A stretch of DNA of 64,000 nucleotides from Acorus gramineus (Eukaryota; Streptophyta; Magnoliopsida; Acorales; Acoraceae). The translations under genes and the position numbers were made by a program. Positions 1-64,000 of the stretch are shown here, one piece after another. The stretch spans positions 1,821,928 through 1,885,927 of the forward strand of contig CM060856.1 of NCBI GenBank assembly GCA_030737835.1, given 5' to 3'. Each line of letters begins with the position of its first letter. The stretch's first letter is position 1. The notes below the pieces were generated by a model. It did no database searches. It was not told the origin of the DNA and saw only the letters and a program-made list of their open reading frames with translations.

Positions 1-2276
1 TGTATGCTAGGAGGGTGGATCTGTGTATGAGGGGTGGTCGGCGGCTGTGGATAGCCTTCGGGGGGCGGGTGGAGGTGGTCGGAGGTCGGTGGGTGGTGGT
101 TTGGGTGGTCTCGGGCTGCAGGGGGTGTTCTCGGGCTGGTGGGGGGTGTTCTCGGGCAGCAGGCAGAGCAGCAGCAGCGCGCAGGCTGGGCGCGCGCGGT
201 CATGCGCGCGTGCGTGCGCTGGCGCGCGTGCGCGCGGCGTGCAAGCTGGCGCGCGCGGGCGGCGTGCTGTGCCGGTCGTGCAGGCGTGCTGGGGGCCTCA
301 GGCAGCGGGCAGCGAGCGCGAGGAGCTGGTGCGCGAGGTGCTGGGCGGGCTGGTGCGCGCGGAGCCCCGGGCGGTGCGCGGAGTGCGCGGGCTGAGGCGC
401 GGCGGCGCGTCCGGGCGGTCGGGTGGCCGTGCGGGTGGTGGCCGGCCGTGCGGGGGGTTGTCGGAGTGCTCGGGCTAGCGTGCGTGCGGGTCGTATGCAC
501 GTTTGCCCGAGTGTTGGGAGTTTAATTGTGGGTTTATGTATTTAATAATATTTGTGGATTTATACTTACCAAATAATACCCTGTCTTGCAGATCTCGACG
601 GGCGGTCGCGCGACGACCCAGATACTGGTGAGTGGGACAATCCAACCCAGTAGAGAGGTGTTATACGCACTTGGGCGTATACCGACCTCTCCTGGGGCGA
701 CATGGATTATATTAACCTGTAATAATATGTATTGCATGTGAGCATGATGAAAATGTAGAATGCATGCTACCCTAGGCTTTTATGTTAGGGACTTGCACCC
801 ATAGGATATGCGTATGAGCCATGCAGCATGTCCCCTGGTTTTCATGCTAGGAAACCCCGGCCTATGCATGCGTCCTACTAGTTTAATTATTAAATTAAAT
901 GCTGGTATCTGTTAGATCGCATGCCTTAGGATAATATTATAGGGAGGAGCCTTGCGAGGTCAACGCTGAGACCCGTGTTAGGGTACTCCGTGTTCCTTGT
1001 TTGGTTGTCGGGATGTCCTGTATCGGGACCTCGGGCTGCCCTCCCAAGGTTCTAGTCCCAATAATATTATATGTAATGATTGTATGATTGGTATAATTAT
1101 TAGTATAGTTGGTAGATATTATAGGGGAGGGGCCTTGCAAGGACAGCGGTGAGACCCGGGTTAGGGTACTCCGTGTTCCTTGTTTGATTGTCGGGGTATC
1201 CTATAACGGGAACTCACGCCGCCCTTCCGAGTTTCTTTCCCCTAATGATATTCCAGCCTTACTGATTTTTGTACATGTTCCCGCATCTTGATGATGCACC
1301 TGGTTGAATTCAGAGGAATTCATGACATTTGAGTTGTAATGATATGTAGTTGGCGGATCCGAGTGGATCATATGCGTATGGATAGGCTGTTCCCTGCGTT
1401 GGATTCGGTAGAGGCTACCCCCAGCGTTAGACAGGGCCTTCCTGACAGAGGGCTCCCATTAGTAGGCACCTCCTGATTTGGTTTCGGACTGTGCTGAATG
1501 TGGGAGTAGACCAGGCGGCCTACGGAGTGGAGGGAGAGACTATCGGTGGACCAAGGGTGACCAACAGCCTAGTCAGTCCCAAAATCCTATGTCACCCGTG
1601 GTAGGGTGAGGGTGAGGGTGTAGTGGGTTGGCGATGAGCGACCTACTGGATTTGTGAATAGATGATTATCAGTCCCAATAGCCTATGTCACCCATGAATG
1701 GGTGAGGGTGAGGGTGTGGTGGTTCGGCGAAGTACGAACCACTGGATTTGTGTTGTTATGTATTGATGGCTGGATAAATAATGGAATATTGGTAAATATT
1801 GTTTGTGATGCGTGGGTTGTGCTGTTCACTGAGCATGTGGCTCACCCCTCGCACATGTTTTTCCCCAGTGGTCACTGAGCCTGAGCTAGAGCCGGAGCAG
1901 CAGTTGGAGCTTTCCGAGGGATTTCTTCAGTAGCGGAGCAGCGCTACGTCCGCGAGTACCAGAGGCTATCAGCATCCCTTTCCTTGGCTGTATGTATTTT
2001 ATTTCCGTGCTTGGCACGTGTTGTATATATTCAGTTGTTTCCATGTATATTGGCTCTCACAGGACGTATGATTGTGTATCGAGTCTGTAATATGTTTTGG
2101 ATCACAGACTCAGTTTTAGCTTCCGCTATATTGTGTATATATTATGTCAGCCCTGTTTGATCTGTGTTGTCATTTTATTTGTGGTTTAGAGTATATATAT
2201 TTGACCTCCTGTGTAGGTTTCTGATATGATATATACACTTGCCGCGACCCGGGGTTGGCCGCCCTGGGGCGTGACA
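1..2276 (+). mobile_element. Long LTR of a Ty3/gypsy-type element (left end outside window)
   Basis: No credible coding sequence is present. The right edge ends in GTGACA at 2276, immediately before MULE coding sequence, as expected for an LTR terminus inserted there. A related copy occupies about 22950-24700 and shares three blocks: one around TCGCGACGA (near 610), the GGCTCACCCCTCG block (near 1842) and the CAGACT/TTCCG block (near 2105). Internally there are duplicated segments, at about 930-1080 and 1120-1260, and at about 1580-1660 and 1665-1755. The first 480 bases are extremely G+C and CpG rich. The long, noncoding, GTGACA-ending layout recalls Tekay/Del-type chromovirus LTRs from memory; the clade is uncertain. 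Whether this is a solo LTR or one end of a full element cannot be seen. Confidence 0.55.
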
Positions 2277-3250
2277 CGTTCTTTCATCGAGGATTTCACC
2301 GACGAGGTGGACATAGGCCCGGAGATTGAGATGCTTCTCGAACGCTTCAATCATGGGAGTATTGCCCAACAAAAAGAGATGAAAATTTGTCTTAAAAAGT
2401 TGAGTGATCCAACTTCCACCATTCTTCTAGAGCCCACCGTTAAAGTAAACACCAAGGGTCGTAAGAAAAGTGGACGGAAAAGAGCAATAGCCCTTGCAGA
2501 GGAATCAACCAAAAGATGTCCAAGTGGTTTTGAATACGTACTTCAATCAGTGGACACATTCCCAGGGAGCCAAGCGTTCAAAACAATCGAAGATGAGCGT
2601 ACAAAGAGGAAGAGTTAGTCGGAGTCGATCTGTCAGTGTTGAAAAATACATTGCTGAATTCCCCCCCCCCCTTCCTAACTCCGTTCATAAGTAACATATA
2701 TGATGTTCTATGGGACGGTCATTGTGGATTTCGGGTTGTTGCATCCTTTTTGGGTATGTCAAACAATGGATGGAGAGATGTTAGGACCGATCTACTTGGT
2801 GAGATCAAGCAACATCCGGACGAGTATAACCTTGTGTTCTATGGGTTGGCTCATGTGCAAGAGGTGAAAAGAATTCTGAATTGTCAATCTTCCACCGTCG
2901 GCAAGGAGCATTGGATGTCAATGCCAGATATGGGATTTGTGATTGCTTCTTGTTACAAGATCGTGGTGATACATATATCAAAACACCAATGTCTAACATT
3001 CTTCCCACTGAGGGATCCTCCACCGCCAGTCAGTGCCCACCGGACCCTATCGATTGGTTACGTTAATGGGTGTCATTTTGTCAGTTTGGGGTTCACCACG
3101 GACTCGCTGTTACCTCCCGTAGCAAGAACATGAGATCGATTCCGTCTTGATATGGCTAGCTCATGGGTGATGCCCTACATTGAGAGGATTGATCGGTTCA
3201 GAGCCCTAGCAAGGACTGATGTTGCAGTGGCTGATGTGATCGATCTGGAG
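2277..3250 (+). pseudogene. MULE transposase C-terminus with OTU cysteine-protease domain, 5'-truncated
   Basis: The first segment (2277-2618) reads like the C-terminal tail of a FAR1/MULE-type transposase: an acidic start, LKKLSDPTST, then a basic stretch and RCPSGFEYV. The second segment (about 2695-3130) is an OTU-type cysteine protease. It has the DGHCGFR catalytic motif (Asp and Cys present), a central helical part, and GCHFVSL supplying the histidine. OTU domains fused to MULE transposases are known in plants; the role of the protease in transposition is not established. The gene is cut at its 5' side by the LTR ending at 2276. The two segments are in different frames, changing near a run of C at 2660-2669, so it is broken. 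The tail at 3130-3250 (IERIDRFRAL in another frame) still resembles OTU-MULE C-termini. Confidence 0.7.
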
Positions 3251-3699
3251 TAGTCAAGGTATAAAGGTCGCAATGTTATTATGTATAGGTGGTGTAGGTA
3301 GTCAGAGCGATGGTGTGAAAGTCAGAAAGTGATTCATTTTGTCTATGTACTGTAAGTCAAAATCCGTTGATGGTGTAAAGGTCACACAGTGATTTATTTT
3401 GTATATGTAGTATAGTTAGTCAAAATAGTCAAGGTATAAAGGGCATGATATGATTCATTTTGTATTTAGTCAAAGATCAGTAGTACTCTTGTAAATTTCA
3501 CGAGTTCATTTTGTTCAATCTAGATGATGTTATTGTATAATTATTTTTCATGCTGCTCTCATTTGTTTATATATGACTCATGAATGATTGATGAGTGAGA
3601 ATGAATGATTGAGTCATTTGTTATTGTGAGAATGCTTTAGTGATTCATTTGTTTTGTAGCCCCTAGACACCGTTTGACAAAAACAAAGATATGTCCAGA
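3251..3699. other. Gene-free spacer with weak tandem structure
   Basis: No coding sequence is seen. Three imperfect copies of a roughly 80-bp unit (AGTCAAGGTATAAAGG ... GATTCATTTTGT) run from about 3255 to 3475. This is probably noncoding sequence of the MULE that carries the OTU fragment. Confidence 0.4.
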
Positions 3700-4866
3700 A
3701 AGGTGCAGACCCCATTCGACTCAACAAATGAAATTCACAACTCCCAAATCGACTAGACGTAGGCGTCTCTGTAAGTTATGGGCGATCTATTTCAATCAAA
3801 CCCAAAAAATAAAAAATCATACAAAGATTTAGTATAAACATACTCAATCCATTTAGTATATTAAAAAAAAAACCCATTCGATCCGAATCAGTCGTACCTT
3901 TTGTCTATAGGCGACTGAAACCGGTCGAACACATTGAAAACACAGGCATGTGAAATTCAGACCGTTCGACCCGGATGAGTCGTAGGTTTATGGTATGGGC
4001 GACTGAAACCGGTCGAACACCTTCAAAACACAGGCATGTGAAATTCAGACCGTTCGACCCGAATCAGTCATATGTTTATGGTATGGGCGACTGAAACAGG
4101 TCGAACACTTTCAAAACACAGGCATGTGAAATTCAGACCGTTCGACCTGAATGAGTCGTAGGGTTATGGTATGGGCGACTGAAACTGGTCGAACACCTTC
4201 AAAACACAGGCATGTGAAATTCAGACCGTTCGACCAGAATGAGTCGTAGGGTTATGGTATGGGCGACTGAAACCGGTCGAACACCTTCAAAACACAGGCA
4301 TGTGAAATTCAGACCGTTCGACCTGTATAAGTCGTATGTTTATGGTATGGGCGACTGAAACCGGTCGAACACTTTCAAAACACAGGCATGTGAAATTTAG
4401 ACCGTTCGACCTGAATGAGTCGTAGGGTTATGGTATGGGCGACTGAAACCGGTCGAAAACTTTCAAAACACAGGCATGTGAAATTCAGACCGTTCGACCT
4501 GAATGAGTCGTAGTGTTATGGTATGGGCGACTGAAACCAGTCGAACACTTTCAAAACACAGGCATGTGAAATTCAGACCGTTCGACCCGAATCAGTCGTA
4601 GGTGTATGATATGGGCGACTGAAACCAGTCGAACACATTCAAAACACAGGCATTTGAAATTCACATCGTTCGACCTGAATTCGTCGTACGTTTAGGATAT
4701 CGACGACCGAAAGTGGGTGAATACATACGACCGGAAGGAGTCGTATGTTTTGGTTAAGGAGGTCGAACCAGTCGAACAAGTTGAGTAAAAAACCAGTCTC
4801 ACCCAGTTCGACCAGAATGAGTCGTAATCATTGGTTATGGGTGACCATTAGTGGTCGAACAAAGTC
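3700..4866. repeat. 88-bp tandem array of hairpin-forming units
   Basis: The phrase CAGGCATGTGAAATTCAGAC, or a close variant, recurs at 3943, 4031, 4119, 4207, 4295, 4383, 4471, 4559 and 4647, spaced by exactly 88 bases each time. Degenerate units extend the array on both sides. Each unit contains GTTCGACC and AGTCG followed about 20 bases later by CGACT and GGTCGAAC, so it can fold as an imperfect hairpin of roughly 56 bases. The array lies between the OTU fragment and the 3' end of the PMD gene and belongs in my reading to the same transposon. GTTCGAC/GTCGAAC motifs also cluster beside the second PMD fragment at 22265-22450. Confidence 0.9.
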
Positions 4867-5198
4867 GAGGACCCACTAAACATTCGTGACAGTGATGTAT
4901 GCAGAAGTAACATATTAAACCTAAAAAATATTGTGGCTTAAGAGAGGCTAAAACCATCAATGAAGAAATAATGTGAACCCTGAAAGCAAAGTCAAAGAAG
5001 CAAATTCATATCATATTTAACTGGATGGACATCCAAAAAACACCCACTTTTGTCTACACAAAATAACAGGTTACATACTAGCTTTCGCTACAACATTTGA
5101 CCATTGATGAAAATGCTTAAACCTGTCAAACTATCCAAAAAAAGTACATAAACAACCAAAACATGACACTATTTTTTTTTTTACATCAACAAGCAATG
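4867..5198. other. AT-rich spacer downstream of the PMD gene
   Basis: No coding sequence or repeat is recognised. On the minus strand this is the presumed 3' UTR and flank of the PMD gene ending at 5199. Confidence 0.4.
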
Positions 5199-7264
5199 TC
5201 AAATCCTGCGATCATGCTTCCTATGTTTGGACCTTCGCTCCAATACAGGTGAGTGAGGGAGGGGTGTCCCGTGTTGGAGGAAATTCATCATGCCTTCAAG
5301 AATAGGCCTTTGGACCGATGTGAAGGTGCTTCCCCTATCAAGTAAATCTTCAAGAAACTGACATGCAGTTGTGACACGCTGTATGAATGAAATATAGGGT
5401 CAATTCTAAACATAGCATTTCCAGGTTATGAGAAACCATCAATAAAATAAGTGAGAATTTATTACCGAGAGTAGGTCAGAAGAGGTACTGCCCCTGTTAA
5501 ACAGTCTCTTGTTCTGGGGGTTTTGTAAGATTATATGACTGATCTTTGGAAACCACCCCAAGTAATCTGGGACTGCATCCCATGGCATTTTTGCACGGTC
5601 TCCCCTGGTGGCTGCACCTAGTAGGTAATCCTCCCATTGCTCAAGTACTTCCACGCTACCAGGATAATCAGCTCTGTAACTGGTAGCGCTACGATGCCTT
5701 CTCACATTTGAACGGGGTCGGATTGGTGCTCTTGGGATGCACTGAACATGGCTAAGCTGTCGAAGTACCCTGTCTGGCAGATAGGGTTCAAATATCACAT
5801 TGACACAAAGACACCCCTTGAAGAAGGCGTAGTCCGGGAGCGGTCTACGTTCCCGGACTGATCGATATGGATCAAACTCTACCTGAATGAAATAAAAAAA
5901 TGTGACTGCATTTTACAATTTAAGTATATAACAAATAGAAAAGAAGTAAAATATTACTTGCTCAGCCGTGGTCATATCTAGAATCTCCCGAATGATATCA
6001 ACTGAATTATTCGGCAACCCCGGTGCATTACGACAGTTGGTCCATCGATTAGAACGAGGGGCATCTTCCGTATACTCTGGATTCGGTGCTGGACTGAGAA
6101 AGGCAAAGTGCTCGTACACCCATACCTACAAACCAGTCGTGAGAGTATAGTTTAGATATTTAAGCGAAAGGATCAACTAAACATGGAGGAGTAAATGAAC
6201 TTACTTCCAAAAGTGTAAGAAATCCAGAAATCTGCCTGCACTTTGCACGGGATGCAATCCCTAATTGTCGATATAGATGAGCGAGTGTAGCAGCCCCCCA
6301 ACCAACTGATGCAATGTCCTCCATATCGCCCAAATATTTCAAATATGATACTGAAACGCTACTGCCGGTCTTATCACAGAATAGAGTACACCCTAGCACA
6401 AACAATAAGAAACCCCTAACCACGAAGTGAATGCGTTCCTCAGGCAAACTAGTGGACTTTAAGACCAACTAATCCCTCAACCAATTCAATCTCAAAGCAC
6501 TGCCGTTATGCAGACGCAACTCTTCATGAATCTCATTCATTGGTAGATTTAGGCTTTTAAAAACTAATTTTGCGGCGTCCTCAATGTCCATGGATGTTGA
6601 CCCGTACACTGCTCTGCCCATCACTGGGATTCCAATTATTTGTGTCACGTCATCGAGGGTGATGGTCATCTCTCCGAATGGTAGGTGAAAGGTGTTCGTC
6701 TCTGGATGCCACCTTTCCACCATTGAACTAATTAAATGTCTGTTTGGTGCGTGGAAACTATATTCAACTAGCGGCCACAGGCCACTTTTCTTCACCATGT
6801 TCTTAAAGGTGGTTGATTCATCATGGACATTCCATCCCTCCATGGTTTTGGTAGGTTGACGACATCGTAATGTTCGATCGCCCTACACACAATCGAATAG
6901 TCGTACCTTTTAAATGATATCATACACAAAACACATTAACATAAACAAAATAATGATATGAATTCAGATGTACCTTTCCGTTCCAAACACGATACGCGAT
7001 ATGATGCCTGTAATCAACAAGAATTGCGCCTGTTTCAGGTCCACCCGGGAAAGGACCATTTAGACTGTTTGGGTCTATGTCTGAATCTACAATTTTGAGT
7101 GTCGATTCGTCTTCTTCCACCTCCTCTCCCTCTACCTCAGGATCATCTACATCTGGTTGTTCCACATGTGGAACTACTGAACCAGACGATGCATGTTTGG
7201 CAATTCTTTCTGATTGACGTCTTCGAAGCGAGGCTGTCGGTGGAATGCGAGGCTTTCGGGCCAT
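5199..7264 (-). pseudogene. Plant mobile domain (PMD / MAIN-like) gene, five exons, one in-frame stop
   Basis: Exons are complement(6974..7264), (6205..6882), (5958..6125), (5466..5882) and (5199..5378). All internal boundaries are GT-AG and all four introns are phase 0. The total is 578 codons including the stop. The product carries the PMD fold (PF10536) known from MAINTENANCE OF MERISTEMS-like proteins and from proteins annotated as 'serine/threonine phosphatase 7 long form homolog'. Signatures are WHPETNTFHLPFGEMTITLD, VTQIIGIPV, FVLGCTLF, WGAATLAHLYRQL and YLPDRVLRQL. The N-terminus (residues 1-60) is basic then acidic. A TAG at 6469-6471 interrupts the reading at about codon 235; otherwise it is open. 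PMD genes are widely carried by MULEs and some retrotransposons, which fits the adjacent OTU-MULE relic. The opposite orientation to that relic suggests two genes in one element, but shared ends are not shown. Confidence 0.8.
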
Positions 7265-8326
7265 ACTGAAATGAATGTAGAATCATTATAATTTAGTAAA
7301 CTTACAAACTGAAGCTACAATTTATTCACTACAATTCAGCGAAGGATTCAATTCATTCTCAATTTTAAAATATCACAAAATCAACCAAATAGAATTGACC
7401 ATATCTGGTCATTAGCTACGTTTTATTCATTAATTGTTTTCACTCATTCTTTTCTTTCATATCATTGAATCAACCAAGGACCTAAGCCATATAGATGGAA
7501 GGGAATTCAACAATTGAAGTAAAGCATCCACAATTTGCATTGACATGAGAGATGTCATTTTTAGTCTATCTGTTTCTATATATGTATAAAAAGTTAAGAA
7601 ATAATCATATATATGTATAGAAAGTCAAGAAATAGCACCATTATCACCCTTTGTGGAGCATTGATAGGATGATATTTTTTAATGGAAAAAACAAAACAAC
7701 GGGGTTGCAAGAAAGGTTTTGAGAAAATTCACAGGAGAAAATATTGATTGGGGTTGTCTTGCACTCTATTGGGAAAATCATTTCTTAGGAGGACGTGGCA
7801 ATTTCTTTCTGAAAAGTCATGACCCTTCAAGGAACATCTATGAGTGAAAATCAAATCCATGAAATATATATTGAATTTTTTTTTCTTTCCAACCATATGC
7901 CTACATAACAAGAAGTTCATTTCAGAATGAACATAAACATAGTCAATGCAAAAATTAATCTATACCACTGTCCATTGAAAGCGGGTCAGTACAAAGATTT
8001 ATTTAAGGTTTTACAGTTCAGGTGCAGAAGGGATAGATGATGGACATTACCTAGTCTGCTTTTATTAGTATTTGTTCTTCTATTGAGAAACTTAGAAACA
8101 ATCATCATTTTACTGCTCTAGTATGCACTTGTTTAAGTTAAGCATAAAATCTTCCTTCAAAGACTTGTTCTCATAAAAAGGAACCACAATCTGATGCATA
8201 ATGGCATTTTCTTCATTTAAGAGCTTCACATTATAAATTTAGATATGGAACTTAAAAAATGTTATACATTTTCCTAACACCAAATAATATCGAAACAAAA
8301 GTTCTTAAATTAAAAAACTAGCTTAC
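7265..8326. other. Gene-free AT-rich region
   Basis: No recognisable gene. A 36-bp direct duplication (TATATATGTATA...AAGTCAAGAAATA) lies near 7575-7635. On the minus strand, about 8125-8240 is open for some 38 codons (contains NEENAIMHQIVVPFY) and could be an exon relic of the degraded gene at 8327. I cannot assign it. Confidence 0.3.
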
Positions 8327-8428
8327 AGCGACGCAGATATTGGTGTGGTAATTCTTTCTATTGCTTTCAAGCCCTCTTTTGAAAGGCTAAGTTTTGTATG
8401 ACCAGGATCAGGCCCCAGGATAGGAAAT
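8327..8428 (-). pseudogene. Isolated exon of a guanylate-binding (GBP) family GTPase
   Basis: The minus strand reads FPILGPDPGHTKLSLSKEG, then LKAIERITTPISAS. This matches, from memory, the segment just before the P-loop of plant guanylate-binding family proteins (dynamin-like large GTPases). A good acceptor (CTTTCAG) precedes the block at 8429 and a good donor (CT|GTAAGC) follows at 8326. The expected next exon, with the GKS-type P-loop, is not found between 7265 and 8326, and no clear first exon is seen upstream. I treat it as a gene relic or captured exon. Confidence 0.6.
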
Positions 8429-11400
8429 CTGAAAGTGCAATGAGCATGATCAATTTGAAGGCTACAAAAGAAAATGACAGGCAATTCATATGATTTAGCA
8501 TTTAGATGAACTAATACTAATGACCAGGTCCAAGACCACCATAAAATTAAATTAACATGAAATTATTGCAAATTGCAAAAAAAAAAACAAAGCACTTCTG
8601 ATGACACCTTAAATACCTTATCATAATTTTAGTTTTTAATATATCCATGCAATTCTTTGGAATATGTGCTTGATTTTTTATAAAATATATACTATTTGTA
8701 AAAAATCCAAAACACATGTAGGAATTGGGGCTGTACATAGCATGGATAAACTTGAATCATGAAGAAAACATGAGGAAGGGAAAACTGTATAAGTTAAACC
8801 CTGATAAATTAGAATAAAAATTTAATAGTCATATTTGAGGGAGGCGGTTATAGTTTTTTTTTTTTTGAAAAATGAGATAGGTGGATCTGCCACTTCTTTG
8901 ATTGCACAAAAGGAGTATAAGTCCAAACACAGAGAAACCTAAGCACAAGTAAAAGAGCCTAGGAACAAGAGGAGCTAATAGAGAGGCAGTGGTTATAGTT
9001 AATTGCACTTTACCAAACATAAAAAGTGAATAACCAAATGGAAAATCAAGCAGATGTGTGAGGCAAGTGGGAAGCAATTGAGAATTTGTCTAGACAAGTT
9101 GTATATTTGCCTAATGTGTGTATATTAACAAACTGTGTACATAGTTTGTGTGTCTCAAAAAAAGCGTATATTTATTTGTGACCAACTATTACTTTTTTAA
9201 TAGCAAAATCTCGGAAAACATGGAGCTTTTATAACATTTATAAACATTTCCTCATAATTTATACACTATTTCCACTAGATTTTCCTTATGAGTCATTTGT
9301 TTCATACACCTCATCAAGTCCATGACTTGAATTACCTACAACATGTGAATATAAAAATGCCTGTAAAGAATGTGTTGTGCAAAACCATTTTTCATAAAAA
9401 CCTCAATCTTATTCAGTTTCCTCTCAAGGCATCTCGTATCTTTTGGCGACCAAAAGGAACTACTTTTTTTTCCATCAAGTCACACAAATTTGTTTTGTTG
9501 TGTGTCATAGGACTTCAAAAACTGTTCTTATTTTGGAACTCACACACGCACAAGGAAGAGAATAAAAAACCAAAACGATAAATGTAATTTCAACAGGTCA
9601 TCGGTTTTGGCTTGAACTCTACTTGAAGTGGACATTCAGAATCTCAGATTGATTGATCTGCGAAGTTTAAACAGACAGTAAAGGTGGTCCCCTTTTATCC
9701 TCCCTTTTCTCTTTCCTTCACATGCATAGCATGTGTTAGGCTGACTTGTTTAATTTCAGCTGTTGTTTCTATTCTTGGAAAAAAAAATTATACCCCTTTT
9801 GAGCCTCCTTGCTGTACTTCACAATTATTATTCTATAATGAACATGGCTCTACTGTTTTTTTTTCCCTATCATTCTTTAAGGAACCAGTTGCACAAAAAA
9901 GAAAAGGAAAAAAAAAACACTGTTTCACCAATGCTAGGTCCCAACATTCTGTTCATTGCAGGGTGATTGAAAGCATTGGATCTCCACATAAGGTTCTGGA
10001 CTGAATGGGGACCTATGATTTAAATGAACAAAAGAAGGAATCTGCAAAGGCAATGAAAGCTTTAGGGACGTCCATCATACAATTTTCCAGAAATGAATAA
10101 ACAAGATCAACATTGGTTTGAGAAAAAAAGAGGGTGGGGGGCCACGTTACACAACTGTTGAATGTCAATCAAATGTCTGCGTTTTGATTATTAAAATTAA
10201 CTTATCAGTAGCTTTGGATTCTGGAATTCTATCATTCAAGAAACAACATTACTTATGATTTATTTTAAACAAAGAGAAAGAAAAGTTGGCATGCAGAGGA
10301 AAGTAAATATGGTCAATGTGAATAAGGTGTGTTGCGGAGAAGATACCGAGAAAACTAGTCATGGGGCCAGTCTATCAATGTGCCATTCTTGCCTTCCATC
10401 TGTCTCTCTGAGGGAGTATTGCAGCCTGTCAAAGACAACTAATACTGCATTAAAATTGAAGTTGGAATATGGATGCATCATATTAATCAGAAGGGACTGC
10501 AGGGAAGTAGTTGTTGACTCACCGGTCATGCAAGAGAGATGGCTGTCCTTGCCAGAATTCAAAGAGCCGGGGCGTAAGCCTATAACCTGCCCAGTACTCT
10601 GGTTTGGGAATCACACTTCTGCACATTCACAACACAAGTGTGAGCTCAGTCTTCTATCGACATTCATTAATTAAATTCTGTCATGACTTGAGTGTTGCAG
10701 AGGATTGAAAAATTGACCATGTGGGGTTATAGACATGATCAACTCACTAGCCAATCAAGAGAATCTGGGTAGATTTGAGGCCATAAAATTTGATGATGCT
10801 GAAATTAGATAGAATGTGTAATAGTTGAGGACTTGTTTCTTTTTTCCTGTTCTTGTTGCCAAAAAATTCTCCACGGTTACCAATCACAATAACAACAAAA
10901 AGCTTCACAACTCTAGTCAAGAAAGAAGAATAGCCTAGTCAAATGAGAAGAATGTAGAGATTCCAATATTTTGTATATAAGTTATGAATTTTGACACTGG
11001 GTTCTCTTATATTAACAAATGTAGTAGTTGAAGGGTTCTGCTTGTCTTTGTAATTTCCTGAAAGAAGAAAAATTTGGAATTGAAATTGTGAAGAGGATTT
11101 TTTTTTTTGGGAATATAAAGTGGATTGTTTTGCATGTGCCAGATCAGGGGATTGGTATTTGGATTAGTTAGGTTAGATTAAAAAAAAAAGAACAGATTCA
11201 TATAAACATGATTAAAAATTATACTAACTGATATGCAGAGTGGTACTCCAACAGAATGCACAATGAGGTACACAATATACTAGGAGGCAGGAGCCGAAGA
11301 AAAGCAAATAAAAAGCGTGATGATGATTAACTCTACATAAATAACATGAATCAATTCAAACACTGACCCCAAAAAAAGTGCAAAATTTATTATTTGCCAT

Positions 11401-11501
11401 CATGAAAGTTCATTGCTCAATGACCATATGCATCTCTAGAAAGTATCTTAATATGTTACATTGAACACAACCATTCAGAAGCTCATGTACTGTGGAAAGG
11501 A
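8429..11501. other. Gene-free region
   Basis: No recognised product on either strand. Homopolymer runs (A and T of 8-12) and low-complexity AT dominate. The stretch 10300-10680 has more balanced composition and a 139-codon open frame on the plus strand, but resembles no family I know. It may be old intron or flank of the GBP relic. Confidence 0.3.
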
Positions 11502-11518
11502 CACAATCACCCTTAATA

Positions 11519-11606
11519 TTTTTTTTGTAGGTAAATGGTGGGTCTCGAACCCATGACTTCTTAGTTGTAAATTCTCTTGTCAATTATTGAGCTATGGATC
11601 CAAGCC
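11519..11606 (-). mobile_element. Short tRNA-derived SINE with target-site duplication
   Basis: On the minus strand the 88-bp unit shows a polymerase III A-box-like stretch (TAGCTCAATAATTGA), then a B box (GGGTTCGAGACCC), then a short A-rich tail. It is flanked by 17-bp direct repeats, CACAATCACCCTTAATA at 11502-11518 and CACAATCTCCCTTAATA at 11607-11623, differing at one base. Those repeats mark it as a retroposed copy rather than a tRNA gene. Only the tRNA-related head and a tail are present, so it is a minimal or truncated SINE. Confidence 0.75.
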
Positions 11607-11623
11607 CACAATCTCCCTTAATA

Positions 11624-13690
11624 GTTTGTATGGATGACCATATTTTCCTCCTATTCTGTTTTTATTTATGTTCCAGCTTTATTGATCTACTGGCATATAA
11701 AAGACGCATTCTTATTTTGTCAATTGCCATACACTTAAGCTGCTTAGCTAGTCATTATTAAACTCATATATGCCACTCAAGATATAAATAAGGATGGTAC
11801 AGATGCAAATTGCATGACTTTGAATGTTCCAATTCCCTTAAAATCTGTTTACAGGTGCAACTAAACAACTCAAAATAATGTAAATATAGTTGTATAATAT
11901 TTTTACAATGGAAATTAGATGTATATATTGTTATGTCACATGAATTCATCAAAAAAATATCTAGAAGGATAATGGCACTCAATTTAACACTGCACAACAA
12001 ATTATCCGCCTTGCTTGGCAAAACCCAAGAACACATTTCGTGAAACCGATTTAAATACATTGGCACAAATAGCATACTCACCAAGCAATCCTCATATAAT
12101 AACAACAAAACAAGCAAAAAACAATAGTTACCTTGATAACCAAGTAATATTTCAACCCCAAAAACACACAAATCAAAAACAAAACAAACATTAATCAATC
12201 ACAACACACAACACTAGCATAAAAAGAAATTCAAGAAAAAAAAGAGTTTTTTTTTAAAAAAAAAAAAAACCTAAAATGGGGGTCTCCTTTGAAATGGGTT
12301 GAGTTGTGGGAACCTCTCAGTTTTTGCTCCCCTCCCATGATGAACGGCAACACATTTAGGGCATGGGACCCCAATTTTTAGTTTTATAATAGTAACTCTT
12401 ATGTTGCTTCTTTTAAATCTGTATAGTATTGTGTTGTCCCAATTTTTTTTTCATTCACCCAATTGTCCAGACACACACATGAGTACCCTATCTTTTTTTT
12501 TTCCCCAAATACAAGGAGGGGCCTGAGCCCCTGCTTGTCTTCAGGTGGCTCCGTTCTTCAGGTGGCTCCGCGCCTATCAAAGGCTCAAGCTCATTTCATA
12601 GAAAAAAAGAAGAGAAGAGAAGTACCTGAAGAGGGTGCGGAAATGAAAACACGGCCTTTGTTTTTTTTTTGGTCGGAGGAAATGGTGGTCGTTGATGGAG
12701 TGATCGATTTTCACCGGCGGCACCGGACGACGGCAGGCGGCACGGGACGAAGACAGGCGGCACCGGGGAGTGGTTGGAGGTCAACAGGAGTGGTGAGTCG
12801 GGAGAAAGAGGAGATTTCGAAATGAGATGGGTTCAGGGAAGAGAGAGAGAGAGGTTTTTGAAAAGGGGGAAAGGTGGGATTAGATTTTCAGGGAAGATAT
12901 ATTTATCACATGGTGGGCTCAGTCACTTAGTAAGTTGTAGGTGGTGGGTATAGATTAGTGGTGTATTAAGAAAATATGTTGGTCGGAATAGACGGGCCCT
13001 ATAAATGTATTGTTTGAAAATGGTAAAAAAAAATTATGGTAATTTAGTCATTTCATAGTATAAATTAGGGTTAACTAGGCTTTTGTTGACACCAATGATG
13101 TGTATGAGCTTTTGTCAGTTTTCAAAGACTTATACGAGATTACACATGTTTGTCAGAATATGAAAACACAAAATTGAATTAGCCCTTATTATGATAGATG
13201 TGTCTCCACACATCAATGAGAATCCCATGATTTTAGGGATTTTTTTATTCAAATCAGTGCTCTAATCCGTTATTCATAGTTGAGAAAGAGGTAAACAAAC
13301 ATATATGCATATACACACGATCATATTGAAATATTCTTCTTTTTTCTATTGGGATTCATTATTTCTTCACATTGAACATCGGCATTCAACCTATTGTATT
13401 CCAAATTATCAAGGTCCATCATTTTCATGATGACCTGCGAGATCACGAGCTTGTTGGTTTGTAATCATAACAAATATATACTCTCCTGAAAGAGGTATTT
13501 GCAACTTAACAAAACATATATGTATAAGATGAAAATATTCATATGAAAGTGTAGGTTAGTAATCTATGAAATGAAGTATATATAACAAACAATGTGAGTA
13601 TATATTTGAGTACAAGACGCCAACAAATCATGCGAGACTGAAATTGAAGTTAAAAAAGAAATCGTTTTTTAACAACACTCGTCTCTTTAT
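11624..13690. other. Gene-free region with a GC-rich block
   Basis: Mostly AT-rich. At 12510-12840 a GC-rich block contains a short duplication (CTTCAGGTGGCTCCG twice near 12540) and repeated GGCGGCAC near 12715-12770. Its composition resembles the GC-rich interior of the TIR element at 57609-60174, but no terminal repeats were found. No gene is supported. Confidence 0.3.
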
Positions 13691-13887
13691 GCTAAGGATG
13701 ATTTGAAGCGATGCAGCCTGAGCACAAAGGATTTGGTCCCGCATCCTTCAGCCGACGCTCATCTGAGGTTAATCCAAATCTATAGATCACATATGGGTCC
13801 TGTTTCGCAAGACGCACCGTCTTAGAGAGAACTCCACTCCAAATTTACAAAACAAAGATACAGTCGCGGGGAGAGAGAGAGAGAGAG

Positions 13888-15324
13888 ATGGCCACTGCTG
13901 TGGTAACCAAGATTCCTTCCACCACCATCAAAAAATCCAAAATCTCTCCTCCGATCTCCTTCACAAAACAAGCATTTCTATCTTTCCACTTCAACACCCT
14001 CACTGAACGGAGAAAAAAACACATCTCCAAGTTTTCGCCAATCATCTCCCACAAAACCACAACAATTTCCCTCCTCGAATTCGGACTCAACGAAGCAGAA
14101 ACCGAAGCTCTCCTCACCAAAAACCCCTCCGTTCACACCGAAACCCCACAATCCCTCCACGACATCTCCACATCCCTCCAATCCCTCGGTATCACCGGCT
14201 CCGCCTTATCTCGAACAGTTGCAAGGCATCCCCAGATCTTGACCTCCGCAGAGATTCACCATTTCATCGCCTTTGTTCGAGAAAACCTTCTCGGTCTCGA
14301 ACCCCACAAGCTCGAGCGCCTGCTCGTCTCAACCCATCCGAGTCTCCTTCCGAGCTTCCCTGAAAAGGTTCGTACGCTCGTCAGATTTGGAGTCCCAAAC
14401 GAAAAACTTGTGCAGGTCCTCAACAATGTCAACCTCGGCACCTTCTGCCTTAAGTCAGTGGAAGATGTGGAACGCGTCATGTCCTTCCTCGATCGATTCG
14501 GCGGTCCCGAGCTTGTCATCCGACGTCCCGCCCTCCTCAACTTGGACTTGGAAAGCCAGCTTGAACCTCGGACGGAGTATTTGACGGCGCTTGCGGGAGG
14601 AGATGAGAAGGGGACGGAAGCTCTGCTCCGTAAGCTCCCATCCGTCTTGGCCTACACAGTCGAGCATTATGAAAGCCATGTAGAGTTCTGGAGGTCCTAT
14701 GTTGGATTGAGAGATGACAAGATCTTCAAAATGTTGCTTGTCTATCCTAACATCTTCAGCGCAAGCAGGGAGAGGAAGCTCGCACCCAGGATTGAATTTT
14801 TGAGGGAATGTGGTCTCGGCTCGGACGACATCTTCAAATTCTTCCTCAAGTCGCCTCTTTTTCTCAGCTTATCATTCAAAAAGAATCTGTCGAAGAAGCT
14901 GAGTTTCTTGGTGAAGATTGGGTATGAGCATCGGACGAGAGAGATGGCTTTCGCGTTCGGGGCATCTACGAGGACAAGCTGTGAGAACATGCAGAGGGTG
15001 ATTGGAATGTTTTTTGAGTTTGGGTTCACGGGCGAGGACTTGTTTGCAATGAGCAAGAGACATCCACAGGTGCTTCAATACAATTATGAGTCTTTGGAGG
15101 AGAAGATGGAGTACCTGATTGAAGAGATGGGGAGGGACATTGGGGAGCTTTTGGCATTCCCAGCATTCCTCGGGTACAGGCTAGACGACCGTATCAAGAA
15201 GCGGTACGAGCTTAAGAAAGAGACCCGAGGAAAGGATATGTCACTCAACAAGCTCCTGAGTGTCTCAAGCAAGCATTTCTACTCAAAGAAATTGAAGAAC
15301 TCCAGAGAAATAAAGAAGAAATAG
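13888..15324 (+). CDS. mTERF family protein, probably plastid-targeted
   Basis: This intronless gene encodes 478 residues. The first 55 or so residues are rich in Ser, Thr and Lys and poor in acids, like an organelle transit peptide. The rest is a chain of about ten mTERF repeats of 30-35 residues with recurring proline/leucine motifs: LLTKNPSV, ARHPQIL, STHPSLL, RRPALL, RKLPSVL, VYPNIF, KSPLFL and KRHPQVL. It ends in the usual LAFPAFLGYRLDDRIKKRY signature. mTERF proteins form superhelices that bind nucleic acid and act in organelle transcription, termination or RNA processing. The length fits chloroplast MTERF8-like members, but I do not claim the orthologue. The start is the first ATG after a GA-rich leader (13869-13887). 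A minus-strand fragment lies tail-to-tail 126 bp downstream. Confidence 0.93.
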   Translation: MATAVVTKIPSTTIKKSKISPPISFTKQAFLSFHFNTLTERRKKHISKFSPIISHKTTTISLLEFGLNEAETEALLTKNPSVHTETPQSLHDISTSLQSLGITGSALSRTVARHPQILTSAEIHHFIAFVRENLLGLEPHKLERLLVSTHPSLLPSFPEKVRTLVRFGVPNEKLVQVLNNVNLGTFCLKSVEDVERVMSFLDRFGGPELVIRRPALLNLDLESQLEPRTEYLTALAGGDEKGTEALLRKLPSVLAYTVEHYESHVEFWRSYVGLRDDKIFKMLLVYPNIFSASRERKLAPRIEFLRECGLGSDDIFKFFLKSPLFLSLSFKKNLSKKLSFLVKIGYEHRTREMAFAFGASTRTSCENMQRVIGMFFEFGFTGEDLFAMSKRHPQVLQYNYESLEEKMEYLIEEMGRDIGELLAFPAFLGYRLDDRIKKRYELKKETRGKDMSLNKLLSVSSKHFYSKKLKNSREIKKK

Positions 15325-15450
15325 AGAATCTTGGAACTCGTTTTTTTTTATTTATATTGTGAACAATCTCTGTTATTACTTGGATACAATGCAAAATTTC
15401 ATTTGCCAGGGGAACAATATGAATCATTGACAACTAGGATCTGAATATGT

Positions 15451-15714
15451 TTATGACTTGAGTGTAGCGATGGCTTCGGCTTTGAAGTCTATCCGGAGAC
15501 CCAACACTCTCTGCACCTCTGTGGGAGTAAGCCTCCATGTCATCAGCTCATAATTCTCACCCAAGAAAATCCAGATCGAATTTCTGACCTCTCTCCAGGT
15601 TGACAATTGTGGCCATCTCATGATCTTAAGGCGCTTCCTCACGAGGAAGTCGTTGATGAGGTGGATGAAGGAGTCATAGTTGTCAGAGATCATCGGCAGC
15701 TGAATCCATGCTGT
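15451..15714 (-). pseudogene. Unrecognised coding fragment or last exon
   Basis: The minus strand is open for about 88 codons ending at TAA (15451-15453). It has ordinary coding composition: MISDNYDSFIHLINDFLV, WPQLSTWREV, LTPTEVQRVLGL. A possible splice acceptor (AACACAG) sits just upstream near 15715, so this could be the terminal exon of a larger gene. No matching upstream exon is visible before the next gene at 16514. I do not recognise the family. It lies tail-to-tail with the mTERF gene, so the two 3' UTRs probably overlap or abut. Confidence 0.4.
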
Positions 15715-16513
15715 GTTGGTTTCAACTAAAGAAGAAGAAGATACACTCACTTGGGAAGATCAACAACAAGACAATAGCTCATGCCAACACTCCTGAACAG
15801 ACCAACCAACTATTCAGAAGACCAACAATGATAAATGATCAATTTTGTATGTCTTATTCACATTTTATTCTTTATTATTATGTGTCCCAATATGAAAACA
15901 ACAAAAAAACACAATCAAACAAAAAATCATCTATTCCATTAATAAAATTATTTATTCCTAGAATAGATATAAGCCCTAATATATCTTATGTCTCTATCCA
16001 AACGGGCACTATAAAATACTATATCAACGTTGTACCATACAACAAACTGGATCATATATTAACCACTAAACAGTTTGGCAATTATTTTTGAAAGTTGTTT
16101 ATCAGTGTCCATTAGACCATTATACATCACTAAAGGTCCTACATAATCTCTTCACATGGAATTAATAGTAAGAACATCCATGTGAACTAAAGTATAGGAC
16201 GATGATACATTGATACTTACATCATCATATTTTCTTTCTTTTTTAGAATCTAGGTCACTAAAGCATATCGTTAAAGCATATCGTGTAAGAAAATACAAGC
16301 CAATAAGGAAGAACCAGAAGTAGATTAAAACTTAAAATGATTGTTTCGTTTCTGCTTGCAACAGATACGTTCTGCTCAACATTATGTTACCAATCAAGTT
16401 TTTTAACGGACAACGCTGCAACAATTACAAGCAAGAAAGCTGAGGAACAAATTAAAAATAAAAATAACATGAACTGCAAAATCTCATTGAGACAGACAAA
16501 AGTGTTTCGTCAG
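15715..16513. other. AT-rich intergenic stretch
   Basis: Low-complexity AT-rich sequence with no recognised gene or repeat. It should include the 3' UTR of the 73-residue protein gene that ends at 16514. Confidence 0.35.
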
Positions 16514-19500
16514 CTACTCCGTGCCTTCCACTGAGGTGGGAGTTTCAACTTCTTTCAGCTTCTCCAAGGCCGAGATGCGCCCATCAAGAGAATTATACAC
16601 GCTTTTCACCTGCAGAGTGCATAATTGTTCAGTTCGACATTTGCGACCCAGATATATTAACCTGAAACATGCATTTCGCAAATCACAAAAAAAAAAATCC
16701 ATATAGTACCTAGTGACATGATTCATGAATTTATGGTTAACAAGATCAAAAAAATTCTCCGCGTAGCAGAAATATCCCAATCAGTATAATTATGTCAACT
16801 TCTTCATTTTAGGTGTAATTAAGGACTTGGCAGAACCCTGCAAATAACTTTTTTTTATTATATTTGTATAGGCACCGTGATTCTACAGGAAGGCAATCAA
16901 ATTCTAGCTATAGGCCCCAGGCTAGTTAGAAAAGAGCAGAACCTTGTATTATTCCTTTTAGATTGGACCAATCATATTAATAACAACCCCCCCACCCCCC
17001 CATCCAAAAAAAACAAAAAGAAGATGAGGAATGTCCTAAAGAAAATATGATCATAAATAAACAACAAACAAAAATATAAAAACATGGCCCAGGACAAAAA
17101 TTTAAATAAAAATGCCCATGCAATATACCCCCTCAAAGCAAGAGATAACACCCTTTCCAATCATTCCCCACATTACTAGAAGGTGATTCTTCTTCGAGAG
17201 GAACAATGACCGACGTCCAGTGATTAGTTGTTATCGCTGCTCAAGTATTCTCGACATATGGTCGTTTTATTTGAAAAAGGAATTACTTCTATACAAGCCA
17301 TATAATCCAACAAAGGGAACAAGGAATTGAAATTCCACTTTATAGCCACATTTTTTTCTTCTCTTAAACCATTCCCACATGCCACGAGGGTTTGAAGTCA
17401 CATTTCGAGCCAAGATGTAAATACACCTTGAGCCATATATGAGCACCATGTGAGCAACCATAAAATAGGTGGTCACTTGATCACCCAATCCACAGAATTC
17501 ACAAGTAATATTGCCATTGTTCACTCAATTCAAATGATTTACTTTTGTAATACCCTTGTCATGTGAGAGTAGCCACATGAAGCACCGAATTTTCAAGGGA
17601 ATGTTAGCTCTCCATTTTGACGGGCATAACCAGAAGTGATGATCATACTTGAGAAGTCCATATTGAGACCTCTATATAAGGATTTTACAGTAAATCGATC
17701 TTGGGGAGCTTGTTTCCATATCACCGTGTCTTCCTCTTCCAAGTCCAATGTCACCTCATTAAGAGATTCTATAAGAGATGGGAATTCTACTGCTTCCTCA
17801 TCCTTTATGTTGCAGTAAAGTTGAGGGCATCAAATGATGTTACAATTGGCACAAGTAAAAGAGTCACATAGGAGGTCGTTTTTGTTTACTTCCATTCATA
17901 AGGAAGCCGGAAATGAACCATTGAACAATGTGTCCTTCCAGAAGAGAATTGTCACGCCATTGCAAAATTGAATTGAAGTTCCTTCATCCCTATATTGGCC
18001 AAATTAAGAATGTTTTTCCACATCACCAACATACTAGATTTTGCTTGTGGTTCCAATGATAATCTTGAAATACCCACATAATTTTTTTTCCCGAATGACC
18101 CTTGATATAAGACATTCGCTGTCTACTAAAGCCTCCAAAGCCATTTTCCCAAGAGTGATCTATTCGTATATTGAAGGTTAAGCATTCCCATATGTCCAGT
18201 CTCCTTTCTATAACATTCTTACATTTCATCAGTGGATACCTCTTCCATTTTTCTTGGTACCATCACAAACAAACTTTCTTTCAATCGCCTCCATTTTTAC
18301 AAGGATACCAATTGGCATCTTGAAGATGGAGAAAAAATAGATTGAACAACTTGAAAGAACCGCCTTAAAAAAAAATTTGGCCCCCCACAGACTCATTACG
18401 GGGCCCTTTCCGACCCTCAAGTTTTTGTCAGACCTTTAAAGAAAATAGAACCAATCTCTCTTGGTCATCTTGTACAAGGGGGAGACCAAAATATTTGATG
18501 GGAAAGTTCTCAACTCAGCAACCCATCCTCCTTGCGTGATGCCACCTCATGGGGACATATTGACACCAAGTTACTTTTGGAAAAATCAAGGACAAACCCT
18601 CTTTCTGCTGGCTTGCGCCAATGAAGGGCAACCAAAACATCGCAACCTCGACAAGTATTGCACTTGCTTATCATCGTGAGAAGGACCATCTTACAGAATC
18701 TTGCAGGCGCTATCCCAAGCACCTTGAGGAGCTCTTGAAGGGTGAGCATCTTCAGGGATTCCTCAAGGACGACAAATAAGTTAGACAAGGGTTGTGCAGG
18801 AGAACACTCGGGAGGATCCCCAACCAACAGTCAGGGTATAGAAGTAGTCTTCAATGGAGGTCTCTGGTTCGTGTTCTAACAAGGCTCGGAGGGTATAATC
18901 CAAGATGTTGAACGCTTTTACAAAGTTCTTCGGCTGACCAGGTTAAACAACTAGTTAAGTGTCCACATTTGGAAGAGAGTGAGTCCTCTATGGGAATTTC
19001 ATTTTCTGAAGAGGACCTTGAGGGAGTTCAACTCCCGGCTATGGATGCCCTAGTTGTTACCATGATGTTCGAAAGATTTTGATTGACGGTGGAAGCTCAG
19101 GGAACAAATTGTTCATTGAACCATTGTTTAAGATGGGCCTCAAGAAGATCGATCTCATCCCTTACTCCGAGCCAATCATTGGGTTTAGGAGAGGACATGT
19201 CACACGAATAGGGAGGATTTCTCTCTCGAGAAGTTTCAGTCATCACAAATTTCATCATGATGAACTTTAGATGGTGATACATGACAACAAACTGATTGAG
19301 ATTCAGAGAAATGCGGAGAACGTCAACGCTGCTGATGACAAGGCGGATCAAAGGTTGGCCCAAGCTGTAGAGGGCAAGAAGCTAACCAAAGAAGGTAGAG
19401 ACAGAGCAAAGGAGGGAATCTTAAGCGCCCTTATGGCATAACGGTACAAGCACCTGGGGGACTTGGACTTTACGACCATGCAAAAGGATGACCTCTCAAG

Positions 19501-20059
19501 TAGTAAGATCGGGCCTTTGATGAAGCAATCAAAACGCATGACATGAAGATAGAGAAGCTCGAAAGAGAGATGTAGGCTCGCCTTAGTGATCGTCTCGACC
19601 TAGAGATCAACTTTTTGAAAGACACCGCCATCACACTAAACCATGAAGCCAATGAGTCGCGCTATGTCTCAGGCTACCACTGCGGTTGTGCTGATTGTGC
19701 ACCTGAACTGCCCTCACCCATAGAAGAAAAAATTCTAGATCTTTACATGGAGGATGAAGAGAGAGGGAAATCAAAAGATTTCCCAGCCCAGGTAATCGGA
19801 GAAGAACCCTAAGCGCTTCTACCTATTTTTAATAACAATCAATTATAACAATACACATCCAACAGAAATTCAAGAATGAGTATGATATGTATGTTACAGA
19901 GAATAAGAAAAGATGAAGGAAATAAGAGATAACCTGTAGAGAGAGGGATTCCTGGGCAAGCTTGTAATCTTTATAGAGGAAAAACAAACCAGCGGCGGAG
20001 GCCGTCGCTGCACCCGCGAAGAAAGACGCCATTCGAACCCTCAACATGTAACCTGCCAT
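16514..20059 (-). CDS. 73-residue single-pass membrane protein, two exons
   Basis: Exons are complement(19934..20059) and complement(16514..16609), joined in phase 0 across GT (CAG|GTTATC) and AG (CTGCAG|GTG). Together they give 73 residues plus a stop. Exon 1 (42 codons) encodes a short basic head followed by a hydrophobic segment with small residues (ASFFAGAATASAAGLFFLY, about residues 11-29). Exon 2 encodes an amphipathic C-terminus (SLDGRISALEKLKEVE), likely a short coiled coil. From memory this matches a small conserved plant protein of unknown function; an organelle membrane is plausible but not shown. The ATG at 20059 is chosen because upstream in-frame codons lack conserved character. 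The 3324-bp intron contains a LINE fragment (minus) and a Ty3/gypsy fragment (plus). Confidence 0.78.
17250..18690 (-). mobile_element. L1-type LINE fragment (RT C-terminus and zinc-binding region)
   Basis: On the minus strand, pieces in several frames match plant LINE reverse transcriptase order: a degraded active-site region, then GFVLDFSKSNLVSI, FPIKYFGLPL, then AVLSSCSIYFFSIFKMPIG with IERKFVCDGT. Near 17270-17520 follows a zf-RVT-like segment (ITCEFCGLGDQ). No intact reading frame remains: the copy has several frameshifts and lacks endonuclease, 5' part and poly(A) tail. It lies in the same orientation as the host gene inside its intron. Its left limit is approximate. Confidence 0.7.
18690..19812 (+). 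mobile_element. Ty3/gypsy gag-protease fragment
   Basis: Old retrotransposon fragment. Parts seen in order are a gag-like C-terminus (HLEELLKGEHLQGFLKDD near 18712-18775), a protease region around DALVV and LIDGGSSGNKLF (about 19045-19115), and a downstream region to 19812 with coiled, charged segments. The wording of the protease region is like TAT/Ogre-type gypsy elements, from memory. It is broken in several places, and no LTRs are seen. It abuts the LINE at about 18690 inside the intron of the 73-residue protein gene. Confidence 0.6.
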
Positions 20060-20164
20060 CTCCACCTCTGCCAGACTACCACCTCCGGCTCCGATTATGA
20101 TTTTCAGTCTAATAAGAGAACGCTTTTTCGGAGGAACACGAAATAAGCCACAGAGAAGAACCAA

Positions 20165-21217
20165 AGTTCCACCTGGAATGGACGGTCCCGATCTTCCAGT
20201 GCAACCCGGTTGATGGAGGCCCAGACCACAGGTATGGAGTTATTCGGTTGAAAACCATACACGAGCACTGTTACACCCAATCATTTTTACATACAATCTC
20301 ATATATCTCTTAAGCCTCGTATATTCATCATAATGAGGTATATGCTTCACTAAAAAAATTTATAATTTTACAAATGGCATCATTCAATTCATTAGAATAT
20401 ATATTTCATTTTTTATAAAAGTACATAACCCATTAGATGATGTGTATGATTTTTAAAAGTCCATACTTTTGAAAACATGTGCGGACTGCGTTTGTGACTG
20501 TAAAAAGGAATAAGTGTAACATTTTCCTACACTCCACTGTCTCCACACAATCATTGTTACACACTGTTTTTTTTTTTTTAACCCCAATTTTAATCCATGT
20601 TCTTCAAAAGTGTTGTACACTCACATTAACGAAATATGTGTTTTTGTTATAAATTTTTCACATTTTTTATAAAGGTATTCATGCAATTGAAGTATGTATT
20701 TCATTTTTTATAAAAGATATATCTCATTAGATGATGTATTCTATTTTTAAAAAATTTAAAACATGTGGAGACTAGAATTGGACCAGAAAAAGGATTGTAA
20801 TTGGTCCATGCAATTTATTGAAGTATATATTTTATTTTTAATTAAAACATATACATTATTAAATGAGATATATTATTTTAAAAAAATGAAAACATGTGTC
20901 TACTGGAATTGAGGCTAAAAAAAGAGCTTTCACTCCGTCTTTTTTACGGTCCCAAATGCACTTATATATCGTTTGCCCTCTCCATTTATTGTATCAATGT
21001 ATGTATTTCATTGAAATTTTTCTCAATTTTCTATAAATGATAACATTCAATTTATTAGAGTATATAATAATATACTTAAAAGTACATACATCATGAGATG
21101 AAGTATATGATTTAAAAAAAAAAACAAAATAATATTTTGTCCGTGTTTTGAACGGTAAAACGTAACTGAGTGTAACATTTTTTTCGAAAAGAAACTATAC
21201 CAAATATTTTAAGCTAT
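20165..21217. repeat. Cluster of AT-rich MITE-like repeats
   Basis: About four diverged units share an ordered set of phrases: ATTTCATTTTTTATAAAAG, then ATTAGATGATGTAT, then a T/A run, then ACATGTGGAGACT-like and GTAACATTTT-like ends (near 20390-20530, 20640-20790, 20800-20920 and 20990-21190). Related pieces, sometimes inverted, occur at 47830-47880, 52130-52180, 54060-54180, 54590-54690 and 54760-55020. No coding sequence. This looks like an old short transposon family, but clean ends were not resolved. Confidence 0.5.
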
Positions 21218-21225
21218 GTTACACT

Positions 21226-22088
21226 TAGGCCTATCAACGGGTCCGGGTCGACCCGACCCGGATCCGATTACACGTGTAATATACTCAACCCAATTTGGAC
21301 CCGAACATACAAGTGGGTCGGGTCCTGGTCTACCCGCTCCGACCCATTGGACCCGAGACCCGACTGTTTTATTATTATATGCTCATCTATTACAAGACTA
21401 TTAGTATTAATTGACTCATAATTTTGTTTCTTATTTATCAAGTTACAAGTATAAGTTTTAACTCATTTTTGTATCCATAAGTCCATAACCAAGCCTAGAA
21501 ATCATAACCCATAACCAATCAAACCCACCCGTTGCAAACCTTGTTAGTTTATTAGCTTTTGAATATGTATAATTAATTGGCTTGTTGCATTATTTATGTT
21601 CATTGTTTAGGTTAATATGTTAGTGTTTGTTGTTTTGAATGTTGTTTAGATTAATATGTAGTGTCTATTGTTTTGAACGTTTACTTTGTGACACAAATAA
21701 CCATTAGCTCTCCCTTTTAGTTCATTGTTATATTGTTTAGATTTTTGTTTACTCTGAATATTATATGTTAGTGTTTATTGTTTTGAATTGTACAAAAATA
21801 TGTTCAAACATAATGTCAGGACACCAGTTTAGAAAGCTCAAAACTAATGCTTTATGCAAAATTTTCCTAATAGAATGATAAGGTAAACAAATTCATTTGC
21901 TCTCCCTTTTTTTATTAACCATATTCGAGTCGGGTCGGACCCAGATCTAAGACCAACGGGTCCGGGTCCACATTTTCAAAGACCCGTCAAGTCCTCAGTT
22001 GGACCCGGACCTGTCGGGTCCTCAATTGAACCCGGGTGGGGTTCGGGTCCACCCCGACTCGGCCCGGACCCGACCGTTGAAAGGCCTA
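21226..22088. mobile_element. Non-autonomous hAT element with 8-bp target duplication
   Basis: The 863-bp element begins TAGGCCTATCAACGGG and ends in the inverted counterpart CCGTTGAAAGGCCTA. Perfect 8-bp direct repeats GTTACACT flank it at 21218-21225 and 22089-22096. An 8-bp duplication with TAGG-type ends is diagnostic of the hAT superfamily. The ends are packed with GGGTC/GACCC motifs (subterminal repeats about 120-180 bp deep), while the interior is AT-rich and noncoding. It has no transposase and must have moved with enzyme supplied in trans. Confidence 0.9.
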
Positions 22089-22254
22089 GTTACACTCGAC
22101 CATTTTTACAAGCCCAAATACAAGTCTTATACACCCCGGTTAACCCCTCCACTCACTTAGGCAGCTCTATCCCACCTATTCATTCACTTAAACACCCCCC
22201 CCCCCCTAAATAACCAAAACATGTTTTTTCTTTAACCATTAACCCCACTAACAT

Positions 22255-22805
22255 AGGCAAGTAACATTCGACCCTTGGATGGTCGAGCCAAAACATATCA
22301 GTTTGACAGTACCCATGTCGAACAAAAATCAAAATTTAAATGATATTGTTCGACAAACTAGTGTCGAACATCTTTAGAAGGACTCGACAGGTTGTCTGTC
22401 GCCGTGGAAGGCTATGGTCGACTCTGAATATGCCGACTCGATGGACTTGACGTAGATGGAGTTAAGGGTGGCTCCGAGGGCGAATGCTTCGACAACTTGG
22501 TCACCTCCAAACAATTCTGAAGGAACCTATCCGGCCAGAAGGAAAGAGTAGACTACCACAACTAGTAGCTACCGAGTCACTTATGGTGGTAGTGCGACGT
22601 ATATGGAGCAGTGGGACAATCACTTGTTGGGTCAAAGATCAAAAGGGCCTCGAACGCAAGTTCATGGGACACTGTTCCAAAATACATGAGGCAATTTGAT
22701 AGAGTAAGTCACATATTCGTTCAGGACCCAGACCATAGGAGACATGGATTGGCAACAAACAGTTCCATGGTTGATAGATCTTCAGATGAGTACTGGTCCT
22801 TGTGA
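22255..22805 (+). pseudogene. Second PMD fragment with GTCGAA-motif cluster
   Basis: From 22484 the plus strand aligns, across changing frames, with exon 5 of the PMD gene at 5466-5882: LRQLGHL against LRQLSHV, EPIRP against APIRP, then QWDNHLLG and MRQFDRVSHIFVQDPDHRR against the ISHIILQNPQNKR region. Just upstream, 22265-22450 carries five or more TTCGAC/GTCGAA motifs like those of the 88-bp array. It is a decayed fragment with frameshifts; no introns or flanking exons are seen. Confidence 0.65.
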
Positions 22806-22949
22806 AACTAGTACATAGAGACATATTTTTAGGATTGTGTCTTCATATGTTATGATCATCCATATGTCTAGATTCTATATATGAAATGTGGTATCATAAT
22901 ATTATCTGTGTTGTAAGTTAGAACCTGATTTGCATGGACTGTTCAGATT

Positions 22950-24700
22950 CGCGTAGGAAATGACCGGTTTCTGGAAATATTTGATTTCGGCCATGTAGAG
23001 GCCAAATCAGATTATGATGTCTTCACGGATTATAATCCTAACATGTCAAAGAACGTGTATGATTTATTTCAGAATTATTGGATGTGTATTTGGTGCTGTG
23101 GAGATTAAAGTTTAGTGCTGGTGGTAGTGGATGCACCAATTTTACTTGATTGTGTGTCAAAGAGCTATTATGCATGATGTGATAACCATCAAGAGTTAGT
23201 GTCTTCATGAAGTTTGCTTGTATGTGTTTCAGGAGACTTCATATTTTAATTGAGCATCATTGATTGTGTTTTACAGCTTTTGTTGACAGAACTCGCGACG
23301 ATCCGAGTAACGGTGAGTGGTTCGATCCACCCACTTAGAAAGCGCGTAATACACATAGTCGTGCTCCGTGTATTCTAAGAGCGCCGTAGTTATGTAGTAT
23401 TCGTATAATGGACGTATTATTAAGATTATAACTTACCATGTTAGATAATGCATACATATATTAATAATTTGTATTTTACGTAGACAACTTATATCGTACC
23501 CACTACTTGTTTGTACACCATAATACATGCATAAATGACCGTATTTTTATACTACTATTGCTAGCATGATATTGTATCTTATGTATTTAATATCATTAAA
23601 TATGGTATGCCATAGGAGATTCGTATATTGAATTTGCTCCATGATTAGTTAAATATGTGGTATGCTATTTATCATTAAGTTTGTATGGTTCCATACGTAG
23701 CTTTGATATATTATGGGATGTTAAAACTAAATACTTGAATACTAAACTTTACTTATCAATTATAAGTGTGTGTAGGATCCACCTTTGGGGTCATGTAGGA
23801 CATTATTCAGTTGTGAATATAGTTAATCTTCCCGCATCCGAGGGATGCAACCTTATGGGAATTTACGAGAATTCGATAACGTATCGGTAATGGCTAACCG
23901 ATGGTGGAGGATTTATAAGGGTTATATTGTGAGTGTAGAGTGCTTCTTTGACACATCATTATGCGTTGAAGCTGTCCAGCGTCGAAGCTTTCCTGCGTGG
24001 TGCCGCCATGATGTTGGAAGGCCGCCAGGAAGAGGGCTACCGGATGATGTAGGGCGTTAGCGTATTGATTTCTCCCAAAGTCTCTTGTCATCTCTATGGG
24101 CAAAAGTGAGGGCGTAGTGAGAGCACAGTGAGGGCACGTTATTGCGTGATGTTGTGTTATTATAGGTTATTCCATGTCTTGGTTGGAACTATTATTGTAC
24201 TATTGATGTGATATAGATGCGGTGTATGGCTTCTTACCATTCACTAAGCTTGTAGCTCACCCCTCGTGTATTGTTCCTCCACCAGGGGCTGAGTTGATCT
24301 TGAAAGAGGAGCTCCGTGAGGTGGGATTCCAGTAGTTATTGCAGCGTCCGGTCTTTTGGTTTTGCGACCATGAGGCCGTCAGCATTCCTCTTACCTGTAT
24401 GTTATGGTATTCGTGCTTGAGGCACATATCGTTATTTTTAGTTGATTTTGACTAGACTTGGCTTTCACGGGACAGTAATTGTGTTAATTGAATCTGTAAT
24501 ATTACTTTGGATTACAGATTTATGTCATTTTATGCTTCCGTACTTTTTGATAAGCTATCTATTATTATTGCTTTGTTAAAAAAAAATATCATATGTTCGA
24601 TCATCGATGTATCCCTTGGAGTCATTATTGACCTCTTGTATTGATCACATGATATTTATATATTGCTATAATCCGGGGACGGCTGCTCCGGGGAGTAACA
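22950..24700 (+). mobile_element. Second LTR of the family at 1-2276
   Basis: Shared blocks with the left-edge LTR are TCGCGACGA with GGTGAGTGG (near 23295), AGCTCACCCCTCG (near 24253), the GTCAGCATTCC block (near 24378) and the CAGAT/CTTCCGTAC block (near 24505). It ends in AGTAACA at 24700 after a CCGGGG-rich stretch. No coding regions. The left edge is uncertain. As with the first copy, PMD-related sequence lies nearby. Confidence 0.5.
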
Positions 24701-25379
24701 TTATATGGATTTCAATCAGTTACAGGGGATCATATGGATTTGTTCCTTTTTTTTGGTTTTTGACTGGAGGGATCCACTGATGGTTTGAGGACCAATCCAA
24801 GCCCTTCATTTGGGGAAAACCATGTCTTCCATGGGGAACATTGTGTGTACTATAGTTGGAAAAAAAATAGGCCTTATTACACTTACACATAATCCTTTTA
24901 AAGTCTCAAATGTAGTCTTATATACACTTCTTTAATTATTCAATTGATCATTTGTTCGTTTGTTATATCAATGGCTCAATAGAGGTCATTTGTCATATTT
25001 TTTCACAACCCAATTCTATTTCACGTGAGATACGCAATCTCCACTGAAGATTAAAGTTTTTATGTAGTTGCTATCCAACAATAAAATTCTAACCAAAATT
25101 AATTGTGCAAAGTGGTCACATGATGTTGATATTTTGTGGTTCATGTGATGTTGAGAATGACTCAAGGAACCATCTATTCTTTACATGTTCCTTTAGCTTA
25201 CAAATATGGTAGAAGGTAGGAGAGACTTTAGGGGCTTCTTGTTCTTTTTCGGATATGGATGCCATATGGAGGTGGTTTAAGGAGAATAGGAAGGACAATA
25301 GAAGCAATCATGCAAAGTTTCAATAGTTAATTCTACATACTACTTGTTGATCCATTTAGCTTTCGCGAAATGAAAGAGT
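24701..25379. other. AT-rich intergenic stretch
   Basis: No recognised gene, repeat or regulatory site. Confidence 0.35.
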
Positions 25380-25699
25380 TTTTCAAAATAAAAGAGTGTA
25401 TTGGTTGCTTGGTTGATTTTTACTAAAGAGTAAAATAGCAAAATATAATACTACCATTCATTTAAAATCCATGCCTTCGCTCTTCATAAAATCCTTCCAC
25501 TCATTTTTTGCTCTCCAGTAACCTCTTCCCCGACCTCTTTATGAATAAAAAAATTACCCCCCTAAGCCATTCGTCACTTCAAAAATTCTTTCCGACTGGC
25601 CTGCTCATCTTCGGCGATTAGCATCATCACCTCTAGATTCCTCTTGCCACTCTCTATCATATGAGAGGAGGATCGAGTACCTTTCGAGTCCCCCTCCGA

Positions 25700-26440
25700 C
25701 CTCCACCTCTACCATTTTTTTTTGAAATTCAGATACATTTCAAAATGTATTTGACTTTTAAAAGAAAAATAAAATTTGTTTAGCAAGGAAAAAAACATGA
25801 AAAAATAATGTATATAAAGATTGAATACATTTGGAATGTAATTGAATTTCAAGGAAAACACACATTGTTTAAAAACACCAAAAAAGGAATTATAGTGCAT
25901 ATAAAAATCAAAGAGATTTAGAATGTAACTGAACTTTAATGAAAAACATAGACTGCATAAAGATACAAAAAAATTCCAAAAATATAATGCAAATAATGTT
26001 CATATATATTTCCAAAAAAAAAAGAAAAGACAAATGTAACTGACTTTCAAAACAACAAACAAATACTGTTCAAAATTACACTAAAAACGGATAGCATAAT
26101 GCATATAAAATTCAAACACATTTGAAAAATGTAACTAAATTTTGAAAATTTAATGAAAAACATAAATTGTAAAAAGACACAAAAATTTCTAAAAATATAA
26201 TGCATATAATGTTCAGATACATTTCTAAAAAAATAAATTTGACAAATATAACTGACTTTCATAACAACAAACAAATACTATTCAAAATCACACCAAAAAC
26301 AATTTCCATAATTCATATAAAATTCAGTTACATTTTAAAATGTAACTGAATTTTAAAAAACCACATTCAATATCAAATACCAGATTCAACAAAAAATATA
26401 AATGTAACTGACTTTCAAAATATAATGCATATAAAGATCA
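25700..26440. repeat. Degenerate tandem repeat, about 205-bp period
   Basis: A unit containing AATGTAACTGA, then AATGAAAAACATA, then AAAATATAATGC, then AAATGTAACTGACTTTC recurs about three times (starting near 25925, 26127 and 26340 for the first phrase), with a partial copy before. It is noncoding and forms the interior of TIR element copy C. Confidence 0.65.
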
Positions 26441-26876
26441 TTTTCCACTAGCTTCTACATTATTTCCATGCTTATTAGATTTAAAAAATAAAAACTTATT
26501 TGAGTACTTTACTGTGAACCTTTTCAAAATCTAATAAGCAAATAAATAAGAATCCATAATATGACAAATTTATTTGATTATTACAGAAAATATTATAATT
26601 TACAGAAGTAAAACGTAAAATAGAACAAAATAAATTCTTCTTCAATATCTCTAAAGCATGTATTAAAATTGATATATTTTGTTTTTCTATAAAATTTTCT
26701 TTGATTTGCTTTCTTGCTCTTTGAATTTCGAAAAGATAAATTTATAGAATGGTGTAAACATTTTAAAATAGAATGGTTTTGATTTTTTTATATATATATT
26801 TTGTCTTATCATTGGAATATTTATATTCTGGGCAGCGTTGTTATGGAATGGTGTAAATACAAATCACGTTGGTATC

Positions 26877-27523
26877 TGTGAAATTTTAAAGTGTACTTTG
26901 TTATTTATCTATCTATTTATATTAGCTTTTGTATTGAGGGATGTAGTGAGGCAACTTTGTATTTTGTGGGGCACCATGACTTCTTGCACAAGTGTTCATC
27001 TCCTACACTTTCCACTACCAACCACCTCATTCATTCCACCACTTTTCCATGACTTGGAAAACCAAATTGACCATCATTTTCAAGAACCCATTTACCTATA
27101 CATAGACTATCACTTCCCATAAGCCTCCTATTACCTATGTCTTGGTAAACCACCTTGACTACCCTATTCCCATAAACCTTCACTTACTCATGGATTGGAA
27201 CACCACACTAGATGTTATGAGCACCAATTTCTCATATCCTATTCCCCATACCAACCTTGCCTATATAAAGAGCCCCTCTCCACCATTTCAACTCAACTCA
27301 ATCTAACTCATTTCACAAAATCCCAACTCCACCAAAAATATACACTTGTGCAAGCTTGTCTCTAATAGCCCAAACTTGAATGTAAGCTTGTCTCTTGTAG
27401 TGAATATCAAGTTGCCAATCTTCCCTCATCTTTGAGTTGTTCATTCTTCTTTTATTTTCGGTTGTGAGTCTTGGGCTAGTGTGACCTTGGTTGCACTATT
27501 TGAGAGCCTTGTGTCTCTCCACA
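26877..27523 (+). repeat. 5' LTR of the copia element
   Basis: Starts TGTGAAATTTT and ends CTCCACA. It contains a TATATAAAG promoter box at about 27261. It is directly repeated at 31566-32212. Confidence 0.93.
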
Positions 27524-27535
27524 TGGTATCAGAGC
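27524..27535 (+). promoter_or_regulatory. Primer-binding site of the copia element
   Basis: TGGTATCAGAGC, the standard plant match to the 3' end of initiator methionine tRNA, lies directly after the 5' LTR. Confidence 0.9.
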
Positions 27536-30500
27536 TACAAGGGTTGTAGTTTGGTGCTTTTCAAGATTCCCTTGGTGAAGAAGTTTGTTCGAAGCTTCGA
27601 GGATGGATTCGGGAGGTTGTATTGGTGGACTTGGCTTTGTGGTGCTTTCACAAACCAACTACAAGAGGTGGAAGTCATGTATGGAGTCCTACCTTCTTGG
27701 TGAGGACTTGTGGGAGGTTGCTGGTGGGGGTGAGAAGGAGGCTCCGGAGAATATGCAGGAGAACGCTAATGCATTGAAAAAGTGGAAGACTTCTAATGCA
27801 AAGGCGGAGTTCATATTGAAGAGATCGGTTTCTAAAGAATTGTTCGAGCATATCATAGATTGCACATCGGCGTGAAATATATGGGAAACCCTCCATGGGT
27901 TGTTCAACAAAGAGAACGTTGCTCGGTTACAATTGCTGGAGAAATAATTGGCGAACTCTTCTCAAGGCGATCTCTCTATCTCTCAATTTCTCTTGAAGAA
28001 AAAAAATCTTTGTTCGGAGATCTCTACTCTTAACCCGGATGAGCCTATCTCAGAGGCGCGATTGAAGCGGCACATCGTTCGTGGGCTCAAGAAAGAGAGT
28101 ACATTCCCTATGTCACATCTATTCAAGGTGGCGGTTCAGCCATCCTTGGTGGGAGTTGAGAACCTTCTTGCTTCACAAAGAGTCTCTAGCTCGACAATGG
28201 CGGGGTGTTCTACTTCCGACGGGTGACGGAATGCCTTGTTTTTTTCCAACAAAAAAATCTGGAAGAAAGGCATGGAGAAGAAGAAGGACGATGGCGACTC
28301 CTCTAGTAAATCAGAGGGGAATTGGAAATGTGTCAAGTGTTACCGTTGTGGTAAACTTTGGACACATAAGAAGAATTGCCACATGAAGCTCAATGGTGGC
28401 AATCTTGCTCAAAAAGATTTGTGTCGAGAAGAAGATTGGGGGAATTGCTTCTTGACGGAGGTAACTTTCGTCGACGCCTTGGCCTCCATCAACTTCAAAG
28501 AGGATTGGATCATCGACTCCGGTTGCGGCCATCATTTAACCGGCGATGACTTCAAGTTCTCTCTATTCAAGATCACTATGATGGCAATGGTCGGATTGTC
28601 ACGGCGGACAACACTATACACCCGGTGGAGAAGGTCGGGAGCGTCATCCTTGGCAGCAAAGGAGGCGACGACGCTATCACACTTAAGAGTGTGTACCATG
28701 TTCCGGGTGTGAAGAAGAACCTTCTCTCCGTTTCCAATACGGTGGATGCAGGCCATTATGTCTTGTTCGAGCCACAAGACGTGAAGATTCTTTCCAAGTT
28801 GGAGGGAGACGTTGTCCACACCAGAAAGAGGGTAAATGATCTTTTTGTGTTATCTGCCTCTTCTTCATATGTTGATAAAATGAGCACCAATGATAGTGCA
28901 TCCATATGGCATGCTAGACTAGGACATCTTAGCATGGATAAGCTCAAGGTCACGGTGAAAATGCACCTTGTTGACGAGCTTCCTACCTTGAGCACCTTTG
29001 GTGGAGGAGAGGTGTGTGAGGGATGCCAATATGGAAAAGCACATCGTCTTCCATTTGATAGGTCCCTTACTCGGTGCAAAAATTCTTTGGAGCTCATCCA
29101 TAGTGACTTGATGGGGCCTTATTCTACACCATCTTATTTGGGCTCTCTTTATATGCTTTTATTTGTTGATGACTTTTCACGGTTCACTTGGGTGTATTTT
29201 GTGAAAGAAAAATCAGATGTTTTCTCAAAGTTCAAGGAGTTCAAAGTGACCGTAGAAGGCATGCTCAACAAGAAGATTCGGAGGCTCCGCACAGACAATG
29301 GGGGAGAGTTCACTTTGAACAACTTCACCTCATTTTGTTGTGAGCACGACATTCAGAGGGAGTTTTCTTGTGCATACACTCCACAACAAAATGGAGTGGC
29401 GGAGAGGAAGATTCGTCACTTGGTGGAGACGTGCAAGAGTTGGTTGTATGCGAAGAATTTACCGAAGGCCTTATGGGCAGAGGGTATGGCATGTGCGACC
29501 CATGTGATCAATCGGGTGCCTCTTAGCCCGATTAACATGAAGTCTCCATATGAGCTCTTGTACGGGGAGAAGCCCAACGTCAAGCATCTCAAGGTGTTCG
29601 GATCCATTTGCTATGTTCATGTGCCCGATGCAAAGAGGTCCAAGTTGGATGCCAAGGCCAAGAAGTGCATCTTCATTGGCTACGATGAACGGAAGAAGGG
29701 GTGGAAATCCATGGATCCTGAAACTCACAGATTCAAAGTTTCGAGGGATGTTGTATTTGATGAAATCACCTCATTTTATGGCCCGGATGTTGCTGGTCCT
29801 GAAGGTGTTGGTGCTCTCGCGGACATCAACAACAAGCCAGAGGCCACCATTAGCTTGCCGGTCTCTTCTAGTGCTCCTACTCCATTGGAAGGTTCTTCTT
29901 CGTCGATGGGGGAGCAAAGTGAGAGGGGGAGCCGGATTTCTTCTCTTGATTCGGATGGACAGCGAGAAGAGAATGTGGTGGAGGCTCCAAGCGAGCCTGC
30001 TCTTCGGCGATTGGAGAGGAAAATTGTGAAACCCATGCGGTATCACGATGGGAATTTGGAGTGGGAGGACGCCATGGATGAGGAGATGCGTGCGCTCATC
30101 AAGAATGAGACTTGGGTTCTTGTTCCAAAACCCAAGGATGTGAAGCCGGTCACTTGCAAATGGGTGTACAAGACGAAGCGAAAGGTGGATGAAAGTGTTG
30201 AGTGTTTCAAAGCTCGACTTGTGGCTAGGGGTTTCTCTCAAAAATATGGAGAGGACTATGAGGAAACCTTTAGTCCGGTGGCCAAGATGACTTCTGTTCA
30301 GGTGGTGATTTCTTTGGCGGGTTCGCTTGGGTGGAGACTATGACAACTCGACGTCAAGATCGCCTTCTTGTATGGCGAAATTGACAAGGAGATTTATATA
30401 AACCAGCCGCCGAGATATGTCTCTAGCACTCATCCGGAGTTTGTTTGCAAACTCAAGAAGGCTCTTTATGGGCTTAAGCAAGCACTGAGGGCGTGATATG

Positions 30501-31565
30501 GTAAAATTGCAGAGTATTTACAATTTTGTGGATATTGTGCTTCTAACTCCGATTCTAGTCTCTTTGTGAAGAAGCAAGGGTGTCGCCACATGATTGTTCT
30601 CTTATATGTGGATGACATGATCGTCACGGGCAATGATGAAGGGGAGGTTGCTAAGCTTCGGTCCGAGCTTTCCATTCGATTCGAGATGAACGATCTTGGT
30701 GAGCTAAGTCATTTTCCTTGCTTGGAGGTGGAGAAGGTGGACCTTAGGCTCTTCCTTTCTCGAAAGGGCTATGCGAAGAAGATTGTTGAGAGGTTTGCGT
30801 TGAACCAAAGCAAATGGTGTTCCACTCCTCTCGATTCAATCATGAAGATTGCTCGTGATGATGGAAAGCTTCTTCCGGACCCTCGCCCATATCGTGCTCT
30901 TGTGGGTAGTCTCATCTATTTGATTATCACAAGACCTGACATTGCATTCTCTGTTGGACTCGTGAGCCGCTACATGCATGAACTGTGGAAACCACATTTG
31001 GAGGCGGCAAAACGCATTTTGAAGTATGTGAATTCCACACTTGACTTTGGTCTTCTTTACAAGAAGAAAGTGGAGTTTTCTTTATGTGGATTCACAGATG
31101 CCAACTTGGGTGGTGACGCGGATGATCGGAGGTTAACATCCGGTTATGTTTTTCTATGCGGATCAGTCGGGGCCTCTTAGTGTAGTAAGAAACAGGATTC
31201 TGTGTCTATTTCTACTACGGAGGTGGAGTACAAAGCTGCTACTCTTGCTTGTCAAGAGTGTGTGTAGCTTCGGTGGCTCATAGAGGATGTCCGTTCTACC
31301 ATTCACAAGCCAACTACTATTCTTGGTGACAACCAAAGTGCTATCAAGCTTGCTACCAATCCGGTTTGTCACGCAGGAACCAAGCATATCAAGATCAAGC
31401 ATCATTTCATTCGTGAGAAGGTGCTTGATGGAACGGTAAACGTGGAGGAGGTGTGAAGCAATGATAATCTTGCGCATATCTTTACCAAATCTCTCTCCAA
31501 ATGACTGTTCGAATTTTTACAAGCCAAATTTGGGCTTGTACCTAAAAGTTCACTTTAAGGGGGAG

Positions 31566-32212
31566 TGTGAAATTTTAAATTGAACTTTGTTATTTATCTA
31601 TCTATTTATATTAGCTTTTATATTGAGGAATGTAGTGAGGTAACTTTGTATTTTGTGGGGCACCATGACTTCTTACACAAGTGTTCATCTCCTACACTTT
31701 CCACTACCAACCACCTCATTCATTTCACCATTTTTCCATGACTTGGAAAACCAAATTGACCATCATTTTCAAGAACCCATTTACCTATACATAGACTATC
31801 ACTTCCCATAAGCCTCCTATTACCTATGTCTTGGTAAACCACCTTGACTACCCTAATCCCATAAACCTTCACTTACTCATGCATTGGAACACCACACTAG
31901 ATGTTATGAGCACCAATTTCTTATATCCTATTCCCCATACCAACCTTGCCTATATAAAGAGCCCCTCTCCACCATTTCAACTCAACTCAATCTAACTCAC
32001 TCCACAAAATCCCAACTCCATCAAAAACATACACTTGTGCAAGCTTGTCTCTAATAGCTCAATCTTGAATGTAAGCTTGTCTCTTGTAGTGGATATCAAG
32101 TTGCCAATTTTCCCTCATCTTTGAGTTGTTCATTCTTCTTTTATTTTCGGTTGTGAGTCTTGGGTTAGTGTAACCTTGGTTGCACTATTCGAGAGCCCCG
32201 TGTCTCTCCACA
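31566..32212 (+). repeat. 3' LTR of the copia element
   Basis: Direct repeat of 26877-27523 with the same length, preceded by a polypurine tract at about 31554-31565. Confidence 0.93.
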
Positions 32213-32500
32213 TATCTTGTATTATATTGATCACTTTTAATGCAAATATGAAAAGCTATCTTTTTAATATAACCAATAATGAAAACACAATATCCTGTTG
32301 AGATCTTTGTATAAATTTTATTCTTTAGAGAATTCTTTAAACAAGCTTTTGATAATATCAAATAAGAAAAGAAAAAAAACGTAACCATCTTCTCGATTTG
32401 TGGGGATCAGTTACCTAAAAGAAAAATAATCACACACGGATATATGCCAACTAATGGGGCTTGTCATGGGGCCTATGTCTTGGAGTTTAACAAACATTAT

Positions 32501-32829
32501 TCATGCAAAGAAAACTTATTTTTAGTAGTAACATTATTCAATCATTTTCATTATATTATTTATGTATATATAACTTGAGATATTATATAGCATATAAATG
32601 GGTTAAAAAAAATTAGAGAATTATTTTATGGTAGCTTTTTTAGAATATTTTTTATTTACATGAACATCGTGTGTGGATAAAGACTAGTTCATAAACTCTA
32701 ATTTATAGACAACTTTCAATTAAACTGTAACAAGTTTGAGCGGTTGCAAGTTCTCTAAAACTCCAAAACCCCTCAAATCTGTTTTGTAAATGGGCCCCTA
32801 ATCTATTACTCAACATTAAGTAAAAAGAT
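32501..32829. other. AT-rich spacer between elements
   Basis: No recognised gene or repeat between TIR element copy C and the minus-strand copia remnant. Confidence 0.35.
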
Positions 32830-35780
32830 AAAAGAATCTTGAATAGATTTTATTCACTTCTTCAATATCTGGAGGTGATGCATTATTAGTGTATATATAG
32901 ACAAGACAGTTATAGGGCCACAAATAGTTACATAACTAGGTGATTGGTTTTGTGAGTGCATCATGGTGATAGGAAGTTACATTAGTGAATTACAATGATC
33001 GATGGTTACATGAGCGGAAAGTGGATACAGTTATTACACTCCCCTCAAGCTAACGATCGCTCACGGACGGTAAGCTTATTTTGAAGATATTTGAACCGTG
33101 GGGAGGAGAGGCCTTATGTGAAGATGTCAGCCACCTGATCTGACTAGGAAGAGATAAATCGAACATCCAATTCCTTTTGTTGTATCTTATCGCGGACAAA
33201 GTAGTAATCAATTTCAATATGTTTTGTATGTGCATGAAAAAACTAGATTGGATGTAAGAGAGATAGCACTGATGTTATCACACCATATGGTTGGAGGTAA
33301 GGTAAGAAAAATTTTCAGATCACGAAGTAGAATTTGGAACTATGTGAGTTCGACTCTGCCTCAATAGAGGAATGAGCACCGGTCGGTTGCTTATTGGCTC
33401 TCTAGGAAAATATGTTGTGACCAAAATAAACACAGTGACCACTAGTGGATCGCCTATCAATGGGATCACCAGCCCAATCAGCATCACAATATGCAACAAG
33501 TTGAAGAGGACCAGGGCGAAGGTAGATGCCAAATTGAAGTGTCCCCTTGATGAAATGCAATATTCGTTTGACAGCAATCATGTGTGCAGAAGTAGGAGCA
33601 TGCATATATTGGCAAACTTGATTGACAACAAAGGTAAGATCAGGGCGGGTCAATGTAAGATACTGCAAGCCTCCAAAAATACGGCGATACTCGGTAGGAT
33701 CAACAAAGGCATCACCAATGTTAGAGTCGAGTTTCTGACGAACAACAATGGGGGACGATATAGGCTTGGCGCCCTCCATTCCAACATGAACAAGGAGATT
33801 CAAAGCATATTTAGTCTGACTAAGAAAAGTTTCATTACCACCACGATGGACTTCAATGCCCAAGAAGTAACTAAGATAACCAAGGCCCTTCATAGCAAAG
33901 TTGCAACTTCATTGCTTGATGAGATTGTGTATATAAGAGTTGTCCCTCCCTGTTAAGATTATGTCATCTACATAAATGAGTAAGTAGGTAATACTCCCAC
34001 CTTCATGATGTACGAACAATGAAGAGTCTGCATGTGAACCAATAAATCCAAGTTCAACTAGATGGGAAGTGAATTTGTTGAACCAAGCTCGAGGTTCTTG
34101 ACGAAGGCCATTAATAGATTTATACATGTGACACACATGATGAGGGAAGGATGGATCCTCATAACCACGAGGTTGAGCCATGTACACTTCCTCATGTAAA
34201 TCCTCATGTAAAAAAGCACTTGCAACATCTCACTGGCGCAATTCTCATTTATAATGACGAGCAAGTGTTAGGACAATTCTAATAGTAGCAAGTTTTACAA
34301 TCGCACTGAAAGTCTCAAAGAAATCAACACCGGGTTGTTGATGGAACCATTTTGCAACAAGATGAGTCGTGTAACGAATAATTGATCCATCCGGTGCATA
34401 TTTAATTTTATACCTACTTATTACCTCTAGTCTTTTTGTATTTCCTTTTTTCTTTTATCTCTATTCTTTCTCACTCCCAATTCAGACATGTTCTATCTTG
34501 ATCTTTTCGGAATAGAATTATGACTACATTTTCTTAAAAAAAAAAAAAAACCATTCATAGTGAGTTTGCATGGTACTAATGACCAAGTACCACATTTTCA
34601 TACGGTGATAAACTAATAGGTCTAGTTAGTAAATGGATAAATATTTAAGATAAGTTAACCCAATTTCTGAGGATAAAAAAATCACTATTTTTATTCAGAT
34701 TTACATTTGATAGTACTTTTTATTATCCTCATTTTTTATGTTTTTATCCACAATCTTACATTTGGATCAAATATGGGATCACTTTAAATTTTTTTTAAAA
34801 TACCAAATATAGCTTTTTTCCCTTTCTTTTCTGTTTTTTTTACAAGGTTTTCATGTGGAGTTGTTGAGCTGTTACATTGATGGGCTCTAAAATCCTCTTA
34901 TAAATTGATTTTCTTATGCAATCCAATAGGTTGTTTTAGCTTATTTTCTATCCCAACCTTTTCTGGAGCCAATACAATTACTTACCAAGCATAAATATAA
35001 AAAAAAACCAACTAAACTTATTATGTGAACAGAGTAATTGAATCAATAAAAAACACAGGTCCAAATTAAACCATAATTTTTTTTATTAATTTTTTACTGT
35101 TATACTATTTAGATCTTTTTATTGTTAAGTAACATTTTTCCACAGAATACTCATGACTTTTGAACATTATAAAAATTTCCATGCCTTGTAATTTATTATT
35201 ATTCTGAAATTTTACCCCATAATTCATATATACAGTTCATAGTTCTACTACTTTTATTTTTAATAATTTTTTTATGTAAACAATTCCAATTGATTTGGTC
35301 ATTGCATACATTCTTATTTGGCTACTTTTTTCCTTTTGATTTTTGTTCTTTTTTTTTAAGGAAATGACAGTCATAAATGTTATTCCAATTTTACAAAATA
35401 AAGATAAAAATGGAGATAAAATCTGTTCCACCTTTTACCCAGAATAAATTATTCCTATTTTTTATCTCAAAATGTGGACAATTATCCATGTTTTATCCCT
35501 CTTTTTTTTATGTCATATAAGATAACAAATGATTTAACTTAATTTTTTTTTTATCCTAACATTTTATCCCCGTATCAAACTAGACCAAAAGAATCTTGAA
35601 TAGATTTTATTCACTTCTTCAAAGCGGTGATACATCGGTGTATATATATAGACAATACGGTTACAGGGCCACAAATAGTTATATAACTAGGTGATCCGTT
35701 TTGTGAGTGGATCATGGTGATGGATAGTTACATTAGTGGATGTAGTTACATGAGTGGAAAGTTGGTACGGTTATTATTCA
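32830..35780 (-). mobile_element. Older Ty1/copia remnant with short LTRs
   Basis: LTR-like blocks at 32830-33038 and 35587-35780 are direct repeats of each other (GAATCTTGAATAGATTTTAT, TAGTTA, GGATCATGGTGAT and others). On the minus strand, RT and RNase H segments occupy about 33050-34430: YLSYFLGIEVHRG, RPDLTFVVNQVCQYMH, CDADWAGDPIDRRSTSGHC, and a YVDDIIL active-site box near 33960. The element is incomplete and broken in several places. The LTRs differ clearly, so it is older than the copy at 26877. Another element (34619-35586) is nested at its 5' side. Confidence 0.8.
34619..35586. mobile_element. Nested AT-rich TIR element
   Basis: The left end GGTCTAGTTAGTAAATGGAT and the inverted right end (GGTCTAGTTTGATACGGGGA on the minus strand) form imperfect terminal repeats, both followed by ATAA-rich subterminal sequence. 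The 968-bp interior is noncoding and over 70% A+T. The right end abuts the LTR at 35587, so it appears inserted in or next to the copia remnant. Superfamily is not clear; no convincing target duplication was seen. Confidence 0.5.
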
Positions 35781-36257
35781 GCACGACCCCTTATTACAAC
35801 CACATGACTAATCACACGACCAATCACGCCCCGCGCGCGCATACCATGATTTTCACAAACTCTCACACATCATACCCCATATAATATCAACAATAATCCC
35901 AAGACAACCTGTATATGCACAAGCCATCAACAAAAATATCTCGAAACCCATATCAACCTAATCAATGACAAAGATTAGAATGAAAAAAAACCACCCAAAA
36001 TTTGCTTAAATACACTAGTATAATTCAAAAGACAATTAATAAAAAATAAAAATAAAAAAACCACTAATAAATATCAATCAACCATAGAATCGTAAAGTTA
36101 AAAAAAATAACTGATTTTAAACTCATTAAAAATTCTACTTTTGACAATCCTATCAATTTCTTAACAATATTATATTGACGTACATAATCAAACTATTTAA
36201 TCAATGATAATTAAATTGTAATCATGTGATTTATAAACACGATCACCAATCAAATGA
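35781..36257. other. AT-rich intergenic stretch
   Basis: No recognised gene. A short GC-rich spot (CGCGCGCGC) occurs at about 35832. Confidence 0.35.
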
Positions 36258-37285
36258 TTAAAAAAAAAGGAAAATTAATTAGAGGTCCTTAGGACACCTC
36301 TGTAATAGTAATAAGTTACTTGATTTTTTTTATTTTTTTTAGATCCCTAAGTTAGTGGTGGTATTTTGTTTAGATCCTTCCATCCAATTTCCTTTTAACT
36401 TTCATCCATTCTATTTTTTTCTCCTCTTTTACTCTTAAATAAACACCATGTATCTCTTTATCTCCCCCAACCTCTCTTTTTCTCCCTCAAACAACTCAAC
36501 AAGTTGTGAAACCATCTCCACCAGTCCCCTATTACGCCGATCTCAACCCCAACGCCAATCGTGCCCCCCCCCCCCCCCCCGACCTCTCTCGACCGTCTCC
36601 CGCGTCCCATCCGCGAGCCTAACCCCCTTCTTGCGTCCCGTTCGTGAGCCCAACCCCCTCTTGCGACCCCATTCGTGAGCCTTGCCCCCTCTCACGACCC
36701 TGTCCGTAAGCCTAATCTGTTATAGGTATAACAGTGTACACAGTGTAACACACAGAACTTGTAACACATATAACAGTGTACATAGTGCAACACAAAATCT
36801 GATATCTGTAAGAGGTATAACAATGTACATAATGTGCATAACAGTGTACGCAGTGTAACACACACAATATGTAACAGGTATAATAGTATACATATTAGGA
36901 ATAACAGTATACACAGTATAATACAAAACCGAGAGACGGCTTGCGGGCGGGACGCGGGACACGGTTGAGAGAGGTCGGGGGTCGCGATCAGCGTTGGGTC
37001 AAGATTGGCACAATGGAGGGCTAGTAAAGGTGATCTCACATCTTGTTGAGTTGTTTGGAGGAGAAAGAGTGGTTGAGGGAGATAGAGAGACAAATCATGT
37101 TCACTTGAGGGTAAGGAAGGAGAAAAAAAATAAAATATATAAAAATTGAATGGAAAGACATAAACAAAATACCACCATTAACTTAAGAAGTTAAAGAGAA
37201 CAAAAAACAATCAAGAGGCCTATTGTTATTACATAAATGTTCCCAATGACCTCTAATTAATTTCCTTTTAAAAAAATTATTTTTT
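36258..37285. mobile_element. Foldback-type element with long inverted arms
   Basis: The two arms (about 36258-36640 and 36910-37285) are inverted copies through their whole length. Both share AATTAATTAGAGGTC, then GGTGGTATTTTGTTTA, then TCTCCCTCAA...CAACTCAACAAG, then CGACCTCTCTC...CGTCCC. The arms become GC-rich inward, with a C tract near 36567-36583. The loop contains a small tandem array (36724-36930). No coding sequence. Arms of almost 400 bp on a 1-kb element fit a foldback or long-TIR Mutator-like element. Confidence 0.75.
36724..36930. repeat. Short tandem array in the foldback loop
   Basis: Four to five imperfect units of about 42-50 bp built on GGTATAACAGTGTACACAGT and GTAACAC. 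Both strands stay open in several frames because of the repeat, which does not indicate a gene. Confidence 0.7.
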
Positions 37286-37551
37286 TAACCACAAATGCAT
37301 TATAATGTATGCCATTTTTCTATTAAAAAAAAATGTGATTAATTAAATGCGTAGAATTTCACAATAGTCACAAGTCACCATTTTGGATGCATGAATATGG
37401 CCCGCACCCTTTGCCGACCAAACTGACTGGATATGAAATGAATAAGATTTCAAATGCTCATAATTGACCCAAATTAAGAGTTTTCACTCGAGAAAGAAGA
37501 AATAAGTAGCTCCATCTACATTTTCATTTCCATGTCAGTTGGAAAGTGAAA

Positions 37552-40500
37552 CTATACAAGGGCCTTCTTCTTGGGTTCCAACACGGGCGGATCGATGTCG
37601 ATGCCCATGTTAGCTGCGGTACCAGCTATGATTCTCATTGCCGATTCAATCGTGGTGCAGTTCAAGTCGGGTAGCTTTTCAGTAGCTATGGCACGCAGCT
37701 GGTCGATCGTGATCTTCCCTACCTTCAGCTTCTGGGGCTCATTTGAACCCTTTTCCACTCCTGAATACCAAAAGTGTAGAAGAATTGAACCAATACAAGT
37801 AACTTTCAAGCAACAACATGATCATTATTATCATTTTTTTTTTTGAAGAACCAGATACAATATGTACACGCCGATAATTCAAACATTGTCTAAAACCAAT
37901 AGAGAATTAAAGGAAATCTAATAATACACTGGTGTGACGTGCCATTGGAGGAACTGATGCTTGCTCGCTTTCCTTTACACTATTTACCAACATAATCCCA
38001 GCCAAACATAGGCAACTATTTAGCAACGGGTCATATAAAAAATAATAAGGCCATGTGGAGTGCATGCACTGGAAGATTCTCTAACTTTAGGCCAGAAAAT
38101 TCTCTTAACACATGCACCAACATCATTTAAGACAAAAAAAAAACTCAAAATAATATATCGGTATAAGACAATATATAGATATCATTTGTTGCAGTTGGAA
38201 CAAATGATTAGGATGTTCTTATGGGAAGGAGAAGCTGATTCAAGGGCTATCCATTTATTACATTGGGAGGCAGTGACTGAGGAGAAAGGAATGGGAGGAC
38301 TGGATATTGGGGTCTTCCGATCCTGAAAAAGGGAGTCTTAGCCAAATTAGCATTCAAGTTTCTTAAATCCATCTATGGTTGGCATATACACGCAGTTTAA
38401 ATATAAATGGATGGCGAACCCGTGGGAGGTCTCTTGTCGAAGTAAATCTCCTTTAGTGTGGAAAGAGCTTTGTAAGGGATTGCAATACATTCGGTCGCAT
38501 GTTAAGTTAATACCGGGAGACTATGGGGCCACTGATCTGATGAAGGATCCATGGTTAATGTCAGTACCTTTTATAAGGATACCTACATACATCAATATAG
38601 AGGAAGCGAGATTAGACTACCATCTTTCTGATGTCATTAATATGGGTTAAGTGGAATACTGAGATTTTGAGTCAAATCATTCCCTAAAATTGGGTGAATA
38701 TGATCAGTAGATAACCTATCCCACGTACTGCACAGGATGGTTGCTCACATAGGGTTTGGGAGGGGTCTTGTTCAGATATGCCTTCCACTCGGGAATTATA
38801 GAAAATCCTCTGAACTGTGGTCAGTACACAGGCTGAAGAGGGATGGACAAAGATATGGCGCATTCCAGTAATTCCAAAGGTTCGTATTTTTTTATGGAAA
38901 TTGGTGTGGGAATGGCTTCCCACTCATTCGCATCTGGACCAAATAGGGATAACAATGGACAAGGCATGACCGTTGTGTTCCTCCCATGAAGAAACGATTG
39001 TACACTTGTTTTGTCAATGTCATTTTGCTGCAACATGTTGGCAGCTAATTTCATTTAAGAACTCCTATTTCAGTTTGGCAGGAGACTAGTGGTTGAATAC
39101 TTTTGATGATCGTCACTGGAGTCCAAATTTGAAAGGAATGATTAAGAAGCATCTTCTATGTGTTCTGCTTTGGAGTATAGGGAAAATGAGAAATGAGGTC
39201 GTGTTTCAGAATCAATCATGTGATGCTAAAAGGATTGTGCTCAAAGCTTTGTCTCTAGCCACTGAATGCATTCATTGGAAGATGGGGAGGGGGAAAATAT
39301 CAGCATGTCCTTTGGTCTATCAAAGTCATTTTGATGAACTACTAAAGGCTGAGGTTTCAGGTACTCATTGGACACAAAATCAAGAAAATATGTTTTCATT
39401 ATTACAGATGGCACTGTACATTTGATTACCCGTCAGGCAGGTGCTGCTTTTGTCTTTTGTGATTTTAGCAGGGAATGATAATGGCTCCAATTATACAGTG
39501 TTAGGAGCCAGTTATGGGGGTTGGCCTTGGAGTACTCCTATTCAAATGGAGGCTGAGGCAATTAGAATGGGAGTACATTTTGCCAGGCTGAAAGGTTTGA
39601 AAAGGTTAGTTGTATGTTCAGATTCTGAGAATCTGATAAACTTGTTGCAGGGGTCGATGGAAGGACCGGCTGCACTTCAACAGGTTGTGAAATATATTCA
39701 TGAATGTGATATGGAATCTGATAGGGTAACATACTGTAAAGTTAACAGGAACCAGGTTTGTGCAGCAGAAATTCTTGCCAAATGCGCATGCGAGAAGCAG
39801 GGGCATGGAGTGTCAGATGCACTGTCAAATGATACTATTAGACACATTTTGAATCCCATTGTAAAAGATCTAAATGTTTGTATAGTGGATATGTTGTCTG
39901 GAATAGTTCGACAACATGGTTGTACATATAAGTTTGAAATATATGAAAGATAAGCCCATTTGGGCCTTTTATTCCAAAAAAAAAAAAAACCATGGTCCAC
40001 ATAGGTAGCATGAACAAGGAAAACAGCTGCCCAATAAAAGATAAGTGTCGAAGATTATGGATCTTCATTAAAGAAAAATTTTAAGAAATTTTTTCATGTA
40101 GTGAATAAAAACTGACCTAACAACAGAAGAGGAAACATCCTTCTGCTGACCCAATAACAATAGATACAAAGTTTAAAAGATTCTGAAAGAGAGAGAGTTG
40201 ACCAAAACTACTTTAAAAAAAATCCAAGCTGCAAAACCCTATTAAAACCATTGCAGATAGGAATTATGCAAGGCCTAAACATAGGAAAGACCCTCAACAC
40301 TAAATAACTGAGAAAGATCATTTAGGCTACATCTGCTGAAGGATCCAAAACAACATATTAAAATAGGCAAACTAAAACCCACAGAATCATAAACTTAAAT
40401 TGAATATAAAGTTTTTTTAGACTGAAGATTAAGTTTAGATGACAGAGATGATCCAAATAATTTCACTGTACATTCCTTACCTGCAGTAGAAAATATATTA

Positions 40501-43500
40501 TAGATTAAAAGTCATATAGAAAATTATCTGTTTATTTGGTTCGTGCTCTTCAAATCTAAAGAGAAACGGGACATTTGATTTATCAATCAAGAAAAGAGCA
40601 TACCAGCAGCCTTGAGAAGCAGAACAGATGCAGGGGGTGTCTTCAGTATAAAAGTAAAGCTCTTGTCCTGTTTAAAGAAACTAGCATCATCACATAGCTG
40701 TAGAATTTTTTTATTTTTATTTTTTTTGACCAAATGACATAGCTATAGATTAATATAGAAACACAGAATAATACTAAATATATTCATTAATTCTGATTAT
40801 GAGGTATAGTTCCATGAATGCTAAATTAAAAATATAGAAAACAAAATGTTGTATAAACAGCAGCATCTGATTTTGGATTTCTTCCAAAAACCACTTTATC
40901 TGCAGTAAAACAAATGGTAGGTAATTGCTTTGTGTGTGGAGAATGTGGCATTCCATTTTTCAATTTTTAAGTATCCAAAAAAAAAAACAAAAAAATGTTG
41001 TATAAGCAGCAGTTACTGGCTTTGGATTTCTTCAAAAAACCACTTTATTTGCAGTCAAAGAAATCATAAATATAAAGAATAACTGCTTAGCATGTTGAGA
41101 ATGTGGCATCCCGTATTTCAACTTTCAAGTACTCTGCTTATTCATTTGCATTAAATAATCTCAGCCATACCCATACTCATGTAAGGATCAGAGATAAAAA
41201 AAAATTTAAAAAACTGGGGAAGAGGGGGGGGGATGGGGATGGGGGATTGAGCAGAATTCATGGAGTGCCAATATGTTTCCAAAAAGAAAATGGATTCAGG
41301 ACCAAATAGGACACCTATCTGATATTTCTCCATCAATACAAATACAGTAGTCCTACAACAGTTTTTTTCCCGTCAATACAAAGAAATGGCAATACTTTCT
41401 GCAGATAGTGAAAATTGTACAAATCATGTAGACTGCCAGCTTAACATACAATTAACAAAACCCTACTGGTCTCCTTGAATTTCACTGCTGCAACAATACT
41501 TTAAGGTCTACTCCACAAGGTCCAACACTTTTAAAGTACATACAGCAGCCTCCTCACTATAAACTTCACTAGAAATAGAAAAATTGTGGGCAAGAAAGCG
41601 TGAGATCATGAAAGAAACAAAAGCACCTGTTTCAAGTTGGCAGAGGGACTTGATGAAGCTGGAGATATTTTTTTCATTTAGCTTGCTGGTCTATTAGGTT
41701 CGAAAAAGAATAACAGAATTCAACAATTATGATAACCCAGCAAACCAAACTCTGCAGTTTGCGAAATAATGATAATTAAAAGGGCACAAAAAGTTGTAAT
41801 CCTTCCTTATGAGGGAACCTTGTCCCTTGGGGCTTATGACAGATCCCCACTGTCATTCACATTAAGGTTTATGTCTGGTTTGGAGGTTATGCACCGCAAT
41901 CACCTTTTATGTAGGAGTTCTCCCCTTCCTTAAAATAAAACTAAAATCGGTGAACTACCACATTGCCTCAAATATATAAATAAATAAAGGGAAGAAAACT
42001 GAGGTAAAATGATGTACCCATTCCTAATTAACCCAGAAGGCTTTGAAGCACCCATGGGTTTACATGGAAGGAGGCTTTGATAGTGGAGGGTGAGAATATT
42101 ATTGATAAAACTGATTCCTAAAAGATAGGAATGAGCTGTAAATCTGTTACCATTTTCTGTCTCTATTTATAACCCCTGTACACAGCTATGTAAAGTATCA
42201 AGGAAAAGATAAAAAGAAGATCTTTTGTTTTTCATGGTATCAGAGCTTTCTAGTCCATTGACCTCTGATCCATAGACCTTTCCTTCAACACCTACTCATG
42301 GCGTCCTACTCATCCTCTTCCTCCTCCACAACAACTCCTTCTCTCTCTTCCACTCTGCCCTCCATTGGTGTTCGTCTGGATAACAAGAACTATCTCCTGT
42401 GGAAGACCCGCTTCAAACCATTCCTCCGGGCATACCAAATGCTGGACCATGTTGAAGGTGTTGCTGTCTCTCCTCCTCCAACTCTGCCTGCTGCCAATGA
42501 CAAAGAGTCCCCAACTCCCAATCCTGAGTACCAGCCATGGCTTCTGCGTGATCAACTGGCGCTCGGCTGGATTCTCAATTCCGTGGATGATTCCATCATC
42601 ACTCACCTTACTAACGTCGATACCTCCCACGATGCTTGGTCGACTCTTGAGCGGCATTACTCCCAGCAAAACCAAGCGCGGGTCATGCAACTCCGCACCC
42701 AGTTTCATCAACTCCAGAAGGGTTCTTCCACCATGACTGAGTATCTCAATCGTGCCAAAATGATTGTGGACAGCCTTGCTGCTATTAGACGTCCTCTATC
42801 AGATGACGATATCACATCCCGTCTCCTCTTTGGCCTTGGTCCAGAATATGCGTCATTCCGCACCGCTCTCAACGCCACTGGCATCTCTCACACCATCGAC
42901 TCCCTCCATGGTCTTCTTCTTACTCAAGAGGCTAACCTGCAGCTTGATTTTCCCACGCTCACTGCAACCCCTGCGACTTCCCCAATGGTGCATCTCGCCC
43001 GTGTTCCCACCCGAGGCGGTGCAGCCTCTAGCAATGGTGGACGCTCTCTTTCTACTCCTCATCAGACCTTCTACAAACACCGTGGCAATGGTGGACATGG
43101 TGGTCGGGGAAGGAGCGGGCCTCAATGTCGAAGTCTGCGATCGTTATGGCCACTCGGTGCTCTCCTGTCATCATCGGTTCAATCCCTCCTATTCGTCCCG
43201 GCCTCCTTCAACAAACAACTCCCCGCAGGCACATGTTGCACTACTACCCAGTCCTGGTACCGCCTCCAGTAGCTACACCTAGTATCTCGATTCGGGTGCA
43301 ACTCGTCGTCTAACACCCGATCTTGGCAACCTCTCACTCAAGTCAGAATATGACGGCACAGACCAGGTCCAAATTGGTGACGGCTCAAGTTTGCTTATCA
43401 CACATACAAGCACTTCTTCCTTTTGTGTCAAAAATCGCCATTTCTATCTTCATAACACTCTTCACGTCCCTTCTATATCAAAAAATCTCTTGTCTGTTTC

Positions 43501-46500
43501 TAAGTTTACTGCTGAAAATGATTGTGTATCTGAGTTTCACCCTTCTTATTGTCTTGTGAAGGACCGCCGCACGGGTCACACTCTGATTATGGGGCACCTT
43601 CGTGATGGTCTCTATCATCTTTCTTCTCGCAACATCACTTCTTCCCCTGTGGCTCTGCTTGCCTCCACTACGAGTTCTCCTTCACTGGCTATGTGGCACC
43701 ACCGTTTCGGTCATCCTGCCATGACTACTGTTCGAACGATCCTTTCGCAAGCATCTCTTCCGTTCTCTCCTAGCAATAAAAAGTTGTGCTCGTCTTGTGC
43801 TATGAGCAAATGTCATCAGCTTCCCTTTCCTTCTACATCATCTGTTTCTTCTTTTCCTTTAGAATTAGTCCATTCGGATATTTGGGGTCCTGCACCCATT
43901 CCATCTTGTAAAGGCTATCGTTATTATATTCATTTTCTAGATGATTTCTCGAAATTCTCATGGTTTTATCCTATTGCTCAACGCTCTGATGTTTTTGATG
44001 TGTTTGTTAACTTTCGTAAGCATGCGGAAAATGTTTTAAATACCAAAATCAAATTCCTTCAAACTGATGGAGCGGGCGAATTTCTTTCTCATCGCTTTCA
44101 AAATGAACTCTCCACCTATGGCATTGGGCACCGCATTTCTTGTCCCCACACCCACCCACAAAATGGCTCTGCTGAACGTAAACATCGACATATTGTCGAA
44201 ACTGGCCTTGCTTTGCTATATCAATCGGGTGTTCCGGCCAAATTTTGGGACTTTGCATTTGAAACTGCCAACTATCTCATCAATAGGCTTCCCACGAAAA
44301 ATCTGCAGGGCCTCTCACCGTGGGAATCCCTCTTTCACCTTAAGCCTGATTACTTGTTTCTTCGCTCCTTTGGATCTCTCTGCTTTCCTTATCTTCGTCC
44401 GTACTCTCACAACAAACTTGAGCCCCGCTCCCTGCCATGTGTTTTCCTTGGCTATCCTCCGGGCTATCACGGATACCGTTGTTTGGAACCTAGCTCCGGT
44501 CGTATTTTTATTGCTGCCAGTGTGTTTTTTGACGAAAATACCTTTCCCTTTCTTACTAATCCTATTCCCAGTTCACTCACATCACCTCTTCCTCCCTCTA
44601 TTCCTGTGCCTGGTAATGTGTTTTCTCCTGTGCAGAACCTCTTTCATGTACCTACAAGTCCTGCCATCGATGCTTCGACCACCTCCGCTGAAGGAACTGG
44701 CACCATTGTTGCCACTCGCCCTCTCCTGGTCTACCAACGTCGCCCGCGCCAGTCACCAACCACTTCAGCCCCACCTGCTGCTTCAGCCCCTCCGTTGCCA
44801 ACGCCCGTTGCCAGTGTCCCGCCTGATGGTATCTCACTGCCGTCCCACACTATGGTCACTCGCTCCAAGGATGGTACACGTCGCCCTCGGGTCTTTGTTG
44901 CCTCTCGGCGATTGAATGAGGCGGAACCGACCTGCTTCAGTCAAGCCAATATTCACCCTCGTTGGCGTGAGGCTATGGCTGATGAATACAATGCTCTGCT
45001 CGCCAATGCCACATGGACCCTGGTTCCGTCTCCCGCAAATGCTAATGTTATTGGCTGCAAATGGGTCTTCAAACTAAAGAAAAATGCTGATGGATCTGTT
45101 GAGCGCTACAAGGCTCGGCTTGTTGCCAAGGGATTCAATCAGCAAGAGGGCATCGACTACCATGACACATTCAGCCCGGTCATTAAGCCGGTCACTGCTT
45201 TTTATCTTTTCCTTGATACTTTACATAGCTGTGTACAGGGGTTATAAATAGAGACAGAAAATGGTAACAGATTTACAGCTCATTCCTATCTTTTAGGAAT
45301 CAGTTTTATCAAGGGATTTGTTATGATTCCTTTTATCAAGGGATTTGTTACTCTTTGAAGAAGATCCAGTCAATAATATTAGTACAAAAATGGCTACAAC
45401 TTGAGATAAATGAATGTTTGAAGAGAAAAGCCCAGGAAAAGAAGACAAGAGGGAAATAGAAAGACGATAGTTTGGTTTGTTTGGATAGTGGGATACAGGT
45501 TGAGATGGTAGCCATCATTGGATTAAATAAAGGAAGCAAGAACTTCCTTTAAGGATTAGTTCTGCTTAATCGTCGGATTCTTGACTGCAGAACTATTCCA
45601 AGCACAGTCATTCAGATATAGGGTTCTAATACAAAATATGATCTCAGATTGATCTCCTGGATCTAGTACTCCCACAAATAACTTAATGATAAAAAGAATG
45701 GAAGCAGAAGAAGAAATGTGGATTGTTTTATGGTGTTTTAGTGGAGATCATAGATGTTCTCCTAGAGTTCTTTTGATTAAAATAAAGGAACAACATCACC
45801 ATACCATTTAAATTACACTCTAGAATACACAGTATCTAGAAAACTTATTCTAATAAAATGCACCAAATAAAGGTAGATTCTGAAGTTTTATGCCCAATGA
45901 CCAAACTAACTACCCATCACGAAAAAAACAATTACCCAAAGTTGCCTAAAGCAGTGCCTAAAATTTTATTTTTGCTAAAGATCCACATTTTCCAAATTTA
46001 TCAGAACCATAGGACTTGTAATAAACCTTGAACAAAATAAAAAGCTGGTTTCAAGCAATGCCTGTAAATTTGATTTTATTTCAAAAGTACACAGTGAAAA
46101 TATGCAATACACATAACTTAAGAAACAGATTGAGCCAGGCCCTATTATATATCTGGGTTTTTACTGACAAGAATCCTTCCATTATAGATACTCAATAGAA
46201 CAAAAAAAAAATCAAAGAGAATACAATTACAATCCCCTAACAAACAACAGAGAATTAAATTACAAACAAGGCTAAAGAAATGAAAACATTGCAAATATAA
46301 CAAAAGAAGGAAACCCAATTGAATGAAAACTCACATCATACACAGTAATCTCAACTGGGATGATATACCCAGCCTTCTCCGCTGTCTTCGCATTGTACTC
46401 CTTGCAGAATGCCATGATGTTGACCCCCTTCGACCCGAGCGCCGGCCCAACAGGAGGCGCCGGCGTCGCCTTCCCAGCCTCCAAAGCAAGTTTCACCATC

Positions 46501-46821
46501 CCAACCACTGCAGGACACGAGAGAGAGACAAAAACAAAGTAAGAGGAAAAACAAAGAGATACCCATTTGAAATAAGGAGTGATAAAAGGCAAAGGAGGTG
46601 CCTTTCTTGACCTTCCCGGAGGGTTTAGGAGGCGCCATGGATTTCACCGTCAGAGACTTTGGAGATGGAAGGGTAGAGCAATTTGAACGGAGGACAAAGA
46701 GTTGGGAGACATGGGTCTTGGAGGAGAGGCTGAGGGGAGAAGGAGAAGAAGAGAAGAGAGAGGAACGGAGGTTAGGTTTGGCTATAGAGAGGGGAAGATT
46801 GGAATAAATGGGGTTCGCCAT
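37552..46821 (-). CDS. PRPL11: Plastid ribosomal protein L11, four exons
   Basis: Exons are complement(46602..46821), (46335..46507), (40604..40667) and (37552..37760), giving 221 residues. Residues 1-60 form a Ser-rich plastid transit peptide. The mature part is a complete L11: [20 protein letters not shown], the proline-rich N-domain that moves over the GTPase centre; [43 protein letters not shown]; and the rRNA-binding C-domain with [10 protein letters not shown] and [19 protein letters not shown]11 binds the 23S rRNA GTPase-associated region at the base of the L7/L12 stalk. Introns 2 and 3 are GT-AG. Intron 1 (46508-46601, 94 bp) fits the conserved protein only with a GC donor (AAAG|GCACC) and CAG acceptor. 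Intron 2 (5.7 kb) holds a copia copy and intron 3 (2.8 kb) a LINE. The start at AATGGC was preferred to an ATG six codons upstream. Confidence 0.95.
38160..39990 (+). mobile_element. 5'-truncated L1-type LINE with RNase H domain
   Basis: The plus strand, antisense to the L11 gene, carries the RT tail ([33 protein letters not shown]), the linker/zinc-binding part (about 38380-39080, degraded), [15 protein letters not shown], and a C-terminal RNase H domain (39440-39953). That domain has [30 protein letters not shown] and [13 protein letters not shown]. The copy ends in a poly(A) run at 39976-39988, the normal LINE 3' end. Frameshifts and stops break it. RNase H at the C-terminus is known for a clade of plant L1 elements. 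It lies in intron 3. Confidence 0.85.
40846..41143. repeat. Tandem duplication, 149-bp period, in L11 intron 2
   Basis: Two copies start with ATGTTGTATAA at 40846 and 40995. They share GGATTTCTTC...AAAACCACTTTAT and GAGAATGTGGCAT. The copies are about 80% alike and noncoding. Confidence 0.8.
42103..45311 (+). mobile_element. Ty1/copia (Ale/Retrofit-like) copy with an inverted LTR piece at its right end
   Basis: The 132-bp left LTR (42103-42234) runs from TGATAAAACTG to TTTTTCA and is followed by the Met-tRNA primer site TGGTATCAGAGC. Parts: gag (42298-43272) with the [10 protein letters not shown] head and [15 protein letters not shown], protease, integrase (about 43680-44400) and the beginning of RT (about 44930-45190). 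At 45198-45311 lies a 114-bp inverted copy of the LTR start, identical to 42103-42216 by eye. No direct right LTR or target duplication is found. The element is incomplete and broken, with few breaks in what is present. The short LTR and the gag wording point to the Ale/Retrofit group. It sits inside L11 intron 2, antisense to the gene. Confidence 0.88.
45198..45311 (-). repeat. Inverted copy of the 132-bp copia LTR (114 bp)
   Basis: Reverse complement of 42103-42216 with no difference seen. It is directly followed by a duplicated TTTTATCAAGGGATTTGTTA (about 45304-45350). Confidence 0.9.
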
Positions 46822-47884
46822 TGGAGGTGGTGAAGGCACGGCGAGTGTTCGACCGAGAGAGGGAACGGATAGTGGGAGGATTCAGGTTATCTTGTCTTGT
46901 GTTTATTTATCAGCAGGTGATGGTGTGATGACATAACTAGGTATGAAATTTAGATTTGTCTACGTGTCAACTTCATGCTAGTTGAGTTGGTACTTGGCTG
47001 TCTGACTGCTCTCTCTTAATTAATCATGAGATTAATTAAAAATTTATCAAAATAATCATATTTTGAAAAAAAAACTCATCCCTTTTAAATGATGTTTCAC
47101 TGTAAAAACCCAATTACAATGTTGGTTATTGTTTTGATCAGTTATGAATGCCACTACCATTGGCATTTTGACACTTTGATGGAATATTTATTAAACAAGT
47201 AAATCTCATTGATATTATAATATTTTTATTTTAAATCTTAAATGTCATTGTCTTCTGTGATTTTTTTCTTGAACACTATAAATATGAACGACTGTGGCGT
47301 TTTGCTTATTCTCATTCAAGATCCATATGTGCATTCGATCCAATTTTTTTACTATACCATGTCTGGACCTACATTTGAGTAAATTTTGTATTTAAAAAAC
47401 TATAGATTCTGAAACACGAATAAAAACACATTTTTAACATTTAAATTTTTAAAATCTTATTTTTTTAAGTTAAAAAATTTAGTGATTAAAAAACTAACAA
47501 AATAATGTTTTTCAAAAGTTGAGTTTAACCTCGAGATTTTAAGAATCTCAATTTTTTAATCTCACATTTAAACGCAACCTTAACACCATACATGATTCTA
47601 TTTTCATCACCCAACCTTTTTAACCCTAAAAATCTACTAAATAACCCTCACCTCCATCCCCCACATCTCACAAGCATTCCTTGCCCAAACCGTCAAAACC
47701 ACCTAACCCCCTCTAGCCACTGTTCTCGGAGTATCCAACTAAGCCTCATCATTTAGCCCGAAATTCATGAGCCTGACCCGTCTCAAGCCTGTGTGTGCTG
47801 CATACAATGTCTAAGCTTTTTCAAATGGATAATGTTACATACAGTTCCTTTTGTAGCCCTAATTCCAATCTACATGTGTTTTAA
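46822..47884. other. L11 upstream region and AT-rich intergenic stretch
   Basis: The first 100 bases are the expected 5' UTR and promoter of the L11 gene; no clear TATA box was identified. The rest is AT-rich. A MITE-like piece (GTTACATACAGTTCCTTTTG ... ACATGTG) at 47833-47880 is inverted relative to the copies near 20.5 kb. Confidence 0.4.
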
Positions 47885-48697
47885 AAGGAAAAAATCTTCT
47901 TTGACTCCCTAAAACCTTCTTAAAATCACAAAAAATCCCTTTAAAATCAGAAAATTGTCATAGGTCCCCATAAAATGTATATGGTTAACGAATTTAGTCC
48001 CCCGATTAAAAATATATCGAAATAAATCCCCAGAAACTTATTAAAATCGGATCCAGTCCTTATAAACTTTATAAAATCATATTTAGTCATTTTATAAAAC
48101 ATAAATATCCTCGTCATTTTTCAGCATCCCCATTTCCTGAAAATGTCACCCTCAACGGTAGAAAAATAACCGTCGAACCTCATTTGATCTATAAAATTAA
48201 GCCTTTTTTCAACACTTTCACCTCCTCGATCTCATCACAAAATTTTTACAGATTCATCGAATCCATTACAAAATAAGAGAAATCAATTTAAAAACCAAAT
48301 CAAAATTCTATAATACATTTTTAACTCAAAATTACTAGCAATAAAAAGCATAACAGCTTGACTATAAAACTATTAGATAAATCAATATATACTTTTAGAT
48401 AATTACATTTAATTTTTATGATTTTAATAAGATTTCATAGAGTTAAGACGATTTTTAAATTTTAAATGGACTTTTTTCAATTTTCATAAATTTTTAGGGA
48501 GTTATATCGATTTTTTCTAACAAAGAAAATAAATTTTAAAGGGTATAACAGTAATTAACCATGCATGGATAGGGACTAAAATAAATATTGTCTAATAAGA
48601 TAGGGACCTGAGGGAATTTACTAATTTTACATGAACTTTTTCTGATTTTCATAAGTTTCTAGGGAGCTACATCGATTTTTTTCCTTTCTGAAAACAA
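47885..48697. mobile_element. Long inverted-repeat (foldback/MITE-like) element
   Basis: The left arm (about 47885-48090) and right arm (about 48430-48697) are inverted, imperfect copies. GGAAAAAATC, then CTCCCTA, then CTTATTAAAATC, then AAAATCAG, then AGGTCCC recur on the minus strand from the right end. The middle is AT-rich and noncoding. It directly abuts the TIR element at 48698. Confidence 0.55.
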
Positions 48698-50290
48698 TAA
48701 TGATTCACATACCCCATTTTATAGGCCCCATACAAGTCCTATAACATGGCACAAGTGTTAATACCTATTTTATCCTTTCTACATTTTTCGATAATTACTC
48801 TCCATAATCAAGGAGTAGGTTGATATGGCATGATTTTTTAAATTTTTTTAGATGATCAAATCCCATAATTTATGGGATCTTCCCTTTTTTCTTTTATAAG
48901 CTGAAAAAAAATTTAATTTATATTAAATTTATGGCTTTTTATTTCTTCTCCACTTGCATTTCTTTTTCATTCTCCACCTAAAACAAAATTTGTATTTAGG
49001 TTACATTTCTTATTTTGCATTTGTTACAATTTTTTATTATTGAATTTTGTGCTAAATGTTAAATCCATTTTTTGGATCCATTTAATTTGCATTATTTCAA
49101 GGATTTATTACTTGTTTGTTGCACAAAAAAACTTTTTGTTTGTCCAATGGAAATTGATTTAGTTAAAAAAAAGCTTTTATCATGGAAAAATATCCCTTTT
49201 TATTCCAAAAACATTTTACAAATTCGTTTTTTTCATATAGAGGTACGTTTTTTTTTAACCGCTATTAAAAAATAAAGAAGCAACATTTGGTCAAGCCTTT
49301 ATTACAATTTATTCTTGGATGTGGCGTTTGATCTTAATTATTTTACATTGGCTTGAACTGTGTAACATTCAAAAATTAGTTACGTTTTAAACTACTATTT
49401 TAAACTTATATACATTATTTTTTAAAAGCTAATGACATGTTAATCTAATATAAACATGCGTTATATCTGAAAGTCAGTTACATATGTGGAATGCAGCTGA
49501 CTTTTAATTGTTATATATAACAAAAATCAGTTACATTTACAAATGTTACTGAATTTAATGCAATTTATTATTGAAATTAAGTTATATTTTATAAATGTAA
49601 CTGACTTTTATTTTGGACTCTTGTTTTATATCTTGATTTATGTTTTATTTCTGCATTCATCGAAAAAAACTTTGCATCCATCGCAAATACTTTGTCTTAT
49701 GATTGTAATTAAATAATCATCAAATTAACAGCAATGTTTTAAAAAAAAACGTTGGTTATTCCTTATCGCCATCGTTTTCTAATTGAATAATGTTATGTCA
49801 TGTTTTGTTATTTGATCTGTAATCTGTAATAGATTTTGAATCTCATCTTGTGGATGTATCCTTCGTATTATTAATTTTCCTTCCCCATATTAGGATTTTT
49901 TTTTTTGGGGGGGGGGGCGGTCGCAAATAAGAATTCCATCTTTGTAAGTGTTTTTGAATAAATGAGTTTTTTTTTAATGAATTCGTTTTTTCAGTTTCTT
50001 TTAAGAATTCGGAGATTGATTTCTTTTATTTATTTATTTTGAATTGGTTTTGAAAAAATTGGATTTTCAAAATCAAATAGGTTGCTTTGTTTTTATGGAA
50101 AAAGGGGGGATGGATTTAACGAGAGAGGAAAATGTGGGATTTGAACGAGGGTAATATTGTATTTTACATTTTTTTTTACCTTTTTTAAATGTCAAACAAG
50201 CAATCAATGAATGAGTGACACCTCATGAGGCTTGTCCATGGGGCTTAAATAATGGGGCCTATGTAGCAGGACTCTTTTAAAAATAATATC
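48698..50290. mobile_element. TIR element copy B of the AAGCCCCAT family
   Basis: It starts TAATGATT, then ATAGGCCCCAT and a GGCACAAGTG-like stretch. It ends with GTGACACCTCATGAGGCTTG, then GGGGCTTAAATAATGGGG and CCTATGTAG, which is the inverse of the start. The interior contains several GTAACTGACTTTT phrases (49360-49620) and no gene. The right limit is approximate because copy A follows directly. Confidence 0.6.
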
Positions 50291-50292
50291 AA

Positions 50293-51944
50293 TAATGATT
50301 CTCAAGCCCCATCTTATAGGTCCCATTATAAGCCCCATGAGGTGGCATATGCTTAATACCTATTATACCCTCAATGCTTTTTTAGGTAACTACTCCCCCA
50401 TAATCAAATAGACAGTTACAATTTTCACTTATGAAACTGTGCAAAAAGTGAAGTTTTAATTGCTGTTTTTTTGTGTTAATCATAATTAAATTGTTATTCA
50501 TTCATAATAATCAATCTTCTTTTTTACATTATTGTTGTTTCGAAGAACACATAGCAGCATAATCATAATTGTGTTTTGGATGATTTTTCAACTACTGATT
50601 TGTTTTTTAGAGGATTCTTTAACTTTTGAAGATTTGGAAGTCACATATTCGGTTTTTTTTTATTATTTGGATAGTTGACGATGTAACAGTTAAACATATT
50701 TATATATTATTATTTGTTACATTGTTGCACATTTTTAGTCATAAGACTGTCATTAAAAGTTACTGTTACATTTATACAACACAGTTACACAATCATAAGA
50801 CTGTTACATTCACATTTATGTAACACTGTTACATGTTGTAATAGTTATAATTACATAAATGTAACAAAATCAAAACAACTAATTGTTAAAGTTCATGAAT
50901 GTTTCAACTCATATACTGTTTTTTGTTACGTTCATATATAAATGTAACAAATTGAAACATTTACCAGCACATCTTACATTGGTTCCACAAATTTAAAAAT
51001 AAATCATCTCTTTAATTGTTTATTACATTTATTGAATGAAGAAACTAAAAATGTCATATTTTTGTAACAGTTATAATCACATAAATGTAACAAAACCAAA
51101 ACAACTGATTGTTATTACATTCATAATTAAAGTTCATAAATGTTTCAACTCATTTACTATTTTTTTGTTACATTCATATATCAATGTAACAAATTGAAAC
51201 ATTTACCAGCACATTTTACATTGGTTCCACAAATTTAAAAATAAATAATCTCTTTAATTGTTTGTTACATTTATTGAAGAAAGAAATTAAAAATGTCACA
51301 TTCTTGCGTATCATACAATAAAAAAAACTAGAACCTCTAAGACATTATGTCTTTCATATAGCAAAATGTAACAGAGTAACATAAAATTGTTACATTTCAC
51401 ACGGTTTCAGAAGAGTTACATTCTTTTGAAGAATTCATTAGGGACCTAATTAAAAGTTATATTTCATCAAAAAATTGTTTAGCAAAATACAATTTATATT
51501 ACTTCGAAACCATAAATCTAAAAAAAAAACAGAAGGTGCTTAATGCTCGTCGTCATTGTTTGAATCTGATGTTGGAAAAAACTGCAAAGAATCTTCATAT
51601 TGAAATGGGGGGTATCTGACGAACAGATTTTGGGTTTGCAAAGAAAAAAAAAGGTCTCATCGGATTGTCCAAACAGAACGAAAGGGGATTTTCAACCAAA
51701 CGATTGGGATTTTTTTTTACCTAGATTTCATTTGTTGTTTTGATTTTGGATGTTGGTTTTGACTCACCGAAAGTGAAGGGGAGGGGCGGTTGATGAACGA
51801 GAAGCCATGGATTTTAAGTAGGGGTATTTTTGGTTTTTGTTTTTTTTTTATCAATTTTCAAAGGTCAACAAGCTAAACAATAAGGTGATGACACCTCATG
51901 GGGCTTGTGAGTGGGGCCTTTGACTTAGGGCTTGGGTATCATTA
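50293..51944. mobile_element. TIR element copy A of the AAGCCCCAT family
   Basis: The left end (TAATGATTCTCAAGCCCC, then AAGCCCCATGAGGTGGCAT) and the inverted right end (TAATGATACCCAAGCCC, then AAGCCCCATGAGGTGTCAT on the minus strand) give a terminal inverted repeat of about 55 bp. The 1652-bp body has a tandem duplication (50838-51300) rich in TGTAAC and lacks a transposase. No clear target duplication was found outside the TIRs. Superfamily uncertain; a Mutator-like origin is possible. Confidence 0.7.
50838..51300. repeat. Tandem duplication, 226-bp period
   Basis: Two copies begin GTAATAGTTATAATTACATA (50838) and GTAACAGTTATAATCACATA (51064). They remain over 85% alike through ACATTTACCAGCACAT and CAAATTTAAAAATAAAT. 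It lies inside TIR element copy A. Confidence 0.8.
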
Positions 51945-52328
51945 CTGAAATAATATACATCATCTAATGAGTTACGTGCTGTTATAAATAATAAAAAAAA
52001 GCATGCACTCCAATGAATTAAATGAATGCATTTATAGAAAATATGAAAAATTTCTATCGAAACAAAATATCTCGTTAATATAAATATATGCTTAGATAAT
52101 TTTCTATCGATGCACTCATGCACATGTGACTGGATTTGGGACTGAAAAAATAACTATATGTAACAACACTTTTTAAAAACTGTGTATTAATCCATTTTCG
52201 TAATAAAATGCTTGCATCAACTATAAAAAAAAACAATTTTTAAATATATATACATACATATATATATATATACAATTATATATATATACGATGAAAAGGA
52301 AAACAAGAACCAGCCATTTATAAATACA
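51945..52328. promoter_or_regulatory. Putative promoter region of the small gene at 52329
   Basis: AT-rich. TATATATA tracts lie at 52255-52290 and TTTATAAATA at 52316-52325, close before the ATG. A MITE-like end (GTAACAACACTTTTTAAA) occurs at 52160. The real TATA box cannot be chosen from sequence alone. Confidence 0.3.
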
Positions 52329-52718
52329 ATGAGTGACATTTCCATGCTCGCGGGAATGAAACCTCCCCTCCCATTAAGCCTGTCCCGCCACCCAATCCGC
52401 CGTCACCACCACAGCCACTCAGCAAACAATAAGGCTGCCGACTCAGAAGATCAAGGTGAGGAGGGGGCGAAGCTCAGGGGATCGGACGTCCTGCAAGCAC
52501 TGCAGAGGGCCGCGTCCGCTCGGCATATAAAGAAAAACAATAAAGGCACTCGGAGTAGGGGAAGCTTCGCATCTCCCTCGCCCTCTTTATCATCATCGGC
52601 TGTCGAACTTAATCCAGACCATATAGATGACCGTCCATTGAAGATTCGGTCCGATTGGGCAGATCGACTGGACGGATTGGAAGTCCTCCTCCGAGACCTC
52701 CAAATGCTTCAAAACTGA
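52329..52718 (+). CDS. Small conserved plant protein of unknown function (129 aa)
   Basis: Single open frame of 129 residues. The N-terminus is Pro/Ser/His rich. Residues 48-70 have an RGSDVLQALQRAASARHIKK helix, followed by a basic stretch and a Ser-rich linker. The C-terminus reads DRPLKIRSDWADRLDGLE, then a leucine-rich end. From memory this 'DVLxALQxA ... RPLxIxxxWxxRLxxLE' layout is a family of small uncharacterised plant proteins. The coding part is GC-rich against an AT-rich flank, which supports a real gene. No signal peptide or membrane segment is seen. It lies 671 bp upstream of the D27-like gene on the same strand. ATGs at codons 1, 6 and 10 are all possible starts; the first is used. 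Confidence 0.72.
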   Translation: MSDISMLAGMKPPLPLSLSRHPIRRHHHSHSANNKAADSEDQGEEGAKLRGSDVLQALQRAASARHIKKNNKGTRSRGSFASPSPSLSSSAVELNPDHIDDRPLKIRSDWADRLDGLEVLLRDLQMLQN

Positions 52719-53389
52719 TGTGATACTTCTCTTTATGATAATGTTAGATACAACCTCAAGTACAATCGTTTTAATTTCACAAGTATAAAAAAATAGCACG
52801 TGAGATTGTATTTAAAACAATAAAAAAAGGACGGTGTAATAACACCCCTTCTTTTTAATGTAATTTTTTGTTTGAGTGTGATGTTTTTTTATTACTTGAT
52901 GATTGTATCTTTAGTATTCTGTATTCATGCTTTCGGTATGTTTGCTCTCTTACTGACTGGTTGGATTGTATTTCCTTTCCTTCTATGCTTCGAGTCTTCT
53001 TTAATGGGCCCATCAACATGTATGTTCGTAAATGAGATCAAACGGTGATGACATCGAGTGGCTTAGATTATAGGGACCACCAACCAAACGTGGCTTCTCC
53101 TTTGCCTCATTTTATGTGAGAGGTTGAGGTGGATAGTAGATTTAATGGATAGATGGGGGCCATTCTACTCTGCATTCAAATCGTGAAAACTCTCTGATTG
53201 TTCTGCTCCTCAGTTTTACTTTTAGTACGGCGTGTTTAGATTCGCGCCTTTAGTTTTGCTTACGTTTTTCTTGGATAGTAAAAATGCTCAAGCATTATAT
53301 TTCAAAGAAATTAAAAAAACTCACTATTTCCCCCTGTAGTACAATTGGGTGCTTCATTTTTCCAAGATTTAATAAGATAAGAGAAAGAA
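52719..53389. promoter_or_regulatory. Intergenic region with presumed D27-like promoter
   Basis: Holds the 3' UTR of the small gene and the upstream region of the D27-like gene. A MITE-like tail (GTGTAATAACACCCC) lies at 52834. No certain promoter element is identified. Confidence 0.3.
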
Positions 53390-54831
53390 ATGGATCTTCG
53401 TCTTCCATCCATCCCATTAGCACCTACACGTCGACCCCGGCCACGGTCCGGTAGGTTGGTCCGTTGTGGGATCAGTGAACCATCAGGAGAGCCAGCTCCT
53501 ATGGGACAGAAGACAAAGTACAATGATGGGTTTTTCGAGCGAGCATTCATGTCACTCTTTGCTCGGAAGATGGAGAAATTTGGAGGTGATGCTGGTGGAA
53601 GAGGAGGAAATGGGTTGAGATGGTATGACTATGAGAGTTTTGTGGATGTGTCGAGGAGGGTGATGCAGGGGAGGTCTCGGAAACAGCAGCAGGAAGTGGT
53701 GAGTGAGGTGTTGCTGTCCATGCTCCCTCCTGGTGCCCCTGCTCAGGTAAGAAAGGATCTTCTGTTTCTCAAGTTCTGCCTATTCATTGTTCTCTCAACT
53801 CTTAGATTATTTTTTTGGATAATGTCACATGCAACTTTTATTTATTTGAAACATGTACCTCCATGTCCCAGTGATCATAACACAAAAGTTTAGGGTTTAC
53901 TTGTATTAAAAATAGGTCTTGAATTCTGGGTTGATTTACCGACCTGTTTATTGACAAAAAATCAAAAGAATTTTTTATGGGACCGGACAAACAGGCAAAA
54001 GTAGCATTCCTATTTTGATAGTAAGGTTAGCCACGCACAATCCCTCCGATATCTTAAAAAAAAAATATATAGCTCATTATTATGAGTATATGTTTCAATA
54101 ATTGATCATATGAGACTGAAATTAGAGCCTAAAAATAAATTTGTAACAACACTTTTTTGTCACGAATGGAGAAGGCATAAGAATACATTCAACTCCTGAA
54201 GTAGGCATAAGATGTAAACAAGGGGAAAAACAGAGATAGCGTTTAAGAATCTTGATTTATACCTAGTCAAAGAGAATCTTTGATTGAAAAGACACAACTT
54301 TATCTTCTAAAATCATAAGTGTCGCATCAACAGTAGTTTGATCCCTGATGAGTTATCTTATATGAATTATTTTTTCATGTTAAAAATTTTAGTTGAACAA
54401 TGTTAAGTATAACCTAAAATTTATTTTTACGGACATTCTGCGTATGTTTAAACTTTTTAAAAATAGTAAATTTCACGTAATAAGATATATGTTTTGATAA
54501 AAATTATATATCATTCTATTTTAAATTAAATGAATTCATTTTGAACAAATGTGAAAAAAAAATTTAATAAGATATAAACCCCACCTAAGGAACCATATAT
54601 TTTGCTGGATAGCTAATGAGGTATATAAGACTGCATTTAGGGTTGTAAAGTGGATTGTGTGTAACAATGCCCTTTTTTTTTGTTATAATGAGAGAAATTG
54701 AAGAAAATATCTAAAAGGATATGTATAGATTGTCTAAGATTATTCATTATTGAGTGTTGTTACATTCAACCAATTTTGTAGCTTCATTTATAGTCTCATA
54801 TAACTCGTTAGTCGTATATACTCATTGTAAC

Positions 54832-54877
<46 letters not shown>

Positions 54878-56617
54878 TCTTTTTATAAATTTATTTTACA
54901 TATTTTTAATATGAGTTAACTAAATTTATTACAATATATATTTCATCTTTTATAAAAATTCATCCAACATTAGATAAGATATACTATTTTTTTAAAAATA
55001 AAAAAGAATAGTAAACTGCATTTGTTCCGAAAGCGAGGCCGAGTCTAATATTTTTCCACTTTCATTTGGTGGTGCAGTTTCGAAAGTTGTTTCCCCCTAC
55101 GAAATGGGCTGCTGAGTTCAATGCAGCGTTGACTGTCCCATTCTTCCACTGGTTGGTTGGGCCTTCAGAGGTAATTAATTTGCATTATAAAAAATTTAGG
55201 CTTCTGATTTTTTTCTCCTTCATTGAGATTGAAGAGGCAACTAGATGTTAGTTTGATTACCACAAAACTAAAGAGTCACTTTTCAACCAAAACTCATCTC
55301 TTGCTGAATTTTGTATACAGCTCGTGCTCCATTAACTTTAGTGAAAATAGGCTTAGATGTGCCTAATGCTCCTCTCGATTCTTCGAGTACACTAAGATAT
55401 CATTGATAAAGACAACCATGAATTTATTTAAGAATGGCTTGAACACCTGGTTCATCAAATTCATGAATATTGCAAGGACATCGATTAAGCCAAATGGCAT
55501 AACTAGGAATTCATAATGAACATAAGAATCTAAAAAACTGTCATTGGGATACCTTGTTTTTAAATCTTCAGTTGAGTAGTAATCAAACTTCAGATGATTT
55601 TTTAGAATACTTTAGATTCTGTATAGGCACCACACTAGTGACAAGTTCATCCTCTCCATGCATCCAAAAAAAAAAGTTCATCCTCTCTAGTGCATTTCTG
55701 CTACTCTCAACACGTTCGCCAGCAATCCACTGTTGGGTAAACATTGTTCTCTTTTCTTTCTTTTTGCTTATTAATGTGTATTTTCTCAGGTTATTGAAGT
55801 GGAGGTGAACGGGATGAAACAAAGAAGTGGAGTCCATATAAAAAAGTGTAGGTGAGTCCATCTCCTCCTATGATATTTTAGGTTTGGATGCTTTAAATGA
55901 ATAAAACTTTCTTCTAGTTTGTGGGATTGTTGAAATAAAGTATTTAGAAGTTTGTTCAATTTTTTTTTTTTTTTTTTTTTTTTTTGAAGAAACGGTAGGC
56001 AATCAGCCAACTTGAAGTTGTTCAAAGTTGACAAGCACATATTCGACGTCATATTATATTTACAGGTATCTGGAAAACAGTGGATGTGTGGGAATGTGTG
56101 TTAACATGTGCAAGATTCCTACTCAAGATTTCTTTACCAATCAATTTGGACTTCCCTTAACTATGACCCCAAGTACGTAGACTCTTGCTCTTTGATTTTA
56201 AAACATTCTTGTCTGAATATATTAAGCACTATAACTGCTATTGCATTAATAATAATTTTTATGCATGTATTACATCTATTATAATCTATATCATCATGAA
56301 CCATGACTTTTAGCATTATCAGATGAAATTCAAAATTGACAAGAAAATTCTATTGGATGCAATATTGTTTGATGTTGTTGTTCTATCTTATGAACGTAGA
56401 TTTCGAAGATATGAGTTGTGACATGGTGTATGGCCAAATACCACCTCTTTTCGAAGAGGATCCTGTATCAAAACAACCTTGCTATGCAAATATATGTAAG
56501 TTGCATTTTTTTTTTATATGAATATATAGCGGTAATACCTCTAATTTAATGAAGAATTTTTTTGTAGGTTCAGTGGCAAATCCCAACTCTACTACTTGTC
56601 CAAAGTTACAAGGATAA
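53390..56617 (+). CDS. D27L1: Beta-carotene isomerase D27-like protein, plastid, six exons
   Basis: Exons are 53390..53746, 55078..55170, 55790..55851, 56066..56172, 56400..56495 and 56568..56617, all GT-AG, giving 254 residues. The N-terminus (about 35 residues, Arg/Pro/Ser rich) looks like a transit peptide. D27 features follow: [106 protein letters not shown] and a C-terminal CPKLQG. The cysteine-rich C-terminal half is characteristic. D27 is the iron-containing all-trans/9-cis beta-carotene isomerase that opens strigolactone synthesis; D27-LIKE paralogues have less defined isomerase roles. The wording is closest, from memory, to D27-LIKE1. Intron 1 carries MITE-like repeats and intron 2 a gypsy RT fragment. 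No truncation is seen. Confidence 0.9.
54060..55025. repeat. MITE-like AT-rich repeats in D27-like intron 1
   Basis: Repeats the phrases of the 20.2-21.2 kb cluster: CATATGAGACTGAAATTAGA...GTAACAACACTTTTTT (54108-54165), TAATGAGGTATATAAGACTG (near 54615) and GTGTTGTTACATTCA (54755). An (AT)n(CA)n microsatellite lies at about 54834-54877. Confidence 0.5.
54834..54877. repeat. (AT)n-(CA)n microsatellite
   Basis: About 11 TA units followed by about 10 CA units, within intron 1 of the D27-like gene. Confidence 0.9.
55250..55600 (-). mobile_element. Ty3/gypsy reverse-transcriptase fragment
   Basis: On the minus strand a short RT stretch is readable: [31 protein letters not shown], then [14 protein letters not shown], which is the active-site neighbourhood of gypsy RT. 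It is only a fragment, broken, with no LTRs, located in intron 2 of the D27-like gene. Confidence 0.75.
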
Positions 56618-57480
56618 GGAGATTATCACCAGAAAACGTATAAAGTTCAATACTATCTCATCCCTGTTATATAATGGAGCTTGATTCATGTGCATAGAGT
56701 TTTGTTGGTGCTTCACAAAGTCGTACGGGGGTTGAGTATTGTTAGGGTACATTTGTGTATTGACATTTCTGTCATCAATGTGATGCTAGTATAAAAGAGC
56801 GTCTTATATTTTTATTAGGCTTCTGGTTTTTATTTTTCGATGTGATCATTATAAAAACCTTTCAAATATAATGGATTTATCTTTGGTGTATTCCATGGAC
56901 GCATGCAAGGTTTATCGAACCACGTAAATTCTTGTGTTTTTCTTTGTGTTTGTGTGATTATTCTATAAATTTATTGGTTTCCAAGATTCTCTATTCGTAA
57001 CAATCCCATTTGATGTGAAAAGTTGTTGTAACTGCCACACAATGATAATGGCTACAAACATTTTTATGATGGCAATATCGTTTATAGGCATGGCCCCCAT
57101 GGGTGCCATATCATCAATTTATTCCTACTCACACATGAAAGACATGATTACCAGTAAAATGGGTTGTATGATTGCTGACATACACACTTAGAAGCTCCAT
57201 TCTAGAAACACTTTAGGATCAAAATAGAGACATCAACCTTAACAAATAAGAAATAACGTAACGAACATAGTGTATAGTTGTACTCAAGACTTATGTAGTT
57301 GTACCTAATCAAGCATCTCATAATCCATCTTTTAGATGAATGCTCAACCACCTCTTACTTCTTATGCATTTATGATGGTGTCCCACTTTTACAATATTAG
57401 TTATAGATCGGTTTTAAACTATAATAAAAAAAGCATTTGATCGTGATTTGAAAACCATGATCTATGTTAGTGTAAACTTT
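56618..57480. other. D27-like 3' UTR and intergenic stretch
   Basis: Presumed 3' UTR followed by AT-rich sequence. No further gene is recognised. Confidence 0.35.
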
Positions 57481-57484
57481 GACA

Positions 57485-57606
57485 TAGTTTCTTGTCACAT
57501 TTTAAAATAATGATTATAAATAAAAACCTGTGATTAAATGTGAAAATAATGTGTGTAATTAAACAAAACTGATCATAGTTTTCTAATAAAATGTGATTTT
57601 TGAAAC
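57485..57606. repeat. Repeat copy 1, interrupted by the TIR element
   Basis: Matches 61035-61150 in the same orientation: CACATTTTAAA, TGTGAAAATAATG, TAATTAAACAAAA, TGATCATAGTTTTCTAATAA. It seems to resume after the TIR element at about 60177. The TE family is unknown. Confidence 0.65.
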
Positions 57607-57608
57607 TA

Positions 57609-60174
57609 GGGGCCGTTTGGTTCAGCGGAATGCTGATTTTAAGTGCAGATTATATAAGTTCTTATAAGTTTTAATCAGTTTTTTTAAAAAATGTTTGGTT
57701 CAGCGAAAATTATAAGCACTTATGAAGATAAGTGTGTTTGGTTCACCACTGAACAGTAGAGCTTATTAGAAGGGTATTTTGGTCTATTTAATAAGTGTTG
57801 AATGTTATTTGATGTTTGGTTAAAAATTTAAAAATTTGCTTATTTTTTTCTATTTATAAAAAAAAGATATTTTGGTATGGTGATTAAAATACATGTATTA
57901 CACCACTGCAAGTCTGCAATTTGATTAGTTAGGAGAACCACATGGAAGCCTATACAGATTAACCAATAATTTGGATTGAAATATCTGAATAGAATAGGGT
58001 GAATGTGCACAGTACATAAACTGAATTATTTACACACTTTTCCCCTCCTCCTTCTATTCCGGGCTTGGGACCAGCAATGGAAAATCCAAAGGCGGAGTTA
58101 AAAAAGTTTTTTTTTTTATGTGTACATATAACAAAGCATGTAAATCCTCCTTTCATGTCATACATTTTAAAGTTTGCAACACATATAATAACTATCTCAT
58201 GAGATACAACATCATCAACCAGATTTATAAAAAGAACAAATCTCATCAAACCATAGCACACTGAGCCTAAACAAATCACAGAATAAATCACTGCATTTAC
58301 ATGTTCATCCCCAAAACCATGGAAACATATGCATGTGCCTTTCGAATAGAACATATGCAAAGACTACAAGTGAATAATTCTTAACATATCCCATACGGCA
58401 TCTAATACATCACACTATATAGACTATTCAAACAAATATCAAACTATTTTGTATATAGAGATTAGCATTTGATCAATTGATCAATGCAGATTCGTAACTG
58501 GATAATGAGGCTCATTCACCAACAACATAACTATTTGTATAATATTGTAGACAAGGGATTGTGTAAATTGTAAATAGTTGGATGAGACCAACGAGATGAA
58601 AAACTCTCATTAACATTTTGGACTACTTTGATCCATTTGAATAACATATGGTCAGTGTAACACTAAAATCTAGATTAATAGACTATTGAACCAAGAAACC
58701 ATATAAATGCCAACATTTTGGATCCCACATCATTCTATTTATCAACACAATAAAAAATAATCATTTTAAGAATAAACTCAACTAATGAGCAATGTCATTG
58801 GTCCTGAACAACTTCTTTCACTGATCATCACACAGCAGTAGTAAAGAATAGAGCATCTTTAACCAAAGTACCAAACAAAGAGAACTAGCAAAGGATGACT
58901 TGTATCCATTAGGGGAGTTCATTTATTAATGAAAGACAAGCAATATGAATGGACCAAACATATTATTCATGTCCTAGCTCTGGTGTTTTCTCCCCAGCGG
59001 GGGGCTTTGGCTCTACCATCAATTAAAGAAAATACAACAGAGTGATGGTGAATAATTAGGCCCATGGAGATCTGATTCATATGGTGATACTGCAACCTAT
59101 CCCCTTCTATAGAAAGTTGGAATTGTTAAGTTACAAGTAGTCATTGCATGCAATTATGTTAATTGGAGGAGACTCAAGGATTAAAAACATACACACACTC
59201 ACATTAGAGGAATCAATATGTCAGCAGACATAAATATAGTTACTTCCTTTTTGAAAAAAGAACTATAACAGTGAGGATGAATATGAAATATAGATAATCT
59301 AAGCAAGAGTATTAACAAGAAATGCTAATAATGATTAAAATTGGTATATGCACTTCCAATCAGCCAAAGCAATCCACATGATTCCTGAACAAGAATCAGA
59401 ACCCCTAAAAATTGAAGAGGAAAAAACATTTACGAATCTAAGGTTCATCATCGGAGAAAATTTTATTTTCTCCCTCGGGTGGTTCTTGAAGTGACGAGGA
59501 TGACTAGAGTGGCGACGGGTGGTTCCAAAAGTGGAAGTAGAAGACCTGATGCATCGGCCAGTGGACCTGAAATCGAGCTGCCATGGAGTTCTGAAGAGGA
59601 GAGGTCGTCGAGCCGGAGACAAGGTCGGAGGAGGTCAAAGGGAAACGAGCAGGAGATGATGTCGAAAGGAGGTCGAAGGGGGGTCGACGAGCAGCTGAGG
59701 ATGTCAGAGGAGAAGAAATCGGGTGACAAGCAGGAGAGGCTTCGGTCGAAGGCGGTCGGAGGGGGGTCAACGAGCAACAATGGAGGTCGAGGAGCAGCAA
59801 TGGAGGTCGAAGGGGGTCGAGGAGCAGCAATGGAAGTCGTCGAGCCGAGGAGCAAGAGAGTTTTCTGAGGTTAAAGAGACGGCTAGGGTTTTTGGTGTGT
59901 TTGAGGACAGAGAGAGGAGTAATTTCTGTTTATATACTTGTTGTAAATTGTGGGTTTTCAGCAGGGCATACTAGTCTTTTGACATAAACATCAGCGGAAG
60001 GAGGATCTAATAAGCGAGGCCCTGTAGACTGAATTTTAAGGACTGAAATGGACTATTAAGAGCTTATATTTAGTGTTTTTTTTTTCCCCAACCAAACACA
60101 CTTATTGCTAAAAAGGACTTATTTTCAGCTTTCAGTTAAATAAGCACTGGAAACTGATTGAACCAAACGGCCCC
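57609..60174. mobile_element. Large non-autonomous TIR element, PIF/Harbinger-like ends
   Basis: It begins GGGGCCGTTTGGTTCA and ends TGAACCAAACGGCCCC, apart from one base next to the inner end. Ends of this GTTTGGTT type are usual for PIF/Harbinger and Tourist elements. The paralogous empty site at 61135-61150 implies that only 2-3 bases (CTA/TAA) were duplicated, which fits that superfamily rather than hAT. The 2.57-kb interior has no recognisable transposase or DDE motif. At 59470-59880 a GC-rich block has GGTCGAGGAGCAGCAATGGA repeats that keep long spurious frames open. Subterminal TATAAGTTCTTATAAGTTTT-like stretches are present at the left end. Confidence 0.75.
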
Positions 60175-60339
60175 TAAATGATCAAAATAATAAATAATGG
60201 TTTACTTAAACGACAACACAAATACAAAATCTATATCTAATGTTGTGTTCCCTCAATGTACATCTTTAGTTTGAAATTTATATATAAGATTATATTTGAA
60301 ACGAGAAGTTGTTTTAACTCCCACACAATTATATATAAC

Positions 60340-61015
60340 GGGTAAACTCGAGCAGGGCACCTTGGGCCGTGTCTCCTTCGACAAAGACGTTATGACGAGG
60401 AGACCATAGTTGCAACCAGGCCAACACCATCTCAAAGATGATCAAGGTCGGTCAACCAGACTAGCTACTCCTACCCAATACAACCATTGGGGTGTCCCCA
60501 CGCTAACCATCCTGACCTGGGGATCGAACCTGGTCTTAACCAAAGGAGGAGGGGAACCACTGACGTTGCATGGCATGATCAGAGCTGTTCTGCACCGCCA
60601 AATTGGCAAAGACGTGCCTTGACCCCGACAAGCCGCCTACCATTGTTCGTTGCAGTTGCAGTTAGGGCCAATGAGAAGGCTACATGTGGCCATGACATCA
60701 TAGCAAACCCCCAGTCTCGATTCGTAGGGAATCTTCCATGGTAGAAGATTCCAATTGGGACAAAAATACGTTTGGGCGGGAAATAATGTGGCCACTCACT
60801 CGACTACAAGGGCAAGGGAAAGAGGAGATAAAAGGAACATTCACAGGTAAGCAATTTTGGTTCTAGAGTCTCCTTTCTTCTTCTTGATTTCATCTTCTGC
60901 ATTGCTCCACTGACTTGAGCTTGTCCCCTAAGCTCTCTTGGTGCAGGATCTCAGTCGCAATGACCCGAATCTTCACTAGGAGGCGGACCTCCGACCCGAC
61001 AACTCTTATTAAAGG
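60340..61015 (+). mobile_element. LTR-like fragment, probably Ty3/gypsy (TAT-type)
   Basis: GC-balanced noncoding block in AT-rich surroundings. It contains AGATAAAAGGAACATTCAC (TATA-like), then CACTGACTTGAGCTTGTCCC and GGTGCAGGATCTC, then CGACCCGACAACTC. That series recalls TAT/Retand-type gypsy LTR ends from memory. A polymerase III B-box-like GGTTCGATCCCCAGG lies on the minus strand at about 60515, so part of it could instead be a SINE. No partner LTR or coding region is seen. Confidence 0.4.
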
Positions 61016-61034
61016 AAAACACCCCCCTTCACTT

Positions 61035-61150
61035 ATCACATTTTAAATAGTGTTTATAATTAAAAACATGTGATTCAATGTGAAAATAATGTTTAATTAA
61101 ACAAAAATGATCATAGTTTTCTAATAAATAGTGGATTTTCAAACCAAATA
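61035..61150. repeat. Repeat copy 2 (uninterrupted)
   Basis: Second copy of the repeat at 57485-57606. It continues across the position where copy 1 is interrupted, providing an empty-site comparison for the TIR element. Confidence 0.65.
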
Positions 61151-62645
61151 ATCACAAAATTTTGAAAAAAAATTGTGTAAATGGGTCACAATTTTGACTA
61201 AAACTTTTATGTTATGTTATTTAAAATCTTGGTTATATAAAAATCATAATTTTACATTATTTGATATCACATTTTATAAATAAACAATGATCTTTACATT
61301 ATAAAATATCACAATTTACTCAGAACTGTAATCTCTTCTTTATAAACGATCATTGTTTTTTGTTGTTGCACAATGTTCCAATGCTCTATATTAAACCAAC
61401 ATGCTCATACATTTTAATTTCATATGATAAAACCAGTTACCCATTTAAAACAAAACAATTTAATGCATTTCAATTCCAAAAACTATCTCCATATTACTAT
61501 TTTCACTTATTCAATTGTTTCCATATCAATGCAAGTCAAAGAAAAGTAATTGAATTTTCAAGCTAAGTGACAATTAATTGCTCTTCTTGTCTCAACTCAT
61601 TTTAAAAAGATAAAGAATAAAAAGAAAACTTAAGGTCAGTAACATACAACTCACACTCGTTGTAGATTTTCACAAAGATATTCTCGGACTTCAAAGTCAG
61701 AACGAATTAACCCAAAACCATTAAAAAACTCGGGGCTCCAAGAATTGAATTGTAATCTATTTGTAAAAGATTTTTGAATTAAATGTGGGCATTTCTATTT
61801 TATAAAAAAAAAAAAATAATTTCTTAATAGGGATGAGAGGATAAGAGAAAAAAATAAAAAATAAGAAACAAAAAATCAAAGAAAAAACAAATGGAGTTCA
61901 GTAGAAAAGATTTCTATCAAAACCCGAACAACAAAAACCACCCTAACTCATCACACGCCAGTCCTCCTCCTCCACTGAAACCCTCGGTGCATCAGCAATT
62001 CCTTTGCCCTACTAAGTCTCCCACAAATTTTCAAAATAGAATATGAGGGTCCTTAAAAACAACCTCATTTCATGAAAGCCAAATTGCCAACGCCGCAACC
62101 AGTACGAGAGATAAAGCCATGAGATTCACATGTGATAAACATGGCATACTTTCAAATGTTTCAAACTATTCTCAGATATGTTTAAAAATGACATAAAAAA
62201 ATATTTTACCATTGGTACAATTAAATATTAATAAATAATTTTAGTCCATGAATCAAATAGTTTAAAATAAATATCAAAATTTATCATAAATTATCAAGTC
62301 ATATATTTCAAACTTTATGGAGAACTTTTTTAGTTATTAGGGTACATAGACAATTAAGATAAGAGGGTATGCAAACCGAGTTTTCAAAAAATCGACTAGC
62401 GTCTCCCTAATCGTAAAGGATGATCAATGATCAAATTCTAGGGGCACCATTCTCCATTCTTCAAAAAAAAAAAAAATTCTGGAGGGTACATGAAAATAGA
62501 AGGTTTTGGGGGGTAGAAGCGCAATTTTCAAAACAGGTTACTAATTTATTGGGTTTTTCTTGATTTTAATACATTGTAGAGTAGGGGTGGTAAACGAGTT
62601 GAACAAGCCGAGCTTTGACATGTTCAAGTCTGACTCGGTGATTCA
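61151..62645. other. AT-rich intergenic stretch
   Basis: No gene is recognised. At 62584 a TAGGGGTGGTAAACGAGTTG stretch looks like one end of a hAT element, truncated by the LTR that starts near 62650. Confidence 0.35.
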
Positions 62646-62649
62646 GCGT

Positions 62650-64000
62650 GAGAATCATGCTCTTCTGCTAATTCGATCGAAGACACGAATTCGAAAGCTC
62701 CAGCGACGCTGTTGATTCTTCATGAAGAATGCCAAGGACGTTGGGCTTCAAAGATCTGTTGATTTCTTCTGAAATACCAGATAATTGAAAATTCTATGTA
62801 TTTGATAATCCTCCTAGGATAACAAAATACAATAGAGAAGATAAACAAATTTTAATACTCAATAATTTGAATTCATAATATGATTTACAAGTCTATTTAT
62901 AGGGCAGAGAATCCTTAACATATTAGGATCTTAATGACTTATCTAAATATGTTAAATAGAATTTCAACAGATTTTCTAAATATGAAAATCACAAAGAAAT
63001 TCATATCTAATCCTAACTAATAAATCACAAACAAACTTCATATCTATCCTAACTAATATTCAAATTCGAATTCAAATAATTATTTGAAATTCAAATCTAA
63101 ATATAGTAACTAAAACAAATAAAATAAATCCTAACAAACTCTAAAACTGTAAAAAATGGTAAACATAATAAAAATTGTAAATCAACTATAATTTTCATTT
63201 GATGGTCCTCAATGCCAATCGAACGGTCCATGATCTGCTGCATCATTTTCCCCAGGTTTAAGAGAATTTGTCCTCGAATTCAAATCCTCATCGATAAAAC
63301 TGTCACCATGAACTTCAGATATGGATTTCTTACAAACAACGAATCTTTTAGGATGCCACATCACATCCATCCAATCAGACCAATGCTCATAAATCCAGCT
63401 TTCAAGTAATAACCTCCTGAGAAGGAGTGGTGGATGAGGAAAAATGAAGGATGGAAAGAATGAATCAACAAAATGATGGTAAAGTGGGTTAAATGTTTCA
63501 TGTGATAGCTTTTTCGATGGTGAAGAGGATGAGTGCCTTGAAAGGGGTCTAGTGGGAAAGATTTGGATGAAACTCCAGTCACGTAAAATATGTTGGTGTT
63601 AATGATTTTTGTGGTGGAAAAGCTATGATGAGAGGCAGTAGAGAAAGAGAGGAAGTGATCATTGTTACCAAAATTTTGAGGGGAACTCTTGAACTCCATC
63701 TCCTCCGCCTCTTCATCGAAGACGGGTGAAAGGTATGTTTCCTTGATCTTTGCATAAAAGATATGTGGAAGTCTCGCATCTTCAATCTCTTCATCAAAGA
63801 TAGGTGGAAAGTTCTCCTCTTCGATCTCTTCATCTTCATCGAAGATAGGTTTTGCCTCTTCAATCTCTTCATCTTCATCTTCATTGAAGATAGATGAAGA
63901 TAGATGGATGGATCGTCTCTTCAAACGGATTATCGAAATCATTATCAATAGAATCATCCGCTTTAGATCGCACGGTTGGAGATCGTGGGACTGGCGATCT
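62650..64000 (-). mobile_element. 3' part of a Ty3/gypsy element (LTR plus end of coding region), minus strand
   Basis: On the minus strand the sequence at about 63240-63285 reads GAATTCGAGGACAAATTC, then CCTGGGGAAAATGATGCAG, a typical end of gypsy pol. The LTR-like stretch 62650-63235 follows, with a CCCTATAAATAGAC promoter box at about 62892-62905. Toward the window edge (63530-63960) the minus strand encodes repeated acidic units (IFDEDEEIEE, PPIFDEEIED, PVFDEEAEEME), a low-complexity feature I associate with some gypsy polyproteins. The element runs off the window and appears broken. The partner LTR is not in view. Confidence 0.55.

Follow-up and report, generated by a model that had tools for sequence, protein, structure and literature searches.

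Introduction

Mutator-like elements (MULEs) of the MUDR clade have terminal inverted repeats (TIRs) and target duplications of 9-10 bp, and often carry a plant mobile domain (PMD) gene in antisense orientation, as described for group 50 by Dupeyron et al. (2019, PMC6446971), who also report PMD in groups 42 and 45-49. Antisense PMD genes in MULEs are already published in that survey, which further records a minisatellite after the transposase ORF of the aphid element Phantom and one in the C-terminus of Rehavkus, the passages concerned noting no PMD there. The terms 'OTU' and 'tandem repeat' are absent from its main text, as judged by a term search, and the portions available to us mention no motif array between transposase and PMD. 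The non-coding tandem repeats of VANDAL elements evolve rapidly and contain short motifs to which the protein VANC binds (Hosaka et al. 2017, PMC5735166; Sasaki et al. 2023, PMC10398659), and half of the VANDAL group carries PMD and/or DUF (PMC6446971). OTU proteases have been discussed with Ginger (PMC2836005) and Helentron (PMC4067079) DNA transposons, which belong to superfamilies other than the MULE described here.

The host PMD proteins MAIN and MAIL1 are products of host genes with a silencing role (PMC7156037, PMC5418596) and belong to the same PMD family as the genes considered here, which are element genes. PMD mode of action has been called unknown (PMC8616336). In Arabidopsis, transposons are silenced by PMD proteins. 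Two papers speculate, in the parts available, that transposons turn their own PMDs against silencing, and the speculation that MULE-captured PMDs serve anti-silencing is found in Ikeda et al. Our literature searches on the combination returned, in the texts and extracts available, no description of a MULE whose transposase and PMD gene are separated by a motif array. Kaonashi- and CUMULE-type MULEs carry the cysteine protease ULP1, whereas in the element analysed here the candidate protease is OTU-like and forms the C-terminus of the transposase.

This element lies in the window, by which we mean the whole 64,000-nucleotide stretch of Acorus gramineus DNA that was analysed. With group 50, as far as described in the available text, it has in common a MULE transposase, TIRs, 9-10 bp target duplications and an antisense PMD gene. 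Its likeness to VANDALs lies in short family-specific motifs within diverging non-coding repeats and in an accessory gene beside the transposase. It differs from them in that its motifs are inverted dyads of fixed spacing, its accessory gene is PMD rather than the DUF1985-type VANC, one of its families has an array that is not tandem, and its repeats occupy one convergent gap, whereas those described for VANDALs occupy introns and upstream regions. The border to VANDALs is not sharp, because half of that group carries PMD and/or DUF.

Results

The earlier note had placed an OTU transposase tail (plus strand), an 88-bp repeat array and a minus-strand PMD gene at window positions 2277-7264 with no other gene between them. 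We confirm the position of all three parts; as a unit, however, this interval is too small. The region represents one member of a Mutator-like DNA transposon family of the autonomous type. It extends from C10:1817824, which lies 4.1 kb outside the left edge of the window, as far as position 12999 of the window (window part 1-12999, plus strand). This copy has TIRs at both ends, is bordered on both sides by the 10-bp target duplication TATAAATGTA, is colinear with sister copies and is 17.1 kb long, foreign insertion included. The right TIR (12955-12999, minus strand, inner edge approximate) ends ...TTGGTCGGAATAGACGGGCCC and is followed by the target duplication. Reading inwards, the element comprises a short TIR, the transposase gene, a non-coding gap with the dyad array, the PMD gene on the opposite strand, about 5.7 kb of tail sequence and the second TIR. 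The window copy is damaged and interrupted: a foreign repeat of about 3.1 kb (by subtraction), the right part of which occupies positions 1-2278, splits the transposase gene, and its border at 2279 is where alignment to sister copy C32 breaks. This repeat has an LTR-like end (...GGGGCGTGACA) and is presumably of LTR-like type. A closely similar repeat was seen by eye, in reverse, in another sequence piece (L041).

Both ends were read in the window copy, C71, C6b and C5, and in these four copies shared TIRs enclose OTU transposase, array and PMD; in C6a the right end matched at 75% only. The TIRs are 43-50 bp long with 80-84% identity (C5, C9n and C3n), and the genome contains 28 left ends with at most three mismatches, compared with none for the reversed control. 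The right end was recognised through deletion derivatives: the reverse complement of the 260-bp left end yielded no right end within the 20-kb pieces, and C99, C1, C32, C67, C54 and C93 gave no right end, either because the sequence did not extend to it or because no match was seen. Flanks were compared for the window copy, C71, C6b and three deletion derivatives. Target duplications, expected by the earlier note at 9 bp and in MULEs generally 8-11 bp long, measure 9-10 bp in four of these six copies (the window copy, C6b with AATAATTAA, C9n with ATTTATAAA and C6n with TTTGGAACA), are imperfect in C3n and are absent from C71 on this comparison. Derivatives without OTU carry the same TIRs as the family and are deletions of the family element; among the few ends inspected, no array or PMD gene with independent TIRs was seen.

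That a transposon lineage joins OTU transposase, PMD and repeat is borne out by the sister copies, since in all ten that were fetched (picked from the top of the OTU match list and not a random sample) OTU, array and PMD recur in the same order and orientation, the PMD match being partial in C54 and C93. Among the best 95 of at least 151 OTU matches, 76 are followed within 15 kb by a PMD exon in convergent orientation, and none by one on the same strand. The chance of such a convergent pairing is about 0.001 per row within 8 kb, several OTU rows being fragments of one element and copies of the same family not being independent. The PMD side of this count comprised 106 of at least 150 rows, leaving out second fragments of two genes and 42 rows from C4:21842533 onwards (38-42% identity). 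For 19 of the 95 OTU rows and 31 of the 106 PMD rows, the matches listed include no partner at a distance of up to 15 kb. In family A, again among the matches listed, OTU and array occur without PMD at C82:435 kb, and PMD occurs without OTU at C82:588 kb, C63, C59 (two), C76 and C54:2338 kb, the last of which keeps its array. Chance neighbourhood is ruled out by the copies with TIRs and by the co-location count, and OTU tail, array and PMD almost certainly constitute a single composite element.

The C-terminus of the FAR1-MULE transposase (2279-3253, plus strand, stop codon 3251-3253) is damaged in the window copy and includes an OTU-like domain at about 2650-3250; in copies C6b and C32 the transposase frame is open over 875 aa. 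A Pfam scan of seven of the listed open frames of C71 identified a MULE domain (PF10551, E=5.5e-23, 81.7 bits against a cut-off of 27.6) and a FAR1 domain (PF03101, 31.4 bits against a cut-off of 28.1), the latter also aligned in families A, B, C, D and F. No domain above the cut-off was found in the three frames of the 5.7-kb tail scanned against Pfam, and C71 has no open frame of at least 80 aa from the transposase stop to PMD exon 4. OTU proteases have a catalytic signature of Asp-Gly-x-Cys, and His followed by an aromatic residue; the tails of families A, B and C, in which GDGHCGFR and GCHFVGL are invariant, fit this signature. Pfam gave no OTU family match (the 545-aa tail yielded PF01665 only, below the cut-off, and the tails of three family members had no match at E<=10). 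A single query against the PDB returned four weak matches (E 0.09-0.24), three to the VCPIP1 deubiquitinase and the fourth to a 174-aa viral polymerase fragment that we take to be an OTU domain. With a three-row profile, 5 of 17 matches were VCPIP1 or the viral fragment, and the top match and ten others were mGluR5; none of the 17 was significant. Structure prediction for the window stretch alone gave a pLDDT of 37 and was left unused. Judged by its sequence, the tail is a candidate OTU-like protease.

The PMD gene occupies the minus strand, with exon 1 at 6974-7264 (start codon at 7264), exon 2, the plant mobile domain core, at 6202-6882 (one in-frame stop in the window copy), exon 3 at 5958-6126, exon 4 at 5460-5882 and exon 5 at 5190-5390. 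Exons 1, 2 and 4 match sister-copy proteins at 99-100% identity; the limits of exons 3 and 5 are approximate, having been set by eye on the translated sequence. A sister copy of exon 2 matches PF10536 with E=7e-39 (134.4 bits, cut-off 34.9). Among families A, B and C, dN/dS is 0.12-0.15 for OTU and 0.11-0.16 for PMD exon 2, indicating selection on both proteins, and this purifying selection between families rules out a plain captured PMD fragment.

The 88-bp tandem array lies at 3877-4712 (plus strand; period 88, 9.5 copies, 91% matches by TRF), and 19 inverted dyads CGAC-N8-GTCG span 3912-4824, with gaps between neighbours of mainly 17 and 39 bp. In 153 units of family A, variation is 0.042 in half-sites, compared with 0.143 in spacers and 0.099 in the rest, a difference that is not significant (p = 0.059). 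The relaxed form GAC-N8-GTC occurs outside the array once in C71, twice in C6b, not at all in C9n and twice in the window copy, and the strict dyad is absent from all six stretches tested (PMD genes of A, B and C, and transposase frames).

Sister families with 68-80% OTU identity have arrays of unrelated sequence but the same geometry in the same transposase-PMD gap, with dyads of the form CGAC-N9-GTCG, AGAC-N9-GTCT or TGAC-N9-GTCA. The general form is NGAC-N8 or N9-GTCN', the first half-site base being C, A or T by family. Neighbouring dyads are often 17-18 bp apart, a gap of 17 or 18 bp being present in all six families. We scanned all 4-base words except homopolymers, with spacers of 3-20, against 200 shuffles. 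The commonest dyad of family A was CGAC-N8, with 19 occurrences. CGAC-N9 led in B (20, sharing first place with a one-base-shifted reading of these sites), in C (24) and in E (10). In D it was GACA-N7, equivalent to the AGAC-N9 sites (26/24), and in F and F2 it was TGAC-N9, 15 times each, level in F with the 17-bp inter-dyad gap. The shuffle maximum was at most 4 in each of these seven. Dyad counts in remnants in G and D2 were within the shuffle maximum. The whole genome contains 5784 CGAC-N8-GTCG and 5124 N9 sites compared with 2694 for N7 and 2133 for N10, and the reversed-word controls are uneven (N7 2494, N8 2169, N9 6640, N10 4713), the N9 control exceeding the dyad count. CpG observed/expected is 1.35, 1.53 and 0.90 in the arrays of A, C and B compared with 0.29-0.75 elsewhere in these elements; high array CpG is not general, because the value is 0.39 in D and 0.63 in F.

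Discussion

On sequence grounds, the dyads resemble conserved sites of protein binding more than a hairpin satellite, and very probably they are protein sites, occupied by a dimeric or tetrameric DNA-binding protein. The earlier note spoke of a hairpin minisatellite, a term that paired, protein-site-like dyads replace. Were the array to work as RNA or single-strand hairpins, as a bidirectional terminator or an siRNA-making region, its place between two convergent 3' ends would suit it, and complementarity does run beyond the half-site on both sides in D and, less so, in B. However, the inner base beside the half-site is complementary in 10-13% of dyads in A, E and F, the outer base gives a mixed picture (0.05 in A, 0.4 in E, 0.6 in F), and hairpins need neither a fixed loop length nor a fixed distance between dyads. 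Hairpins are thereby ruled out as a general account, family D still fitting, and we consider such a function very improbable. It is scarcely credible that the dyads are an accident of the unit in an ordinary slippage minisatellite: the arrays of families A, B, D, E and F do consist of tandem or higher-order repeats, but core word, spacer and gap are common to six unrelated arrays, and family C, in which TRF finds no tandem repeat, has 24 dyads with 24 different spacers, which largely contradicts this account.

On balance, the reader of the dyads is probably encoded by the element. The array might instead be a docking platform for a host factor, exploited by the element or used by the host to silence it. 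Dyads in the same 33-bp rhythm also occur where the matches listed place neither OTU nor PMD (for example C1:2801023-2801715), and the site may thus extend beyond this lineage. A host factor of fixed specificity, however, would not permit a family-specific half-site base, and the fixed place of the array downstream of the transposase in all six families read also argues against this possibility, which seems to us quite improbable. Within the element, FAR1 is a more obvious reader than PMD, because it is a DNA-binding domain, whereas no DNA binding is known for PMD. The transposase could read the array through FAR1, the array being an internal transposition enhancer or serving autoregulation and PMD having a separate job. 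FAR1 is a WRKY-GCM1-type zinc finger, and the half-site core GAC (TGAC in family F) matches the GAC/TGAC core of the W-box bound by WRKY proteins. Consistent with this possibility, FAR1 is found across families as described above, and the three deletion derivatives read, which need transposase in trans, retain the array (23 dyads in C9n). On the other side, the strict dyad is found solely in the array and its immediate flank (C71, C6b and C9n end to end, the window copy from position 1), so the TIRs of these four copies lack it. Moreover, between family A and families B, C, D and F the FAR1 domain keeps 70-81% identity, its first strand nearly constant by eye, though the half-site changes; for PMD exon 2, the identity of A to B, C, D and F2 is 58-64%. 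We regard a reader of this kind with a separate PMD as unlikely, though less so than a host factor.

The reading we consider best, while holding it tentatively and at somewhat less than an even chance, is a PMD/OTU counterpart of VANC anti-silencing, in which an element protein, PMD or the FAR1 transposase, would read the element's own array. An element-encoded reader would most likely be the PMD protein, and its binding may spare the element, as well as its deletion derivatives, from silent chromatin, as VANC does for VANDALs; anti-silencing, with sequence-specific loss of methylation, is a VANC trait, as described in the available sources, and is extended here by analogy. That the reader is PMD and the effect anti-silencing, both together, is doubtful as a specific claim. 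More speculatively, the OTU-like domain could deubiquitinate chromatin or a transposase target. It is possible, if more doubtful again, that transposon PMDs in general are sequence-specific DNA-binding anti-silencing factors, each family's PMD reading its own NGAC-N8/9-GTCN' array and protein and array co-evolving. Because the dyads offer a precise target with a family-specific half-site, the idea of PMD anti-silencing is directly testable by a binding assay. If PMD is the reader and acts against silencing, the element would represent a second VANC-like system, assembled from unrelated components (PMD and an OTU-like protease), and the plant mobile domain would gain a molecular activity, perhaps common to MAIN and MAIL1. 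If FAR1 is the reader, the array would reveal the way in which spaced dyads are recognised by plant MULE transposases and by the light-signalling factors that derive from these.

The joint recurrence of PMD and motif that the earlier note saw at 22.3-22.8 kb stands in part (22269-22751, plus strand). A PMD exon 4 fragment is present at 22469-22751 (plus strand, E=2e-9, 34-50% identity to family A), together with three CGAC-N8/9-GTCG dyads at 22269, 22351 and 22385. The recurrence is weak, the dyad count being within shuffles (2 compared with a maximum of 2), and the dyads sit 5' of the exon 4 fragment, an order that differs from the element's. At best, this site is an old, rearranged relic.

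The transposase tail, array and PMD gene form one element

The earlier note had proposed that an OTU-tailed transposase, a minisatellite and an antisense PMD gene belong to a single transposon module. DNA searches of the A. gramineus genome (G000, 399 Mb; the window lies on contig C10) with the array plus its upstream flank, the PMD gene and the transposase tail each returned numerous copies, of which roughly the top dozen are 90-99% identical. Ten copies were extracted with their flanks from the top of the transposase-tail match list, and in all ten the three parts occur in identical order and orientation (the PMD gene being partial in C54 and C93), so that the proposed unit is borne out. Some copies lack a part: among the matches listed, no PMD gene accompanies the OTU tail and array at C82:435 kb, and no OTU match lies within 15 kb of the PMD genes at C82:588 kb, C63, C59 (two), C76 and C54:2338 kb.

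Eight of the ten copies share a sharp left end on alignment; its sequence, CTCGTCTANSCCCACCAAACAATTTTCTTATCC, has 28 genome matches at up to three mismatches, and the reversed control has none. The right end was recognised through short deletion derivatives on C9, C3 and C6 (C9n, C3n and C6n; extracted as L033, L034 and L035), which are made up of the two ends with the dyad array and a partial PMD gene between them. C9n and C3n measure 4.16 kb and are 99.4% alike, C6n measures 3.65 kb, and all three were likely mobilised recently in trans. By coordinates, the left end directly adjoins the array in five copies (C2, C3, C6, C9 and C89). The right-end sequence is present in the window copy, C71, C5 and C6b, and in C6a at 75%; it was not found within the extracted pieces of the other six copies. 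Left and right ends pair as TIRs of 43-50 bp with 80-84% identity. The 9-bp target duplications that the earlier note had suggested looking for flank C9n (ATTTATAAA), C6b (AATAATTAA) and C6n (TTTGGAACA); that of the window copy is 10 bp long (TATAAATGTA), and flank comparison found none at C71 and an imperfect one at C3n.

The window copy runs from C10:1817824 to window position 12999 (17.1 kb), including about 3.1 kb of a foreign repeat that ends at 2278. This GC-rich repeat, with an LTR-like end (TGTCACGCCCC/GGGGCGTGACA), occupies window 1-2278 inside the transposase. We note that, for the 5.7-kb stretch between the PMD gene and the right TIR (window 7265-12950), a scan of three C71 frames returned no domain. 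Past a common breakpoint (window 11360), C99, C32, C67, C1 and C6b have different sequence, as if one end had been swapped or a segment inserted.

The OTU-PMD partnership extends across the genome

Protein searches gave at least 151 OTU-tail and at least 150 PMD matches. Among the best 95 of the OTU matches, which range from 100% down to 43% identity, a convergent downstream PMD exon lies within 5 kb in 56, within 8 kb in 68 and within 15 kb in 76, and a PMD exon in the same orientation in none; the chance expectation is about 0.001 per match within 8 kb. Counted in reverse over 106 of the PMD matches, 75 have a convergent OTU match within 15 kb and 31 have none among the matches listed. The OTU-PMD partnership is old.

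Dyad geometry is common to six unrelated arrays

In the window's family (family A), the gap between transposase and PMD gene contains 19 CGAC-N8-GTCG dyads and no CGAC-to-GTCG pair at any other spacing from 0 to 29. The same gap in family B (C43; OTU tail 80% identical to that of A) holds a 90-bp array of unrelated sequence with 20 CGAC-N9-GTCG dyads, and in family C (C5; 78%) a non-tandem cluster with 24. Family D (C9:17.4 Mb) has a 91-bp array with 24 AGAC-N9-GTCT dyads, family E (C52) has 10 CGAC-N9-GTCG dyads, and F (C94) and F2 (C4) have 15 TGAC-N9-GTCA dyads each. We count six independent arrays, because F2 and D2 belong by sequence with F and D. In an unbiased scan of 4-base words at spacers of 3-20, these dyads come out top in all six families, with a maximum of 4 over 200 shuffles; the tied word in B and the top word in D are the identical sites one base out of register, and the tie in F is the gap between dyads. 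Spacings of 17 or 18 bp between adjacent dyads turn up repeatedly in all six families, and spacings of 37-41 bp in every family except F. Across 153 units of family A the half-sites vary less than the rest, though not significantly (p = 0.059). In the six families read, the first base of the half-site is C, A or T, never G.

The relics G and D2 and the 22-kb fragment of the window have 2-3 dyads each, not above shuffles. For the last of these, the earlier note had seen a PMD fragment and a GTCGAA-motif cluster recur together at 22.3-22.8 kb: a piece of PMD exon 4 accompanied by three dyads is indeed present (window 22269-22751), but the order differs from that of the element, and the segment is at best an old relic. 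Relic G (45% identity) is interrupted by apparently the same foreign repeat as the window copy; by eye, a closely similar repeat in reverse orientation breaks its OTU-PMD gap in L041 (C61).

Genome-wide, CGAC-Nk-GTCG occurs 2694, 5784, 5124 and 2133 times at N7, N8, N9 and N10. That the counts are highest at precisely the spacings found in the element families is striking, yet only indicative, because the reversed-word controls are uneven (2494, 2169, 6640 and 4713), that for N9 exceeding the count itself. Many of the N8 dyads listed on C1 follow at 33-bp steps (16 + 17; e.g. 2801023, 2801056, 2801089 and 2801122) in runs at C1:2801023-2801715, 2013682-2013781 and 4703260-4703595, with no OTU or PMD match there among the matches listed.

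A candidate array-reading protein

A dimeric or tetrameric DNA-binding protein probably reads the dyads and may co-evolve with the half-site; judged from sequence, fixed distances within and between dyads, free spacers and a half-site that changes with the family are the trace that such a protein would leave. The candidate that we favour for this reader, with less certainty, is the PMD protein of the element; the main rival is that the FAR1 domain of the transposase reads the array. FAR1 has the merit of being a known DNA-binding fold; we nevertheless consider it a somewhat less likely reader, since it is more conserved (70-81% between A and B, C, D and F) than PMD exon 2 (58-64%) despite the variable half-site, and since strict dyads are absent from the TIRs, both mild arguments.

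Methylated CpG decays. The CGAC arrays of A, B and C have observed/expected CpG ratios of 1.35, 0.90 and 1.53, against 0.29-0.75 elsewhere in these elements, and selection or absent methylation therefore maintains CpG there. Arrays with CpG-free half-sites show no enrichment (D 0.39, F 0.63). We conjecture that TGAC/GTCA of family F arose from CGAC/GTCG by deamination at both CpGs.

For a dyad-reading protein of this kind, the best-described parallel is VANC of VANDAL MULEs (PMC5735166, PMC10398659). Ikeda et al. and a review (PMC8616336) raise the idea that PMDs of MULEs and other TEs counteract silencing; if it is true, the dyad array would supply the missing target. As for novelty, the earlier note had thought the combination with the repeat possibly undescribed. 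MULEs with an antisense PMD are not new, because a table in PMC6446971 already contains them, along with minisatellites in two animal MULE groups; no report of a dyad array or its common geometry was found among the matches listed from the open-licence literature.

Both proteins are under purifying selection

The C71 copy encodes FAR1 (PF03101, 31.4 bits; cut-off 28.1) and MULE (PF10551, 81.7 bits; cut-off 27.6) domains, and an open frame of 875 aa is found in C6b and C32. In a Pfam scan, the second C71 frame, with the OTU-like tail, gave only a sub-cut-off match to an unrelated family. The OTU label is plausible, not established: GDGHCGFR and GCHFVGL are unchanged across three families, and four weak PDB matches (E 0.09-0.24) coincide with the DGxC motif. 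VCPIP1, a deubiquitinase, accounts for three of these; the fourth is a fragment of a viral polymerase, which we take to be an OTU domain. A three-family profile added no support in the PDB search (best matches, mGluR5). The PMD assignment is clear (134.4 bits, Pfam). Between families dN/dS is 0.12-0.15 for the OTU tail and 0.11-0.16 for PMD, at a dS of 0.8-2.2 that is hence partly saturated, and both proteins are under purifying selection.
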